From Zunongwangia pacifica (GTDB lineage: Bacteria; Bacteroidota; Bacteroidia; Flavobacteriales; Flavobacteriaceae), in assembly GCF_023499215.1 (NCBI RefSeq), contig NZ_JAKHSK010000032.1, forward strand, positions 1 through 56,697: a stretch of DNA of 56,697 nt. Direction: 5' to 3'. Both the position numbers and the translations under genes were made by a program. The notes under the pieces were generated by a model. It saw only the letters and a list, made by a program, of their open reading frames with translations. It did not search any database and was not told where the DNA came from. Shown here in pieces: positions 1-56,697 of the stretch. Each line of letters begins with the position of its first letter. Position 1 is the first letter of the stretch.

Positions 1-105
1 CTACAGTTATACCTGAATGAATTTATCTACAAACTCAACAGAAGATATTTCGGAGAAAAACTCTTCGATAGGCTCGTTATAGCAGGAATTACAGGTTATG
101 ACTAA
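1..105 (+). mobile_element. Transposase C-terminus (IS1595-like), partial
   Basis: An open frame without a start runs into the window and ends in TAA at 103-105. It encodes 34 residues, with LNEFIYKLNRRYFGEKLF followed by DRLVIAGITGYD. The pattern NEF-x-Y-x-x-NRR resembles the C-terminus of IS1595-type (ISXO2-like DDE) transposases; this rests on recall of the family. An identical inverted copy closes the window at 56593-56697. The rest of the IS lies outside the window, so family assignment is tentative. Confidence 0.7.
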
Positions 106-129
106 TTGCGGATAATCAATAAATAAATA

Positions 130-164
130 AACCTCACAGGTTTTTAAAACCTGTGAGGTTTTTT
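130..164. terminator. Strong bidirectional terminator hairpin
   Basis: Perfect inverted arms AACCTCACAGGTTT and AAAACCTGTGAGGTT are followed by a T run, and preceded by A-rich sequence for the other strand. It separates the transposase remnant from menD. The same CCTCACAG arm is reused in the terminator at 23825-23872. Confidence 0.85.
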
Positions 165-236
165 GGTTAAGTTTTCTTCTCACCAAAATTCCGTTAAATA
201 CTTTTTAAAGCAGTCATGGAAGTCTGTAGTAAATCG

Positions 237-244
237 TAATTTTG
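237..244 (+). promoter_or_regulatory. Candidate menD -7 box TAATTTTG
   Basis: TAATTTTG fits the Bacteroidota -7 consensus TAnnTTTG and lies about 70 bp before the menD start. No clear TTG is seen at the -33 distance, so this is only a candidate. Confidence 0.35.
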
Positions 245-314
245 GGGTATAATTTTAATATGCGGTAGATTTTTAAACTCCCCCAAAAGTTTCCGCTCGC
301 AAAACATAAACTTT

Positions 315-2045
315 GTGAAGTATTCTAAAATACCAGTAGCACGCAATGTGGTTTCACTCTGCGTTTCAAAAAATATAAATCACGTAGTCATTTCTCCCGG
401 TTCGCGTAATGCCCCTTTAACTATTGGTTTTACGCATCATCCAGAGATTAAGTCTTACAGTATTGTAGATGAGCGTTGCGCGGCTTTTGTAGCCTTGGGT
501 ATGGCTCAGCAATTACAACAACCGGTAGCACTGGTATGTAGTTCGGGTTCCGCTTTGCTGAATTATTATCCGGCAATTTCAGAGGCATTTTATAGTGATA
601 TTCCGCTTGTGGTTATTTCCGCAGATCGCCCTATTGAGCGTATCGATATTGGGGATGGGCAAACCATAAGGCAAAAAAATGTGTATGAGAATCACATTCT
701 GTATTCCGCTAATTTATACTCTGAACTGGTTTTAGAATCTGAAGCAATCGATAAAAAATTGCAGCAAAAGCAATGGGAAGCGCAAAAGCATAATGAGCGT
801 GAAATTAATTTAGCGCTAAATAAAGCAATAGAAGAAAAAGGTCCGGTGCATATTAATGTACCGTTTTATGAACCGCTTTATGATACGGTGGAAAATATTG
901 AGGTACATCCCATTGAAATTCTTCCTGAAATTACCAAAAGACATTACGCTAAAGAAGAACTTTTGCCTTATGCGGAAATTTGGAATAAAGCCAGGCGGAA
1001 AATGGTGATCGTAGGTGTAGCGCAACCCAATGTGGTAGAGCAAAAATTCCTGGAAAAACTGGCAAAAGACGATTCGGTGATCGTGTTTACCGAAACTACT
1101 TCAAACTTACATCACGACGATTTTTTTACCAGGATCGATACGATGATCGGGCCGATTGAAAAAGACGAAAAGATGCAGGCGCTTTTTGAAGCATTAAGGC
1201 CTGATATTTTGCTGACGTTTGGAGGAATGATCGTTTCAAAAAAAATAAAAGCTTTTCTACGTAATTATAATCCTAAACATCATTGGCATATCGACGCCAA
1301 AAAAGCGTATAATACGTTCTTTTGCCTGAATAAGCACTTTGAAACTTCAGTGAACGATTTCTTTACTGAGTTTTTTCCGCTAACTACGAAAATCGATAGT
1401 GATTATAGCGAATTTTGGAAAAATGTACGTCAAAAACGTCAGGTAAGGCATGATGCGTATATGGATGAGATTCCGTATTCAGATTTAAAAGCAATGCAAT
1501 TACTGGTGCCAAAAGTACCCGATAATTACATTCTACAACTGGCAAATAGCTCGACCATTCGCTATGCGCAATTGTTTAAATGGAACTCGTCTTTACGAAT
1601 TTTCTGTAACCGTGGTACCAGCGGAATCGACGGAAGTATTTCTACCGCAGCAGGATCGGCGATGGCCAGTAATGATCCTGTATTGATGCTCACGGGAGAT
1701 CTGAGTTTCTTTTATGATAGTAATGCTCTTTGGAATAAATATTTACCGGCTAATTTCAGAATAATTATAATCAATAATTCTGGTGGCGGAATTTTTAGAA
1801 TTTTACCGGGGAACAAGAATAGTGAAAATTTCGATACTTTTTTTGAAACCATTCACGATCTTAAAGCAAAACAACTGGCAAAAATGTATGATTTTGGATA
1901 TGAAGCTGTATCTTCTGAAACTGAAATTAGTGATGCTTTACATACATTTTTTGAAGCTTCAGAACGTCCCAAGATTTTAGAGATTTTCACTCCGCGTAAA
2001 ATAAATGATCAGGTGCTTTTAGAGTATTTTAGTTATATGAAATAA
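315..2045 (+). CDS. menD: MenD, 2-succinyl-5-enolpyruvyl-6-hydroxy-3-cyclohexene-1-carboxylate synthase
   Basis: This cytoplasmic thiamine-diphosphate enzyme joins isochorismate and 2-oxoglutarate (with decarboxylation) in menaquinone synthesis. The 576-residue length is normal for the family. The N-terminus carries SPGSRNAPL (about residues 27-35) and VDERCAAF (about 52-59), both typical of MenD. The C-terminal TPP domain has GDLSFFYD near residue 460 and INNSGGGIF near 486. The start is GTG; the protein begins MKYSKIPVA, as in related flavobacteria (recalled), so I keep it. The AraC gene follows after 5 bp. menB, a later step of the pathway, is encoded 5 kb downstream on the same strand. 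Confidence 0.95.
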   Translation: MKYSKIPVARNVVSLCVSKNINHVVISPGSRNAPLTIGFTHHPEIKSYSIVDERCAAFVALGMAQQLQQPVALVCSSGSALLNYYPAISEAFYSDIPLVVISADRPIERIDIGDGQTIRQKNVYENHILYSANLYSELVLESEAIDKKLQQKQWEAQKHNEREINLALNKAIEEKGPVHINVPFYEPLYDTVENIEVHPIEILPEITKRHYAKEELLPYAEIWNKARRKMVIVGVAQPNVVEQKFLEKLAKDDSVIVFTETTSNLHHDDFFTRIDTMIGPIEKDEKMQALFEALRPDILLTFGGMIVSKKIKAFLRNYNPKHHWHIDAKKAYNTFFCLNKHFETSVNDFFTEFFPLTTKIDSDYSEFWKNVRQKRQVRHDAYMDEIPYSDLKAMQLLVPKVPDNYILQLANSSTIRYAQLFKWNSSLRIFCNRGTSGIDGSISTAAGSAMASNDPVLMLTGDLSFFYDSNALWNKYLPANFRIIIINNSGGGIFRILPGNKNSENFDTFFETIHDLKAKQLAKMYDFGYEAVSSETEISDALHTFFEASERPKILEIFTPRKINDQVLLEYFSYMK

Positions 2046-2050
2046 AAGCG

Positions 2051-2965
2051 ATGTTTCAGGAAGAGGAATTACAGGCCGATTATAATAACAGAATTACCCG
2101 GGTTTTTGAATTTATAGATGACAATTTAGAAACCAATTTGTCCTTGCAAAAACTTGCTGAAATTGCCTGTTTTTCTCCTTTTCATTTTCATCGAATATTC
2201 AAATTTATAACAGGAGAGCGGCTTAACGAATATGTAAAACGCCGGCGTATCGAAAAATCGGCGCTGGAGCTGTTGCATACCCATGATACCACAACAGCAA
2301 TAGCCCATAAATTTGGTTTTAGCGATAATTCGTCCTTTTCTAAAGCGTTTAAAAAGTATTATTCGGTAAGTCCCACGGAATTCAAAAAATTAAATCCACA
2401 TCGACATAGCAAGATCCGACAACTGAAAAGCAAAAACGGACAAGATTATCCTGACGTCGAGAAATATATTTGCAGTATTACGAATCTAAAAAAATGGATA
2501 ACTATGAATGCAAATGTTCAGATTAAAGAAATTCCTACGATGCAATTGGCTTATGTTTCTTGCTTAGGCCCTCAAAATCTTCAGGAGGCTTATGGGAAAT
2601 TAGTTCGTTGGGCAACTCCGCAAAGTTTATTGAACGAAGAGGTTAAAATGCTAACTATTTACCATGATAGTTTTAAGGTCACAATACCAGAAAAAGTAAG
2701 AATGAGTGCGGCAATGATGATTAATCCACCGGTAGAAATAGCTGGAGAAATCAGGCTGACTTCAATAACACCGGGAAAAAGTATTGTCGCTAACTTTACG
2801 ATAGGGATAGACGAATTTGAAAAATCCTGGACGGGTTTATTTTTATGGATGAACGAAAACGGATTTAAAAAAGCCGATAAAAATCCTTTTGAAATTTATC
2901 ATAATAATTTCAATGACCATCCACAAAAAAAGGCGATTGTAGATTTTTGTATTCCTGTGGAATAA
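2051..2965 (+). CDS. AraC-family regulator with GyrI-like ligand domain
   Basis: A 304-residue DNA-binding regulator. The AraC/XylS double helix-turn-helix is at the N-terminus (about residues 15-115), visible as LSLQKLAEIACFSPFHFHRIF and then IAHKFGFSDNSSFSKAFKKYY with the usual SPTEFK ending. After a linker, residues about 155-300 resemble a GyrI-like/Rob-type small-molecule binding domain. This order (HTH first) matches the AraC-GyrI fusion proteins of Bacteroidota. It starts 5 bp after menD and may share its transcript. The ligand and target genes cannot be read from the sequence. Confidence 0.88.
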   Translation: MFQEEELQADYNNRITRVFEFIDDNLETNLSLQKLAEIACFSPFHFHRIFKFITGERLNEYVKRRRIEKSALELLHTHDTTTAIAHKFGFSDNSSFSKAFKKYYSVSPTEFKKLNPHRHSKIRQLKSKNGQDYPDVEKYICSITNLKKWITMNANVQIKEIPTMQLAYVSCLGPQNLQEAYGKLVRWATPQSLLNEEVKMLTIYHDSFKVTIPEKVRMSAAMMINPPVEIAGEIRLTSITPGKSIVANFTIGIDEFEKSWTGLFLWMNENGFKKADKNPFEIYHNNFNDHPQKKAIVDFCIPVE

Positions 2966-3086
2966 AATAGCTACTATCTTGCACTAAATCAGATATTTTA
3001 ATATAAAAATAAGTTCTTCTTAAGAAGGTGTTAGCGGTTTTTTCGAAGGTGAATTGGTATATTGTAATTAACCAAAAAACAAAATT

Positions 3087-3431
3087 ATGAGTACCAAGAC
3101 AGATGAACGTGTAGGGAAATACATTCAGGATTTTAAAGAAAAGATAGGGGAAGAGCCTGACGTTGGCCTTATTAGAAAAATAACCGAATATTTAGGTCCG
3201 GTGGTTTTTAGAGATGATGCCGAAACTGTTGCTTCGAGCAGTGAAAGCGAGCTGGAAACCGTAAAATCTAACTTTTTGATAAAAAAACTTGGCTTACCAA
3301 ACGATAGCAAACTGGATGTTGGCCTAAATGCGATGTTGGAAAAATATGGTAAATCGAACCGAAATAAATACAGGGTAATCGTATATTACCTGCTTACCAA
3401 ATATTTTAATAAAGAGTCTGTATTTGCCTAA
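3087..3431 (+). CDS. DUF2853 family protein
   Basis: A 114-residue soluble protein with no signal peptide. The segment FLIKKLGL, followed by YGKSNRNKYRVIVYYLLTKYF near the C-terminus, is the signature of the DUF2853 family (recalled). The family is small, mainly helical and of unknown function. It stands alone between the AraC gene and cvfB, with its own terminator at 3453-3490. Confidence 0.85.
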   Translation: MSTKTDERVGKYIQDFKEKIGEEPDVGLIRKITEYLGPVVFRDDAETVASSSESELETVKSNFLIKKLGLPNDSKLDVGLNAMLEKYGKSNRNKYRVIVYYLLTKYFNKESVFA

Positions 3432-3452
3432 TCTCGCAGATTAGTCAGGATT

Positions 3453-3490
3453 GAATCCGTTTTCTATATTTAGGAAGCGGATTCTTTTTT
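3453..3490 (+). terminator. Rho-independent terminator after DUF2853 gene
   Basis: Arms GAATCCG (3453-3459) and CGGATTC (3478-3484) are perfect complements and are followed directly by TTTTTT. It lies 22 bp after the stop codon. Confidence 0.85.
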
Positions 3491-3510
3491 ATTCCCCTGA
3501 AATTATAAAC

Positions 3511-3518
3511 TATCTTTG
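3511..3518 (+). promoter_or_regulatory. -7 box TATCTTTG for cvfB
   Basis: TATCTTTG is an exact TAnnTTTG match, 18 bp before the cvfB ATG, giving a very short leader. The -33 region is T-rich but has no clean TTTG. Confidence 0.55.
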
Positions 3519-3535
3519 TGTTCTAAATTTATATT

Positions 3536-4369
3536 ATGCTGAATATTGGCGAAAATCATCGTTTAATTATTGATCGTGAAACCGAACCTGGTTTATTTCT
3601 TAAAAATGCTGAAGGAGATGAGGTGTTATTGCCTAATAAATACATTCCTGAAAATTTTAAATTAGAAGATGAAATCGAGGTTTTTGTGTATCTGGATCAC
3701 TCAGAGCGTCCGGTGGCGACAACTTTAGAGCCTTATGTAAAACTAGATGAATTCGCCTTTTTAGAATGTGTAGAGACCACTGATTTTGGTGCTTTTTTAG
3801 ATTGGGGATTAGAGAAGCATTTATTCGTTCCGTTTAAGGAACAGGTTTATCCCATGCAAAAAGGGCATCATTATTTAATTTTTTGCTATTTAGATGAAGA
3901 CACTAACCGATTGGTCGCTTCAAGTAAAGTACATGCATTTTTAGATAATTCAGACTTAACCATAAAACCATTTGAAGAAGTCGATCTTATTATAAGTAAT
4001 AAAACAGATCTTGGCTATAATGTGATCATTAATGAAATTCATCTTGGTTTGGTATATAATGATGATGTTTTTCAGCCTATAGAAATTGGCGATCGTATTA
4101 AAGGATTTATAAAAAAGACCAGAAAAGACGGGAAAATCGATGTTACTTTACAGCGTCCCGGATATCGAAGTATCGAGCCTAATGCCCAGGCGATTTTGGA
4201 TGAATTACAAAAACAAAACGGTTTTTTAAATATTACTGACAAGTCTTCACCAGATCAAATAAAAGCCGTACTTAAAATGAGCAAAAAAAGCTTTAAGCGC
4301 GCTGCAGGAAATCTTTATAAACAGCGCCAAATTGATATAAAAGAAGACGGTATTTATTTAAAACAGTAA
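3536..4369 (+). CDS. cvfB: CvfB-family S1-like RNA-binding protein
   Basis: A 277-residue soluble protein. It resembles the CvfB/YitL family, with several S1-like beta-barrel repeats in the first ~215 residues. S1-like features are TTDFGAFLDWGLEKHLFVP (about residues 81-99), a shorter repeat around LGYNVIINEIHLGLVY, and RKDGKIDVTLQRPGY. The C-terminal ~60 residues fit the winged-helix domain of the family. The family binds RNA and affects virulence gene expression in Staphylococcus; its role in flavobacteria is not established. It is preceded by a -7 box close to the ATG. Confidence 0.88.
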   Translation: MLNIGENHRLIIDRETEPGLFLKNAEGDEVLLPNKYIPENFKLEDEIEVFVYLDHSERPVATTLEPYVKLDEFAFLECVETTDFGAFLDWGLEKHLFVPFKEQVYPMQKGHHYLIFCYLDEDTNRLVASSKVHAFLDNSDLTIKPFEEVDLIISNKTDLGYNVIINEIHLGLVYNDDVFQPIEIGDRIKGFIKKTRKDGKIDVTLQRPGYRSIEPNAQAILDELQKQNGFLNITDKSSPDQIKAVLKMSKKSFKRAAGNLYKQRQIDIKEDGIYLKQ

Positions 4370-4378
4370 AAGAAGTTT

Positions 4379-4882
4379 TTAGTAATAATAGCGGTTACTA
4401 CGGCGATAAGGATAAGGCGTGGTATAGAAATTATTCATCTGACTATTGTACAGGGAATTATGGTATCGATGAAATGGATTACTGCTGAAGTTATTATTAT
4501 TAAAGTTATTAATACCGTTATTTAATTGATCTTGTTGATTATTACCGGTAAGCTGAATGGCTTTTTCTTCTCTAGGAGCAGTTTGTGGTAAATTGATGCT
4601 GGCAAGGCGTTTCGCTTTAGCCAGTTCGCGCTGGCGATTCTCTTCTCGAATTACACCAACCATATCGAATTCTTCACGTTCATTTTGTACTCCTATAAAC
4701 CTTCCGCTAGGTAAATTAGGATCGTATACCAAAAACTGATTAGGTTTTAAATCGGTTAATACGGGAGCCAAAAATTTATCAGGATCCAGTTGAAGATGAA
4801 CAGTTTTGGCCGCAGGAATTTCCTGGGCAAATAATCCTGTACTTAAAGTAAAAAGAAAAAGGATGCTAAGAAGATTTTTCAT
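4379..4882 (-). CDS. Secreted Asn/Tyr-rich hypothetical protein
   Basis: I do not recognise the family. The 167-residue protein begins with a clear signal peptide (MKNLLSILFLFTLSTGLFA, cleavage likely before QE). A middle part (residues about 25-105) contains FLVYDPNLPSGRFIG and a basic stretch. The last 60 residues are of low complexity, rich in Asn, Tyr, Ser and Arg, ending RRSNRYYY. It is transcribed convergently with cvfB, the two stop codons being only 9 bp apart. Likely exported to the periplasm or surface; function unknown. Confidence 0.6.
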   Translation of the reverse strand: MKNLLSILFLFTLSTGLFAQEIPAAKTVHLQLDPDKFLAPVLTDLKPNQFLVYDPNLPSGRFIGVQNEREEFDMVGVIREENRQRELAKAKRLASINLPQTAPREEKAIQLTGNNQQDQLNNGINNFNNNNFSSNPFHRYHNSLYNSQMNNFYTTPYPYRRSNRYYY

Positions 4883-5398
4883 TTAACTGGGACGTTTCCA
4901 AAACTGTTTCAAAAATTATGCTAAACTTAAAACACACAGAGGAAAATTCAAAATTATAAATTAAATTTTTGGTTATCCGTGATTAGTAATAATTTGTTGT
5001 TTTCATCATTCCGTTTCGATAGCTATCGAAATTGATCCGGAATTTTATACTATACTGAAAAACAAAATCTTGAAGATAACAATAGCTTATTATGATTCAT
5101 TCCATACATTCAATTTAAATTTTTAAAGAAAACCGATATTGGCGATTTTTAGTATGTTTTTATTAGAAGGTTTTAAAATTAAAGAGTCCTTTGCTTTAGT
5201 TGAAATATTCAGGTTGTGATCATACGCAAATCATCCATTCATAACATCTTTAAAAGAAAACTCGCAAATCTAAGAAGAAGAATAATGCTACAAAGTTATA
5301 ACCGTAAATGAGGTATAATTATTAAAATACCGTCCCAAAACAGCAAATTTTAAAAAATAAGGCTACTTTAGTCGAAAATATAAACACCAAACCTAATC
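4883..5398. other. AT-rich intergenic region with an 18-bp palindrome
   Basis: No credible gene is seen in these 516 bases. A perfect palindrome TTTCGATAGCTATCGAAA lies at 5014-5031; related GATAGCTATCG cores occur elsewhere in the window (23845 area), so this is probably a dispersed element. TACTTTAG near 5364 is one mismatch from a -7 box and may serve the DUF2059 gene. Confidence 0.5.
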
Positions 5399-5806
5399 AT
5401 GAAAAAATTAGTTTTTATCCTATTTGTAATTTTAGGAACCAGTGCTTTTGCACAGGAAACAGAAGGAGATTCTTTTCAGAAAAAAGCAGTAAAATTAATC
5501 GAATTAACTTCAGGACAGCAGTTCGAAATTATTAGTGAACCTATTGTAAATCAGATTCCTGAAGAAAATCGAGAAGCATTTAAAAAAGATCTTAAAGAAA
5601 GCCTTAAAGGACTTTATGTGAAACTAGCCGAAATTTATCGAGAAGAATTTACAGAAGCCGAGATAGATGAAATCCTTGCTTTTTATGATACACCGGTAGG
5701 GAAGAAAATGGTTGCTACCACACCAAAAGTAATGGAAAAAGCAATGACTGTAGGTCAACAATGGGGAATGGAACTCCAATCAATTATGGCCAAATATATG
5801 CAGTAA
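5399..5806 (+). CDS. DUF2059 domain secreted protein
   Basis: A 135-residue protein with a signal peptide (MKKLVFILFVILGTSAFA, cleavage before QE). The mature part is helical. It contains YREEFTEAEIDEILAFYDTP and then GKKMVATTPKVMEKAM, which is the DUF2059 signature (recalled). The family is periplasmic and of unknown function. A single gene, it ends in its own terminator at 5830-5856. Confidence 0.85.
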   Translation: MKKLVFILFVILGTSAFAQETEGDSFQKKAVKLIELTSGQQFEIISEPIVNQIPEENREAFKKDLKESLKGLYVKLAEIYREEFTEAEIDEILAFYDTPVGKKMVATTPKVMEKAMTVGQQWGMELQSIMAKYMQ

Positions 5807-5829
5807 GCTATAATTTAAGAGTAGCGAAA

Positions 5830-5856
5830 AACCTGGTTGAGAAGCCGGGTTTTTTT
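5830..5856 (+). terminator. Terminator after DUF2059 gene
   Basis: Arms AACCTGGTT and AAGCCGGGTT pair with two G-U wobbles around a short loop and run into seven T residues. Confidence 0.8.
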
Positions 5857-5947
5857 GTACATGAGTTTTAAAGTTGGAAAGTGGTGGGTGAATATGAGTG
5901 TTTTATGCGGGATTCAAGAGGCAAGACTCAAGAATCAGGAAAAATAG

Positions 5948-6052
5948 ACTAAAAAAATATTTTAAATGCTAAATGTTGCGAATGTCATTTCGATCTTGCC
6001 TTGCCGGAAGGCAGGTGAAGCGCAGCGAAATAGAGAAATCTATTGCTTCAAT
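5948..6052. repeat. Intergenic repeat copy 1 (GAATGTCATTTCGA-type element)
   Basis: This ~105-bp stretch (containing ATGTCATTTCGATCTTGCC and GGCAGGTGAAGCGCAGCGAA) recurs at 6887-6991, and a truncated copy lies at 6481-6541. It is non-coding and of the REP-like kind common between genes of Bacteroidota. Confidence 0.75.
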
Positions 6053-6142
6053 TCAAAAAAGATTTCTGTTTCATTACATTATGCTCAAATTGCTGGTAGA
6101 ATTTCAGGTTAAAAAATTCCATGTTTAAAGTTTGAAAAAAGC

Positions 6143-6440
6143 TTTATTTTGAATGCTGAATTGTATATCCGTAATATCTCACAGTGAGGTTTGGTCACCC
6201 TGAACCAGCCCGTCCGGCAGGCGGGCTTGATTAAGGGGCTAATTATAGTTGATTTTTCAATACAGTATGAGATTCTGGATCAAGTCCAGAATGACGAAAA
6301 CAACGAATTATTACCAATTACGGATAACCAAATTGGTTTCAATTTAACAGATTAAATTAAGAATAACGCAATTGTGAGTTCTATTTAGAGGAAGCTAAGC
6401 GCTGATAGCTGAAAGCCGATGGCTTATAAAGAATCAAGAA
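6143..6440. repeat. 298-bp direct repeat, copy A
   Basis: Almost identical to 6563-6860 at an offset of exactly 420 bp. It contains the palindrome-like ATTCTGGATCAAGTCCAGAAT split around AAG, and ends in AAAGAATCAAGAA. There is no open frame, and only a handful of base differences are seen. Confidence 0.85.
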
Positions 6441-6562
6441 TCAAGAATCAAGAGTCAAGAACCAAGAAAATAGAGAAATAGACTAAAAAAATATTTTAAA
6501 TACTAAATATTGAGAATGTCATTTCGATCTTGCCTTGCCGGCTCTTAGGTTTGTAAAATGAT

Positions 6563-6860
6563 TTTATTTTAAATGCTGAATTGTATATCCGTAATATCTC
6601 ACAGTGAGGTTTGGTCAACCTGAACCTGCCTGTCCGCCAGGCGGGCTTGATTAAGGGGCTAATTATAGTTGATTTTTCAATACAGTATGAGATTCTGGAT
6701 CAAGTCCAGAATGACGAAAACAACGAATTATTACCAATTACGGATAACCAAATTGGTTTCAATTTAACAGATTAAATTAAGAATAACGCAATTGTGAGTT
6801 CTATTTAGAGGAAGCTAAGCGCTGATAGCTGAAAGCCGATGGCTTATAAAGAATCAAGAA
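6563..6860. repeat. 298-bp direct repeat, copy B
   Basis: Second copy of 6143-6440 (offset 420 bp). Together with the flanking GAATGTCATTTCGA-type copies, this makes a tandem duplication that fills the gap between the DUF2059 gene and menB. Confidence 0.85.
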
Positions 6861-6886
6861 ACTAGAACCAAGAAAATAGAGAATGT

Positions 6887-6991
6887 ACTAAAAAAACATT
6901 TTAAATACTAAATATTGAGAATGTCATTTCGATCTTGCCTTGCCGGAAGGCAGGTGAAGCGCAGCGAAACAGAGAAGTCTATTGCTTCAAT
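6887..6991. repeat. Intergenic repeat copy 3 (GAATGTCATTTCGA-type element)
   Basis: Matches 5948-6052 nearly base for base (offset 939). It ends about 60 bp before the menB ATG. Reading the menB frame upstream into this element gives a false extended N-terminus. Confidence 0.75.
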
Positions 6992-7052
6992 CCACATTTT
7001 CCCTTTACAAACTCCTCGCAATACCTTATTTTTACTTCATAAAATTTACGAT

Positions 7053-7892
7053 ATGGAAAAAGCCGACTGGAAAACAGTTAAAGAATACGACGATATCACT
7101 TATAAAAAAAGTAATGGTGTAGCGAGGATTGCATTTAATAGGCCAGAGGTGCGTAATGCATTTCGACCAAAAACAACCAGCGAATTATTAGATGCTTTTC
7201 GTGATGCGCACGAGGATACTTCTATTGGGGTAGTTTTGCTTTCTGCCGAGGGGCCTTCACCAAAAGATGGGGTATATTCTTTTTGTAGTGGTGGCGACCA
7301 AAAAGCCAGAGGGCATCAGGGTTATGTAGGTGAAGATGGTTACCACCGACTGAATATTTTAGAAGTTCAGCGGTTAATCCGTTTTATGCCAAAAGCGGTT
7401 ATCTGCGTGGTGCCGGGCTGGGCTGTAGGTGGCGGTCATAGTTTACACGTGGTTTGTGATATTACTTTAGCCAGTAAAGAACATGCCATTTTTAAACAAA
7501 CCGATGCCGATGTGACCAGTTTTGATGCTGGTTATGGATCGGCTTATTTAGCAAAAATGGTAGGGCAGAAGAAAGCACGGGAGATTTTCTTTTTAGGCCG
7601 AAATTACTCTGCGCAGGAAGCTTACGAAATGGGAATGGTGAATGCTGTTATTCCGCATGCAGAATTAGAAGATACTGCCTACGAATGGGCACAGGAAATT
7701 CTCGCAAAATCACCAACGTCTATAAAAATGTTGAAATTTGCCATGAACTTAACCGACGACGGAATGGTAGGACAGCAGGTTTTTGCCGGTGAAGCTACTC
7801 GATTAGCCTATATGACCGATGAAGCCAAAGAAGGACGTAATGCCTTCCTGGAAAAAAGAAAGCCAAATTTCGAGAAAAAATGGATTCCGTAG
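7053..7892 (+). CDS. menB: MenB, 1,4-dihydroxy-2-naphthoyl-CoA synthase
   Basis: This crotonase-fold enzyme closes the second ring of the menaquinone head group from O-succinylbenzoyl-CoA. I take the ATG at 7053 (MEKADWKTVKEYDD), giving 279 residues, because the frame further upstream runs through a dispersed repeat. Visible family motifs are FCSGGDQKARG, GWAVGGGHSLHVVCD (oxyanion-hole region) and TDADVTSFDAGYGSAY. The sequence ends KKWIP like other MenB proteins. The next gene starts inside its last codons (13-bp overlap), so the two are probably translated from one transcript. menD lies upstream on the same strand. Confidence 0.95.
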   Translation: MEKADWKTVKEYDDITYKKSNGVARIAFNRPEVRNAFRPKTTSELLDAFRDAHEDTSIGVVLLSAEGPSPKDGVYSFCSGGDQKARGHQGYVGEDGYHRLNILEVQRLIRFMPKAVICVVPGWAVGGGHSLHVVCDITLASKEHAIFKQTDADVTSFDAGYGSAYLAKMVGQKKAREIFFLGRNYSAQEAYEMGMVNAVIPHAELEDTAYEWAQEILAKSPTSIKMLKFAMNLTDDGMVGQQVFAGEATRLAYMTDEAKEGRNAFLEKRKPNFEKKWIP

Positions 7893-8404
7893 AGACACCA
7901 TTCAGCAATAATACGATCGATATTGCTACCCTGCCAGATTTTGAGCAGTTAGCATTACAACCGGTTCGTAAAAACTTATTAACCAAACATCTGCTGCAAA
8001 CAGGTGTTTGGTTTTTACTGGTTATTGCTTTTGGTGTTTTTATGTATTCTCAGGAAGAAATTTTAATCGGAAGCTTAATAAGCGGATCTTTGCTTCTGTT
8101 TTTAATGTTTCTTGTTTTCGATTTCATTAAGAAGCAGCCACGTTATGGTTATGCTATAAGAGAGAAAGATCTTATTTATAAACGCGGATTTTTAGTGAGT
8201 AAAACGACCGTGGTTTCCTTCAACAGGATTCAGCATGTCTCTATAAACCGCAGTGTTTTTGATAAGTGGCTTAATTTATCGACACTCAAAATTTTTACGG
8301 CAGGCGGGAGTGGTAGTGATGTTAAAATTTCCGGTCTGGAACCACAAATTGCCGAAAAGCTTAAAGAAGCCTTAGCAGGTAAAATTGCTAACGAAGATGT
8401 CTAA
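7880..8404 (+). CDS. PH domain-containing membrane protein (YdbS-like)
   Basis: A 174-residue protein with two transmembrane helices (about residues 40-58 and 62-84), followed by a bacterial PH domain of the bPH2 type: YAIREKDLIYKRGFLVSKTTVVSFNRIQHVSINRS. This matches the YdbS half of the YdbS/YdbT pair known in Firmicutes and many other bacteria. The start overlaps menB by 13 bp and the end overlaps the next gene by 8 bp, so the pair is translationally coupled. Role unknown; YdbST proteins have been linked to resistance against certain antimicrobial peptides in Bacillus. Confidence 0.85.
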   Translation: MDSVETPFSNNTIDIATLPDFEQLALQPVRKNLLTKHLLQTGVWFLLVIAFGVFMYSQEEILIGSLISGSLLLFLMFLVFDFIKKQPRYGYAIREKDLIYKRGFLVSKTTVVSFNRIQHVSINRSVFDKWLNLSTLKIFTAGGSGSDVKISGLEPQIAEKLKEALAGKIANEDV

Positions 8405-9926
8405 AGCCTTTAGTATACCGCAACGGCAATCTGCCATAGGAATTCTGCTAATTTTCACTTCTACACTTTATAAATTTGTAAGAGGGTTTTGGGCTGCCTT
8501 AGCCTATTTTGTGTTTAAACGGCCCGATGGGGAAGCATTGCTTTATATTAGTTTGGGCGTTTTTGTGCTCTTTATTTTAATCGCGATATATAGCTATGTT
8601 GATTATCGTAAATTCCTTTTTCATATCGATTATGAGGCCGAAGAATTTATACTGAAAAAAGGAGTCTTTAATTCAGATTTTGTATCTATTCCTTTTGATA
8701 AAATTCAGCAGGTAAATTTTAAACGCGGAATCCTACAGCGTATCGCCGGAGTTTACAGTCTGGTTATCGATACCGCCGGAAGCAAGCAAAAAGAAGTAGA
8801 AATTAAAGCCGTAAATACGGAAGAAGCCAATCAACTTGCCGATATTTTAAATAGGCTGAAGGATGGTAAACTTACTGATGCCGAAACTTCAGAAGGGGTA
8901 ATTGATCCAGAACTCACAACTGAAAGTGCTCCCGAAGAAAAATGGACGTACAGGCTAAGTCTGGCAACGTTAATAAAAACCGGTTTAAGCAGTAATTTTT
9001 TTAGAGGTTTTGGTCTTATTTTCGTCTTTATTTCCACGATTTTTAATGAACTCAATCAGTTTTTTAAAGAAGAAACCTCCCAGTGGGAAAGCCAGTTTAC
9101 TGAAAGTGTAGGCGGAATTGCAACGAGCTCGATATTTTTGATTTCCACGTTTGTTATTTTACTACTGGTGCTTAGTATTTTTATTACTACGGCCGAGGTT
9201 TTTATTAAATACTTCAATCTTAAGCTTACGCAAACCAAAAGCAGTTTAGACCTGCAAATGGGCTTGCGTACCAATACCCGGGTTTCTCTAAAACCAATTC
9301 GTGTTCAGATTTTAAAGATCATCACCAATCCTATTCAACGGCGTTTAAATTTATATAAAGCCGGTTTATGGGTTGCCAGTAGCGAAGAGAGTAACAATAA
9401 AAATGTTATTCAGGTTCCGGGGTTAGAAAAAGAAACCGTTCAGCATATCAAATCATTTTTATACCAGTCTGCCGAAACCGAATCGGGTACTACTTTTAAA
9501 CCACATTGGGTCGAGTTGTCACGACGATTAATTATTGGAGCGATTCCGGTGGTCATTACAGCAGTGCTACAATACTTTACCCATTTTATCGAATTTGGAT
9601 GGTGGGTTTTAGTCACTTCAATTTATGTACTGCTTTATGCGATTTTTCAATTCAGGATCTATAATTCTATGTATTTAAGAATAGGAGAGGTGTTTATTAC
9701 AAAATCCTATGCCGGCTGGGACGAGACCATTGAAATTGTTGAAATCTATAAATTACAGGGGATTACGGTAAAACAACCTTTATGGTATAAAAGCAGAAAT
9801 CTGGTACATATCGTATTTCATAATGCCGCCGGGGATATTACATTTAGAGCGGTGGATAAAGCAATTTTAGAGAAAATAAATTACTGCCTGTATTCGATAG
9901 AGCGAACCAATAAAGCCTGGATGTAA
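8397..9926 (+). CDS. PH domain-containing membrane protein (YdbT-like)
   Basis: About 509 residues from the ATG at 8397, which overlaps the stop of the previous gene (ATGTCTAA); a longer TTG start is possible but less likely. It has pairs of transmembrane helices near the N-terminus, around residues 195-270 and again around 380-420. Three bPH2 domains are suggested by repeats such as EEFILKKGVFNSDFVSIPFDKIQQVNFK and RIGEVFITKSYAGWDETIEIVEIYKLQGITV. This is the long partner of the YdbS-like protein. Likely a membrane complex with it; substrate unknown. Confidence 0.85.
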   Translation: MSKAFSIPQRQSAIGILLIFTSTLYKFVRGFWAALAYFVFKRPDGEALLYISLGVFVLFILIAIYSYVDYRKFLFHIDYEAEEFILKKGVFNSDFVSIPFDKIQQVNFKRGILQRIAGVYSLVIDTAGSKQKEVEIKAVNTEEANQLADILNRLKDGKLTDAETSEGVIDPELTTESAPEEKWTYRLSLATLIKTGLSSNFFRGFGLIFVFISTIFNELNQFFKEETSQWESQFTESVGGIATSSIFLISTFVILLLVLSIFITTAEVFIKYFNLKLTQTKSSLDLQMGLRTNTRVSLKPIRVQILKIITNPIQRRLNLYKAGLWVASSEESNNKNVIQVPGLEKETVQHIKSFLYQSAETESGTTFKPHWVELSRRLIIGAIPVVITAVLQYFTHFIEFGWWVLVTSIYVLLYAIFQFRIYNSMYLRIGEVFITKSYAGWDETIEIVEIYKLQGITVKQPLWYKSRNLVHIVFHNAAGDITFRAVDKAILEKINYCLYSIERTNKAWM

Positions 9927-9933
9927 CATAATA

Positions 9934-11598
9934 TTAAAAATCTAATTTAGTCTGATCACTGCTATTTTTTCCACTGAAATCATTTCTGCTTTTTAGTTGA
10001 TTTTTTTTCTTTTTTTCTTCAAACTCTTCAATATCTATATCCCTATTGAATATCAATTTATTTCTTCTTAACTTCTCTTTTTGACTGTCTTTCCAAAAAT
10101 CTAACATTTCTACATCTCTTCTTGCTCTTTCACCTGTGTATTGACTTACGTCTAATAAAAGAGCTCGATAAATTTTACCTGGTGTTTTGCTTACAGTTAC
10201 TCTTGATTTTATTTGATGTAACAGTCTTAAGTCCACTAACTCCTTTATTAATTCATCTTGATATGAAGTATCTTCTTGATCAACTAAGAAAATATTCATT
10301 TTGGAGATGTCTAAGCAGAATTTTTTAATATCACTAAAGGCATTTTCCAATTCTTCTCTATCTTCAGGTGTATCTCTTTGAAATTCTTCCTTCTTGACAT
10401 CACCATAGTTGCCGGCTGCAATATTAGCATCTTCAGCTCCAATTCTATTTCCTCTATGATGCTCACCTTTCGATCTTTTAATTCTTTCTCTAGCTTCATC
10501 TATAGATCTTCTAAATAAACCTAAAAAATCTCTCGTCACACCTCCACTAGAAAGTACTAATCTATCTAAACCACCATCTGTAATTATTTCATTTAGAGAA
10601 GGAGAATTTTCATCCTGAATATATCTCTTTAAAATTTCACTAAGGAATTCTTTGGTTGTAGAAAATTTTTCGAGGGTTAAGTCTAAATTAATTTCATCTG
10701 CATCATCGCCAATTTTCATTCCAATTGGTTGCGGTGAATGAGTATACCAAGTAGTTCGATTTCTAATTGTAGCTATCTTTATCCAGAGATTATTTCCTTT
10801 GGCTATTTTATGGAAGTAGTCTATAAGATCAGCTTGATCTTTTCTATTTATGTGGTATAAGTCATCCAGAAATAGGTAGCTGTCTTTTTTACTTATATTA
10901 TTAAGCTTCGTAAAAAGTGATTTGTAATCTAAAATTTTTCTTAGGAGATAATCTTTCTTACTCCTTCGGAATTCTTCTTGTATTTCTGTATTTTTTGTTT
11001 CTGCTAATGCCTCATTAATGGCAGTTTCTGCATTTAATATTGGATTATTAGCACTTGCTTTTACTGCTAATTCTAGCTTATTAGTAGCCTCTTCTATAAG
11101 CGTTTTCTTTAAATTTGCTTGATCAGATAAATGTAATTGTTCAATTAGTTCTTTAATCTCTTTTTTAATTTTAATATTTAATTCCTCTAAATCTTTAGTT
11201 TTTTCTAAATAGCGTTTTTTTAACCCTAAAGTATACCAGATTTTTATGCCTTTATCTTTACTAATTTCGTTTTCTAGCCAGTTTGAAAATTTACTCATGG
11301 TAGCTAAGAGGACACTTATAATTATATCGGGATAATGATGTCCTTTAAAAGGTTCTAGATCAACAAATGCTACTGGATTACCTTTTTCTTTTAGTTCGTA
11401 ACTGGCTTTATATATTAGGCTGCTTTTTCCGGATCCTCTTCTTCCGAAAATTATATGATGCCATTTTGATAGAGCCCTGCGAAGCGTTCCTTCGGCAGGC
11501 TCGATAAATCTATCTCTATTACCTTTATTAGCTCTTGTTCCCTCTTCAACAATTGTAGCTAGATCATTTACTTTAGGATTAAATAAAGGTATTTCCAT
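9934..11598 (-). CDS. Orphan P-loop ATPase, function unknown
   Basis: A 554-residue cytoplasmic protein. Walker A is GRRGSGKSS (residues 52-60) and a Walker B-like strand is YLFLDDLYHI (about residue 240). A coiled, Lys/Glu-rich section lies between them (about 110-220). Beyond is an acidic/basic C-terminal half ending in a Lys-rich tail. The core looks like an AAA+/ORC-type or STAND-type ATPase; I recall similar 'Sll1717 family' ATPases but cannot confirm. It stands alone, opposite in strand to the PH-domain genes, and is visibly more AT-rich than its neighbours. A newly acquired gene, possibly for defence, is an inference. Confidence 0.6.
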   Translation of the reverse strand: MEIPLFNPKVNDLATIVEEGTRANKGNRDRFIEPAEGTLRRALSKWHHIIFGRRGSGKSSLIYKASYELKEKGNPVAFVDLEPFKGHHYPDIIISVLLATMSKFSNWLENEISKDKGIKIWYTLGLKKRYLEKTKDLEELNIKIKKEIKELIEQLHLSDQANLKKTLIEEATNKLELAVKASANNPILNAETAINEALAETKNTEIQEEFRRSKKDYLLRKILDYKSLFTKLNNISKKDSYLFLDDLYHINRKDQADLIDYFHKIAKGNNLWIKIATIRNRTTWYTHSPQPIGMKIGDDADEINLDLTLEKFSTTKEFLSEILKRYIQDENSPSLNEIITDGGLDRLVLSSGGVTRDFLGLFRRSIDEARERIKRSKGEHHRGNRIGAEDANIAAGNYGDVKKEEFQRDTPEDREELENAFSDIKKFCLDISKMNIFLVDQEDTSYQDELIKELVDLRLLHQIKSRVTVSKTPGKIYRALLLDVSQYTGERARRDVEMLDFWKDSQKEKLRRNKLIFNRDIDIEEFEEKKKKNQLKSRNDFSGKNSSDQTKLDF

Positions 11599-11654
11599 CT
11601 CACTAATTTCAATTATTTAAATATAGTAACTCTTTTGAATAAAATCATTAAAAA

Positions 11655-11680
11655 AACAAAAAAACCGCTTATTAGCGGCT
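11655..11680 (-). terminator. Terminator of the E1 dehydrogenase gene
   Basis: On the minus strand the arms CCGCT and AGCGG enclose a four-base loop and lead into a long T run. It lies about 30 bp after the E1 stop codon. Confidence 0.7.
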
Positions 11681-11706
11681 TTGTTATCATTAAAAATCGA
11701 TGATTT

Positions 11707-14112
11707 TTACATCAATTTTGGAAATTTATCAGGATTGCTTTCATGCATAATCGCATAAACTTTTTCAAAAACATCTTCGTTTGAAGGTTTAGAAAAATAA
11801 TCTCCGTCACTACCATACGCAGGACGATGTTCTTTAGCGGTTAAGGTTTGCGGTTTACTATCCAGATACCTCCATGCATTTTGATTTTCTAAAACCTCTT
11901 GTAGAATGTAAGAAGAAGCTCCACCGGGAACGTCTTCATCGATCACCAACAGTCGGTTTGTTTTCTTCACGCTTTCTACGATATCGTGAGCCGTATCGAA
12001 AGGCAGTAAAGACTGAACGTCTATAATCTCTACATCGATGCCTACTTCTGCCAGTTCTTCAGCGGTTTGTTCGATCACTCTAAGGGTAGAACCATAAGAA
12101 ACCAATGTAATGTCATTTCCTTCTCTTAAGGTTTCTACCTTGCCAATTGGGGTTTTAAACTCTCCCAAATTTTCTGGTAAACGTTCTTTTAATCGATATC
12201 CGTTAAGGCATTCTATAATTAATGCAGGATTATCAAGATCCAGCAAATTATTATAAAAACCGGCAGCTTTGGTCATATTTCTTGGAACCAGCACAAAAAC
12301 ACCGCGTATAAGATTTAAAATACCGCCAAGTTGTGAACCACTATGCCAGATACCTTCAAGACGGTGACCACGGGTTCTTACAATAAGCGGATTTTTTTGC
12401 TTTCCTTTGGTTCGGTAATGTAATGTAGCCAAATCGTCACTTATGGTTTGTAAGGCATACATCACATAATCTAAATACTGAATTTCGGCAATTGGGCGTA
12501 ATCCTCTAAGCGATAATCCTATCCCTTGTCCTAAGATTGTTGCCTCTCTAATTCCGGTATCAGCAATTCGGTAAGCGCCATATTTTTTCTGAAGCCCTTC
12601 TAATCCCTGGTTTACGTCACCAATTTCTCCGGCATCTTCCCCAAAGATCAAAGCTTCTGGTCGGGTTTCAAAAATCTTATCAAAGTTATCTCTAATCACA
12701 ATTCTGGCATCTACCATTTTCGGCTCATCGGCATAAACCGGTAAAACCTCCTGATCGATTGCTTTATTGGTGCTGTAAAGATGGCTGCTGTATTCATCAA
12801 ATGATTGTTTATTAAAATCATTGATCCAGCTAATCAATTCGGTTTTATCTTCCCCGTTATAATTTGTAATGTAGCGTAGTGTTTTTCTGGCTACAGAAAG
12901 CACATCCTTTTTAAGCGGTTCTTTAGTGCTTTTTAATTTCTTAATTAACGGATTTAAGTGTTCGCCGGCATCACTGTTTTTAATAATGCTGCTTAAAATC
13001 TGAAGCAGTTCTTTTTGCTTTTGCTTATTTGGGATGATATATGCATTCCACGCCTGTTTTTTACCTTCTCTAACCTGGCGCTTAATATCCTTATCGATCT
13101 TATCCATTTCTTCAGGCGTGCTGAAGCCATTTTCGATAATCCATCCTCTAAATTTTACATTACAATCGTATTGTTTTTCCCAGGCTAAGCGCTTATCACT
13201 TTTATAACGTTCGTGCGATCCCGAAGTAGAATGACCTTGCGGCTGTGTTAATTCAACTACATGAATTAATACCGGGCAATGCTCTTCTCTGGCGATTTTT
13301 TGCGCTTTATCGTAGGCCTCAACAAGCTCTACATAATCCCATCCATTAACCACGATAATTTCGTAGCCGTTATTTTTATCTTCGTCTCGCTGAAAACCTT
13401 TTAAAACTTCAGAAATACTTTCTTTAGTAGTTTGATGCTTTGCATGTACAGAAATTCCATATTCATCATCCCAAACACTTAAAACCATAGGCACCTGCAA
13501 TACCCCTGCGGCATTTACGGTTTCCCAAAAATGGCCTTCACTGGTACTGGCGTTCCCAATGGTTCCCCAGGCAATTTCGTTTCCGTTATCCGAAAACTTT
13601 TCGTCATCCAGTCCATCTACATGTCTGTAAATTTTAGAAGCCTGGGCTAAACCTAGTAATCTTGGCATTTGGCCTGCGGTTGGGGAGATATCGGCACTGG
13701 AATTTTTTTGCTGCATCAAGTTTTTCCAGCTTCCGTCTTCATTAATGTTATGAGAAATAAAGTGGCCTCCCATTTGGCGGCCGGCAGACATAGGTTCGTT
13801 TTCTATATCGGTATCGGCATAAAGACCGGCAAAGAAATTTTCTATACTTAAATCGCCAATAGCCATCATAAAGGTTTGATCGCGATAATATCCCGATCTA
13901 AAATCGCCATTTTTAAAGCTTTTTGCCATGGCAAGCTGCGGCAATTCTTTTCCGTCTCCAAAAATCCCGAATTTCGCTTTTCCGGTAAGGACTTCTCGTC
14001 TTCCCAGTAAGCTACATTCGCGGCTCGTTACGGCAACTTTATAATCTTCTAAAACCTGGGTTTTAAAATCTTCGTAAGAAATCGATTCTTTAGTTTCGGT
14101 TTCGCTTTGCAT
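11707..14112 (-). CDS. 2-oxo acid dehydrogenase E1 component, fused alpha and beta subunits
   Basis: A thiamine-diphosphate enzyme of the branched-chain/2-oxoisovalerate dehydrogenase type, which feeds acyl-CoA formation with E2 and E3 partners encoded elsewhere. The start is the ATG at 14112 (MQSETETKESISYEDF, 801 residues). The longer TTG frame would begin inside the -7 box of the promoter. The alpha part (about residues 1-370) shows GHFISHN, GNASTSEGHFWETVNAAG and HSTSGSHERY. The beta part (about 450-801) shows FGEDAGEIGDVNQGLEGL and VPGGASSYI. Such fusions are usual in Flavobacteriia. Exact substrate specificity cannot be read from sequence. Confidence 0.9.
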   Translation of the reverse strand: MQSETETKESISYEDFKTQVLEDYKVAVTSRECSLLGRREVLTGKAKFGIFGDGKELPQLAMAKSFKNGDFRSGYYRDQTFMMAIGDLSIENFFAGLYADTDIENEPMSAGRQMGGHFISHNINEDGSWKNLMQQKNSSADISPTAGQMPRLLGLAQASKIYRHVDGLDDEKFSDNGNEIAWGTIGNASTSEGHFWETVNAAGVLQVPMVLSVWDDEYGISVHAKHQTTKESISEVLKGFQRDEDKNNGYEIIVVNGWDYVELVEAYDKAQKIAREEHCPVLIHVVELTQPQGHSTSGSHERYKSDKRLAWEKQYDCNVKFRGWIIENGFSTPEEMDKIDKDIKRQVREGKKQAWNAYIIPNKQKQKELLQILSSIIKNSDAGEHLNPLIKKLKSTKEPLKKDVLSVARKTLRYITNYNGEDKTELISWINDFNKQSFDEYSSHLYSTNKAIDQEVLPVYADEPKMVDARIVIRDNFDKIFETRPEALIFGEDAGEIGDVNQGLEGLQKKYGAYRIADTGIREATILGQGIGLSLRGLRPIAEIQYLDYVMYALQTISDDLATLHYRTKGKQKNPLIVRTRGHRLEGIWHSGSQLGGILNLIRGVFVLVPRNMTKAAGFYNNLLDLDNPALIIECLNGYRLKERLPENLGEFKTPIGKVETLREGNDITLVSYGSTLRVIEQTAEELAEVGIDVEIIDVQSLLPFDTAHDIVESVKKTNRLLVIDEDVPGGASSYILQEVLENQNAWRYLDSKPQTLTAKEHRPAYGSDGDYFSKPSNEDVFEKVYAIMHESNPDKFPKLM

Positions 14113-14133
14113 GAACTTCTTTTTTGGATCACA

Positions 14134-14164
14134 CAAATATAGCTAAAATTAGAATTATACACAA
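14134..14164 (-). promoter_or_regulatory. Bacteroidota promoter for the E1 gene
   Basis: On the minus strand TTG (14164-14162), a 20-bp spacer and TATATTTG (14141-14134) match the -33/-7 consensus of Flavobacterium and Bacteroides. Transcription would start about 15 bp before the ATG at 14112, which rules out the longer TTG start. Confidence 0.75.
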
Positions 14165-14307
14165 TTCATAAAAAATCGATTATTTTAAATATAACATATT
14201 TTAACACCGTTTAAATTGAATTTATTTAAAAAATATTGGGTAATATTCGTTTTTATTGAATTCTTTGAAATTGGCTTTAAGGGAATATTGTTAGGTTTTC
14301 TGAAGAA

Positions 14308-17124
14308 TTAATACCATCTACGGGTAAAAAGCCTAATTAAAGTGTTGAGATCCAGTGACACTATAAATCTTATTTTTTGATCATAATCAGGTTGTGCGAT
14401 TTCCCAACCTAAATTGGAATAGACCGGGAAGAAAACTTCAAAATAATCTTCGACCAGTGCAACCCTAATTCCCGAATCATATAGAAATTCGCTATTTTCA
14501 CCATGATTTTTTACAACTCCGGCATCGCCATAAGCAAAAATCCATTTCCAGATGTTGGTGCTGGCGTTTACGGTGGTTATCCACTGGTTAGCATATTCAG
14601 GCATTACCTGAGATTTAAATCCACCTTCAGCCATAATTATTTGCTGACTAAATAAACCGTCTCCTTCGCTTCTTCCGTAGTAATTATAATCAAAAAGATA
14701 ATCTGTTGGCCGGTCTAAAGCAAAGCTGAAGTAATTAGAATTTTCTGGTAAATCACTATAAATAAAAGTACCGCCGTAAAACCGAAGATTGATCTGGCGA
14801 TTATTCTTAAAAAGTTTGCGGTATTGAAGGGTTAAGGAAATTTTGCTGAAATTTTCTGCCAGTTGATAATCAACTACGGCTGAAGTATGATCTACCAAAA
14901 AATAATTTCCGTACCCATAGCGCACATTAAAAACATTATAATTGGGTGTGGTTTGATTTTGGTCGAAAGGATTTGCATCTCTATGCACATTAATATTTCT
15001 AATCGATAAACTCTGACGCTCGTTATCTCTTAAATTTTGGGGTCTAAAAACAAAATTAAGATAGGGCGCATACCTGTGGTAAAAAAGATCATAACCATAA
15101 GAAAACCGGTTACCAGCTATTCCTAAACGAATGGTGCGTAAATCTTTATTATTGTATCGCCAGGTATAATCGATATTGGCACTTCCAACCACTGTGTTAC
15201 TGTTAAACCCATATTTTGGAGCTATTTTAAAACTTAGGTCTTTTGCTAAAAATGTTGTGTTATACACTTTTGGACCGATCGCAATCCCATCGTAAAGGTT
15301 ATAATCAAACTCTGGCGTAAAAAATACCTGGGCATATCTGGGATCTTCAATATCTTCCAGTAATCTAAATTGGATAGGTTTATTAAAAAGCTTACTAACG
15401 CCCCTAAAATTGTTACGCTGATTGTATTCAGGGATAATTTGCTCGTAATTTAAAGCAATTCGCTCAGCATCATTTCTGGGAATAGTGATTTGTTTTTCTT
15501 TATTAATATGATCTACCCATGTTTTGTAAATGATTTTATTGTCTCTAATACCGTAAAGCGAAACCGGCATTTTATTATTCCGCTTATTTTTAATGGTGAC
15601 CTTCAGCGAATCTTTACTCTTTTTAAGTTTAGTTATTTTGAAATCAATTTTTTGGTTGGTATTCACATAATCCTTAAAAAACCAGTCGATATTTTTATCA
15701 GCATTTTTCTGCAAGATCGTAGCAAATTCTTTTTCAGAACTAAGCTTTAATTTGTTTTCTGAATAAAATTCAGCAATCGATTTTTTAACCGGTTCGCTAC
15801 CCAGATAATCTTCAAGATATTTAATTCCTATACCGGCTTTGTATGGATTTGCGATATTTAAATTGAATTTTAACAGGGAATCTTTGCTGCTTGTTAAAGG
15901 CTGATCGATATTTAATCTGGCCATGTTCATATATAAGAACTGGTACCGATCGTTAAATTCTAAATCGGCGGCGTGAAACCATCTTAGGCCAATAATTTTA
16001 CTAAGGCTACCCACAAGTTTCATTTTTGGGTAATAGCGATCTACATAATCGATCATTAAAGAAATAGCTATGGCATCATGAACCCATTGTTCTTCCCTGG
16101 GGTCGATCAGTAAACTATTATTTAAAAAGTTATTGGTAATTGTTTTTAATTGCTGAATATCATAATTAAATCCATCTGGGAATGGCCTAATAAAATTGGG
16201 TAACTGGTTAAGACCATAAACCGGATTTTTTAAATATTCCTCTTTGGTGATCAATAATTTTTGATGTGGATATTCACCTAATCTTTCCTGAAGAAAATCT
16301 AAAATTCTGGTGAGGATTAAATCTTTAATTTCGGGTTGCAAACCATCATCATCAAGATTTGTGATAAGCTGATGCTTATCAACGTCTAACGTCTCTGGCT
16401 CGTAAGTTTGTGTAAGCAATAATTCAGACTCTACACGGTTTTTTCCTATTAACCGAATATGCCTGCGATTTCCGGCGGCATAATTATGAGAAATCTCCAA
16501 AGCTGTAGCTGGGTAAAATTCTGTAGGAACATTAAGCTGAATATCTAAATTTGCGGGTGGGGTGTATTGCTCACCAATATCTTTATGGCTGTATAATTTC
16601 CACTGCCCATCAAAAACCGAAGGGGTGAGATACCAAAATTTCAGCTTATAATTTCCTTCATCACTAACCCCAAACCGGGTAAATTTATCGCTGGGGATTT
16701 TTACGGTATAATCAAATTTAAGATTGATTTTTTCGCCGGGTTCCAACTTTTCATTTAGCTTAACCCTAATAATATCGGGATGATTTTTTGGGCGTATCCA
16801 AGGGAGTTGATCTTCTCCCTGTTTTATTTGATTAATGATAGTGAACCCTTTTTCTTCGGGTTTAGAGAAATGGAACTTACGAATATATTCCTCCCCAAAG
16901 CGATGAGCCAGGGGAGTGTTTTTATCTTTAAAAGCATTAGCCCAATCATTTAAATAGAGTTCCTTTAGTGGCACCTTTGCCGTATTTACATAGGTAAGCT
17001 GTTGTTGTATGTAAATGGCATTCTCTTCTTTGTTCAACTTAGCGCTGACAAGTATCTGATGCTGGGCTACAACAGCATTTAGAGAAAACAGGCAGCAAAA
17101 GAAAAGTATAGAAAAGGTTCTCAA
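14308..17124 (-). CDS. M1-peptidase-like protein with C-terminal outer-membrane barrel
   Basis: A 938-residue exported protein. The signal peptide is MRTFSILFFCCLFSLNAVVA (cleavage before QH). Residues about 20-220 look like the N-terminal beta domain of M1 aminopeptidases. About 260-480 corresponds to the gluzincin catalytic domain, where QWVHDAIAISLMIDYVD takes the place of the WLNEGFA helix. No HExxH zinc motif is visible, so it is probably not an active M1 peptidase. The last ~350 residues alternate aromatic beta strands and end in RRWY, like an outer-membrane barrel. Probably an envelope protein; single gene. Confidence 0.7.
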   Translation of the reverse strand: MRTFSILFFCCLFSLNAVVAQHQILVSAKLNKEENAIYIQQQLTYVNTAKVPLKELYLNDWANAFKDKNTPLAHRFGEEYIRKFHFSKPEEKGFTIINQIKQGEDQLPWIRPKNHPDIIRVKLNEKLEPGEKINLKFDYTVKIPSDKFTRFGVSDEGNYKLKFWYLTPSVFDGQWKLYSHKDIGEQYTPPANLDIQLNVPTEFYPATALEISHNYAAGNRRHIRLIGKNRVESELLLTQTYEPETLDVDKHQLITNLDDDGLQPEIKDLILTRILDFLQERLGEYPHQKLLITKEEYLKNPVYGLNQLPNFIRPFPDGFNYDIQQLKTITNNFLNNSLLIDPREEQWVHDAIAISLMIDYVDRYYPKMKLVGSLSKIIGLRWFHAADLEFNDRYQFLYMNMARLNIDQPLTSSKDSLLKFNLNIANPYKAGIGIKYLEDYLGSEPVKKSIAEFYSENKLKLSSEKEFATILQKNADKNIDWFFKDYVNTNQKIDFKITKLKKSKDSLKVTIKNKRNNKMPVSLYGIRDNKIIYKTWVDHINKEKQITIPRNDAERIALNYEQIIPEYNQRNNFRGVSKLFNKPIQFRLLEDIEDPRYAQVFFTPEFDYNLYDGIAIGPKVYNTTFLAKDLSFKIAPKYGFNSNTVVGSANIDYTWRYNNKDLRTIRLGIAGNRFSYGYDLFYHRYAPYLNFVFRPQNLRDNERQSLSIRNINVHRDANPFDQNQTTPNYNVFNVRYGYGNYFLVDHTSAVVDYQLAENFSKISLTLQYRKLFKNNRQINLRFYGGTFIYSDLPENSNYFSFALDRPTDYLFDYNYYGRSEGDGLFSQQIIMAEGGFKSQVMPEYANQWITTVNASTNIWKWIFAYGDAGVVKNHGENSEFLYDSGIRVALVEDYFEVFFPVYSNLGWEIAQPDYDQKIRFIVSLDLNTLIRLFTRRWY

Positions 17125-17179
17125 AAGGAATTTTAGCTTTTATATTTTACCATCTTTACGAAAACTATTGCTGGTTGGA

Positions 17180-17869
17180 TTAAAAATTAGGGCTAAGATT
17201 GTATTCTTCGTAAAATTTATTCAGGATTTCAATAACTTCTTCAGGTGTATCCACTACCTGAACAAGATCGATATCTGGTGCGCTAATATTTTTAAATGTA
17301 TCTAATAACGTAGTTTTTATCCAATCTACCAAACCATTCCAAAATTCGCTTCCTACTAAAATTATGGGGAATTTATCGATTTTGTGTGTTTGGATAAGTG
17401 TGATCGCTTCAAATAATTCATCTAAAGTTCCAAAACCGCCGGGCATCACTACAAATCCTTGTGAGTATTTTACGAACATAACCTTACGCACAAAAAAGTA
17501 ATCGAAATCTAAACTTTTATCATTATCGATATAGGGGTTGTCATGCTGCTCAAAAGGTAATTCGATATTAAGTCCTACAGAGGTTCCTCCTGCAAGATGG
17601 GCACCTTTATTCCCGGCTTCCATAATTCCGGGGCCGCCACCGGTAATAATTCCGTAGCCATGATCTACTATTTTCTTGGCAATTTCTTCGGTAAGCTTAT
17701 AATATTTCATATCTGGTTTTGTACGGGCAGAACCAAATATGGACACACAGGGACCAATCTGACTTAGTTTTTCGTAACCGCTTACAAATTCGCCCATGAT
17801 CTTAAAGATCGCCCAGCTGTCGTTTGTTTTTATTTCGTTCCAGGTTTTTCCTCCTTGTTTTGGTATCAT
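17180..17869 (-). CDS. LOG-family nucleotide 5'-monophosphate phosphoribohydrolase (TIGR00730)
   Basis: A 229-residue Rossmann-fold enzyme of the lysine-decarboxylase-like LOG family, which splits nucleoside monophosphates (cytokinin-type riboside monophosphates in plants) into base and ribose phosphate. The diagnostic PGGFGTLDE motif (PGGxGTxxE) lies near residues 143-151. GGGPGIMEAGNKGA (near 78-91) is the phosphate-binding loop. SIFGSARTKPD near the N-terminus is typical of this subgroup. It is 91 bp downstream of uvrA on the same strand and may share its transcript. Confidence 0.88.
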   Translation of the reverse strand: MIPKQGGKTWNEIKTNDSWAIFKIMGEFVSGYEKLSQIGPCVSIFGSARTKPDMKYYKLTEEIAKKIVDHGYGIITGGGPGIMEAGNKGAHLAGGTSVGLNIELPFEQHDNPYIDNDKSLDFDYFFVRKVMFVKYSQGFVVMPGGFGTLDELFEAITLIQTHKIDKFPIILVGSEFWNGLVDWIKTTLLDTFKNISAPDIDLVQVVDTPEEVIEILNKFYEEYNLSPNF

Positions 17870-17960
17870 TCTTTTTAATTTTTTACCCGATAATCGGGAT
17901 ATCTCGTTTTGAAAATGTTTTGTTCAAATTGAACGCTTCGCGGGATTGCCCCGAAGATCG

Positions 17961-20792
17961 TTACTTAAGTTCTTTTTTTAGGAATCTTGCCGTATGGCTT
18001 TTTTTGTTTTTGGCAACTTCTTCAGGCGTGCCGGTTACGATGACCTCGCCACCGCCTTTTCCGCCTTCAGGGCCAATATCGATAATATGATCTGCCATTT
18101 TTATAACATCCAGATTATGCTCGATAATTAAAACAGTATTCCCTTTATTCGTTAATTTATTAAGGACTTCCATTAAAACCCTAATGTCTTCAAAATGAAG
18201 TCCGGTTGTGGGTTCATCTAAAATATAAAATGTGTTACCGGTATCACGTTTGGATAATTCGGTTGCTAATTTTATACGCTGTGCTTCACCACCAGATAAG
18301 GTGGTACTTTGTTGCCCAAGGGTAACATAGCCTAAACCAACATTTTTAATCGTATTCAGTTTTCTGTAGATCTTCGGAATTGGTTCAAAGAAATCTGTGG
18401 CTTCATCGATGGTCATTTCTAACACATCGGCAATCGATTTTCCTTTATACCGAATTTCTAAAGTTTCGCGGTTAAATCTTTTTCCCTGGCAGGTTTCACA
18501 TTCTACATAAACATCGGGCAGGAAATTCATTTCGATTACCCGAAGTCCGCCACCTTTACAGGTTTCACAACGACCACCTTTTACATTAAAACTAAATCTT
18601 CCCGGTTTGTACCCTCTAATTAAAGCTTCAGGGGTTTTGGCAAAAAGGCTTCTAATTTCAGAAAAAACGCCGGTATACGTCGCCGGGTTACTTCGTGGCG
18701 TACGCCCAATGGGAGACTGGTTAATGTCGATTACTTTATCGATATGTTCTAAACCTTTAATCTTTTTATAAGGTTTTGGTTCTTTAACCCCATTAAAATA
18801 ATGCGCGTTCATAATAGGGTATAGCGTTTCGTTGATTAAAGTAGATTTTCCACTTCCTGAAACCCCGGTTACCGCAATCATTTTACCTAAAGGAAATTCA
18901 ACCGAAACATTCTTCAGATTATTTCCTGTGGCTCCGGTTAGTTTTATCTTTTTCCCGTTGCCTTTTCTTCTTTCCTTGGGAACAGCAATTTCTCGTTTTC
19001 CGCTTAAATAATCGGCGGTAAGCGTTCTGTTCTTTTGCATTTCTGAAGGTGGACCCTGGCTGATAATTTCGCCGCCATGTTTCCCGGCTTTTGGGCCAAT
19101 ATCGATCACATGATCGGCACGCTCTATCATATCCTTATCATGTTCCACAACAATGACAGAATTCCCGATATCACGCAAAGAAACCAGTGAATTAATTAGT
19201 TTTTCGTTATCACGTTGATGCAGACCAATACTTGGTTCATCTAAAATATAAAGCACACCCACCAGTTGAGAGCCTATTTGTGTGGCCAGCCTGATACGCT
19301 GGGCTTCCCCTCCAGATAAGCTTTTAGAACTTCGGTTAAGGCTTAAATAAGTAAGGCCAACATCTTCCAGGAATTGAAGTCGGGTTCTAATCTCTTTTAC
19401 CACTTCAGTAGCGATCTTCTTTTGTTTTTCTGAAAGTCGATCTTCCATATTTTCGAAAAGGGCAACTAAATCGCTAATATCAAGATTCGCTAATTCTGCA
19501 ATGTTTTTACCGTCGATTTTAAAGTACAGTGATTCTTTCTTTAATCTCGTGCCATTACAGGTTGGGCATTCGATCTTATCCATATATTCTTTCGCCCAAC
19601 GGCGTAAAGAAGTAGAGTCGTTATTTTTATAGGTTTCTTCAATAAATGTGGCGACTCCTTCAAAATCGATTTTATATTCGCGGGTAATCCCTAAGGCTTT
19701 TGATTCTTTGCTGAACTTCTCTTTCCCACCATTCATGATCATGTTCATGGCTTCCTGCGGAATTTTTTCGATAGGATCGGTCAGGCTAAAATCAAAACGA
19801 TCGGCAATAAGCTGAAGTTGGGAGAAAACCCAGTTCTTTTTTTGCGGCCCATGCGGTGCTAATCCGCCATTTTTAATCGATTTTGTTTTATCAGGAATAA
19901 TTCGGTCTTCATTCACTTTATAAAGTGTCCCGATTCCGCTACAGCTGGGACAGGCACCTTTTGGTGAATTAAAAGAAAAGGTATTAGGTTCTGGATTCGG
20001 GTAAGAAATTCCTGTGGTAGGACACATTAAATTTCTACTGAAAAACCGAACTTCACCCGTTTCCTGTTCCATGATCATGAGCACATCATCACCATGATAC
20101 ATGGCGGTTTTTATGCTTTCATCCAGGCGCTTTTGCGAGTCGGTATTATCATCGATTTTTAGCCGATCGATTACAATTTCGATATCATGCGTTTTGTATC
20201 GATCCAGCTTCATGCCTTTTACGATATCGCGAATCTCACCATTGGTCCTTACTTTTACAAAACCCTGTTTGGCGATATTTTCGAATAACTCGCGGTAATG
20301 CCCTTTTCTGGAACGTACCACCGGAGCCAAAACACTCACGCGATTGTCTTTATACTGTTCGATAATCAAATCTTTAATCTGAGTATCGGTATAACTTACC
20401 ATTTTCTCACCGGTATTGTAACTATAGGCTTCACCGGCACGGGCAAAAAGCAGTCTTAAAAAATCGTAAATTTCAGTAATCGTACCCACAGTACTACGCG
20501 GATTTTTACTGGTAGTTTTCTGCTCGATCGCAATGACCGGGGAAAGCCCTTCAATTTTATCGACATCGGGACGTTCTAAACCACCAAGAAACTGGCGTGC
20601 GTAGGCAGAAAATGTTTCGATGTAACGGCGCTGGCCTTCGGCATAAATCGTATCAAAAGCAAGAGATGATTTCCCGGAACCTGAAAGTCCCGTAATCACG
20701 ACTAATTTCTCGCGGGGAATTTCTACATCAATATTTTTTAAATTATGAACTCTGGCTCCTAAAACCTCTATTTTTTCTTCAGTTTTCGTCAT
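17961..20792 (-). CDS. uvrA: UvrA, excinuclease ABC subunit A
   Basis: The damage-recognition ATPase of nucleotide excision repair, working with UvrB and UvrC. I start at ATG 20792 ([18 protein letters not shown], 943 residues), as in related flavobacteria. An ATG at 20801 is also possible, but the TTG at 20822 lies upstream of the -7 box. Both ABC modules are complete. Walker A motifs are GLSGSGKSS and GVSGSGKST. Signature motifs are [12 protein letters not shown] and [12 protein letters not shown]. Zinc-finger pairs are CPSC and CPTCNGT, plus CETCKGGG with CETCQGK. No residues are missing. Confidence 0.95.
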
Positions 20793-20809
20793 ATTTTTCA
20801 TCAAGATCG

Positions 20810-20817
20810 CAAAGTTA
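20810..20817 (-). promoter_or_regulatory. -7 box TAACTTTG for uvrA
   Basis: On the minus strand TAACTTTG matches TAnnTTTG exactly and lies 9-18 bp before the two candidate ATG codons. The leader would be very short. No convincing TTG is seen at -33. Confidence 0.5.
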
Positions 20818-20910
20818 CTCAATGCATTGCTAACTAAAAAGTAAGCATGGTTTCACCATTGTTAATTTCAATCTAAATTTGGGTAATTTTTTTGGAAATT
20901 AGATTAATAA

Positions 20911-21504
20911 TTACTGTTCCAGTAGTTCTTTTTTCCGTTGTTGAGAAAAAGCTTCAAGTTCAGCAAAAAATCTATAGAATTCATCTTTAAATTCTTTGTA
21001 ATACTCACGAAGTTCGTTTACAGATTCGTCCATTTTCGATTTAAAACTGGTGCGCTGGTTCATTTGTGATAAAATAAGCCCAATTCCGTCTATCGTCGAG
21101 TAGGTAAGCAGCCAATTGTGTTCAATCATGTGAGGCATAAAGTTTTTTACGCGTTTGGGTAAAACTTCTGGATGGCTTTGGATGAGATTGTAAAAATCCT
21201 GACTGTATTTTTCTAATTTCGTTTCGTGAAAATCCTGCCAGTTCGCAGCTAGAAAATGATCGTATAAAATATCGACAATCACCGTGCTGTAATGCGAGTA
21301 TTTATCGAAAAGCCGGTGAACACTCTGATGTACAATAGGATGGGAATCGGTAAACTCATCAATATTACGATGTAGCGTGATTCCCTGCTGGATAGGCACT
21401 GGATAGTCTAAATATTGTTTTCCTTTTACAGAATCGGCGATAAAATTACCGATTTTTAGCATATCGTTTTCGCCAGAAAGGTAAATGTGGGCAAGATAAT
21501 TCAT
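20911..21504 (-). CDS. Acyl carrier protein phosphodiesterase-like protein (AcpH/DUF479)
   Basis: A protein of about 197 residues from ATG 21504 (MNYLAHIYLSGEND). It has the order seen in AcpH proteins: NYLAHIYLS at the N-terminus, GNFIADSVKGK (about residues 20-30), GITLHRNIDEFTDSHP (about 42-57) and DILYDHFLAANW. Conserved His and Asp residues in an HD-like fold hydrolyse the 4'-phosphopantetheine from acyl carrier protein. It lies upstream of and in the same direction as uvrA, and divergent from glmM. Confidence 0.85.
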   Translation of the reverse strand: MNYLAHIYLSGENDMLKIGNFIADSVKGKQYLDYPVPIQQGITLHRNIDEFTDSHPIVHQSVHRLFDKYSHYSTVIVDILYDHFLAANWQDFHETKLEKYSQDFYNLIQSHPEVLPKRVKNFMPHMIEHNWLLTYSTIDGIGLILSQMNQRTSFKSKMDESVNELREYYKEFKDEFYRFFAELEAFSQQRKKELLEQ

Positions 21505-21547
21505 TGCCACAAGATAGGGAATCTACTTCATTAAGTTTTGTTAAGAT

Positions 21548-21578
21548 TTTGAGCGGGTACTGCTTCCTGTTATATTTG
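21548..21578 (+). promoter_or_regulatory. Consensus promoter of glmM
   Basis: TTTG (21548-21551), a 19-bp spacer and TATATTTG (21571-21578) fit both parts of the Bacteroidota promoter. The start codon is 44 bp further. Confidence 0.8.
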
Positions 21579-21622
21579 TAGAGAAGCTAAAAACAGCTTT
21601 TAGAAACAAACAAACTTAGAAC

Positions 21623-23008
21623 ATGAGCTTAATAAAATCTATTTCAGGAATTCGTGGAACCATTGGCGGTAAAATTGGCGATAATCTAACACCCATCGAT
21701 ACCGTAAAATTTGCTGCTGCTTATGGAACCTGGTTAAAATGGACTTCAGATAAGGAAAATTTAAAAGTTGTGATTGGGCGTGATGCCAGGATTTCTGGTA
21801 GTATGATCCAGCAACTCACGGTAAATACGCTAATAGGATTAGGGATCGATGTAGTGGATATCGATCTATCGACCACGCCAACCGTAGAAATTGCGGTGCC
21901 TTTGGAAGGTGCCGATGGCGGAATCATCCTTACGGCGAGTCATAACCCAAAGCAATGGAACGCCTTAAAATTACTGAATAGAAAAGGGGAATTTCTAAGT
22001 GGGGAAGACGGCGCTAAAATCCTGGAAATTGCCGAAAGCGATGATTTTAATTTTGCTGAAGTGGATGATCTGGGAAAAATCACCAAAATCGATGATTATA
22101 TCGATCGACATATCGAGGAAGTTTTAAAACTGAAATTAATTGATTCTGAAAAAATTAAATCGGCTAAGTTTAAAGTAGTGGTGGATGCGGTGAATTCTAC
22201 CGGTGGAATTGCGATTCCAAAACTATTGAAAAAGTTAGGGGCTGAGGTGGTGGAGTTATATTGTGAACCCAATGGTCATTTCCCCCATAATCCCGAACCT
22301 TTAAAAGAGCATCTGGCTGATATTTGTGAATTGGTTAAAAAGGAAAATGCCGATTTTGGAGTAGTGGTAGATCCAGATGTAGATCGTTTGGCATTTATCG
22401 ATGAAAATGGCGAAATGTTTGGTGAAGAATATACCTTAGTAGCCTGCGCAGATTACGTATTGGGCAAGACCCCCGGAGATACGGTGAGTAATTTATCCTC
22501 TTCCAGAGCTTTACGCGATATTACCCAAAAACATGGCAGAAATTACAAAGCCAGTGCCGTAGGCGAAGTAAATGTGGTAACGCTAATGAAAGAAACCAAG
22601 GCGGTAATTGGGGGTGAAGGTAATGGCGGAATTATTTATCCTGAAGCGCATTATGGGCGTGATAGTTTAGTAGGTGTCGCTTTATTTTTAACGCATTTAG
22701 CAGAGAAAAGTATAAAAGTTTCTGAATTAAGAGCGGAATATCCTGCTTATTTTATGAGCAAAAACAAGATTGAATTGACTCCGCAAATCGATGTCGATGC
22801 TATTTTAAAGGCTATGGAAGAAAAGTACGCCAACGAAGAAATTAGTACGGTTGATGGTGTGAAAATTGACTTTCCTGAAAATTGGGTACACTTAAGAAAA
22901 TCGAATACCGAACCGATTATTAGAATTTATACTGAAGCTAAGTCACAGCAAAAAGCCGATGAACTTGCACAACAAATGATAGGGGAGATTAAGGAGATTG
23001 TGGGTTGA
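21623..23008 (+). CDS. glmM: Phosphoglucosamine mutase
   Basis: Converts glucosamine-6-phosphate to glucosamine-1-phosphate for UDP-GlcNAc, and so for peptidoglycan and LPS. The 461 residues fit the alpha-D-phosphohexomutase family. The phospho-serine loop is TASHNPKQWNALK (about residues 100-112), the metal loop DPDVDRLAF, and the sugar-binding GEGNGG. The C-terminal KSNTEPIIRIYTEA is the phosphate-binding loop. It has its own strong promoter. The phosphomannomutase side activity of some homologues cannot be excluded. Confidence 0.92.
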   Translation: MSLIKSISGIRGTIGGKIGDNLTPIDTVKFAAAYGTWLKWTSDKENLKVVIGRDARISGSMIQQLTVNTLIGLGIDVVDIDLSTTPTVEIAVPLEGADGGIILTASHNPKQWNALKLLNRKGEFLSGEDGAKILEIAESDDFNFAEVDDLGKITKIDDYIDRHIEEVLKLKLIDSEKIKSAKFKVVVDAVNSTGGIAIPKLLKKLGAEVVELYCEPNGHFPHNPEPLKEHLADICELVKKENADFGVVVDPDVDRLAFIDENGEMFGEEYTLVACADYVLGKTPGDTVSNLSSSRALRDITQKHGRNYKASAVGEVNVVTLMKETKAVIGGEGNGGIIYPEAHYGRDSLVGVALFLTHLAEKSIKVSELRAEYPAYFMSKNKIELTPQIDVDAILKAMEEKYANEEISTVDGVKIDFPENWVHLRKSNTEPIIRIYTEAKSQQKADELAQQMIGEIKEIVG

Positions 23009-23298
23009 TTCTGGCTACGGTTTATAGTTTGAAATAGCTGTCAGTCCGATTTTAATGTAGGATAGCGGAATTGAAATTGTACCGAGAACCAGATTGAAGT
23101 TAGCGTTTTAAAATCACTTCTCAATACAACGAATCTTTTCGTTTTAATCTAAGATTTGTTACGGGAATTGAGCATTTTAGAAAGAAAGTAAAGTGTAATG
23201 AATCTTGATTGATTTATGGTTGAGGTATGTTATAGATGTATTGCTTCAAAAATTCAAAAGACTAGAGAATCAGAAATAACAGTTGAAAATAAAAAAAT

Positions 23299-23805
23299 AT
23301 GAATGGTTTTTTAATTCTGGTTTTTCTATTTCTCTTTTTAGTTTGGTTTTTTTTATCAAAATTTATTTTTTATCCACTTTTTTTCAAACCAAAATTTTTA
23401 ATTGATGATGCGAAGGCTTTTTTGGAAGAAAAAGATTGCTCGTTTTTAGCCATAACTACAGTTAGTAAATCAACAGCTTTAGCGTATTTTTCTAACCTTA
23501 AGAAAGGCTTTTCAATAGATGATTTAATAAAAGTACGATCTCATTTTAAGTTAATAGCACTTGCTGCCGATGAATCCAGTCTTGAAGTTTTTTATGTTCA
23601 AATCACTAAATATTGGGGTTTACCGTTTTCTAAAAATCAGATGAAATTTAATCGAAAGAAGTCATCTGAAATTTCAGCAGAAGAAAAAGAACAGTATTTG
23701 CAAAAGCGGGCATATTTTACAAATCAATGTCCTGCTTGTAAGGCTTCTATATCGAATAAAGATGAGATTTGCCCTAACTGCGGATTATTTTTAAACGTAG
23801 AATAG
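23299..23805 (+). CDS. Membrane-anchored zinc-ribbon protein, unknown function
   Basis: A 168-residue protein that I do not assign to a named family. The first 30 residues form one long hydrophobic helix (FLILVFLFLFLVWFFLSKF). A soluble middle follows. The C-terminus holds a zinc ribbon with CPAC at about residues 144-147 and CPNCG at about 158-162. Such ribbons commonly close small membrane proteins. The region is unusually AT-rich. It is a single gene, closed by the terminator at 23825. Confidence 0.65.
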   Translation: MNGFLILVFLFLFLVWFFLSKFIFYPLFFKPKFLIDDAKAFLEEKDCSFLAITTVSKSTALAYFSNLKKGFSIDDLIKVRSHFKLIALAADESSLEVFYVQITKYWGLPFSKNQMKFNRKKSSEISAEEKEQYLQKRAYFTNQCPACKASISNKDEICPNCGLFLNVE

Positions 23806-23824
23806 TTTTTAAAACATTATAAAG

Positions 23825-23872
23825 CCTCACAGGTTTATCCCGTATAGCTATCGGGACTGTGAGGTTTGTTTT
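23825..23872 (+). terminator. Terminator with nested palindrome
   Basis: Outer arms CCTCACAG (23825-23832) and CTGTGAGG (23857-23864), inner arms TCCCG and CGGGA around TATAGCTAT, then a T run. The outer arm is the same as in the hairpin at 130-164. Confidence 0.8.
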
Positions 23873-24003
23873 TTAATGAAATTTCTCAACTTGTAGATCG
23901 TCTGTTTTTAAGGCAGCGGTGAAATGACATTTTTTGATCATTGTTTACTGTTTATTGCTAATTGATCACTGCATACTGCTACTGTTCACTGTAAACTTCG
24001 CAT

Positions 24004-24906
24004 TTAGCGAACTACCGCATTCTCTGGGATAGGAGCGTTACGATGTTTAAAGCGTTTATGCGTCCAAAGGTAATATTGGGGGTGTGCATTGATTTGTGCT
24101 TCTAATCGATCACGAAACGAAGTGGTGATAAAAAATTCAGGTTCAGATTGTGGATTATCGGTAATCTTTTTTAACCGTGCCTGGTAGAATCCTCGTTTTA
24201 CTTTTTCGACCTCCAGATAATATACCGGCATATCGAAATCTCTTGCCAGCTTTTCAGATCCTGTAAAAAACGGAACTTTAATTCCCATAAAATCGGTCCA
24301 GAACTTATAATTTGCCCTTTTTGGGGTTTGATCGGCGATCATTCCGTAGATTCCGTTTAAGTGATTTTTCTGATGCCGCGCAACAATGCTTACCACACGA
24401 TGAGATTCGATCATTTCGGTATTAAATTTTCCGCGGATATCTTTAATGAGTTTATCAAAATGTTTATTTCGAATACGTTTATAAATTCCGTGTCCTTTTA
24501 GTTTTAGTCCATACAATTCCATAGAGATCATCCATTCATAACTGGCATAATGTCCGCACATCACCAAAACACCTTTTCCCAGATTGTTTACCGTCTCGAT
24601 ATCTTCAGGATGGGTAAAAACAAAGCGCTTTTTTAACTGGGCTTCAGAAATTGTCAGCGTTTTTACCATCTCTAAAAACATATCACACATGTGATGATAA
24701 AATTTCTTTTTGATGCTATTGAGTTCACTTTCAGGTTTTTCGGGAAAAGCCAGTTTCAGGTTTTTTTCAACGGTTTTTTTGCGGTAACCAATAATATAAT
24801 AGACCAAAATATAGATAAGGTCTGAGAAGAAATAAAAAAGGCGAAACGGTAAAATAGAAATTAACCAAAGTAGAGGATAAACCAGCCAGAAAACAAATCC
24901 CTGCAT
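24004..24906 (-). CDS. Lipid A acyltransferase family protein (LpxL/HtrB-like)
   Basis: A 300-residue inner-membrane enzyme that adds a secondary acyl chain to lipid A. An N-terminal hydrophobic anchor (about residues 3-40) is followed by the acyltransferase core with the HxxxxE-type catalytic motif in GHYASYEW (about residues 118-125). GIYGMIADQTPKRANYKFWTDFMG (from about 183) is the substrate-pocket stretch, and YYLWTHKRFKHR is the usual C-terminal motif. It is divergent from the rhomboid gene, with a shared palindromic promoter. Confidence 0.88.
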   Translation of the reverse strand: MQGFVFWLVYPLLWLISILPFRLFYFFSDLIYILVYYIIGYRKKTVEKNLKLAFPEKPESELNSIKKKFYHHMCDMFLEMVKTLTISEAQLKKRFVFTHPEDIETVNNLGKGVLVMCGHYASYEWMISMELYGLKLKGHGIYKRIRNKHFDKLIKDIRGKFNTEMIESHRVVSIVARHQKNHLNGIYGMIADQTPKRANYKFWTDFMGIKVPFFTGSEKLARDFDMPVYYLEVEKVKRGFYQARLKKITDNPQSEPEFFITTSFRDRLEAQINAHPQYYLWTHKRFKHRNAPIPENAVVR

Positions 24907-24920
24907 AAAAAAACTTTCAG

Positions 24921-24939
24921 CAAATATATGGTATATTTG
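24921..24939. promoter_or_regulatory. Palindromic back-to-back -7 boxes for lpxL-like and rhomboid genes
   Basis: CAAATATA-TGG-TATATTTG is a perfect inverted repeat. Read on the minus strand it gives TATATTTG for the acyltransferase gene; on the plus strand it gives TATATTTG for the rhomboid gene. The two boxes are 3 bp apart, so RNA polymerase cannot occupy both at once. Confidence 0.7.
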
Positions 24940-24958
24940 AATTTAAACAGCAACAGGT

Positions 24959-25606
24959 ATGGGCAATTTAGAATTGGTGACGATCATCATTATCGCGGCA
25001 AACGTGATTATTTCTTTTAAGGGCTTTAATGATCCAGAGTTTTTCCACAAGTATAAATTTAATATCGCTGATATTAGAAGTGGTAAAAAATACCAGATCT
25101 TAACTTCAGGTTTTCTGCATATAGATCATGCCCATTTATTTGTGAATATGCTTACCCTTTACTTTTTCGCAGATGCGGTGCTATTTTTTTTAGGAACGGT
25201 AAAGTTTCTAGTGGTCTATGTGATTAGCTTAATATTGGGTAATTTACTTTCCCTTTATTTTCATAAAAATGAATGGAATTATACTGCTGTTGGCGCCAGT
25301 GGGGCGGTAATGGGCATTTTATATTCGGCCATTTTACTAAATCCAGATATGATGCTTGGATTGTTTTTTATTATCCCAATTCCCGCTTATTTGTTTGGTA
25401 TTGGTTATTTGTTGTATACGATTTATGGCATGAAGAGTAGGAGGGATAGTATTGGTCACGATGCTCACTTTGGCGGTGCGGTTGGAGGATATTTATCAAC
25501 AATTATTTTAGCACCTTACGTGTTAGAAGCTCATCTTATGATGGTTATCCTTTTGGCAGTACCTATTGTTATTTTATTTGTACTTCATCGTAGCGGGAAA
25601 ATATAG
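24959..25606 (+). CDS. Rhomboid family intramembrane serine protease
   Basis: A 215-residue protein with about six transmembrane helices. The active serine is in GASGAVMG (about residues 112-119) and the histidine partner in GHDAHFGGAVGGY (about 161-173). HLFVNM (about 59-64) supplies the conserved His and Asn of the oxyanion region. All catalytic elements are present. The ATG follows the promoter box by about 20 bp. The substrate is unknown. Confidence 0.9.
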   Translation: MGNLELVTIIIIAANVIISFKGFNDPEFFHKYKFNIADIRSGKKYQILTSGFLHIDHAHLFVNMLTLYFFADAVLFFLGTVKFLVVYVISLILGNLLSLYFHKNEWNYTAVGASGAVMGILYSAILLNPDMMLGLFFIIPIPAYLFGIGYLLYTIYGMKSRRDSIGHDAHFGGAVGGYLSTIILAPYVLEAHLMMVILLAVPIVILFVLHRSGKI

Positions 25607-25655
25607 TTTGGTATTGTATTTGGAATACATCTTCTAAATAATAAAAACCAATCTT

Positions 25656-26330
25656 ATGAAAAAGTTAGTGCTATTACTGGCAATTGTGACCAGCGCGGGT
25701 TTAACTGCCCAAAATTCGACTGAAAGAAATACGGTTACGGTAACCGGAGAAGGAAAAGTTATGGTTGTTCCAGATCAGGTAACTATTAATTCCAGAATTG
25801 AAACGGAAGGTTTAGACCCTACAGACGTAAAAAAGGAAAATGATAAAATAGCCAATAGTATCTTTAAATATTTAAAATCTCAGGGTGTGCCTGAAAAGAA
25901 TATTCAAACGGAATATATGAACCTGAATAAGCGCACCGATTATAATACCAAAGAAGAAACTTATGTAGCGAATCAGTCGATCTCAATAAAACTTGACGAT
26001 TTAAAGAATTACGAAAAAATCATGCAGGGATTATTGAAGAATGGCCTAAACCGAATTAACGGCGTGGAATTTTCTTCTTCTAAAATTGAAGAATATCAAA
26101 AAGAAGCCCGAAAAAAAGCGGTTTTAGATGCAAAACAAAAGGCAGAGGATTTAGTAGAAGCTTTAGATCAAAAAGTTGGTAAAGCGGTAATGATCTCTGA
26201 AAATGGTGGGAATATTTATCCTGTAATGCAAATGGCTGAAATGAAATCTTCACGAGCCGATCAACAAACCATAGCTCCCGGAGAGATGGAAATTGGTGTA
26301 AATGTAAATATAAGTTTCCAGTTATTTTAA
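25656..26330 (+). CDS. SIMPL domain (DUF541) secreted protein
   Basis: A 224-residue exported protein; the signal peptide is MKKLVLLLAIVTSAGLTA (cleavage before QN). The mature part begins TVTVTGEGKVMVVPDQVTI, the hallmark of the SIMPL/BP26 family. EARKKAVLDAKQKAEDLVEAL (about residues 148-168) is the conserved helix. BP26-like proteins form periplasmic oligomeric channels or rings; the role here is unknown. It lies 49 bp after the rhomboid gene, so co-transcription is possible. Confidence 0.88.
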   Translation: MKKLVLLLAIVTSAGLTAQNSTERNTVTVTGEGKVMVVPDQVTINSRIETEGLDPTDVKKENDKIANSIFKYLKSQGVPEKNIQTEYMNLNKRTDYNTKEETYVANQSISIKLDDLKNYEKIMQGLLKNGLNRINGVEFSSSKIEEYQKEARKKAVLDAKQKAEDLVEALDQKVGKAVMISENGGNIYPVMQMAEMKSSRADQQTIAPGEMEIGVNVNISFQLF

Positions 26331-26365
26331 TTTGAAGTTGCTTCAGATATTTAATTAGTTAAATG

Positions 26366-26395
26366 AAAAAATCCCCGGCTTGCCGGGGATTTTTG
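26366..26395. terminator. Bidirectional terminator between SIMPL and tlpA-like genes
   Basis: ATCCCCGGC and GCCGGGGAT pair perfectly around a 2-base loop, with AAAAA before and TTTTT after. It serves two convergent genes. Confidence 0.9.
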
Positions 26396-26418
26396 ATGTT
26401 TGATATTTTCAGAAACAA

Positions 26419-27546
26419 TTATTTAGCATCTTCTAAAAGTTCTCCTATCCGTTTATCTAAAGCTTCTTCACCACGTACATCGCGATCTACGATTACGCCG
26501 TTTTCATCTAAGATAAAAGTAGCGGGGATAGCACGAATTCCGTATTTTTTAGCAATAGGATCATCCCAAAATTTAAGGTTCGATACATGGTTCCAAACAA
26601 GACCATCAGCCTCAATAGCTTCCAGCCATTTATCTTTTTCGTTAGGCTTGTCTAAAGAAACACTAATAATGTTTAGCCCTTTATCATGGTATTTATTATA
26701 CACTTTTACCACGTTTGGATTTTCTTTTCTACAAGGCTTACACCATGCCGCCCAAAAATCGATAATGGTTACTTTTCCCAAAGCATCAGCTAAAGCAAGT
26801 TCTTCACCTTCAGGTGTTGGACCACTAAAATCTGGAGCTTTGCTACCAATTTCTGTAGCCGTCATCGATTCTAATTGCTTTCCTAACATAGCGCCAAGTG
26901 CCGTATTCTTAACTTCTTCGTTTAAAGAATCATATATTTCTTTAAGTTCTTTAACAGAGATACCGGGCATTCTTAAAAGGTCTACAAGTGCCATAACCGA
27001 TACAAATGCATCTTTATTTTCTTTAGCAATTTGTTTTTTGAATACCTTATCGTTATCCATAATTTCTGTTTGCGTATTCTGTAAAGTTTCTAGTTTCGTA
27101 GAATCCTTACTTTGATACGCAGCTTGCATTTCCATTCTAAGACTACTAACTTCTTTATTTATGGATTGCATATTTTCCATGTATTCGTTTAGAAGCTCAT
27201 TTTGTTTTCCACCTTTTTTCTTAGAGGCTTGTATACTGTCTTTATATAAAGTGAAGTCGATATTTTCGTTTTCGGTAATGAAAAGAACCATACCGTTAAT
27301 ACCTTCAACTTCAAGATAACCTAAATTAGGACTTTCTACATCGGCAAAGTCGGCTTTAAATTTACCATTTTCGATAGTGGCAGAATCGATTCTTTCTGGG
27401 CGTTGATTTAACTCCTTTAATTCAGAAAAATAAACCTTTTTACCATTCTCAATTCCTTCAGCCTTTCCTGAGATTGAAAACCCCTGATCTTTTTCGCATC
27501 CGGTTAGTATAACCAATAAACTAGCTATTCCTATTAATTTTCGCAT
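26419..27546 (-). CDS. TlpA-family thiol-disulfide reductase lipoprotein with DUF4369
   Basis: A 375-residue envelope protein. The N-terminus is a lipoprotein signal with lipobox LTGC (Cys17). Residues about 20-115 match DUF4369, and about 120-230 is helical and charged. The C-terminal thioredoxin domain carries the redox motif WAAWCKPCRKEN, and GIRAIPATFILDENG includes the cis-proline. It likely reduces disulfides in the periplasm, as in cytochrome maturation or general redox upkeep. A -7 box (TACTTTTG) is 20 bp upstream. Confidence 0.9.
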   Translation of the reverse strand: MRKLIGIASLLVILTGCEKDQGFSISGKAEGIENGKKVYFSELKELNQRPERIDSATIENGKFKADFADVESPNLGYLEVEGINGMVLFITENENIDFTLYKDSIQASKKKGGKQNELLNEYMENMQSINKEVSSLRMEMQAAYQSKDSTKLETLQNTQTEIMDNDKVFKKQIAKENKDAFVSVMALVDLLRMPGISVKELKEIYDSLNEEVKNTALGAMLGKQLESMTATEIGSKAPDFSGPTPEGEELALADALGKVTIIDFWAAWCKPCRKENPNVVKVYNKYHDKGLNIISVSLDKPNEKDKWLEAIEADGLVWNHVSNLKFWDDPIAKKYGIRAIPATFILDENGVIVDRDVRGEEALDKRIGELLEDAK

Positions 27547-27566
27547 GATTAAATATTAATTTTGTG

Positions 27567-27574
27567 CAAAAGTA
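27567..27574 (-). promoter_or_regulatory. -7 box TACTTTTG for the tlpA-like gene
   Basis: Minus-strand TACTTTTG is an exact TAnnTTTG match, 20 bp before the ATG. No clear -33 TTG is seen at the expected distance. Confidence 0.5.
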
Positions 27575-27674
27575 ATGAACTGGACGCTGAAAGCGGTGTG
27601 ATTCTTGCAAAAGTTTTGTAATTTAAACTCGTATACTATTTTAGAATAATTTACGGCCCAATAATTAAGATAAA

Positions 27675-30041
27675 ATGAAAGATCAGAAGCAGGATTTTCC
27701 TCTGGATATAACAATTAGCTTTCACAAAGTAGTAGAGCAATACGAAGATCGGCTAAAAGTTGAAGAGAACCCTATTGCCAAAAAATATATAGAAAGCTTA
27801 TTAGAATATGTAAAGGATTATCCTAAGCTTGTAGAAGGTATACAGGACATTAAAGATATAGAGGCGTATAAAGAGCCCATAAAAATTTTATTGGACGATC
27901 TTTTTCCAAACGTGTTGAGCAATAACGAAATTAAGGCAGTATCTATCCCTTATCATAACCTTCTTTTTAATCACTCTAACCGGCTAAAGAATATTATTGA
28001 GGCTGCTGGTAAGGATTTTAAGCCTAAAATGCGGGAGATCGATAACAATTCGGCATACATCAATGCCTGCATTAATATTCTTAATAATTATTACGATTTT
28101 AATATTGATTTTTCGCGGCCACCTTATTATGATATACCCGATGAAAACGGAATTGAAAAACATTACAGGGCAAATTTAAATGGCGATTTTGTAGAATTAT
28201 ATCCTAAAGAAAACACGAGGGAAGTAACCCAGAAAGATGTAGATGATTTACTAAAGGATGTTGAAAATATCGATTTATGGAAAGAAAAGTTTCCGCCCGG
28301 TAGTTGGGTTTTTAAAGGGTTTGTTATTGTAAACCTTACCGATGTCACCATTGAAGACGCTATATCTGAACTTAAAACAGCTTTACTGTTCCAAAAGACG
28401 GCAGAAAAGGAAGAATTAGATAAACTACAGCGTATTTTTAGATCTATTTATAAGATTCCAGATCTAAGAGTAGGTTTTACAGCGTACAACGCAGGGGATA
28501 AAACTTTTGAAAAAGAAACGAAGATGGAAGCGAATAGCTTTATCCTTAATGAAGAATTGGAAAGCGATTGTAAAACCGGAATTTGCGAGCAGAGTTTTAA
28601 TAACCTTATAGAGAAGAATAAAAAGTTTAGTATTCCTAATGTAGAAGCGTATGCAAAAGAAAATGATAATCTTTTAGCACGAAATTTACTGGCTAATGGT
28701 GTAAAAAGCTGTATCCTGGCACCACTGGCAAAGAATGGAAATTTGGTGGGGATTTTAGAACTTGTTGCCAATCATAAAAATGTTCTTAATCGCATAAATG
28801 CGATGAAATTAGACGAAATTTTGCCTTATATCATCACAGTGTCCGAGCGTAATAGAAATGACTTCGAAAATCGTATAAAGGCGGTAATACAAAGTGAATG
28901 CACCTCTATACATCCTAGTGTGCTATGGGTTTTTGAGCGCGAAGCACGTAAATTTATAAATGATTACGATAGTGACGGGTTGGCTTCATTTAAAGATATT
29001 GTGTTTAAAGATGTCTATCCGTTGTACGGACAAATAGATATTGTGGCCAGTAGCGATGCCAGGAATGAATCTATTCAAAAAGATTTGCTTTATCAATTAG
29101 ATATTATTCTGGAAATTATCGATAAAGCCTATGAAATTGAAGAGTTACCCATTTATGAGCAGGTGAATTTTAGGGTAAAAGAGTTTAGAACAGATATTGA
29201 GGAAAGCCTGAATGCCAGCAGCGAACAAAAGATATTCGGACTTTTACAAAGAGAAGTGAATCCTTTAATGGAACACTTAGAAAAGCAAAGCGAAGAAATA
29301 AGGGAAATGGTAGCCAATTATCGTTCAATGCTAAATCCCGAAACCGGTATTATTTATAACCATCGCAAAGATTATGATGATACGGTACAGCAAATAAACC
29401 GTACCATGTCTAGATTTTTAGATAAGCGGCAACTGGAAGCGCAAAAAATCTATCCGCATTATTTTGAGCGTTATAAAACCGATGGTGTAGACCATAATAT
29501 GTACATAGGGCCTTCACTCACAAAAAATAAGCCTTTTAATAAAGTTTATCTTTTTAATTTAAGGTTGTGGCAAATTAAAACGATGGTAGAGATGGAAAAT
29601 AGATTCTATCATCTACAGCAATCTACACCTATGCATTTAGATGCGGCATCGTTAATTTTAGTATATAATACTACGCTTTCTATTCGATATCGAATGGATG
29701 AGAAGAAATTTGATGTAGACGGAACCTATAATGCACGTTACGAAATCATTAAAAAACGAATTGATAAAGCTTTTATTAAAGATACTGAAGAGCGTATTAC
29801 CCAAAAAGGTAAAATCGTTATTATTTATTCCCAAAAATCTGATGAAAAAGAGTACCTGCGATACGTAAGATATCTACAGGCCAAGAGTTATCTGGGAGAA
29901 GAGCTCGAACTTTTAGAATTAGAAGATGTACAGGGCGTTATTGGTCTTAAAGCAATACGGGTAAATATTTTGTATACTTCAGAGCATGAGGAGCATCAAA
30001 AGCCAATTACCTATGAAAATCTTATGGAAGAATTGCATTGA
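27675..30041 (+). CDS. GAF domain-containing protein, Bacteroidota-specific
   Basis: A 788-residue soluble protein. The segment at about residues 240-385 reads as a GAF domain: a helix, then IPDLRVGFTAYN, and ARNLLANGVKSCILAPLAKNGNLVGILELVA. The flanking parts are long and helical without known motifs. There is no kinase, cyclase or HTH domain, so it is not a standard sensor kinase. Length and single-gene setting suggest a lineage-specific protein of unknown role. The C-terminal 200 residues contain several YLRYVR-like aromatic/charged helices. Confidence 0.75.
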   Translation: MKDQKQDFPLDITISFHKVVEQYEDRLKVEENPIAKKYIESLLEYVKDYPKLVEGIQDIKDIEAYKEPIKILLDDLFPNVLSNNEIKAVSIPYHNLLFNHSNRLKNIIEAAGKDFKPKMREIDNNSAYINACINILNNYYDFNIDFSRPPYYDIPDENGIEKHYRANLNGDFVELYPKENTREVTQKDVDDLLKDVENIDLWKEKFPPGSWVFKGFVIVNLTDVTIEDAISELKTALLFQKTAEKEELDKLQRIFRSIYKIPDLRVGFTAYNAGDKTFEKETKMEANSFILNEELESDCKTGICEQSFNNLIEKNKKFSIPNVEAYAKENDNLLARNLLANGVKSCILAPLAKNGNLVGILELVANHKNVLNRINAMKLDEILPYIITVSERNRNDFENRIKAVIQSECTSIHPSVLWVFEREARKFINDYDSDGLASFKDIVFKDVYPLYGQIDIVASSDARNESIQKDLLYQLDIILEIIDKAYEIEELPIYEQVNFRVKEFRTDIEESLNASSEQKIFGLLQREVNPLMEHLEKQSEEIREMVANYRSMLNPETGIIYNHRKDYDDTVQQINRTMSRFLDKRQLEAQKIYPHYFERYKTDGVDHNMYIGPSLTKNKPFNKVYLFNLRLWQIKTMVEMENRFYHLQQSTPMHLDAASLILVYNTTLSIRYRMDEKKFDVDGTYNARYEIIKKRIDKAFIKDTEERITQKGKIVIIYSQKSDEKEYLRYVRYLQAKSYLGEELELLELEDVQGVIGLKAIRVNILYTSEHEEHQKPITYENLMEELH

Positions 30042-30092
30042 TATTCGTTAACTATCAATGCAGTTTTTTCTGGTTCGTGATATTTTAAATGA

Positions 30093-31241
30093 TTAAAACG
30101 CTACCTGAAATTGGATAAGTGCGCGGTTAGAATCGTACTGTGACGTATCAGGGATATTGGTTTGATAATCATAAAACACGCCTACAAAAGATAATTTAGC
30201 GTTATAATCCCCGGCCAGTACCAAACTAAACATGGGAATGTGCGAACGTAAGATATCACCGTGAACCTGACTATTAGTATCTAAATATTCCTGCCTGATG
30301 CTAAATTCTAATGCTTTTAAATAAGGATTATTAATAAACTTTTTAACCCTTAAAAGATTATAAATCCCTTCCATATAAAAATCATTTAACTGCAGGTTCT
30401 TTAAAGGAGTATCTGTATTTATCGCATGATTATACGCAATAAAGTTAGTCCCTTTTTTATATTCAATATGGGCATCAATCTCCCAAGACGGGCTTATAGG
30501 GTAATTAATTTTTAAATCGGCACCATAGGCATTGGCATTTTGGTGATATCGATTAGTAATAGCCCCGTTTATTCCAATTTGAACAATCGGTGACGGCACA
30601 TACTCAAATCGCAAGCTATAATTCTTATTATTATCGTTATCCTGAGTTTGATTGCGGTTATTTCCATTATAAACCGTAAAATAATATTTAAGAGGAATAT
30701 TATTTTTAGTTAATTCCCCATAAACAGCAGCACCTATCTGAAAACTTTGCCAGGCATTCTGGCCAAATAAGAAATACTGGTTAGACCATCTATATGAATT
30801 ATTTAGCTGAAAAGGATGTAAATCTTCCAAACCAAAATAGGGTCTAAACTGCCCAAGCCTAATATTTAAATAAGGATTAGCTTTATATTGAACAAAAGCA
30901 TTTTCCAGCACTTTTCTGGAAACAGTTTCCTTATTAAAATTGGCAAGATTCAGTAAAATGGATGTCGAAATTCGATCATTTATATGAAAGGAGGTCGCAA
31001 ACCTTACGTATTCCATTTGAAATGAATTATTTACGATTTCCTGTTCACCTTCTGGATCTTCAGAAAAGTGATGGCCTTCAAAATCGATATTTTTATCAAA
31101 AGAAGCCGCATATCGCCCTACAACTAATGCCTTTAGTTCCATCCTTTTTTGAAGATCGGCAAACTTTGAAGAATCCTGTGAAGTTTGGGCATAAAAAGGT
31201 AATATAAAAAGTCCCAAAAGTGCTTGAAAATAAACTTTCAT
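30093..31241 (-). CDS. Outer-membrane porin-like protein
   Basis: A 382-residue protein with a signal peptide (MKVYFQALLGLFILPFYA, cleavage before QT). The mature part is a run of amphipathic beta strands rich in Tyr, Asn and Phe and ends in F (LIQFQVAF), as outer-membrane barrels do. IRLGQFRPYFGLEDLHPF resembles the phosphate-selective porin O/P family. Substrate unknown. It ends 50 bp from the stop of the GAF gene, convergent. Confidence 0.8.
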   Translation of the reverse strand: MKVYFQALLGLFILPFYAQTSQDSSKFADLQKRMELKALVVGRYAASFDKNIDFEGHHFSEDPEGEQEIVNNSFQMEYVRFATSFHINDRISTSILLNLANFNKETVSRKVLENAFVQYKANPYLNIRLGQFRPYFGLEDLHPFQLNNSYRWSNQYFLFGQNAWQSFQIGAAVYGELTKNNIPLKYYFTVYNGNNRNQTQDNDNNKNYSLRFEYVPSPIVQIGINGAITNRYHQNANAYGADLKINYPISPSWEIDAHIEYKKGTNFIAYNHAINTDTPLKNLQLNDFYMEGIYNLLRVKKFINNPYLKALEFSIRQEYLDTNSQVHGDILRSHIPMFSLVLAGDYNAKLSFVGVFYDYQTNIPDTSQYDSNRALIQFQVAF

Positions 31242-31860
31242 GGATGTTTATGTTTTCCCTTGTGCTTAACAAGTAAACTACCTCAGGACAAGTCCATAAG
31301 GCATTTATTAGAAAATTATTTTTTATTTCGAGGCATCCCAATCCTGATCGCTATCGGTACCGGTGCATTTAATCTCGATTATCGAGTAAAATTATGGGGA
31401 TTCATATAGATAATGTATGATTTTTATCATTTTGCCAATCGATTTTTGGTGATTGGTAAAATAAATTTTAATGGGAGATGTTATTAAATAAAGATTATCC
31501 TTTTTTTAGTTGTTGAAATAAATGTATTTTAGACACTAAAGATGTTTTTGGTCAAAATTACGATCTTATTTAGCACAAAATTTTTTCGGAAGTATTGCAT
31601 TTTCGCTAATCGTTTGTCATGTGAATAAAATCTTAAAAAAATCGCTAAAGCTGATATTTGTCAGGTTTCTTTAAGTAGATAGTTTATACCTTTAATACTG
31701 TAAAAACGAAGAAGATATTTTGTTATTAAGGAATTTAAATGATTGAATTTTAGAAACCCCTGAATAGTAAAAAAATGATGTTGTAGAGATTGAAAAAATA
31801 GACTGGATCAACCACCAGAAATTTTAATAATCACTGAATATTAATTTTAAGCCAAGCGTC
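31242..31860. other. AT-rich intergenic region between porin and tonB genes
   Basis: These 619 bases contain no credible gene. Two small palindromic motifs are seen: CTCGATTATCGAG (31373-31385) and a CGATAGCG-like core near 31345. The length suggests regulatory sequence for the divergent porin and tonB genes, but no full -33/-7 pair was recognised. Confidence 0.5.
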
Positions 31861-32604
31861 ATGAAAACCAAAAAAAATCCCAAAGCAGACCTCAATAGAG
31901 GAAGTGTGATTTTCTTCCAAATTGGTCTCATCATGATACTGTCCTCTGTGTATTTTGCTTTAGAAATGCGCACCGCCACAAAAGATAGTGTCGATAATTA
32001 CGCAATAGATATGGATGAAGAAATGATCGTGGATATCCCTATTACGCAAATGAATACCCCGCCACCTCCACCTCCACCACCTCCACCAGTGATTCCAGAG
32101 GTTATTGAGATCGTGGATGATGAGCTGGATATCAAAGAAGATGTTATCGTATCTACAGAAAGTAACCAGGATGATAAAATTGAAAAAGTTGCCGAGGTGT
32201 CTGATATTACAGAAGGAGATGGTGAAGAAGAAGTAGAACAGGTTCCCTTTGTATTTGTAGAACAAGTACCCATTTTTCCGGGTTGTGAATCACTTAAAGA
32301 TAATGAAGCCCGTAAAAAATGTATGACAGAGAAAATAGATGAGTTTGTGAGAAACGAATTTAATACCGAGGTGGGAACAGAAGCCGGAGTAAACGGTATA
32401 AGCCGAATCATCGTAGTCTTTAAGATTAATGAGTTTGGAAAAGTTACCGATATCCAGTCTAGAGCACCCAACGTTCTTTTAGAAGAAGAAGCAGAGCGGG
32501 TTATAAAAATGCTACCTCAAATGAAACCAGGGATGCAACGTAACCGCCCGGTAAGAATATCTTACTCACTACCAATTGTATTCGATTTTAGAGAACGCAG
32601 TTAG
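31861..32604 (+). CDS. TonB family energy-transducing protein
   Basis: A 247-residue inner-membrane protein that carries proton-motive energy to outer-membrane TonB-dependent transporters. It has one transmembrane helix (about residues 17-33), a periplasmic poly-proline stretch (ten Pro from about residue 67), an acidic linker, and a C-terminal TonB domain with RIIVVFKINEFGKVTDIQ and PGMQRNRPVRISYSLPI. VPIFPGCESL is the usual Bacteroidota motif before the domain. The uspA-like gene follows 65 bp downstream on the same strand. Confidence 0.9.
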   Translation: MKTKKNPKADLNRGSVIFFQIGLIMILSSVYFALEMRTATKDSVDNYAIDMDEEMIVDIPITQMNTPPPPPPPPPPVIPEVIEIVDDELDIKEDVIVSTESNQDDKIEKVAEVSDITEGDGEEEVEQVPFVFVEQVPIFPGCESLKDNEARKKCMTEKIDEFVRNEFNTEVGTEAGVNGISRIIVVFKINEFGKVTDIQSRAPNVLLEEEAERVIKMLPQMKPGMQRNRPVRISYSLPIVFDFRERS

Positions 32605-32669
32605 GTGCTTTAAACAGACAACCCAAAAAATTGAAATAGATCTATGGAATTCACTTTAAACCAAAAATC

Positions 32670-33455
32670 ATGAAAACTGTTCTTATCCCTTTCGACTTTT
32701 CAAAAGCTTCTTTAAACGCATTAAAGTACGCTGTAGAATTTGCAAAACAAAAACCAATTGTAACCGTTTATTTACTTCGTATACTTTCAGAAGGTGCAGA
32801 TGAAGATGAAAATGAAGAAAAGAAAAAGCTTTACGAGGTTATTGCAGAATATGATAAACCTGAATATCCTGAAATAATTCCCATGGTAAAACAGGGTAAA
32901 TTAGCCCCTGTAATTTTAAAACTAAGGGAAGAGCTAAATATAGATTTAGTGATCGTAGGAACTAGAGGTTCTAAAGTGGAACGGGAAAATATGACCTCTA
33001 ACACCTCTAAATTTGTGCAACAGGCAGATTTACCAGTGTTGGTAATTCCTGAAAAATCAAAAGAATTTAGTCTAAAAACAATTGTTTTGACTATGGGTAA
33101 AGAAAAGATTCCAGATAGAAATGTACTCTATACCCTACTGGATATTGCAAGACGTTTTAAAGCAAAAGTTCACTTATTAACCGTAGACAAAGATTCCAAT
33201 TTATTAGGCTATTCAGATTACGACGAGATCAATGAAAAAACCATAGAGTATTTTCTAGAAATGTTTTACTCACACCATACCTTCTTGGAAAATGAAGACA
33301 TAGAAGAGGGGATTAAACAATATATAGAAAATCACAATGCAGATATGTTGGCCATCATGCCAAAAACACACTTAGAGAAACCTAAGGCTTCTCAAGGTAA
33401 ACTAACTAATATTTTAACGCTGCATAGCGACAAGCCATTACTGGTTTTAGATTAA
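32670..33455 (+). CDS. Universal stress protein, tandem UspA domains
   Basis: A 261-residue cytoplasmic protein. The first Usp domain begins KTVLIPFDFSKASLNALKYAVEFA and has the nucleotide-loop pattern IVGTRGS-x9-S. The second half is a weaker Usp repeat from about residue 133, with the loop degraded (LAIMPKTHLEK). Usp proteins support survival under stress and may bind ATP. It lies between tonB and pckA in the same direction. Confidence 0.85.
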   Translation: MKTVLIPFDFSKASLNALKYAVEFAKQKPIVTVYLLRILSEGADEDENEEKKKLYEVIAEYDKPEYPEIIPMVKQGKLAPVILKLREELNIDLVIVGTRGSKVERENMTSNTSKFVQQADLPVLVIPEKSKEFSLKTIVLTMGKEKIPDRNVLYTLLDIARRFKAKVHLLTVDKDSNLLGYSDYDEINEKTIEYFLEMFYSHHTFLENEDIEEGIKQYIENHNADMLAIMPKTHLEKPKASQGKLTNILTLHSDKPLLVLD

Positions 33456-33540
33456 CAAGAATCAACTAGAATTATATCAACAACTTAATACAACCCAGTT
33501 TTCTGGACATACTAATGTTTCACTTAAATTTTTAATTATC

Positions 33541-35169
33541 ATGAGTACTTCTCTAGACTACCCAAAAACGCAAGATCTTTTAAAATATGGAATAAAAGAC
33601 AATAAGGTGATGTGGAACCTGAGCGGTGAAGAACTTCAAAAAATAACCCTTGAAAAAGGCATGGGAAGAGAATCATCTAACGGAACCCTTGCTGTTAACA
33701 CCGGTAAATTTACAGGTAGATCTCCTCAGGATCGTTTTATAGTACAAGACGACTATACCAAAGATGTTTGGTGGGGAAAAATAAATAAACCAATCTCACC
33801 TGAAAATTTTGATAAACTTTATGACAGGGTAACCAATTATCTTACAGGAAAAGATGTTTATGTACATGATGGCTATGTATGCGCCTATCCTGAATATCAA
33901 ATGAATGTTCGAACAATAACCGAATACCCCTGGTCTAACTTCTTTGTAAAAAATATGTTCTTAAGGCTAAATGAAGAAGAACTTAAAAACTTTGAAGAAG
34001 AATGGTTGGTACTTTGTGTTCCTGGTTATGTAGAGCCCAATCCATCAGAATACGGTTTACGCCAAGGCAATTTTAGTATCCTAAACTTTACCAGAAAAAT
34101 AGCTTTAATCGGAGGATCTGCCTATACCGGTGAAATGAAAAAAGGGATATTTTCAGCCTTAAACTTAATTTTCCCAAAAGATAAGAATGTATTGCCTATG
34201 CACTGTTCTGCAAACGTGGGAAAAAATGATGATACCGCTATATTCTTTGGATTATCCGGAACAGGGAAAACAACCCTTTCTGCTGATCCAGAACGAAAAT
34301 TAATTGGAGATGACGAGCATGGATGGACCGCAGACAATGTAATCTTTAATTTTGAAGGAGGTTGCTATGCTAAAGTAATTGGTTTAACTGAAGAAAAAGA
34401 GCCAGATATCTTTAGAGCCATTAAGCCAGGCGCATTGTTAGAAAATGTGATTTTCGATAAAGATGGTGAAATCGACTTTTTAGACAGTAGTATAACCCAA
34501 AATACAAGAGTAAGTTATCCAATAGAACATATTGATAATATTCAACCTAATTCTTACGGTGAAAATCCTACCAATATCTTCTTTTTAACTTGTGATGCTT
34601 TTGGCGTATTGCCACCGGTTTCTAAACTTACTCCCGGACAGGCGGCCTATCACTTTATCTCAGGATATACTGCAAAAGTAGCAGGAACCGAGGCCGGAAT
34701 TACAGAACCCGTTCCTTCATTCTCTGCTTGTTTTGGAGAACCATTTATGCCACTGCATCCAACAGCTTATGCCGAAATGCTAAGTAAAAAAATGCAGGAA
34801 GCCAATGTAAATGTATGGTTAATTAACACCGGATGGAGTGGAGGCCCTTACGGAGTTGGATCAAGAATTAAACTAAAATATACTCGTAGTATGATTACCG
34901 AGATTTTGAATGGAAATCTTGAAAATGTAGATTACGAAATGCATCCAATATTCGGATTAAATATGCCAAAATATTGTGCTGGTGTACCTTCAGAAATGTT
35001 GAACCCAATTAATACCTGGCTTCAAAAAGGAGTGTATATTCAAAAATCAATTCAGTTGGCACATTCATTCCACTTAAACTTTGAAAAATTTGCACAAAAA
35101 GCATCGCAGGAAATTTTGGAAGGTGGTCCACTAATCGATGAACACCACCATATTTCTTCAGACTTATAA
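33541..35169 (+). CDS. pckA: Phosphoenolpyruvate carboxykinase (ATP)
   Basis: Makes phosphoenolpyruvate from oxaloacetate with ATP, the first step of gluconeogenesis. The 542 residues fit the bacterial ATP-type enzyme. The kinase-1a P-loop is FFGLSGTGKTTLS (about residues 238-250), followed by GDDEHGW with metal-binding Asp. GRSPQDRFIV (residues 59-68) binds oxaloacetate, and NTGWSGGPYGVG is conserved near the C-terminal domain. Two terminator hairpins follow. Confidence 0.95.
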   Translation: MSTSLDYPKTQDLLKYGIKDNKVMWNLSGEELQKITLEKGMGRESSNGTLAVNTGKFTGRSPQDRFIVQDDYTKDVWWGKINKPISPENFDKLYDRVTNYLTGKDVYVHDGYVCAYPEYQMNVRTITEYPWSNFFVKNMFLRLNEEELKNFEEEWLVLCVPGYVEPNPSEYGLRQGNFSILNFTRKIALIGGSAYTGEMKKGIFSALNLIFPKDKNVLPMHCSANVGKNDDTAIFFGLSGTGKTTLSADPERKLIGDDEHGWTADNVIFNFEGGCYAKVIGLTEEKEPDIFRAIKPGALLENVIFDKDGEIDFLDSSITQNTRVSYPIEHIDNIQPNSYGENPTNIFFLTCDAFGVLPPVSKLTPGQAAYHFISGYTAKVAGTEAGITEPVPSFSACFGEPFMPLHPTAYAEMLSKKMQEANVNVWLINTGWSGGPYGVGSRIKLKYTRSMITEILNGNLENVDYEMHPIFGLNMPKYCAGVPSEMLNPINTWLQKGVYIQKSIQLAHSFHLNFEKFAQKASQEILEGGPLIDEHHHISSDL

Positions 35170-35196
35170 AGATTTTTTTGGGGATTTTTTGGTTTG

Positions 35197-35240
35197 AGAA
35201 GGTCGTAGTCTTTAGGGGGAAGGCTACGATCTTCTTTTTG
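35197..35240 (+). terminator. First terminator after pckA
   Basis: Arms AGAAGGTCGTAGTCTT and AAGGCTACGATCTTCT pair over 16 positions (two wobbles) and lead into TTTTT. Confidence 0.85.
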
Positions 35241-35250
35241 AGAGAAGTAA

Positions 35251-35276
35251 AAAGCACCGAGTAATATCGGTGCTTT
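35251..35276. terminator. Second hairpin terminator after pckA
   Basis: AAAGCACCGA and TCGGTGCTTT pair perfectly around a 6-base loop, flanked by A and T runs, so it can act in both directions. Confidence 0.8.
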
Positions 35277-35384
35277 TGTGTTTCTGGCAGTAAAGAGTAA
35301 GGAGATGAATTGAGATTGGAAATTGTGCTGACTACTGATTCGAACATCAGAATATAAAGGCTGCCAGATCTCCTGTGGATTAGT

Positions 35385-36581
35385 TTATGATCCGGGAACT
35401 ATTTCCCAAGAAATAATATTACAATATCTGCCAGGTGTTTCTCCCCATTGCGTGCTTACCTGGCCAATTAAAAGGGCCGTAGTTTCCTCCAGCGTAAAAT
35501 TTATAGAATAGTTTAGCGTAGCTGCTGTTGTTCTTTCGTAAGCTACTACATCTTCAGAATTTTCCACTATTTCAACATCTGGGAATTCTTCAGCTGTTGT
35601 GACTACAAAATAAGAGCCCCCTTCATCATCAACAGAATGATTGGTATCTCTTAAAACGATTCTAAGGGTATAATTACCAGCACCTGCTGTTACCTGCTGA
35701 TAGATTTTTCCGTTCGTAATTGCCGGCGATCCCCAACCAGATTCCATATTGAAAATATTATTATTCCATTCGTCCCAGCCACCGTAACCATCATGGTTTC
35801 TAGCAGCTTCATTGGTGGTCCAAACCGATAAAATACCCCATCGGCCACTTATAGAATCTGCCGCAAACGGTACTGCTGCATTTTGCAATACCGGAAACTG
35901 AATAGGGGTATCGGTTGTGTAACCGGTATAAAACGTATCTATAGCCGTTGGGGCGGGTACAAATACCGATCTAAAGCTATAGGAAGTTCCTTCCTTAAAG
36001 TTGGGGATCGTTACGCGATCGATATCTTTAGTAATAAACAAACTTTTTAATTCACCATCAATAGTCTCATAGTCTAATTGCGTTCCAATAGCTCCCGGTG
36101 TTGCGTCAATAGCATTAAAGTTAATGTCTAAGGTCGTGTTTCTTAAAATTTGAGAGCTTATTTCTCTGTTCGTAATAGCAGCTTCGTAGTCGCTTCCAAA
36201 AACACTTGTTCCCGCGGTAATGGTATTAGACGTATTACCGCTATTATCCTTAGCCACCACTTCAAAGGTGTAGTTGCCTTCTTCAAGACCGGTAATGGTA
36301 GCCGAAATGGTTTCTGAAGAAGTTTCAACAGGAATGATTAATGATTCTGCGCGGTCGTTCCAAAATACTTCAATTTCAGAGATTTTATCAGGATCTACCT
36401 TACCTTTTACCTGCACCCGGTTTTTCCCGGGATTCGCTTCAAAAGATTTAACTGTAGCAACAGATGCAGCTCTCTGATTAATATACACAACGTCCTGATC
36501 TGTATCACATGAAAAAAAGACAATTAATAGGAAAGAAAGATACATTATTCTGAGAAGAGAAAGCGTAGTATAATGTTTCAT
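35385..36581 (-). CDS. DUF4998 domain lipoprotein
   Basis: A 398-residue outer-envelope lipoprotein. The signal ends in a lipobox-like IVFFSC (Cys25). Residues about 42-230 match DUF4998: SFEANPGKNRVQVKGKVDPDKISEIEVFW, then GLEEGNYTFEVVAKDNSGNTS. The C-terminal part (about 235-398) resembles the DUF5013/discoidin-like region seen in glycan-utilisation loci, with GGWDEWNNNIFNMESGWG. No SusC/SusD pair is present, so a link to glycans is only inferred from the family. Confidence 0.75.
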   Translation of the reverse strand: MKHYTTLSLLRIMYLSFLLIVFFSCDTDQDVVYINQRAASVATVKSFEANPGKNRVQVKGKVDPDKISEIEVFWNDRAESLIIPVETSSETISATITGLEEGNYTFEVVAKDNSGNTSNTITAGTSVFGSDYEAAITNREISSQILRNTTLDINFNAIDATPGAIGTQLDYETIDGELKSLFITKDIDRVTIPNFKEGTSYSFRSVFVPAPTAIDTFYTGYTTDTPIQFPVLQNAAVPFAADSISGRWGILSVWTTNEAARNHDGYGGWDEWNNNIFNMESGWGSPAITNGKIYQQVTAGAGNYTLRIVLRDTNHSVDDEGGSYFVVTTAEEFPDVEIVENSEDVVAYERTTAATLNYSINFTLEETTALLIGQVSTQWGETPGRYCNIISWEIVPGS

Positions 36582-36594
36582 ACATAGTATGTAT
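36580..36594. promoter_or_regulatory. Palindrome at the start of the DUF4998 gene
   Basis: ATACATA-G-TATGTAT, perfect 7-bp arms, overlaps the start codon region. It could be an operator or part of an mRNA leader hairpin; function unknown. Confidence 0.35.
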
Positions 36595-36994
36595 TTAGTT
36601 GATTTTAATGAATTATTAAAAATCTGTTCGAAATCGTTTTCGTTTATGAGTCGTTTTAATAAGTTTATTACAAATTTAAGTCTTATAATTCTGAAAGTAT
36701 CCTGTAGTGTCCTGATTAATATGTGTTTGAAAAAATGAAAACCCCTATTTGTACTGTCCCTGACCTGATTGAATGGAAAAAGAAAATTGGCTCTTTGTTT
36801 TTTTGATTTTCGACCTTTTACAGGTCTGATTTTTAAAAGGATTTATAAACTTATTGTAATGAAATATCGAAAATGTTAATTTATTATGTCACAAAAGCTT
36901 AATTTATGAACGCTATCACTATTTCTGAGACGAACATAAGTTAAGGTTTACTAATCCTTCTTTTAAACGTAAGCTTATGGAGTATTTTTAAGTT
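36595..36994. other. Intergenic region between DUF4998 and proline dehydrogenase genes
   Basis: Four hundred AT-rich bases with no credible gene. A short hairpin (GACCTTTTACAGGTC, 36819-36833) is visible. No complete -33/-7 pair was recognised. Confidence 0.4.
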
Positions 36995-38194
36995 ATGATA
37001 AAAGAGAAAATTTTCAACGATACAGCGACGGCTTTCAGGTTAAAATCTGATATGGAAATTAATAGAGCCGTTCTCCTTTTTAGTGTAATGGGAACACCAT
37101 CTTTGATAAAACCAGGAATAGCAATTACAAAATTTGCTTTAAAAGCAAAATTGCCGATTACTCCTATCATTAAAAATACCATTTTCGATCAGTTTTGTGG
37201 TGGGGTTACAATAGACGATTGTAAACCGGTAATGGATCAGATGGATGAGGTTAATCTATCCAGTATTTTGGATTATTCGGTAGAAGGTAAAAAAAATGAA
37301 GCGGAGTTCGATTCAGCCTACAATGTCAAATTGGAGCTTATCGAATTGGCCAGGGAAGAAAGCGAAGTTCCTTTTGCTATTTTTAAGCCTACCGCCTTAG
37401 GTCGATTTAAAATATGGCATAAAGTAAGCTCTCATGTTAGTTTAAATGAAAAAGAAAAAGAAGAATGGGAAAGAGTGCAGCAAAGGGTAGAGGGCTTGTG
37501 TGAAAAAGCGCATAAGTTAAAGGTACGATTATATGCTGATGCTGAAGAATCCTGGATGCAGGAAGCTGCAGATCTTCTTATGGAAAAAATGATGGCTAAA
37601 TTTAACAAAGATGAAGCCTTAATTTTTAATACTTTCCAATGTTACCGTTGGGATCGCCTGGAGTATATAAAACAATTGCATTCCAAAGCCAAAGAGCAGG
37701 GCTTTAAGATTGGTGCAAAGATCGTAAGAGGCGCCTATATGGAAAAGGAAAATAAGCGCGCTAGGAAACGAGGAAAAAAGTCACCAATTTGTATAAGTAA
37801 GGAGGCTACAGATGTTAACTTTAACAGTGTGATGGGGTATTGTCTGGATCATTTAGACGATTTCTCGGTATTTATTGGTACACATAACGAGATTAGTAAT
37901 TATCTGGCCTTGCAAATATTAGAAGATAAAGGTATTGCTAAAGACGATCCACGTGTTTGGTTTAGTCAGTTATACGGTATGAGTGATCAGATAAGTTATA
38001 ATCTTGCCGCCAGAGGTTACAATACTGCTAAATTGGTGCCATTTGGTCCCATAAAAGATGTGGTGCCTTATTTGTTAAGGAGAGCCGAAGAGAACTCTTC
38101 AGTAAAAGGACAAACCAGTAGAGAGCTTAATCTGCTTAAGAGGGAAAAGGAAAGACGAAAAAAATCAGAAGATCTTGCTCAGGCTAAGGCTTAA
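36995..38194 (+). CDS. Proline dehydrogenase
   Basis: An FAD enzyme oxidising proline to pyrroline-5-carboxylate. The 399 residues form the stand-alone PRODH (not fused PutA). Visible motifs are RLYADAEESW (about residues 184-193), FNTFQCYRW, KIVRGAYMEKENKRA, and near the C-terminus LVPFGPIKDVVPYLLRRAEEN, which matches the flavin-binding signature of the family. It is probably membrane-associated and feeds electrons to quinone. It is a monocistronic gene by its spacing. Confidence 0.92.
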   Translation: MIKEKIFNDTATAFRLKSDMEINRAVLLFSVMGTPSLIKPGIAITKFALKAKLPITPIIKNTIFDQFCGGVTIDDCKPVMDQMDEVNLSSILDYSVEGKKNEAEFDSAYNVKLELIELAREESEVPFAIFKPTALGRFKIWHKVSSHVSLNEKEKEEWERVQQRVEGLCEKAHKLKVRLYADAEESWMQEAADLLMEKMMAKFNKDEALIFNTFQCYRWDRLEYIKQLHSKAKEQGFKIGAKIVRGAYMEKENKRARKRGKKSPICISKEATDVNFNSVMGYCLDHLDDFSVFIGTHNEISNYLALQILEDKGIAKDDPRVWFSQLYGMSDQISYNLAARGYNTAKLVPFGPIKDVVPYLLRRAEENSSVKGQTSRELNLLKREKERRKKSEDLAQAKA

Positions 38195-38289
38195 AGCTAA
38201 AATTTTTTATCTGAATTTTCCTCCAGAATAAATAATTCTGAAAAAATTAGGAATTAAAGTGCCTGTCAATCCCTTAAAAAGTATTCAAA

Positions 38290-38970
38290 ATGATCGAATT
38301 TTGGGATATTCCAAAGTTATTTATTGCATTTTTTGTGATCCTGCCAGTGGTTTCGTTGATCCATGAATTGGGGCATGTAGTCGTTGCTAAACCCTTAGGA
38401 GCAAAAAATATAAAGATTATTATTGGTTCTGGAAGAATCCTATGGAACACCCGAGTTTTTGAAATTAGAAAGTACTATTTTTATTATGGGTATTGCTACT
38501 TCGAAAATATTGATGATAGTAGCCGTTGGAAAAATCTCTTTATCTATTCCGGCGGTGTACTGGTCAATATCCTTGTGGCGGTACTCTTAATTTATGTGAT
38601 TTCTGGCGAGTTTATAGCTTCCAGTAGTTTTACTTATCAGTTTTTATATTTTTCGATGTATTATGTGTTTTTCGCTTTATTACCTATGAGTTATCCTGAT
38701 GGTAATTTTAGCGACGGAAAAATAATTTATCATTTACTGAAAAGGGATCACCGATTATTACAACAAAAGCAATTTCAACTTTGGTATGATAAAAAGGATG
38801 CCCACTGGAAATTAGCTGTAGAAAGCAGGGACACAATTGAAAAGTTGAAAGATTTTGATAAAGCCTATGAAATAGCCTTGGAAAAGGCAAGAACTTCAAG
38901 ACCTAGTAAGCTTGAAGTCATCAAAGAAAATACGAGTCATTTTGAGATCTTTCCAAGAAATCCTATTTAG
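38290..38970 (+). CDS. Site-2-protease-like (M50 family) membrane protein
   Basis: A 226-residue membrane protein with the zinc motif HELGH (residues 26-30) in a transmembrane helix and a second PDG motif (about residues 138-140) in a helix that supplies the third metal ligand. Helices lie at about 8-32, 88-106 and 118-138. The soluble C-terminal third is charged. It resembles compact M50 metalloproteases without a PDZ domain. The gene ends just before the degenerate CRISPR units; no functional link is evident. Confidence 0.8.
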   Translation: MIEFWDIPKLFIAFFVILPVVSLIHELGHVVVAKPLGAKNIKIIIGSGRILWNTRVFEIRKYYFYYGYCYFENIDDSSRWKNLFIYSGGVLVNILVAVLLIYVISGEFIASSSFTYQFLYFSMYYVFFALLPMSYPDGNFSDGKIIYHLLKRDHRLLQQKQFQLWYDKKDAHWKLAVESRDTIEKLKDFDKAYEIALEKARTSRPSKLEVIKENTSHFEIFPRNPI

Positions 38971-38989
38971 TAAAATGGCAGGAAATTTT

Positions 38990-39358
38990 AAGTTGATCCC
39001 CCAACACCTGAAGGGAATTTTTTTTAATCGCTTTCAGAAACCCTTAGGTTTACGAATTCTTATATAATAGAATGTCATGAGCTAATTGTACTTTTAGTGC
39101 AAGGTTCACAGGAGATCCCCCTAACCCCCGACGGGGGAATATTTTTTAAGTCGCTTTCAGAAACCCTTAGGTTCACGAATTCTTATATAGTAGAATGTCA
39201 TGAGCTATTTGTACTTTTAGTGCAAGGTTCACAGGAGATCCCCCTAACCCCCGACGGGGGAATATTTTTTAAGTCGCTTTCAGAAACCCTTTGGTTCACG
39301 AATTCTTATACAATAGCATGCCATGAGCTATTTGTACTTTTAGTGCAGGATTCACAGG
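38990..39358. repeat. Three degenerate 123-bp CRISPR-derived units
   Basis: Units 38990-39112, 39113-39235 and 39236-39358 recur at exactly 123 bp. In units 2 and 3, GCTTTCAGAA (repeat positions 11-20) is followed by a 46-bp insert and then the last 27 nt of the repeat. The segment in place of the spacer is the same in both and holds the GC-rich palindrome CCCCCGACGGGGG. 123 equals the normal 77-bp period plus 46. Unit 3 ends in the exact array repeat sequence, whereas units 1 and 2 differ (GCAAGGTTCACAGG). Confidence 0.8.
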
Positions 39359-42300
39359 TTTGACTATCGTTAAGATTGAACTTGCGTTGTTGTGAATTGC
39401 TTTCAGAATTGTACTTTTAGTGCAGGATTCACAGGGGACAGCGTCAAAATGTTAGAAATGATAATGTTGTGAATTGCTTTCAGAATTGTACTTTTAGTGC
39501 AGGATTCACAGGATTATACCATTTAACACCTACTCCTTTGATGTTGTGAATTGCTTTCAGAATTGTACTTTTAGTGCAGGATTCACAGGTCGATCTAAAG
39601 AATGGATTGTAGCTTATCAGTTGTGAATTGCTTTCAGAATTGTACTTTTAGTGCAGGATTCACAGGTTTTGCACCTTCTAATATTACAGATGATGAGTTG
39701 TGAATTGCTTTCAGAATTGTACTTTTAGTGCAGGATTCACAGGTTATTTTTGTAAGTCATGCAGGCGGTTCAGGTTGTGAATTGCTTTCAGAATTGTACT
39801 TTTAGTGCAGGATTCACAGGAATAAAGTTTGATGATCCTTAGCAAAGTGGGTTGTGAATTGCTTTCAGAATTGTACTTTTAGTGCAGGATTCACAGGTGG
39901 CGTCTTCTACAATATCCTTAAGCGCATGTTGTGAATTGCTTTCAGAATTGTACTTTTAGTGCAGGATTCACAGGTAGGAAAAGCACCTGTAGTAGCCCAC
40001 TTAGTTGTGAATTGCTTTCAGAATTGTACTTTTAGTGCAGGATTCACAGGGTTTTGGGCAGAAACTAACGCACTGTTTATGTTGTGAATTGCTTTCAGAA
40101 TTGTACTTTTAGTGCAGGATTCACAGGGTTAACTGCAAAGGTGTTGTTGCTGTTGCTGTTGTGAATTGCTTTCAGAATTGTACTTTTAGTGCAGGATTCA
40201 CAGGTTGTAATACTTTTTGGTACGGTCAATTGTCGTTGTGAATTGCTTTCAGAATTGTACTTTTAGTGCAGGATTCACAGGCGCACATCTATAACTTTCA
40301 GGAACACCTGAGTTGTGAATTGCTTTCAGAATTGTACTTTTAGTGCAGGATTCACAGGTCATCTGTTACACTCCCTGTACCCGTGCTTGTTGTGAATTGC
40401 TTTCAGAATTGTACTTTTAGTGCAGGATTCACAGGCAAGGTGAAATATAAATCGCTGACGTTTTGGTTGTGAATTGCTTTCAGAATTGTACTTTTAGTGC
40501 AGGATTCACAGGATTTCTCATCGTTACCTGGTGCCGAGAATAGTTGTGAATTGCTTTCAGAATTGTACTTTTAGTGCAGGATTCACAGGATGTTCATCAG
40601 TTGTATTTCCCTGGTCTTGTTGTGAATTGCTTTCAGAATTGTACTTTTAGTGCAGGATTCACAGGGTACTTTATTTACCAAGTCAATCCCTGCCTGTTGT
40701 GAATTGCTTTCAGAATTGTACTTTTAGTGCAGGATTCACAGGTCTTCTAAGCCAGATGAAAGAACTGAGATAGTTGTGAATTGCTTTCAGAATTGTACTT
40801 TTAGTGCAGGATTCACAGGAAAGGTTGCGATTAAGGTTCCGTTCCAGTTGTTGTGAATTGCTTTCAGAATTGTACTTTTAGTGCAGGATTCACAGGAAGG
40901 AATGTCGTCGTATTCATCTGCAGACGGTTGTGAATTGCTTTCAGAATTGTACTTTTAGTGCAGGATTCACAGGCTTCTATGTAAGCAAGATTAAACGATG
41001 CTAGTTGTGAATTGCTTTCAGAATTGTACTTTTAGTGCAGGATTCACAGGAAGTGTTGTCTATGTCATTTCCACTAACAAGTTGTGAATTGCTTTCAGAA
41101 TTGTACTTTTAGTGCAGGATTCACAGGAGCTTCTTTTGGAAATTCTTTATTCAGATAGTTGTGAATTGCTTTCAGAATTGTACTTTTAGTGCAGGATTCA
41201 CAGGAATGCGAAGGCTGTAATCTGGTTTGAGGATGTTGTGAATTGCTTTCAGAATTGTACTTTTAGTGCAGGATTCACAGGCGTAAACAGATGAATTACC
41301 TCCTGACCTTCGTTGTGAATTGCTTTCAGAATTGTACTTTTAGTGCAGGATTCACAGGCTCTTACATCGCAATTCAAATATCTTCCGTGTTGTGAATTGC
41401 TTTCAGAATTGTACTTTTAGTGCAGGATTCACAGGGATAAAAGTAAATACGCTTTAGTTCAATTAGTTGTGAATTGCTTTCAGAATTGTACTTTTAGTGC
41501 AGGATTCACAGGTAGTTTTAGGATTGATTCTTTGTCAATTTGTTGTGAATTGCTTTCAGAATTGTACTTTTAGTGCAGGATTCACAGGACATTAACGCTA
41601 ACATTTTCGTAATAAATAGTTGTGAATTGCTTTCAGAATTGTACTTTTAGTGCAGGATTCACAGGGTAAACGTAAAAATTACCTGTTAACGGAAGGTTGT
41701 GAATTGCTTTCAGAATTGTACTTTTAGTGCAGGATTCACAGGAGTACAGCTCCGTAATGTCTCCATAAATCAGTTGTGAATTGCTTTCAGAATTGTACTT
41801 TTAGTGCAGGATTCACAGGATAGGAGGTTTGTTTAATTAAAAATAAATAGTTGTGAATTGCTTTCAGAATTGTACTTTTAGTGCAGGATTCACAGGTTTC
41901 TGTAAAAGTTCAGCACACACCTATAGTTGTGAATTGCTTTCAGAATTGTACTTTTAGTGCAGGATTCACAGGAAAGATAACGACCCCGCATTTGATTTAT
42001 TTGTTGTGAATTGCTTTCAGAATTGTACTTTTAGTGCAGGATTCACAGGACTAGGAGGCTTAACCCTGTATTAACTCATGTTGTGAATTGCTTTCAGAAT
42101 TGTACTTTTAGTGCAGGATTCACAGGCCTTCCTTGACATTTCAATAGAGTACACATGTTGTGAATTGCTTTCAGAATTGTACTTTTAGTGCAGGATTCAC
42201 AGGGAGGAGAAAGCATTTATGTTGACGGTACCAGTTGTGAATTGCTTTCAGAATTGTACTTTTAGTGCAGGATTCACAGGGATGAAAGTGAGAGAGTCCT

Positions 42301-42818
42301 ACAAGAGTTAGTTGTGAATTGCTTTCAGAATTGTACTTTTAGTGCAGGATTCACAGGTGTTGTCTTGTAGCATCTTCAGTGATGCCTGTTGTGAATTGCT
42401 TTCAGAATTGTACTTTTAGTGCAGGATTCACAGGTATCCAATCTATCATAAAACATTGCTTGGTGTTGTGAATTGCTTTCAGAATTGTACTTTTAGTGCA
42501 GGATTCACAGGATTGCTTCTCCTCTGACCTCAAATAATATTGTTGTGAATTGCTTTCAGAATTGTACTTTTAGTGCAGGATTCACAGGGTTTACCACAGT
42601 AGTATGAAACTCTTAGATGTTGTGAATTGCTTTCAGAATTGTACTTTTAGTGCAGGATTCACAGGAGCCTGTTGTGTAGGTATTACCATCCCACTGTTGT
42701 GAATTGCTTTCAGAATTGTACTTTTAGTGCAGGATTCACAGGAATAACAATAAAGATAATGCTTAATTAGAGTTGTGAATTGCTTTCAGAATTGTACTTT
42801 TAGTGCAGGATTCACAGG
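39359..42818 (+). CRISPR. Type II-C CRISPR array, 45 repeats of 47 bp
   Basis: The 47-bp repeat starts GTTGTGAATTGCTTTCAG and ends AGTGCAGGATTCACAGG. I count 45 copies from 39389 to 42818, all identical as far as I can see. There are 44 internal spacers of 30 bp (five are 29 bp), so the period is 76-77 bp. One more spacer (39359-39388) lies between unit 3 of the degenerate block and the first full repeat. GTTGT at the left end of the repeat and pairing to the tracrRNA antirepeat place transcription on the plus strand, convergent with the cas genes. No spacer targets could be searched. Confidence 0.97.
39390..39419 (+). promoter_or_regulatory. Promoter-like sequence inside each CRISPR repeat (first copy shown)
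   Basis: Within the repeat, TTG (positions 2-4), 19 bp, then TACTTTTA (positions 24-31) is one base short of the full -33/-7 consensus TAnnTTTG. Transcription would start near repeat position 36-39 and give last-repeat-bases + spacer + next repeat. The same layout is known in Neisseria type II-C arrays, with a different promoter type. The match recurs in all 45 repeats. Confidence 0.55.
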
Positions 42819-42948
42819 ATACCTGGTTTAAATACCTGGTATTCTGTGTTTTAAATGCTTTTTTAGGATTAAAAAATGAGATCGATAATTGAGGTATCGA
42901 CTCCGCTCGACCAGACTTTTATGATTCTAAGAAAAATGAATTTGTGCT

Positions 42949-43314
<366 letters not shown>

Positions 43315-43340
43315 CTATTTATTTCAAGCTTCTATACATT

Positions 43341-43394
43341 TAGGTCACGGAGTGATTTTTGAAAAAATCGTATCAAAGTAACCGACTTCGCTTA
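43341..43394. repeat. Dispersed repeat left of the GIY-YIG gene
   Basis: TAGGTCACGGAGTG followed by a short hairpin (GATTTTTGAAAAAATC), TATCAAAGT and CGCTT. It is closely related to 43728-43780 and 43832-43883 in the same orientation. Its end overlaps the stop of the GIY-YIG gene. Confidence 0.65.
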
Positions 43395-43700
43395 ACTATT
43401 TTTCTTTACATAAATCTTTTTTGCTAATCCCGGTAACAATTCGGTTGCCCCGCTCATTAAAGCTTCCTTTTTCTTTCTGCTCCAACCTTGTAGTTGTTTT
43501 TCTCTATAAAAAGCATCATCAATCCGATGGTATTCTTCATAATAAAGTAAGCTAACGGGTAATCGTTTAGCCGTATAATTAACTCCTGTTCCATTATTAT
43601 GTTCGCTTAATCTTTTTTCAAGATTTTTAGTACTACCTGTATAGTAACTTCCATCATTGCACAGTAAAATATAGGTATATCCTTTTATCATTAACTTCAT
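43392..43700 (-). CDS. Small GIY-YIG endonuclease
   Basis: A 102-residue single-domain nuclease of the YhbQ/UvrC-N type. The GIY-YIG strands are YTYILLCNDGSYYTGST (about residues 8-24), Arg in RLSEHNNG (about 30-37), and the catalytic Glu region is FYREKQLQGW. Several such genes per genome are common in Flavobacteriaceae. It lies between cas1 and cas2 in the same direction, framed on both sides by the same dispersed repeat, and is not a known part of type II-C systems. Role in adaptation is unproven. Confidence 0.88.
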   Translation of the reverse strand: MKLMIKGYTYILLCNDGSYYTGSTKNLEKRLSEHNNGTGVNYTAKRLPVSLLYYEEYHRIDDAFYREKQLQGWSRKKKEALMSGATELLPGLAKKIYVKKNS

Positions 43701-43715
43701 TTTTTAATCTGCTTT

Positions 43716-43930
43716 GGCTTCGATATATAGGTCACTGAGTGATTTTGAAAAAATCGTATCGAAGTGTCCGGTTTCGCTTTGGCTTCGATACGCTCCTCCT
43801 TTCAGTCAGACCACTCAGCCACCGCTCTGTTTAGGTCACAGAGTGTTTGCGTTGAGCAAACGTATCGAAGTGCCGGTTTCGCTATGGCTTCGATATAATT
43901 GCTCCTTTCAGTCGCAATCACTAGCCGCCA
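43716..43930. repeat. Tandem dispersed repeats between GIY-YIG and cas1 genes
   Basis: Two units with GGCTTCGATA, TAGGTCACNGAGTG, a small hairpin (GATTTTGAAAAAATC or TTTGCGTTGAGCAAA), CGTATCGAAGT and GGTTTCGCT. They match 43341-43394. There is no plausible gene; the short frames here are artefacts. Confidence 0.7.
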
Positions 43931-44011
43931 TTGAGTTCAAAGTTGAAAAGTTTAAGGTTTAAAGTTGTGTTTTTTTTACTTTCATATCTACACATCTTCA
44001 AATTATCTTAA
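43931..44011. repeat. Direct repeat copy A before cas1
   Basis: Carries TTCAAAGTTGAAAAGTTTAA, GGTTTAAAGTTGTG and CACATCTTCAAATTATCTT, in the same order as copy B at 44152-44231. The inner part of the two copies has diverged. Confidence 0.7.
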
Positions 44012-44151
44012 TTCTTGTCTCCTGTTTCTTGTTTACAGAATCAAGACTCTCTTAGCTTTTTTCTATATTCTAACTTCCGCTATGGGGTCGATACATTTCG
44101 ACAAGCTCAATGCGACTTAAAATTATATCGAATTTCACTCAGCCGCCGTTG

Positions 44152-44231
44152 AATTCAAAGTTGAAAAGTTTAAGGTTTAAAATTGTGTCTTCCTATATTC
44201 ATTTTCACATCAACACATCTTCAAATTATCT
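44152..44231. repeat. Direct repeat copy B before cas1
   Basis: Second copy of the AAAGTTGAAAAGTTTAAGGT element, ending seven bases from the cas1 stop codon. The stretch between the copies contains a fragment of the CGACAAGCTCAA dispersed element. Confidence 0.7.
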
Positions 44232-44238
44232 TGCTCTG

Positions 44239-45135
44239 CTATCTAAACTCGGGATATAGTATTTTTCGGCTACTTCCATAAAAACAATCATATAAACTAT
44301 TAGTGGTTCGGCTCATCGCATTCATTAACGGACTTTGTTTGCCGTCAATTTCAACATCTAAGGCAGGAATCCTCAATAATTCTGTTTTAAGATTGGTGGT
44401 GAGTTCTTCAAGATTACAGCCACTTTCTACGATATCATACACTAAGGCATCAACATAGGGGCGGTAAGGTTCCATAACATCATCAGCTAAAGCAAATGGG
44501 TTGTATTTGTTATGATGAAAAATGCCCACCGATGGAAGCATACCACTACTCACGATGGCTCTTGCCGCAATAGCTCTTAAAATCGCATATCCATAATTTA
44601 ATAGATTATTAGGAGGAATACCTTTTTGGTTACGACTAAAGCCTTCGATATCAAACAGGTTCTGAAAATAATAGGCGGCAGCAATGGCTTCGTGGTTTTG
44701 GGTATCGCCACTCTTTACTTCATTACTCCAGCGTTCCAATTTTAAACTGTATTTGCCTAAGAGTTTTAAATGTGCCGCCTGATTGCTGATTTTTGCAGTT
44801 ACCGTCTGTTGCCAAAGATTCTTCTTTAACGGGATACTGGCATCAAGTTGATGCCGGTAACGCACCGTTTGCTCGGTATGGCCTACTAAGGGTTGTAGCA
44901 AAGAACAGGGGAGGTGTTGTTTATCGCAGGTGATGACCGCCGTTTTATTTTGCACCAATTTCATTAGCAGTCCATTTGTAAGGGTAATTTGTGGGTTTTC
45001 CAACACGACAAAGCCTAAATCTTCAATGGGGATGGTTTTTTCTTCCTTTTCCTCTTCCGGAAAATTAACCACCAATTGCTCATTTTTAGTACTTAAATAG
45101 GTTGGACTGCCGAAGAAAAGGGTTCGCTTAATCAT
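44239..45135 (-). CDS. cas1: Cas1, CRISPR integrase
   Basis: The metal-dependent integrase that inserts new spacers with Cas2. The 298 residues fit type II Cas1. The catalytic residues are E149 (NHEAIAAAYYF), H207 (GIFHHNKYNPFALADD) and the acidic D218/E222 area, as in the family. The start codon follows the cas9 stop by 6 bp, so cas9 and cas1 are one operon. The next cas gene, cas2, is about 940 bp away, after repeats and a GIY-YIG gene. Confidence 0.96.
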   Translation of the reverse strand: MIKRTLFFGSPTYLSTKNEQLVVNFPEEEKEEKTIPIEDLGFVVLENPQITLTNGLLMKLVQNKTAVITCDKQHLPCSLLQPLVGHTEQTVRYRHQLDASIPLKKNLWQQTVTAKISNQAAHLKLLGKYSLKLERWSNEVKSGDTQNHEAIAAAYYFQNLFDIEGFSRNQKGIPPNNLLNYGYAILRAIAARAIVSSGMLPSVGIFHHNKYNPFALADDVMEPYRPYVDALVYDIVESGCNLEELTTNLKTELLRIPALDVEIDGKQSPLMNAMSRTTNSLYDCFYGSSRKILYPEFR

Positions 45136-45141
45136 TACTTT

Positions 45142-48100
45142 TTAATATTCTCCTATTTGTACAATTCTGCCAATATGATCTATTCTAACTTTACACAAAT
45201 TTCTTAGCCATTCGGTTGCTTGGAAATGTCTATACGTAAAATCCAAATTATTGGTGACCTCTGTTTCTAGGTGATGCCTAAACATATAGTTTTTTGTTGC
45301 AATTTTTTGAACCCTAAATAAGTTAGGGCTTATAATAGCAGCATTTTTTTCATCCAATAGGTCAATCTCATGCGGATTAAAATTTTCTGAAGGAAAAACA
45401 AACATTTCATTTTGCTTCATCATAAACAAAAATTTCCACCCTTTTGGATGCTGTTTTTTTATAATTGGCTGGTCTTGATTTTTACGTATAACAGCCTCAT
45501 AAAAGGAAACTACTTCTTCTTGAAGATTACCAATCTCATCTTGATAAATGGCTACATGATGATTATTACCCGTACTTACATAATCAGTAGGAATTTCTTT
45601 TCCGTTATCGTCCAAAATTATATTTCCTAAATGATCTTTGGCTTGATGTAAAGGTTCTGCATTGCTAACTCCTGAAATTGTAGCTCTTTTGATGGTTATG
45701 CCTTTAGATTGATTTAACCAAATAGGATTTTTATCTAAATCTGAAAAAGCTGTTTTAAAGTCACCATTGTATTCTTCTAAACGCTTTTTCATTACCTCTT
45801 TAATGCCTTTATCAATAATTTTATCTAGATGTTTTTGAGTTTTAAAATTATCTGGATTAATATCTTTACGAATCGTGAAGATCTCTTCAAAAATCTTCAC
45901 TTCTCTAAGAGGACTTCCATTAACTTGGATAGGATCACTTTTAAGGGTTTTATTACTAAAGGCTATTTTTTCGTTATTATCGTATTTTTTAAGGTGGTGC
46001 AATACAGCTTCTTGCTCTTTAAAATTAATTATTAAACCTGCTTGCTTCTTAGAAAACCTACTATTTATTTTTACAGGTTTTTCTAGTGGTTGTTTTGACT
46101 TTCCATATATGGTCTCTTTGTGCAATTGACCTCTGGGAGTTTTGGCTTTTTGGTAATTAAATCCTCCTTCTTTTTTAGTTTGGTTTATATTTTTAGTTAC
46201 AACCTTATTTTTATTTTTAAAACTTACTAGTATAGCTTCAATTTGTTCTTTTGCGTTTTCACGAAAACTACTCATAGGTGCTTTGAAAACACGTTTTCCT
46301 TTTGAATTTACCTCTGTAATAAGATTTTCAATATTTTTTATAATAGGATGATTGTCCTGAGTAATATCCTTTCTGGCATTGAGGTTATTTATATATTGAA
46401 TATGATTATGTGTGGTGAAAGCAACTGCTAATGCATCCATAGCGTGATGCCTGTGGTCATTACGCTTTGTCCAATCTTTTATTACTTCGTGCTTAAATAT
46501 CTCTTCCGTTCCCTTATCAAGCCGTTCTTCATATTTCGTTAACCCCAGTGCTTTATATTTGGGCAGGTTCAACTCTTTCATTACATTGATTAAATCCCAG
46601 TCACTTCTTAACTTATCGGTAATACTTCCAGAAGTAGCTAAAACTTCATTTGGGAATACTTCATAAAGCATCCTTTTCGCTTTGCGGGCTATATATTGGC
46701 TATTTCTTAGATCACGCTCTATAAATCCATCAGGAATATCTTTGAGAGACATTAGTAATTTATTTCTCTTGCCTTTTGAAATATGGTTATCCTTATTCAA
46801 AGTTTCCACACGTTCTTTGTATGCTTCTACATTTGACTGATAATCTTGTGTGATAAAGTCTAAAGCAGTACGGTTTGCTTTTTTTAGGTTAACATTCCTA
46901 AAGGATAATGTTTTATTTGAAAATGAATCATCAAAAAGCAATGCTTTTGGAATGATGTGCTCTATATCTATTTCGCTTGAAAATATTTTATCTGGGCTTA
47001 TATATTTGTCGGTAAATATGTCTTTATACCCTCTAGATTCTAGTTCCTGCCATAGTCGATAACGTACTACATCTGACTTCGTAGGATTTGGAATTCCAAA
47101 TTTTTGAGTTATGATCTTTTTAATTTCCTCATTTCTTCTTGTACCATCTGCAATACCTTTAGTCATTTCAGCTCTTTCTTTTGCTGATTTTTTCAATTCT
47201 CTAGCTAATTCTATCCTAACGCCATCTGGTTTTCCATAGTTGTCAATAACTTGATTTACGACGTTCACCATTTGGTTTAAAATCTTCTCGACAACAGGAT
47301 TGCGAAGACTATTCTTTTTAAGTAAATCGAGTTTAGCTTTTGGCTCAAATTTTTCTAAATCTTCTGCTGTCAAACTTTTAGAATGATTATAACCGGCTAA
47401 CCTACAAGCTTCAGAATATAGATGACCATCCTCTAAATAAGGGAGAATTTTTTTAATGGCCTTAGCAGATAAGTTTCCGTAGTCCGACATCAGAGATAAA
47501 TTAGCCAGCATTTTTGCATATTCTGGATTGAAACCAAACTTTAGGTGAAGCTTTTTCTTTAATGAAACACTAGAATTTCCGTATATTAACTTATCCTGTT
47601 CGGAAATTTTAAAATCTTCTTCAGCTGAATATAATAAATGCCACAATTCATAGCTGGATTGGTTGGTAAGTTGTTTTTTGTAAGCATCAAATTCTAAAAT
47701 AGAAGCATTTATTCCTATTTCGGGAAAAGTAGCTTTTAATTCCTTTCTAATTTTTTTTGCGTTTGATTTATTCCAATCAATTCCATAGCCTTCAAAATCT
47801 GATATTTTTTGATAGATATTAAAAAGTGCCGCATTCGTTCTATTTCCTTCAATCTTTTCAAAATTGCATTTCCAATTACTTAGCTTACCAATTTTGAATT
47901 GAGATCTTAAGATTTTAAGGAGATCATTTGGGTTTAAGTCTCCCCGTAGGTTCAGTTCCTCAAAAAGTTCTTTTCGTATTTCTTGTTCTACTTCTTTAAT
48001 TTCAATCTTTTCATCGGTTTCACTATTTGTAAATACTAAATGATTTAGATTCTGCCATATCTTGAATTCTTGAAATAGGGGTGAAGATTTAGGGATAACA

Positions 48101-49308
48101 CGTCTCCCTACGGTTCTTGTTTTAGTTTTTCCCGTTTCTTTATCAAAATATTCTTGTTCCCAACTTTCAAACTGGCAGAAGCTTATCAGTGATTTTTGAG
48201 ATTTTATTTTGCGTTGATAGAAAATAACAATATCTCTTATTTCTTGTTTTAATTCATCTGTTAAATTGGCATAGAAATTTGATTGGGTTTTCCAAATTTG
48301 TTCAAATTCATCTAAATAGTCCTGACGATAGAAAACCTGATTTTTGAGTGAGGTGTGCGGATTTTTTGCTATTTGTTTATAAAGGAATTCACCTACAGTT
48401 TCTTTATTAAGGTATAGCTTTTTACTTCTATCTGAAATACCCCCTAAATAACCACTAGATTGATTTATATCATTATTGATTTCTTGTAAAACAATGGCTA
48501 GTTGTTCTAAATCTAACTTCTCCGACAATCCTTTTACCCTCCAATGATAGTTTTCTATAGTTTTTTCTCTTCCTTTTATTATACGCTTGATTCCCTTTAT
48601 ATTAAAAGGTTTTTGGCAAATCGCCCAAGTTTGAGATTTATTTTTACCATCTAATTCTTTAAATAATTCATCCGTTAAAATTTCAAGGTAAAATGTTTTT
48701 TGATTGTTCCAAATCTTATTGAATTCTTGTTTTAAATCTGAGCGATAAAAATCCGGGATATATTTCCTATCATTTTCAAGCAATTCAAGAGCATATTGTC
48801 CTGGTGTAATATCTTGCTCGTAGAGTTCTTTTGCGATTGCCATTCCATCAATTGCTTGCCCTTCTTCATCATTACTAGCCTTTCTACTACTTTTATACCC
48901 CCTTTTTTTATTGATGGCTAAAAGAACTTTTGCAAAATCTTCTAAATCAATTCGCTCTCTTGCAGCCTTAGCTCTTAAAGAGAGTGTTTGGTGTGTTGTG
49001 CCTTTTCCTATTTCGGTAAGTGGCGCCTCTTTAGTAATAATGTGATTCTCTATTAGAATTTCAATAAGATTTTCTCTTCTTAATTTATAGCGTTGCAAAT
49101 TACGGCGAGCTCCTCGTTTTAATGTCCGGTCTGCATTGGTTGATAATGGGCGACCTTTTTCAAAATTGGTTTTTTCATCAATTGTTAAGGGATTAACGCG
49201 CACCCCAAGTTTTATGATTTGTGAGGTTTCTGTTTCATTCTCTGCTTCGTTTACCAAAGCCCAGCCAATCGAGTTGGTGCCTAAATCTAGTCCTAATATT
49301 TTTTTCAT
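45142..49308 (-). CDS. cas9: Cas9, type II-C RNA-guided DNA endonuclease
   Basis: The effector that cuts DNA with crRNA and tracrRNA. I start at ATG 49308 (MKKILGLDLGTNSIGWAL, 1388 residues); an in-frame ATG at 49350 adds 14 unusual residues. All catalytic positions are present: RuvC-I D8, RuvC-II E700 (RIELAREL), HNH H784 (DIEHIIP) with Asn near 807, and RuvC-III H955 and D958 (HHAMDAL). An Arg-rich bridge helix (RRNLQRYKLRRENL) lies at about residues 60-75. The length is that of the large II-C Cas9 group of Bacteroidota. There is no csn2 or cas4, which supports II-C. PAM unknown. cas1 follows after 6 bp. Confidence 0.97.
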   Translation of the reverse strand: MKKILGLDLGTNSIGWALVNEAENETETSQIIKLGVRVNPLTIDEKTNFEKGRPLSTNADRTLKRGARRNLQRYKLRRENLIEILIENHIITKEAPLTEIGKGTTHQTLSLRAKAARERIDLEDFAKVLLAINKKRGYKSSRKASNDEEGQAIDGMAIAKELYEQDITPGQYALELLENDRKYIPDFYRSDLKQEFNKIWNNQKTFYLEILTDELFKELDGKNKSQTWAICQKPFNIKGIKRIIKGREKTIENYHWRVKGLSEKLDLEQLAIVLQEINNDINQSSGYLGGISDRSKKLYLNKETVGEFLYKQIAKNPHTSLKNQVFYRQDYLDEFEQIWKTQSNFYANLTDELKQEIRDIVIFYQRKIKSQKSLISFCQFESWEQEYFDKETGKTKTRTVGRRVIPKSSPLFQEFKIWQNLNHLVFTNSETDEKIEIKEVEQEIRKELFEELNLRGDLNPNDLLKILRSQFKIGKLSNWKCNFEKIEGNRTNAALFNIYQKISDFEGYGIDWNKSNAKKIRKELKATFPEIGINASILEFDAYKKQLTNQSSYELWHLLYSAEEDFKISEQDKLIYGNSSVSLKKKLHLKFGFNPEYAKMLANLSLMSDYGNLSAKAIKKILPYLEDGHLYSEACRLAGYNHSKSLTAEDLEKFEPKAKLDLLKKNSLRNPVVEKILNQMVNVVNQVIDNYGKPDGVRIELARELKKSAKERAEMTKGIADGTRRNEEIKKIITQKFGIPNPTKSDVVRYRLWQELESRGYKDIFTDKYISPDKIFSSEIDIEHIIPKALLFDDSFSNKTLSFRNVNLKKANRTALDFITQDYQSNVEAYKERVETLNKDNHISKGKRNKLLMSLKDIPDGFIERDLRNSQYIARKAKRMLYEVFPNEVLATSGSITDKLRSDWDLINVMKELNLPKYKALGLTKYEERLDKGTEEIFKHEVIKDWTKRNDHRHHAMDALAVAFTTHNHIQYINNLNARKDITQDNHPIIKNIENLITEVNSKGKRVFKAPMSSFRENAKEQIEAILVSFKNKNKVVTKNINQTKKEGGFNYQKAKTPRGQLHKETIYGKSKQPLEKPVKINSRFSKKQAGLIINFKEQEAVLHHLKKYDNNEKIAFSNKTLKSDPIQVNGSPLREVKIFEEIFTIRKDINPDNFKTQKHLDKIIDKGIKEVMKKRLEEYNGDFKTAFSDLDKNPIWLNQSKGITIKRATISGVSNAEPLHQAKDHLGNIILDDNGKEIPTDYVSTGNNHHVAIYQDEIGNLQEEVVSFYEAVIRKNQDQPIIKKQHPKGWKFLFMMKQNEMFVFPSENFNPHEIDLLDEKNAAIISPNLFRVQKIATKNYMFRHHLETEVTNNLDFTYRHFQATEWLRNLCKVRIDHIGRIVQIGEY

Positions 49309-49354
49309 ACTTAGATATAATGAAAATACTTTATTGTTGTAAATATACATATTA

Positions 49355-49366
49355 TAATTCTACATA
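49355..49366 (-). promoter_or_regulatory. Candidate Cas9 self-target in the cas9 promoter
   Basis: Minus-strand TATGTAGAATTA is identical to the 12 bases directly before the solitary degenerate repeat at 49518. If that RNA guides Cas9, these bases are its seed target. The next bases on the non-target strand (PAM position) are TAATATGT. The site covers the predicted -7 box and start of cas9 transcription. Confidence 0.6.
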
Positions 49367-49395
49367 AATAGAAAATGTTTATTATCTTTGTCAAA
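49363..49395 (-). promoter_or_regulatory. Predicted cas9 promoter
   Basis: Minus-strand TTTG (49395-49392), 21 bp, TATTTATG (49370-49363), one mismatch from the -7 consensus. The transcript would start near 49356 and have a leader of about 48 nt to the ATG at 49308. The -33 area is the small palindrome CTTTG-T-CAAAG. Confidence 0.5.
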
Positions 49396-49481
49396 GAAAT
49401 TTTCATATTTGAATTGACGAATTCATTTTGTTAAGGTCCAAACTTGACTTGTTAGTCTCCCAAGGATTAATAATGAAAATT

Positions 49482-49568
49482 TTTTTTGCATCTAATACTA
49501 TTTTATATGTAGAATTAGTTGTGAATTGTTTTCAGTTTAAACCACCTCATTAACAGTGAGGTGGTTTT
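49482..49568 (+). ncRNA. Putative crRNA-like regulatory RNA (scaRNA-like) with degenerate repeat
   Basis: GTTGTGAATTGTTTTCAG (49518-49535) equals repeat positions 1-18 except for C to T at position 12. That change still allows a G-U pair with the tracrRNA antirepeat. The 30 bases before it (49488-49517) sit where a spacer would be. An 11-bp hairpin (49539-49549 with 49557-49567) followed by TTTT can end the RNA. The last 12 nt of the guide match the cas9 promoter at 49355-49366. The start of the RNA is uncertain; a weak TTG-N21-TAATAATG at 49444-49475 is the best promoter seen. Existence of the RNA is inferred. Confidence 0.6.
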
Positions 49569-49658
49569 CCATTCTCTTAATTTTTTAACATTTTAAAGTT
49601 AACAATAAAATTTTTAGTTGGATTACGGTTTCCCATAAATGCCTTTAGAAAAGTTTTG

Positions 49659-49666
49659 TATATTTG
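49659..49666 (+). promoter_or_regulatory. -7 box TATATTTG of tracrRNA
   Basis: TATATTTG is a perfect TAnnTTTG box 7 bp before the predicted tracrRNA start. A -33 TTG at the usual distance is not seen. Confidence 0.65.
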
Positions 49667-49672
49667 TATTAT

Positions 49673-49754
49673 AATTCTGAAAGCAATTCACAATAAGGAT
49701 TATTCCGTTGTGAAAACATTCAAGGTGGCAGATTCATTTTTGTCACCTTTTTTT
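49673..49754 (+). ncRNA. tracrRNA
   Basis: The antirepeat ATTCTGAAAGCAATTCACAA (49674-49693) is the exact complement of repeat positions 2-21, with pairing extendable by about 4 bp through a G-U. It is followed by a nexus-like AAGGATTATTCCGTTGTG, then a 9-bp terminator hairpin (49722-49730 with 49741-49749) and a T run. Size is about 82 nt. The gene is divergent from cas9. Order and elements match known tracrRNAs; the 5' end is inferred from the -7 box. Confidence 0.9.
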
Positions 49755-49771
49755 AATTCATCGAGGACTTT

Positions 49772-49787
49772 CTATACATATGTATAG
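49772..49787. repeat. 16-bp perfect palindrome downstream of tracrRNA
   Basis: CTATACATATGTATAG is fully self-complementary. It lies between the tracrRNA terminator and the nucleotidyltransferase gene and may be an operator for the latter; no factor is known. Confidence 0.4.
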
Positions 49788-49900
49788 GTGAATGTTATAC
49801 TTAAACTATGGCTAGCAGCCAACCGGAAACAGTGCCTATATAATCTCCCCAATTTTCCCTATTTTCGTTACCACGCTAACGATGAGCAAACCTGAGAAAA

Positions 49901-50677
49901 ATGGAAATGGAGCAAAAAATTAGTCAGTATTTAGAAAGGGTTGAGCAAGAGCATCAAGTGAACATCCTGTTGGCCTGTGAAACAGGATCCCGCGCTTGGG
50001 GATTTCCTTCGCCCGATAGTGATTTTGATATCCGAATCATTTACATCCACTCTAAAGACTGGTATTTATCGCTGAGCGAGAAAAAGGACAGCCTGGAATT
50101 GATGTTCGAGAATAACGAAATTGATATCACCGGCTGGGATTTGCGCAAGTCGTTGCGGCTGCTGCAAAAATCCAATCCGCCGTTATTGGAGCGCATCCAA
50201 TCGCCCATTATTTATAAAGCCGATACGCATTTTGTAAAAGAAATTCAGCAATTGGCCGGTAGTCAGTATTCCAGAATTGCCACCATTCACCATTACCTGA
50301 GTATGGCGAAAAAGTTCCTGGATGAGCTGGAAAGTGCCGAGACCTACAAACTCAAAAAATTCTTTTACGCCTTACGTTCGGCGGTTGCCTGTAAATGGAT
50401 TGTTGAAAAAGAAGAGATGCCGCCCATTGAATTCAAAAAAATGCGGGAAGGGTTGGCTATAGAAGAAAAGCTCTTAAAACGGATCGAAGAACTCATCGAT
50501 TTAAAAGCCACCCAAAGTGAAACCTATTTGCACCAGGGAGAAGCGCCACTCTTCGCGTTGATGCATTCCTGTGTAGCGCTGGCCGAAGAGCAGCGAACGT
50601 CCTTACCCGCTTCCAACGGCAGTTTGAAAGATTTGGATGCCTTTTTTCTAAAAATGGTACATCGGTATGACGATTGA
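49901..50677 (+). CDS. Nucleotidyltransferase of PF10127 (RlaP-like) type, first of a pair
   Basis: A 258-residue protein of the DNA-polymerase-beta-like nucleotidyltransferase fold. The active-site pattern GSRAWGFPSPDSDFDIR (about residues 28-44) supplies the Gly-Ser and the Asp-x-Asp metal ligands. Members of PF10127/RlaP are often near RNA-repair genes (RNA ligase, RtcB), but none is found here. The substrate is unknown. The next gene starts 11 bp before its stop, so the two are translationally coupled. It has somewhat higher GC than the CRISPR genes. Confidence 0.8.
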   Translation: MEMEQKISQYLERVEQEHQVNILLACETGSRAWGFPSPDSDFDIRIIYIHSKDWYLSLSEKKDSLELMFENNEIDITGWDLRKSLRLLQKSNPPLLERIQSPIIYKADTHFVKEIQQLAGSQYSRIATIHHYLSMAKKFLDELESAETYKLKKFFYALRSAVACKWIVEKEEMPPIEFKKMREGLAIEEKLLKRIEELIDLKATQSETYLHQGEAPLFALMHSCVALAEEQRTSLPASNGSLKDLDAFFLKMVHRYDD

Positions 50678-51731
50678 AGACTTAAAACAACAAAAGCTCA
50701 TTATTTTAGAATGCATTAGCGAAAGTAAGGCTTATGGGTTAGATACACCAGAATCCGATACCGATATTAAAGGCGTGTTTATCTTGCCCAAAAAAGATTT
50801 CTATGGATTAAATTATATTCCGCAAGTCAGCAATGCTACGAATGATATCGTCTATTATGAATTGGGGCGTTACCTGGAATTACTTTCGGTGAATAATCCT
50901 AATATTTTAGAATTGCTCAATACGCCGCCATCGGCGGTACTTTACAAGCATCCGCTGTTAGATCGTATCGATTCCCGACGAATCTTATCAAAACTCTGTA
51001 AAAACACCTTTGGGAAGTTTGCCATTTCCCAAATAAAGAAAGCCAAAGGTTTAAAGAAAAAGATCGTGAATCCGGTAGAAAAAGAATGCAAAAGCGTACT
51101 ATCTTTCTGTTATGTAAATCACGAACAGGGAGCGATTCCGTTGCCAGACTATCTCGCCTTAAAAAACTGGAAACAGGAAGATTGCGGACTCATCAACATT
51201 CCGCATATGAAAAATATGTACGGCTTATTTTATGGTGCGCAGTTAGGCTATAAAGGCATTATGCAGCACGAGCAATCCAACGACGTGAGTTTAAGTTCCA
51301 TTCCCAAAGAAGAAAAGCAGCAGGCCTTGTTGTATTTTAATAAAGACGGTTATTCCAGTTACTGCAAGGAATATAAAGAGTATTGGAATTGGGTAAAACA
51401 CCGAAACGAAGCCCGCTACCAAAATACCCAAAACCACGGAAAGAACTACGACGCGAAAAATATGATGCATACCTTCCGACTCTTAGAAATGGCGCTGGAA
51501 ATTGCCAGAGAAAAACAAATCAACGTACAACGTCCTAACCGCGAGTTTTTACTGGAAATTAAAAGCGGAAAATTCGCTTACGATACGCTTTTGGCCCAGG
51601 CAAATAAATTGCAGGCTCAACTGGAAGAAGCTTTTCAACAGACCGACTTACCCGAGCATCCCGATCTTCACTACATCAATCAATTAGCCTATGAGTTGCG
51701 GGAAGGCTTGTATCGGGAAGGGTTTTATTAA
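50667..51731 (+). CDS. Nucleotidyltransferase of PF10127 (RlaP-like) type, second of a pair
   Basis: A 354-residue paralogue of the preceding protein. The active-site pattern is SESKAYGLDTPESDTDIKG (about residues 17-35), with the first Gly-Ser replaced by Glu-Ser but the Asp-x-Asp kept. The C-terminal half is helical, with KNMMHTFRLLEMALEIA. The 3' end of this gene, coding DLPEHPDLHYINQLAYEL, is repeated in diverged form at 53614-53718. Function unknown; substrate likely a nucleic acid or protein, by family. Confidence 0.8.
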   Translation: MTIEDLKQQKLIILECISESKAYGLDTPESDTDIKGVFILPKKDFYGLNYIPQVSNATNDIVYYELGRYLELLSVNNPNILELLNTPPSAVLYKHPLLDRIDSRRILSKLCKNTFGKFAISQIKKAKGLKKKIVNPVEKECKSVLSFCYVNHEQGAIPLPDYLALKNWKQEDCGLINIPHMKNMYGLFYGAQLGYKGIMQHEQSNDVSLSSIPKEEKQQALLYFNKDGYSSYCKEYKEYWNWVKHRNEARYQNTQNHGKNYDAKNMMHTFRLLEMALEIAREKQINVQRPNREFLLEIKSGKFAYDTLLAQANKLQAQLEEAFQQTDLPEHPDLHYINQLAYELREGLYREGFY

Positions 51732-51855
51732 ATAGACGTTTTCAATTTCATAACTACCCTTTAGGTAAGATAGCTAGGGGAAGTTTAGGGGTTTAGGAGA
51801 AAATAGAGTTGAATAGCTGATGGCAGTTTGGTTTGATTTTAGGAGAACCAAAGGG
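51732..51855. other. Spacer region before the MITE-like element
   Basis: No gene or clear motif is seen. Confidence 0.4.
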
Positions 51856-52025
51856 TACTAACCTGAGTTCGATATAAATGTTTATGCAGGCATTTTGGAT
51901 CATTGAGTGAATTTTCAAGGAAAATTTGTATCGAAATGCTGCCAAAATGGAAACTTCGATACAAAATCTTTTGCCAAGATTTCACTCAGTTTCCGAAATT
52001 TTCTTAGATCGAACTCAGGTTACTA
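51856..52025. mobile_element. MITE-like element of about 170 bp
   Basis: Ends TACTAACCTGAGTTCGAT and its complement (52008-52025) match at 17 of 18 positions. The whole element is close to a palindrome, with inner arms around TTGTATCGAAATG and CTTCGATACAAAAT. The inner sequence CATTGAGTGAATTTTC resembles the dispersed repeat around cas1-cas2. It has no coding capacity. Such elements usually need a transposase elsewhere. Confidence 0.6.
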
Positions 52026-52158
52026 ATAATTTTAAAAAGCTAAACTTGTAGGAGGGAAGCGGAACAACGCAAAAGATAGTTCAACTACGCTCCATACAGG
52101 CTTCGGATTTTGCCTAAGCAACAAACTGGGTTTTGGGCTGTGTTGGAATTTGATGGAT

Positions 52159-52818
52159 TTAGTTTTTAGAACTTCTAATGTTTTGCACTTCTTCCTCTAT
52201 ATCTAATTTGATAATTTCCCAAACTTTGTCTTTATAACAATTGGGTGTGAAATCATCTTCAGCTAAAGAAAAATCTATACATTGTTCTAAAAGCTCTTCT
52301 CTTCCTGCGCCATAAGGATTTCGTTGTTCATAGAAGTCTAACATTTGCGCTAAGGTAAATACATCTAAAAGCTCGTGGATGTCCCAAAAATCTTTTTTAC
52401 GACCACCATTAGCAATCACTTCAAACTTCATTGCTGCTATTTCTTCAAGAGAGGCTAAACGTATATCACCTTCTTGTAATAATGGAAAAACAAAAGGATC
52501 TGTATAATAGATGTCCAATTTAATTGCTTGATGTTCATCTACACCAACAAAATAAGACCTTCCAAATACAACTTCACCAACAGCTGGTGTTGTTACATAA
52601 GCAAATACATCATTTAAAATTTCTTCTAAACGCTCAAAATCAATACTGCCATATGCTGCATCTGTAAATAAATCTATATCTATAGATGCTCTGTGCCCTA
52701 GTAGTAAACTTAATGAGGTACCACCAACTAACCTAAAACTATTAAATTCTTTAATAGTCATTAAGGTATTTAAAGATTTCCAAAGTAAATCGGAAACGGT
52801 ATGGAGGTGTAAAGGCAT
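52159..52818 (-). CDS. AbiEii/AbiGii-type nucleotidyltransferase toxin
   Basis: A 219-residue protein, likely toxin of a type IV-like toxin-antitoxin pair. The motif GGTSLSLLLGHRASIDID (about residues 32-49) contains the Gly-Thr-Ser and the Asp-x-Asp of the MNT/AbiEii fold. AIKLDIYYTDPF and ASLEEIAAMKFEVI continue the family pattern. Related toxins modify tRNA or other targets with nucleotides. The upstream gene (52827) codes for its probable antitoxin, 8 bp before. Confidence 0.85.
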   Translation of the reverse strand: MPLHLHTVSDLLWKSLNTLMTIKEFNSFRLVGGTSLSLLLGHRASIDIDLFTDAAYGSIDFERLEEILNDVFAYVTTPAVGEVVFGRSYFVGVDEHQAIKLDIYYTDPFVFPLLQEGDIRLASLEEIAAMKFEVIANGGRKKDFWDIHELLDVFTLAQMLDFYEQRNPYGAGREELLEQCIDFSLAEDDFTPNCYKDKVWEIIKLDIEEEVQNIRSSKN

Positions 52819-52826
52819 TTTAAAAC

Positions 52827-53351
52827 TTAAATCAGTTGAAAGTCGTCTACATTTTTTTGAAATGAAGAGAAACGGGATTGTTTAATAGACTTGGCTATTC
52901 TTGAAACTGTGCTTTTACCGTAGAATTTTATGATTTCATTGATTTCTTTATCATTACCACGTTCTAAAACTCTTTTAATAATGGCACGTTTATTTTTGTT
53001 CCAATCTATTTTATCAAATGAGGTATCCCAAAATAGTACTTTTCTAAAATTGTTTAAATCTGGTGTTCTTTTACTATTTTCAGTCAATTTACTTTTTACT
53101 TCATACCCGGCTTGCAGCATCATAAAATAATCTTCTTCTATATGAAAGTAATTTGCCAATTTAATGGATAACGCTGGATTGATACCTCTCTTTTGATTTA
53201 TAATAGCACTAATGGTTTGCTTATGCTCACCTATAGACATAGCTAATTGAGCGCTTTTAATATTATTTCGCTTTATTTCACGGGATAATATTAGCCCTGG
53301 ATGTATGCCTTTTATTTTAGCTATTTTAGGTAACATAGTTTCTTTTGTCAT
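52827..53351 (-). CDS. XRE-family HTH antitoxin
   Basis: A 174-residue protein. The first ~80 residues contain a HigA-type helix-turn-helix (AQLAMSIGEHKQTISAIINQKRGINPALSIKLANYF). The C-terminal part, VLFWDTSFDKIDWNKNKRAIIKRVLERGN, resembles DUF6922, common in such antitoxins (recalled). The start is ATG 53351 or ATG 53336. The predicted start of transcription lies at the first ATG, so either the mRNA is leaderless or the second ATG is used. It likely represses its own promoter through the palindrome at 53377-53396. Confidence 0.82.
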   Translation of the reverse strand: MTKETMLPKIAKIKGIHPGLILSREIKRNNIKSAQLAMSIGEHKQTISAIINQKRGINPALSIKLANYFHIEEDYFMMLQAGYEVKSKLTENSKRTPDLNNFRKVLFWDTSFDKIDWNKNKRAIIKRVLERGNDKEINEIIKFYGKSTVSRIAKSIKQSRFSSFQKNVDDFQLI

Positions 53352-53354
53352 ACA

Positions 53355-53396
53355 AAGGTAGGTATAAATAGATTAGTAAACAAAATCGTTTACTTT
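53355..53396 (-). promoter_or_regulatory. Promoter and operator of the toxin-antitoxin operon
   Basis: Minus-strand TTTTG (53387-53383), 20 bp, TACCTTTG (53362-53355) is a complete Bacteroidota promoter. AGTAAAC (53377-53383) and GTTTACT (53390-53396) form a perfect 7-bp inverted repeat over the -33 element, where a repressor would block it. Confidence 0.7.
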
Positions 53397-53613
53397 TTAT
53401 GAGTAGTAATCTACTATTATAAATCCTTCCTTTAATTGTTCAGCATCTGGACTTGGTATTCACATCGCAAATAGCTTTGAAAACAACGTAATTTTTTTAA
53501 AAAGCGGTCTTTTATTTTTTGGTTTTACAGTATAAGCCTGAAAATAAAGACTTAGTCTATAATAGTAACACCAGATACAACAACATAGCTAAAGCATTAA
53601 AAGTTGACTTTTA
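53397..53613. other. AT-rich stretch before the gene remnant
   Basis: No credible gene in this part. It has no visible match to the second nucleotidyltransferase gene; the match starts only near 53614. Confidence 0.4.
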
Positions 53614-53718
53614 CCCGCTTTTAAAAATTCTGAATTACCCGAACATCCCGATCTTCACTACATCAATCAATTAGCCTACGAGTTGCGGGAAACGTTTTAT
53701 CAGGAAGGGGTTTACTAG
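53614..53718 (+). pseudogene. Remnant of a second copy of the PF10127 gene 3' end
   Basis: The frame reads PAFKNSELPEHPDLHYINQL onward to the stop at 53716-53718. It parallels EAFQQTDLPEHPDLHYIN at the end of the gene at 50667-51731. The last ~87 bases agree at roughly 85%, with a perfect run of about 34 bp, and most changes keep the frame. Only the tail is present, without a start. It looks like the end of a diverged allele left behind by recombination or by an insertion. Confidence 0.8.
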
Positions 53719-54057
53719 CCTATTTTTTTGAAGATCTTTCATAAATCATAATAAGAAACCTTCACCGTTTTGTCACACTGAGCGGAGTCGAAGTGCGCTT
53801 TTCCGTGACACCTATCGAAACGCAATAACAAAACCAACGATTGATTACAAATTATGGGTAATCAATTCAATTAAAATCCTTTTTCAGTTTATGGGTTTCC
53901 GTAGGGAAAAATAGGTGAAGAAACGTAGTATTGCGCCTATCATTAAAATCTTGTAGTACCGATAAATGTTCCTTTTACTCCATTAAAGTTAAAATCACTG
54001 ATGAGTAAATAGACTTAAAATTTCTATATTTAACAATTCAAAAGCAACAACTCACGA
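53719..54057. other. Intergenic region before hsdM with a dispersed repeat
   Basis: GTCACACTGAGCGGAGTCGA (53772-53791) and AAGTGCG are the well-known Bacteroidota intergenic repeat type. No gene is seen. AT-rich sequence leads to the hsdM ATG. Confidence 0.5.
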
Positions 54058-55518
54058 ATGTTCGAACAAACTTTTAAAAATATAGACGACGTTTTATACA
54101 AAGACGCCGGTGCTGATAGTGAACTAGATTACATAGGGCAAACCTCTTGGGTGCTCTTTTTAAAATACCTGGACGATTTAGAAAAAGATAAAGCCGATGC
54201 CGCCGCTTTAGAAGGCAAAACGTACACCTTTATTTTAGACGAAAAATACCAATGGTCTCATTGGGCGATGCCCAAAAAAGCAGATGGCGAACTGGACCAT
54301 AACCTGGCAATGACGGGCCCCGATTTTGTGCAGTTTGTGAACACGCAGTTATTCCCGTATTTGGCCGAATTTAAGCAGAAAGCCAAAGACAATCCCAAAA
54401 CCATCGCTTATAAAATAGGCGAAATCTTTAGCGAGCTGGGCAATAAAATACAAAGCGGCTATAACTTGCGGGAGATTGTTAACCTGGTCGATGAGCTGCC
54501 TTTTCAATCCAGTAAAGATAAACACGAGCTAAGCCACCTGTACGAAACCAAAATTAAAAATATGGGGAATGCCGGCCGAAATGGCGGACAGTATTACACC
54601 CCCAGACCTTTAATTAAAGCGATGATCCAGGTGGTAGATCCTAAAATTGGCGAAACCGTTTACGATGGCGCCGTAGGTTCAGCGGGATTTTTATGTGAAG
54701 CTTACGAATATATGTACCATAAAATGAAGCGTACCACCAGTAACCTGCAAACGCTTCAGGAACAAACCTTTTACGGGAAAGAGAAGAAAAATCTGGCCTA
54801 CGTTATTGGCGTAATGAATATGATTTTACACGGCATAGAAGCCCCTAATATTATTCATATCAACACTCTTACGCTGCCCATACGCGATATCCAGGAAGAC
54901 GACCGTTACGATGTGATTTTAGCCAATCCTCCCTTTGGCGGAAAAGAACGGAAAGAAGTACAGCAAAACTTCGACATTAAAACCGGCGAAACCGCCTTTT
55001 TATTCTTACAGCATTTTATAAAAAGCCTAAAAGCGGGAGGACGGGCCGCCATTGTTATTAAAAACACCTTTTTAAGCAATACCGATAATGCTTCTATTAG
55101 TTTACGGAAGTATTTACTGGAAACCTGCCAACTGCATACTATTCTCGATATGCCCAGCGGAACCTTTTTAGGTGCCGGCGTAAAAACCGTGGTTTTGTTT
55201 TTTGAAAAAGGGGAACCCACCAAAAATATCTGGTATTACCAGTTAGATCCCGGCCGAAATATGGGCAAAACCAATCCGCTAAATGAAAAAGACCTGGCGG
55301 AATTTGTCAGCCTGCAAAAAAGTAAACCCGAAACTGAACAATCCTGGAACCTAAAACTAAAAGACTTACCAGAGGTTGAAACCTATGACCTTTCTGTAAA
55401 AAACCCGAACACGCCGGAAGAAGCCCCTTTACGCGCTCCCGAAGAAATTTTAGCTGAAATAAAAAAATTAGATGCTGAAACCAACCAATTATTAACCCAA
55501 ATTGAGGAGTTGATATGA
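54058..55518 (+). CDS. hsdM: HsdM, type I restriction-modification DNA methyltransferase
   Basis: The N6-adenine methyltransferase subunit of a type I system. The 486 residues contain the N-terminal HsdM helical domain (about 1-130), then the methylase. The SAM-binding loop is VYDGAVGSAGFL (about residues 201-212) and the catalytic motif is NPPFGG (N6-adenine type, NPPF). GRNGGQYYTPRPLIKAMI is the usual preceding block. hsdS starts within its last codon (ATGA overlap), so they are co-translated. hsdR is not in the window. Confidence 0.93.
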   Translation: MFEQTFKNIDDVLYKDAGADSELDYIGQTSWVLFLKYLDDLEKDKADAAALEGKTYTFILDEKYQWSHWAMPKKADGELDHNLAMTGPDFVQFVNTQLFPYLAEFKQKAKDNPKTIAYKIGEIFSELGNKIQSGYNLREIVNLVDELPFQSSKDKHELSHLYETKIKNMGNAGRNGGQYYTPRPLIKAMIQVVDPKIGETVYDGAVGSAGFLCEAYEYMYHKMKRTTSNLQTLQEQTFYGKEKKNLAYVIGVMNMILHGIEAPNIIHINTLTLPIRDIQEDDRYDVILANPPFGGKERKEVQQNFDIKTGETAFLFLQHFIKSLKAGGRAAIVIKNTFLSNTDNASISLRKYLLETCQLHTILDMPSGTFLGAGVKTVVLFFEKGEPTKNIWYYQLDPGRNMGKTNPLNEKDLAEFVSLQKSKPETEQSWNLKLKDLPEVETYDLSVKNPNTPEEAPLRAPEEILAEIKKLDAETNQLLTQIEELI

Positions 55519-56582
55519 AAGACTCAAATTATTTTCAACTCAAAGAAGTAGCAAATATCATTAATGGAGGAACGCCAAAGACTAAAATAAAAGATTATTG
55601 GGATGGCAATATATTTTGGATAACCCCTAAAGATTTAGGGAAACTAAATGAAGTATTCGTTTCAGATACACCTAGAAAAATAACATCTTTAGGCTTAGCT
55701 AAATCTTCAGCAAAATTGATTAAGCCAAACTCAGTAATTTTATCTACAAGAGCACCAATAGGCCATTTAGCAATAAATAAGGTTGAAATGACAACCAATC
55801 AAGGTTGTAGAGGCATTGAGCCAAATGAAGAATTAGATGTTAAGTATTTGTTTTATTTTTTGAAATCTTCGGTCTCTTTACTTAATGAATTAGGAAAAGG
55901 AACAACTTTTAAAGAGTTGTCTACTAAATCATTAGGTTCAGTAGAAATAAGAGTACCTTTTTTAGAAGAACAGCAACAAATCGTTCAGATTTTAGATAAA
56001 GCTTTTGCGAAAATAGACCAGGCCATAGCCAATCTAACGCAAAATATTCAAAATGCCGAAGACTTGTTTCAATCCAAACTCAACCAAATTTTTAACCAAC
56101 AAGGCAAAGGATGGGAAGAGAAGAAATTGGGCGAGGTTTGTGAAAATTTGGACAGAAAAAGAGTCCCAATTTCTAAGAACAAAAGGGAAGCAGGAGAAAT
56201 ACCATATTATGGGGCTTCAGGTGTTGTGGATTATGTAAAAGACTATTTATTTGATGAAGAATTACTTTTAGTTTCCGAAGATGGGGCGAATTTATTGGCT
56301 AGAACTTATCCAATAGCATTTTCAATATCTGGTAAAACTTGGGTTAATAACCACGCCCACGTTTTAAGATTCCAAGATCAAATAGATCAAAAATTCATTG
56401 AACTTTATCTAAACTCTATTAGTTTAGAACCATATGTAAGTGGTATGGCCCAACCGAAATTGAATCAGAAAAAACTTAATTCTATTATCGTCCCAGATAT
56501 TTCAAAAAAAGAAAAGAAAATAGTAGTTGAAAATATTTTACTTTTAAAAGAAAATCAAACTTTATTAATAAAAAAATATTGA
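55515..56582 (+). CDS. hsdS: HsdS, type I specificity subunit, 3' end cut by IS
   Basis: The DNA-recognition subunit. The first target-recognition domain (about residues 1-140) is followed by the central helix EEQQQIVQILDKAFAKIDQA. A second recognition domain (about 200-330, with YYGASGVVDYVKDYLF) follows. The protein stops at residue 355, at the start of the second conserved helix (KENQTLLIKKY), which normally continues for about 30 residues. The stop codon TGA is formed at the junction with the IS end (after 56577). Probably impaired, although the first domain is intact. Confidence 0.85.
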   Translation: MKDSNYFQLKEVANIINGGTPKTKIKDYWDGNIFWITPKDLGKLNEVFVSDTPRKITSLGLAKSSAKLIKPNSVILSTRAPIGHLAINKVEMTTNQGCRGIEPNEELDVKYLFYFLKSSVSLLNELGKGTTFKELSTKSLGSVEIRVPFLEEQQQIVQILDKAFAKIDQAIANLTQNIQNAEDLFQSKLNQIFNQQGKGWEEKKLGEVCENLDRKRVPISKNKREAGEIPYYGASGVVDYVKDYLFDEELLLVSEDGANLLARTYPIAFSISGKTWVNNHAHVLRFQDQIDQKFIELYLNSISLEPYVSGMAQPKLNQKKLNSIIVPDISKKEKKIVVENILLLKENQTLLIKKY

Positions 56583-56592
56583 TTATCCGCAA

Positions 56593-56697
56593 TTAGTCAT
56601 AACCTGTAATTCCTGCTATAACGAGCCTATCGAAGAGTTTTTCTCCGAAATATCTTCTGTTGAGTTTGTAGATAAATTCATTCAGGTATAACTGTAG
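56593..56697 (-). mobile_element. Transposase C-terminus (IS1595-like), partial, inverted copy
   Basis: Identical to 1-105 in the opposite orientation, with the stop at 56593. Identity extends to 121 bases (56577-56697). It borders the cut-off hsdS gene. Because the two copies point in opposite directions they cannot simply excise the region by direct-repeat recombination. Confidence 0.7.

Follow-up and report, generated by a model that had tools for sequence, protein, structure and literature searches.

A putative scaRNA-like guide aimed at the cas9 promoter in type II-C-like loci of Bacteroidota

A small RNA gene is predicted beside cas9 of Zunongwangia pacifica; its short guide matches the cas9 promoter, a strong indication that Cas9 targets this promoter and thereby keeps its own level down. 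The locus is very likely a type II-C scaRNA-like autorepressor of cas9, as read from its sequence. Seen directly are the match of a guide to the cas9 promoter, its strand, its anchoring at a lone repeat, the complementarity of that repeat to the tracrRNA, the joint change of guide and target between lineages, a purine pair in the target flank, and joint presence or absence with the promoter. Judged from the intervals compared, the recurrence of the arrangement with co-varying guides, present or absent together with the targeted promoter in close sisters, goes beyond the original prediction. The window is the whole stretch of 56,697 nt analysed (contig NZ_JAKHSK010000032.1, assembly GCF_023499215.1).

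The locus and its element in Zunongwangia pacifica

Type II-C-like by gene content, with cas9, cas1, cas2 and an array. The cas9 gene (45142..49308, minus strand) encodes 1388 aa with HNH and RuvC III domains; its start codon ends at 49308. The cas1 (44239..45135) and cas2 (42949..43296) genes lie on the same strand. The CRISPR array (39389..42818, plus strand) has a 47-nt repeat, a spacing of mostly 77 and 45 matches to the repeat 18-mer, spanning 39389-42789. No ORF of what we take to be csn2 size occurs between cas2 and cas9, where ORFs of at least 80 aa are cas2, cas1, cas9 and three of 82–102 aa. The tracrRNA (49677..49756, plus strand) consists of anti-repeat (49677-49694), nexus and terminator (from 49722). 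Rfam gives no match at gathering scores in the whole window, and three sub-threshold matches only in 49300-49820.

Three 123-nt tandem units with the 3' part of the array repeat in common stand at the array edge (39019-39387). Next to the tracrRNA, at 49901-51731, two neighbouring genes contain RlaP domains (RNA repair pathway polymerase beta family, Pfam). A TTACGGAAAACC-like box is present about 50 nt before the tracrRNA, within 49620-49666, and recurs by eye in the tracrRNA promoter region of many loci. In Kordia-like loci this box and TTTTCCGT by the -7 box form an inverted repeat. From its sequence and recurrence the box looks like an operator of the ancestral tracrRNA-cas9 region.

The lone degenerate repeat (49518..49535, plus strand) lies between cas9 and tracrRNA and is cut down to the tracrRNA-pairing part. 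As originally predicted, it agrees with the array repeat at 17/18 positions and keeps its pairing: one base differs, and 18/18 positions pair with the anti-repeat when G-U is counted, 16 of them Watson-Crick. Even with 3 mismatches in 18 allowed, no second repeat was found before the guide, which is thus not a spacer between two repeats, as in a mini-array. The guide seed of 12 nt, TATGTAGAATTA, directly precedes the lone repeat (49506..49517, plus strand). The same 12 nt stand on the cas9 coding strand at 49355..49366 (minus strand), 46 nt from the start codon, with the 3' flank TAATAT. These are the only two copies in the window, for which shuffles of the window expect 0.01. The whole 5.1-Mb genome has no further copy by exact 12-mer search.

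A scaRNA might have other genes as its main targets, the cas9 match being secondary. The scaRNA of Francisella novicida represses lipoprotein genes (excerpt of PMC8730458), and that of Neisseria meningitidis is reported to act on efeO mRNA (excerpt of PMC13431127). Such a role is judged very unlikely here: an exact search finds the 12-mer nowhere else in the genome, and 13/13 elements described below match the cas9 region itself.

The target overlaps a cas9 -7-like box, TATTTATG (49363..49370, minus strand), with 5/6 fixed bases and TTTG at a spacing of 21; the predicted overlap with the -7 box was thereby borne out, under a -7/-33 consensus that is our assumption. Toward the guide RNA, a full TAnnTTTG box, TATCTTTG (49383..49390, plus strand), with a poor -33 part, is a possible divergent promoter. 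An RNA of 49482-49568 had been proposed. A hairpin with a short T tract (49537..49572, plus strand) is the likely 3' end; the start may be near 49398 rather than 49482, both being candidate positions. The T tract is short (TTTTCC) and the hairpin is not listed by the terminator scan, so read-through from the element into the tracrRNA is possible. A leader hairpin with the loop GTCCAAA occupies 49430..49448 (plus strand) in the centroid fold. The fold of 49398-49572 has z = -6.2. In it the guide is predicted to pair back onto leader and repeat, which would hinder loading and counts against the proposed function.

From the sequence we infer transcription, loading, binding without cutting and repression. 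The truncated repeat of the putative scaRNA-like RNA would pair with the normal tracrRNA and load Cas9. The 12 matching bases at the seed end would be enough to bind the cas9 promoter and too few to cut it. The complex, bound over the cas9 -7 box and start region, would block initiation and exert negative feedback on cas9. It may limit the guide RNA too, since the target lies just upstream of the likely divergent -7 box. Being identical to the coding strand, the guide pairs with the template strand and cannot pair with cas9 mRNA; with antisense pairing excluded, DNA targeting, as described for F. novicida, is the sensible reading.

Recurrence and guide-promoter matching in relatives

Relatives were drawn from several searches. 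A scan of genome contigs for cas9 relatives gave 54 loci, and a same-genus search found cas9 in 2/6 genomes. Exact tracrRNA-pattern searches covered 397 genomes of the family (51 hits), 395 of the phylum (24), 396 of the class (48), 11 of a single genus (5) and 150 of another genus (11); these took in loci with the exact pattern only, and their genome sets overlap in part. Pooled, they amount to 149 distinct cas9-tracrRNA intervals of Bacteroidota. Left out were 12 loci with no cas9 start recognised within 1500 nt (6 + 2 + 4) and one family hit near a contig end (G390 contig 45).

Loss of the match in relatives with a degenerate repeat had been named as evidence against the prediction. Plus-strand lone repeats of at least 14/18, tracrRNA nexus excluded, number 14 in the 149 intervals, and 12 of them keep a guide matching over 7–13 nt. 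The two others are one in L115, which has a matching element and this second, unmatched lone repeat, and one in L031 (= L131). The latter is a 14/18 repeat-like sequence in the first 20 nt before cas9, abutting the start codon with no room for a guide; it is possibly the footprint of a lost element. A 13th element, in L067, has a repeat of 12/18 fused to a tracrRNA copy and was included partly for its match and fused form. The elements thus come from the window and about a dozen scattered relatives. In 34 intervals added later, the sole lone repeat of at least 14/18 is that of L185. Complementarity between repeat and tracrRNA is kept at 12–18/18 with G-U in 12 loci.

L158 is a candidate only: its repeat is 13/18, its match is 7 nt, one mismatch and 4 more, and it has no clear terminator. 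A second lone repeat of L042 near the array (reverse complement 3641-3672), whose preceding 11 AT-rich nt match the guide RNA leader region at a site with no RR in its flank, was not counted. No element was found by eye in the long intervals L129, L112 and L040 or the shorter L021, L100, L099 and L017, nor by scan in L168 and L183. Lone repeats elsewhere in 47 long loci, tracrRNA anti-repeats aside, are mostly array-edge or flank repeats.

Other repeat arrangements were observed. In L026 (reverse complement 1450-1980), array-edge lone repeats are duplicated with guides, two of them followed by terminator-like hairpins; their cas9 match is at most 5 nt. In L047 the tracrRNA gene is in tandem duplicate before cas9. 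The Riemerella phage vB_RanS_CRP19 (OR089151.1; L145, 1440-1710) carries a small array and then a terminator-like hairpin; the repeats are like those of Riemerella (L012), and two spacers are identical.

Each of the 13 elements has a junction-anchored match of 7–13 nt to the region upstream of its own cas9, always on the coding strand of that gene. The match is 13 nt in L185; 12 nt in the window, L034, L086, L067 and L141; 11 nt in L085; 10 nt in L055; 9 nt in L018; 8 nt in L024, L038 and L115; and 7 nt in L042, so that 9/13 elements reach at least 9 nt. On the opposite strand the same guides reach 3–5 nt. Swapped guide-promoter pairs reach at most 8 nt (2/154 pairs), and comparison of the guides with the upstream regions of 137 other intervals gives 9 nt in 1/1781 cases. 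In a permutation over 12 loci, 0/200,000 arrangements equal the observed sum (122; mean 58.7); L086 was left out, as its guide is common to L034 and L086. The first test comprised 11 elements, and L141 and L185, found afterwards, fit with 12 and 13 nt. The 7 nt of L042 and the 8 nt of L024, L038 and L115, taken as a first run, are within lengths that swapped pairs sometimes reach. When the anchor is slid within L018, L024, L038, L042, L086 and L115, the observed length is reached 2–9 times of 102–288 positions; in some loci these matches perhaps stem from a second match.

A chance match in AT-rich DNA next to a decaying repeat has two facts in its favour, promoters of about 77% A+T and the 7–8 nt of the weakest loci. 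Its probability is nevertheless practically negligible in view of the permutations, the 154 swaps with at most 8 nt and the long matches of the later loci.

Guide and target sequences differ between lineages, and each guide matches its own promoter; the co-variation proposed as a check was found. L042 (to which L133 is identical) and L085 belong to one genus, Kordia, and have different guides, each matching its own promoter 41–44 nt from the start codon. Between L024 and L038 a single seed position is changed, in the guide and in the target alike. The lone repeat of L085 carries AAATG of its own anti-repeat, and that of L055 carries GATTTGC of its own. The original prediction was right about the match, and very probably about the autoregulation principle.

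Alternatively, a transcription factor could use the two 12-mer copies as operator sites or as a DNA dyad, and the lone repeat would be an array relic next to one of them. Inverted copies 50–257 nt apart near divergent promoters could indeed serve a looping repressor. Very little weight is given to this, as in 13 loci the match stops precisely where the repeat begins, the matching sequence varies between lineages, the repeats are complementary to their own tracrRNAs and one relative carries a fusion to a copy of the tracrRNA.

Some guides have a second match. In L018, L024, L038 and L115 the match of 8–9 nt is followed, after a 1-nt length difference, by a match of 11–12 nt (p 0.0003–0.0007 each, against shuffled guides). 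The other eight loci fall short of that level (L086, 0.050; the window, 0.079; the rest >0.1). The offset bulge would presumably allow binding without cutting.

In the 3' flank of the target, positions +2 and +3 are purines in 12/12 loci and position +6 is T in 11/12. L185 was not among these; its flank, ATAAAC, breaks both rules, which gives 12/13 for the purine pair and 11/13 for T. L055 has two target sites, of which one was used for the count; the other also has the purine pair. The chance of the purine pair is about 1e-4, corrected for the choice of positions and classes. The target flanked by NRRNNT has a single match in the genome, a result that is partly circular because NRRNNT was deduced from these same targets. 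No convincing protospacer for the array was found in the phage collection (five records). PAMs of type II-C are diverse (excerpt of PMC8482600) and that of Fp2Cas9 is given as SNAAAG (excerpt of PMC12609912); the flank is for this reason a hypothetical PAM.

Promoters, RNA structure and the block in close sisters

Core promoter boxes adjoin most targets. In the window, L034, L086 and L085 the target shares bases with a cas9 -7-like box; in L018, L038 and L141 it overlaps a cas9 -33 position, and in L024, L042, L055 and L115 it lies at most 6 nt from one. L067 has no cas9 core box at the target (12 loci scanned, L185 excluded, with the same assumed consensus). A full TAnnTTTG box toward the guide RNA stands 13–29 nt beyond the target in 9/12 loci, often with a poor -33 part. 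From the positions of the cas9 boxes and the divergent TAnnTTTG boxes, the target probably touches both divergent promoters.

Partial self-targeting could instead bring Cas9 to the promoter and stimulate transcription or spacer acquisition, and the sequence says nothing on the sign of regulation. This activating or priming role is scarcely credible, as in 11/12 loci the target lies on or next to a core promoter box, where occlusion is the simple outcome, and the known relatives repress.

The putative guide RNA of the autorepressor has recurrent structure. A hairpin with the GTCCAAA loop, by which it was picked, occurs 72–81 nt before the repeat in 6/12 loci. Its stem covaries: 86% of cells are paired, against 53% in shuffles (0/500), among six sequences of which two are close. 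By eye, a similar hairpin in L185 contains TCCAAA. At the 3' end, a 41-nt stretch that starts inside the repeat reaches a folding energy of -12 kcal/mol or lower in 7 of the first 11 loci. The fold is weak in L042, L085, L115 and L067; in L141 and L185 a hairpin and T run are seen by eye. Fold-back of guide and repeat onto the leader is mixed overall. Of 300 shuffled leaders, those as stable number 0 in L034 and L086, 3 in L055, 4 in the window (L001), 6 in L141, 12 in L115, 23 in L042, 37 in L085, 47 in L038, 68 in L018, 112 in L024 and 215 in L067.

L067 (G162) combines guide, repeat, loop, anti-repeat and nexus in one predicted RNA at about 300-450 of the interval, beside a separate tracrRNA. 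The fused guide has a 12-nt match. By this arrangement it is a natural single guide, as predicted from sequence, at a II-C-like locus.

The element is part of a block that is present or absent in close sisters. Positions 265-383 of the window's interval align with 1-119 of the same-genus L003 (G004) at 116/119 identity, and in L003 nothing separates this stretch from the start codon of cas9. Missing from L003 is 49309..49572, that is, the cas9 promoter with the target, the guide RNA leader, the guide, the lone repeat and the hairpin. The cas9 genes of sisters with and without the block are 97% identical. In six close sister pairs the element-free interval, starting 0–8 nt from the start codon, aligns only to the tracrRNA-proximal 101–119 nt of the locus with the element. 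Besides L001/L003, these are L038/L014 (101/107 identical), L034/L027 (88/99), L042/L131 (93/108), L085/L134 (88/105) and L141/L116 (89/108). The pairs L001/L005, L034/L015, L141/L138, L141/L143, L042/L132, L086/L043 and L018/L036 point in the same direction with weaker scores. Alignment is short or weak in L086/L007 and L024/L028; L115/L069, L055/L069 and L055/L110 align elsewhere and are uninformative. As the element-free sisters align only with the tracrRNA-proximal part, the block that comes or goes includes, on these alignments, both cas9 promoter and target. A weak alignment also exists between the cas9-proximal part of L141 and L143, which is element-free (score 60 vs 126), so that the block of L141 could be a local duplication.

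Horizontal spread of the element is possible. On the Cas9 tree, built from N-terminal parts by a quick method with long branches flagged and L185 not included, it takes 12 changes to account for the element, of which starred branches force 10. This is no fewer than with shuffled labels, and the number is still 12 with the identical L133 labelled. L034 and L086 have 152/173 leader bases in common and Cas9 N-termini 73% identical. L141 has the hairpin too, and its Cas9 N-terminus is 37% like that of the window.

The block may be a transferable cassette of about 240–340 nt, a tentative reading that leans somewhat to the doubtful side. It would comprise a replacement cas9 promoter and a divergent structured guide RNA with its target, and would slot in with the ancestral tracrRNA promoter region on one side and the start codon of cas9 on the other. 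Repression would act on both divergent promoters, and some guides would offset seed against distal match to prevent cutting. Guide and target would be inherited together, as both are inside the block, and the GTCCAAA hairpin is conserved in half of the loci.

Known systems and meaning

Mini-arrays and crRNA-like elements (CreR) reportedly repress cas promoters in type I and V-A systems, in work attributed to Shmakov, 2023. Like them, the present elements have lone repeats and a partial spacer match to a cas promoter. They differ in having one repeat, not two, and in belonging to Cas9 with tracrRNA at a type II-C-like locus.

The scaRNA of F. novicida (type II-B) resembles the putative RNA of the window in being a separate small RNA with a diverged tracrRNA-pairing repeat and a short seed match by the start site. 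It reportedly needs 9–15 bp on the template strand, beside a PAM and close to the start site (excerpt of PMC13431127). Its targets are lipoprotein genes, whereas here the target is cas9 itself, at a II-C-like locus. Unlike that scaRNA, the element described here and the cas9 promoter are in close sisters either both there or both missing, and some guides have a second match after an offset.

Streptococcus tracr-L (type II-A) directs a short guide against the cas operon promoter, with autorepression by Cas9 (excerpt of PMC8730458). The guide of the window likewise matches the cas operon promoter. In tracr-L, guide and tracrRNA are in one RNA, whereas in the window a probably separate RNA has its own repeat; the fused, tracr-L-like form occurs only in L067, beside a normal tracrRNA.

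Predictions of type II scaRNAs include small RNAs with a repeat at the II-C loci of Neisseria and Pasteurella; a II-A scaRNA that immediately precedes cas9 in Mycoplasma gallisepticum is predicted too, as is, for Listeria, an RNA resembling an sgRNA (excerpt of PMC6199352). The predicted II-C scaRNAs differ in lying upstream of the array, and no cas9 promoter match is given for them in that excerpt. For the scaRNA of N. meningitidis, the excerpt of PMC13431127 reports no complex with cas9 DNA, which also sets it apart. In the literature on Cas9 self-regulation, of which coverage was limited and the sources partial, no II-C guide against cas9 was found.

If the reading is true, guide-based self-control of Cas9 extends to type II-C-like loci of Bacteroidota, and both known solutions, the separate RNA and the fused single guide, occur within one group. 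Sisters with and without the block, and guide-target pairs changed together, are natural experiments. From seed lengths, offset guides and the common flank, rules open to testing may be drawn on how Cas9 binds but does not cut and on the PAM of these enzymes.
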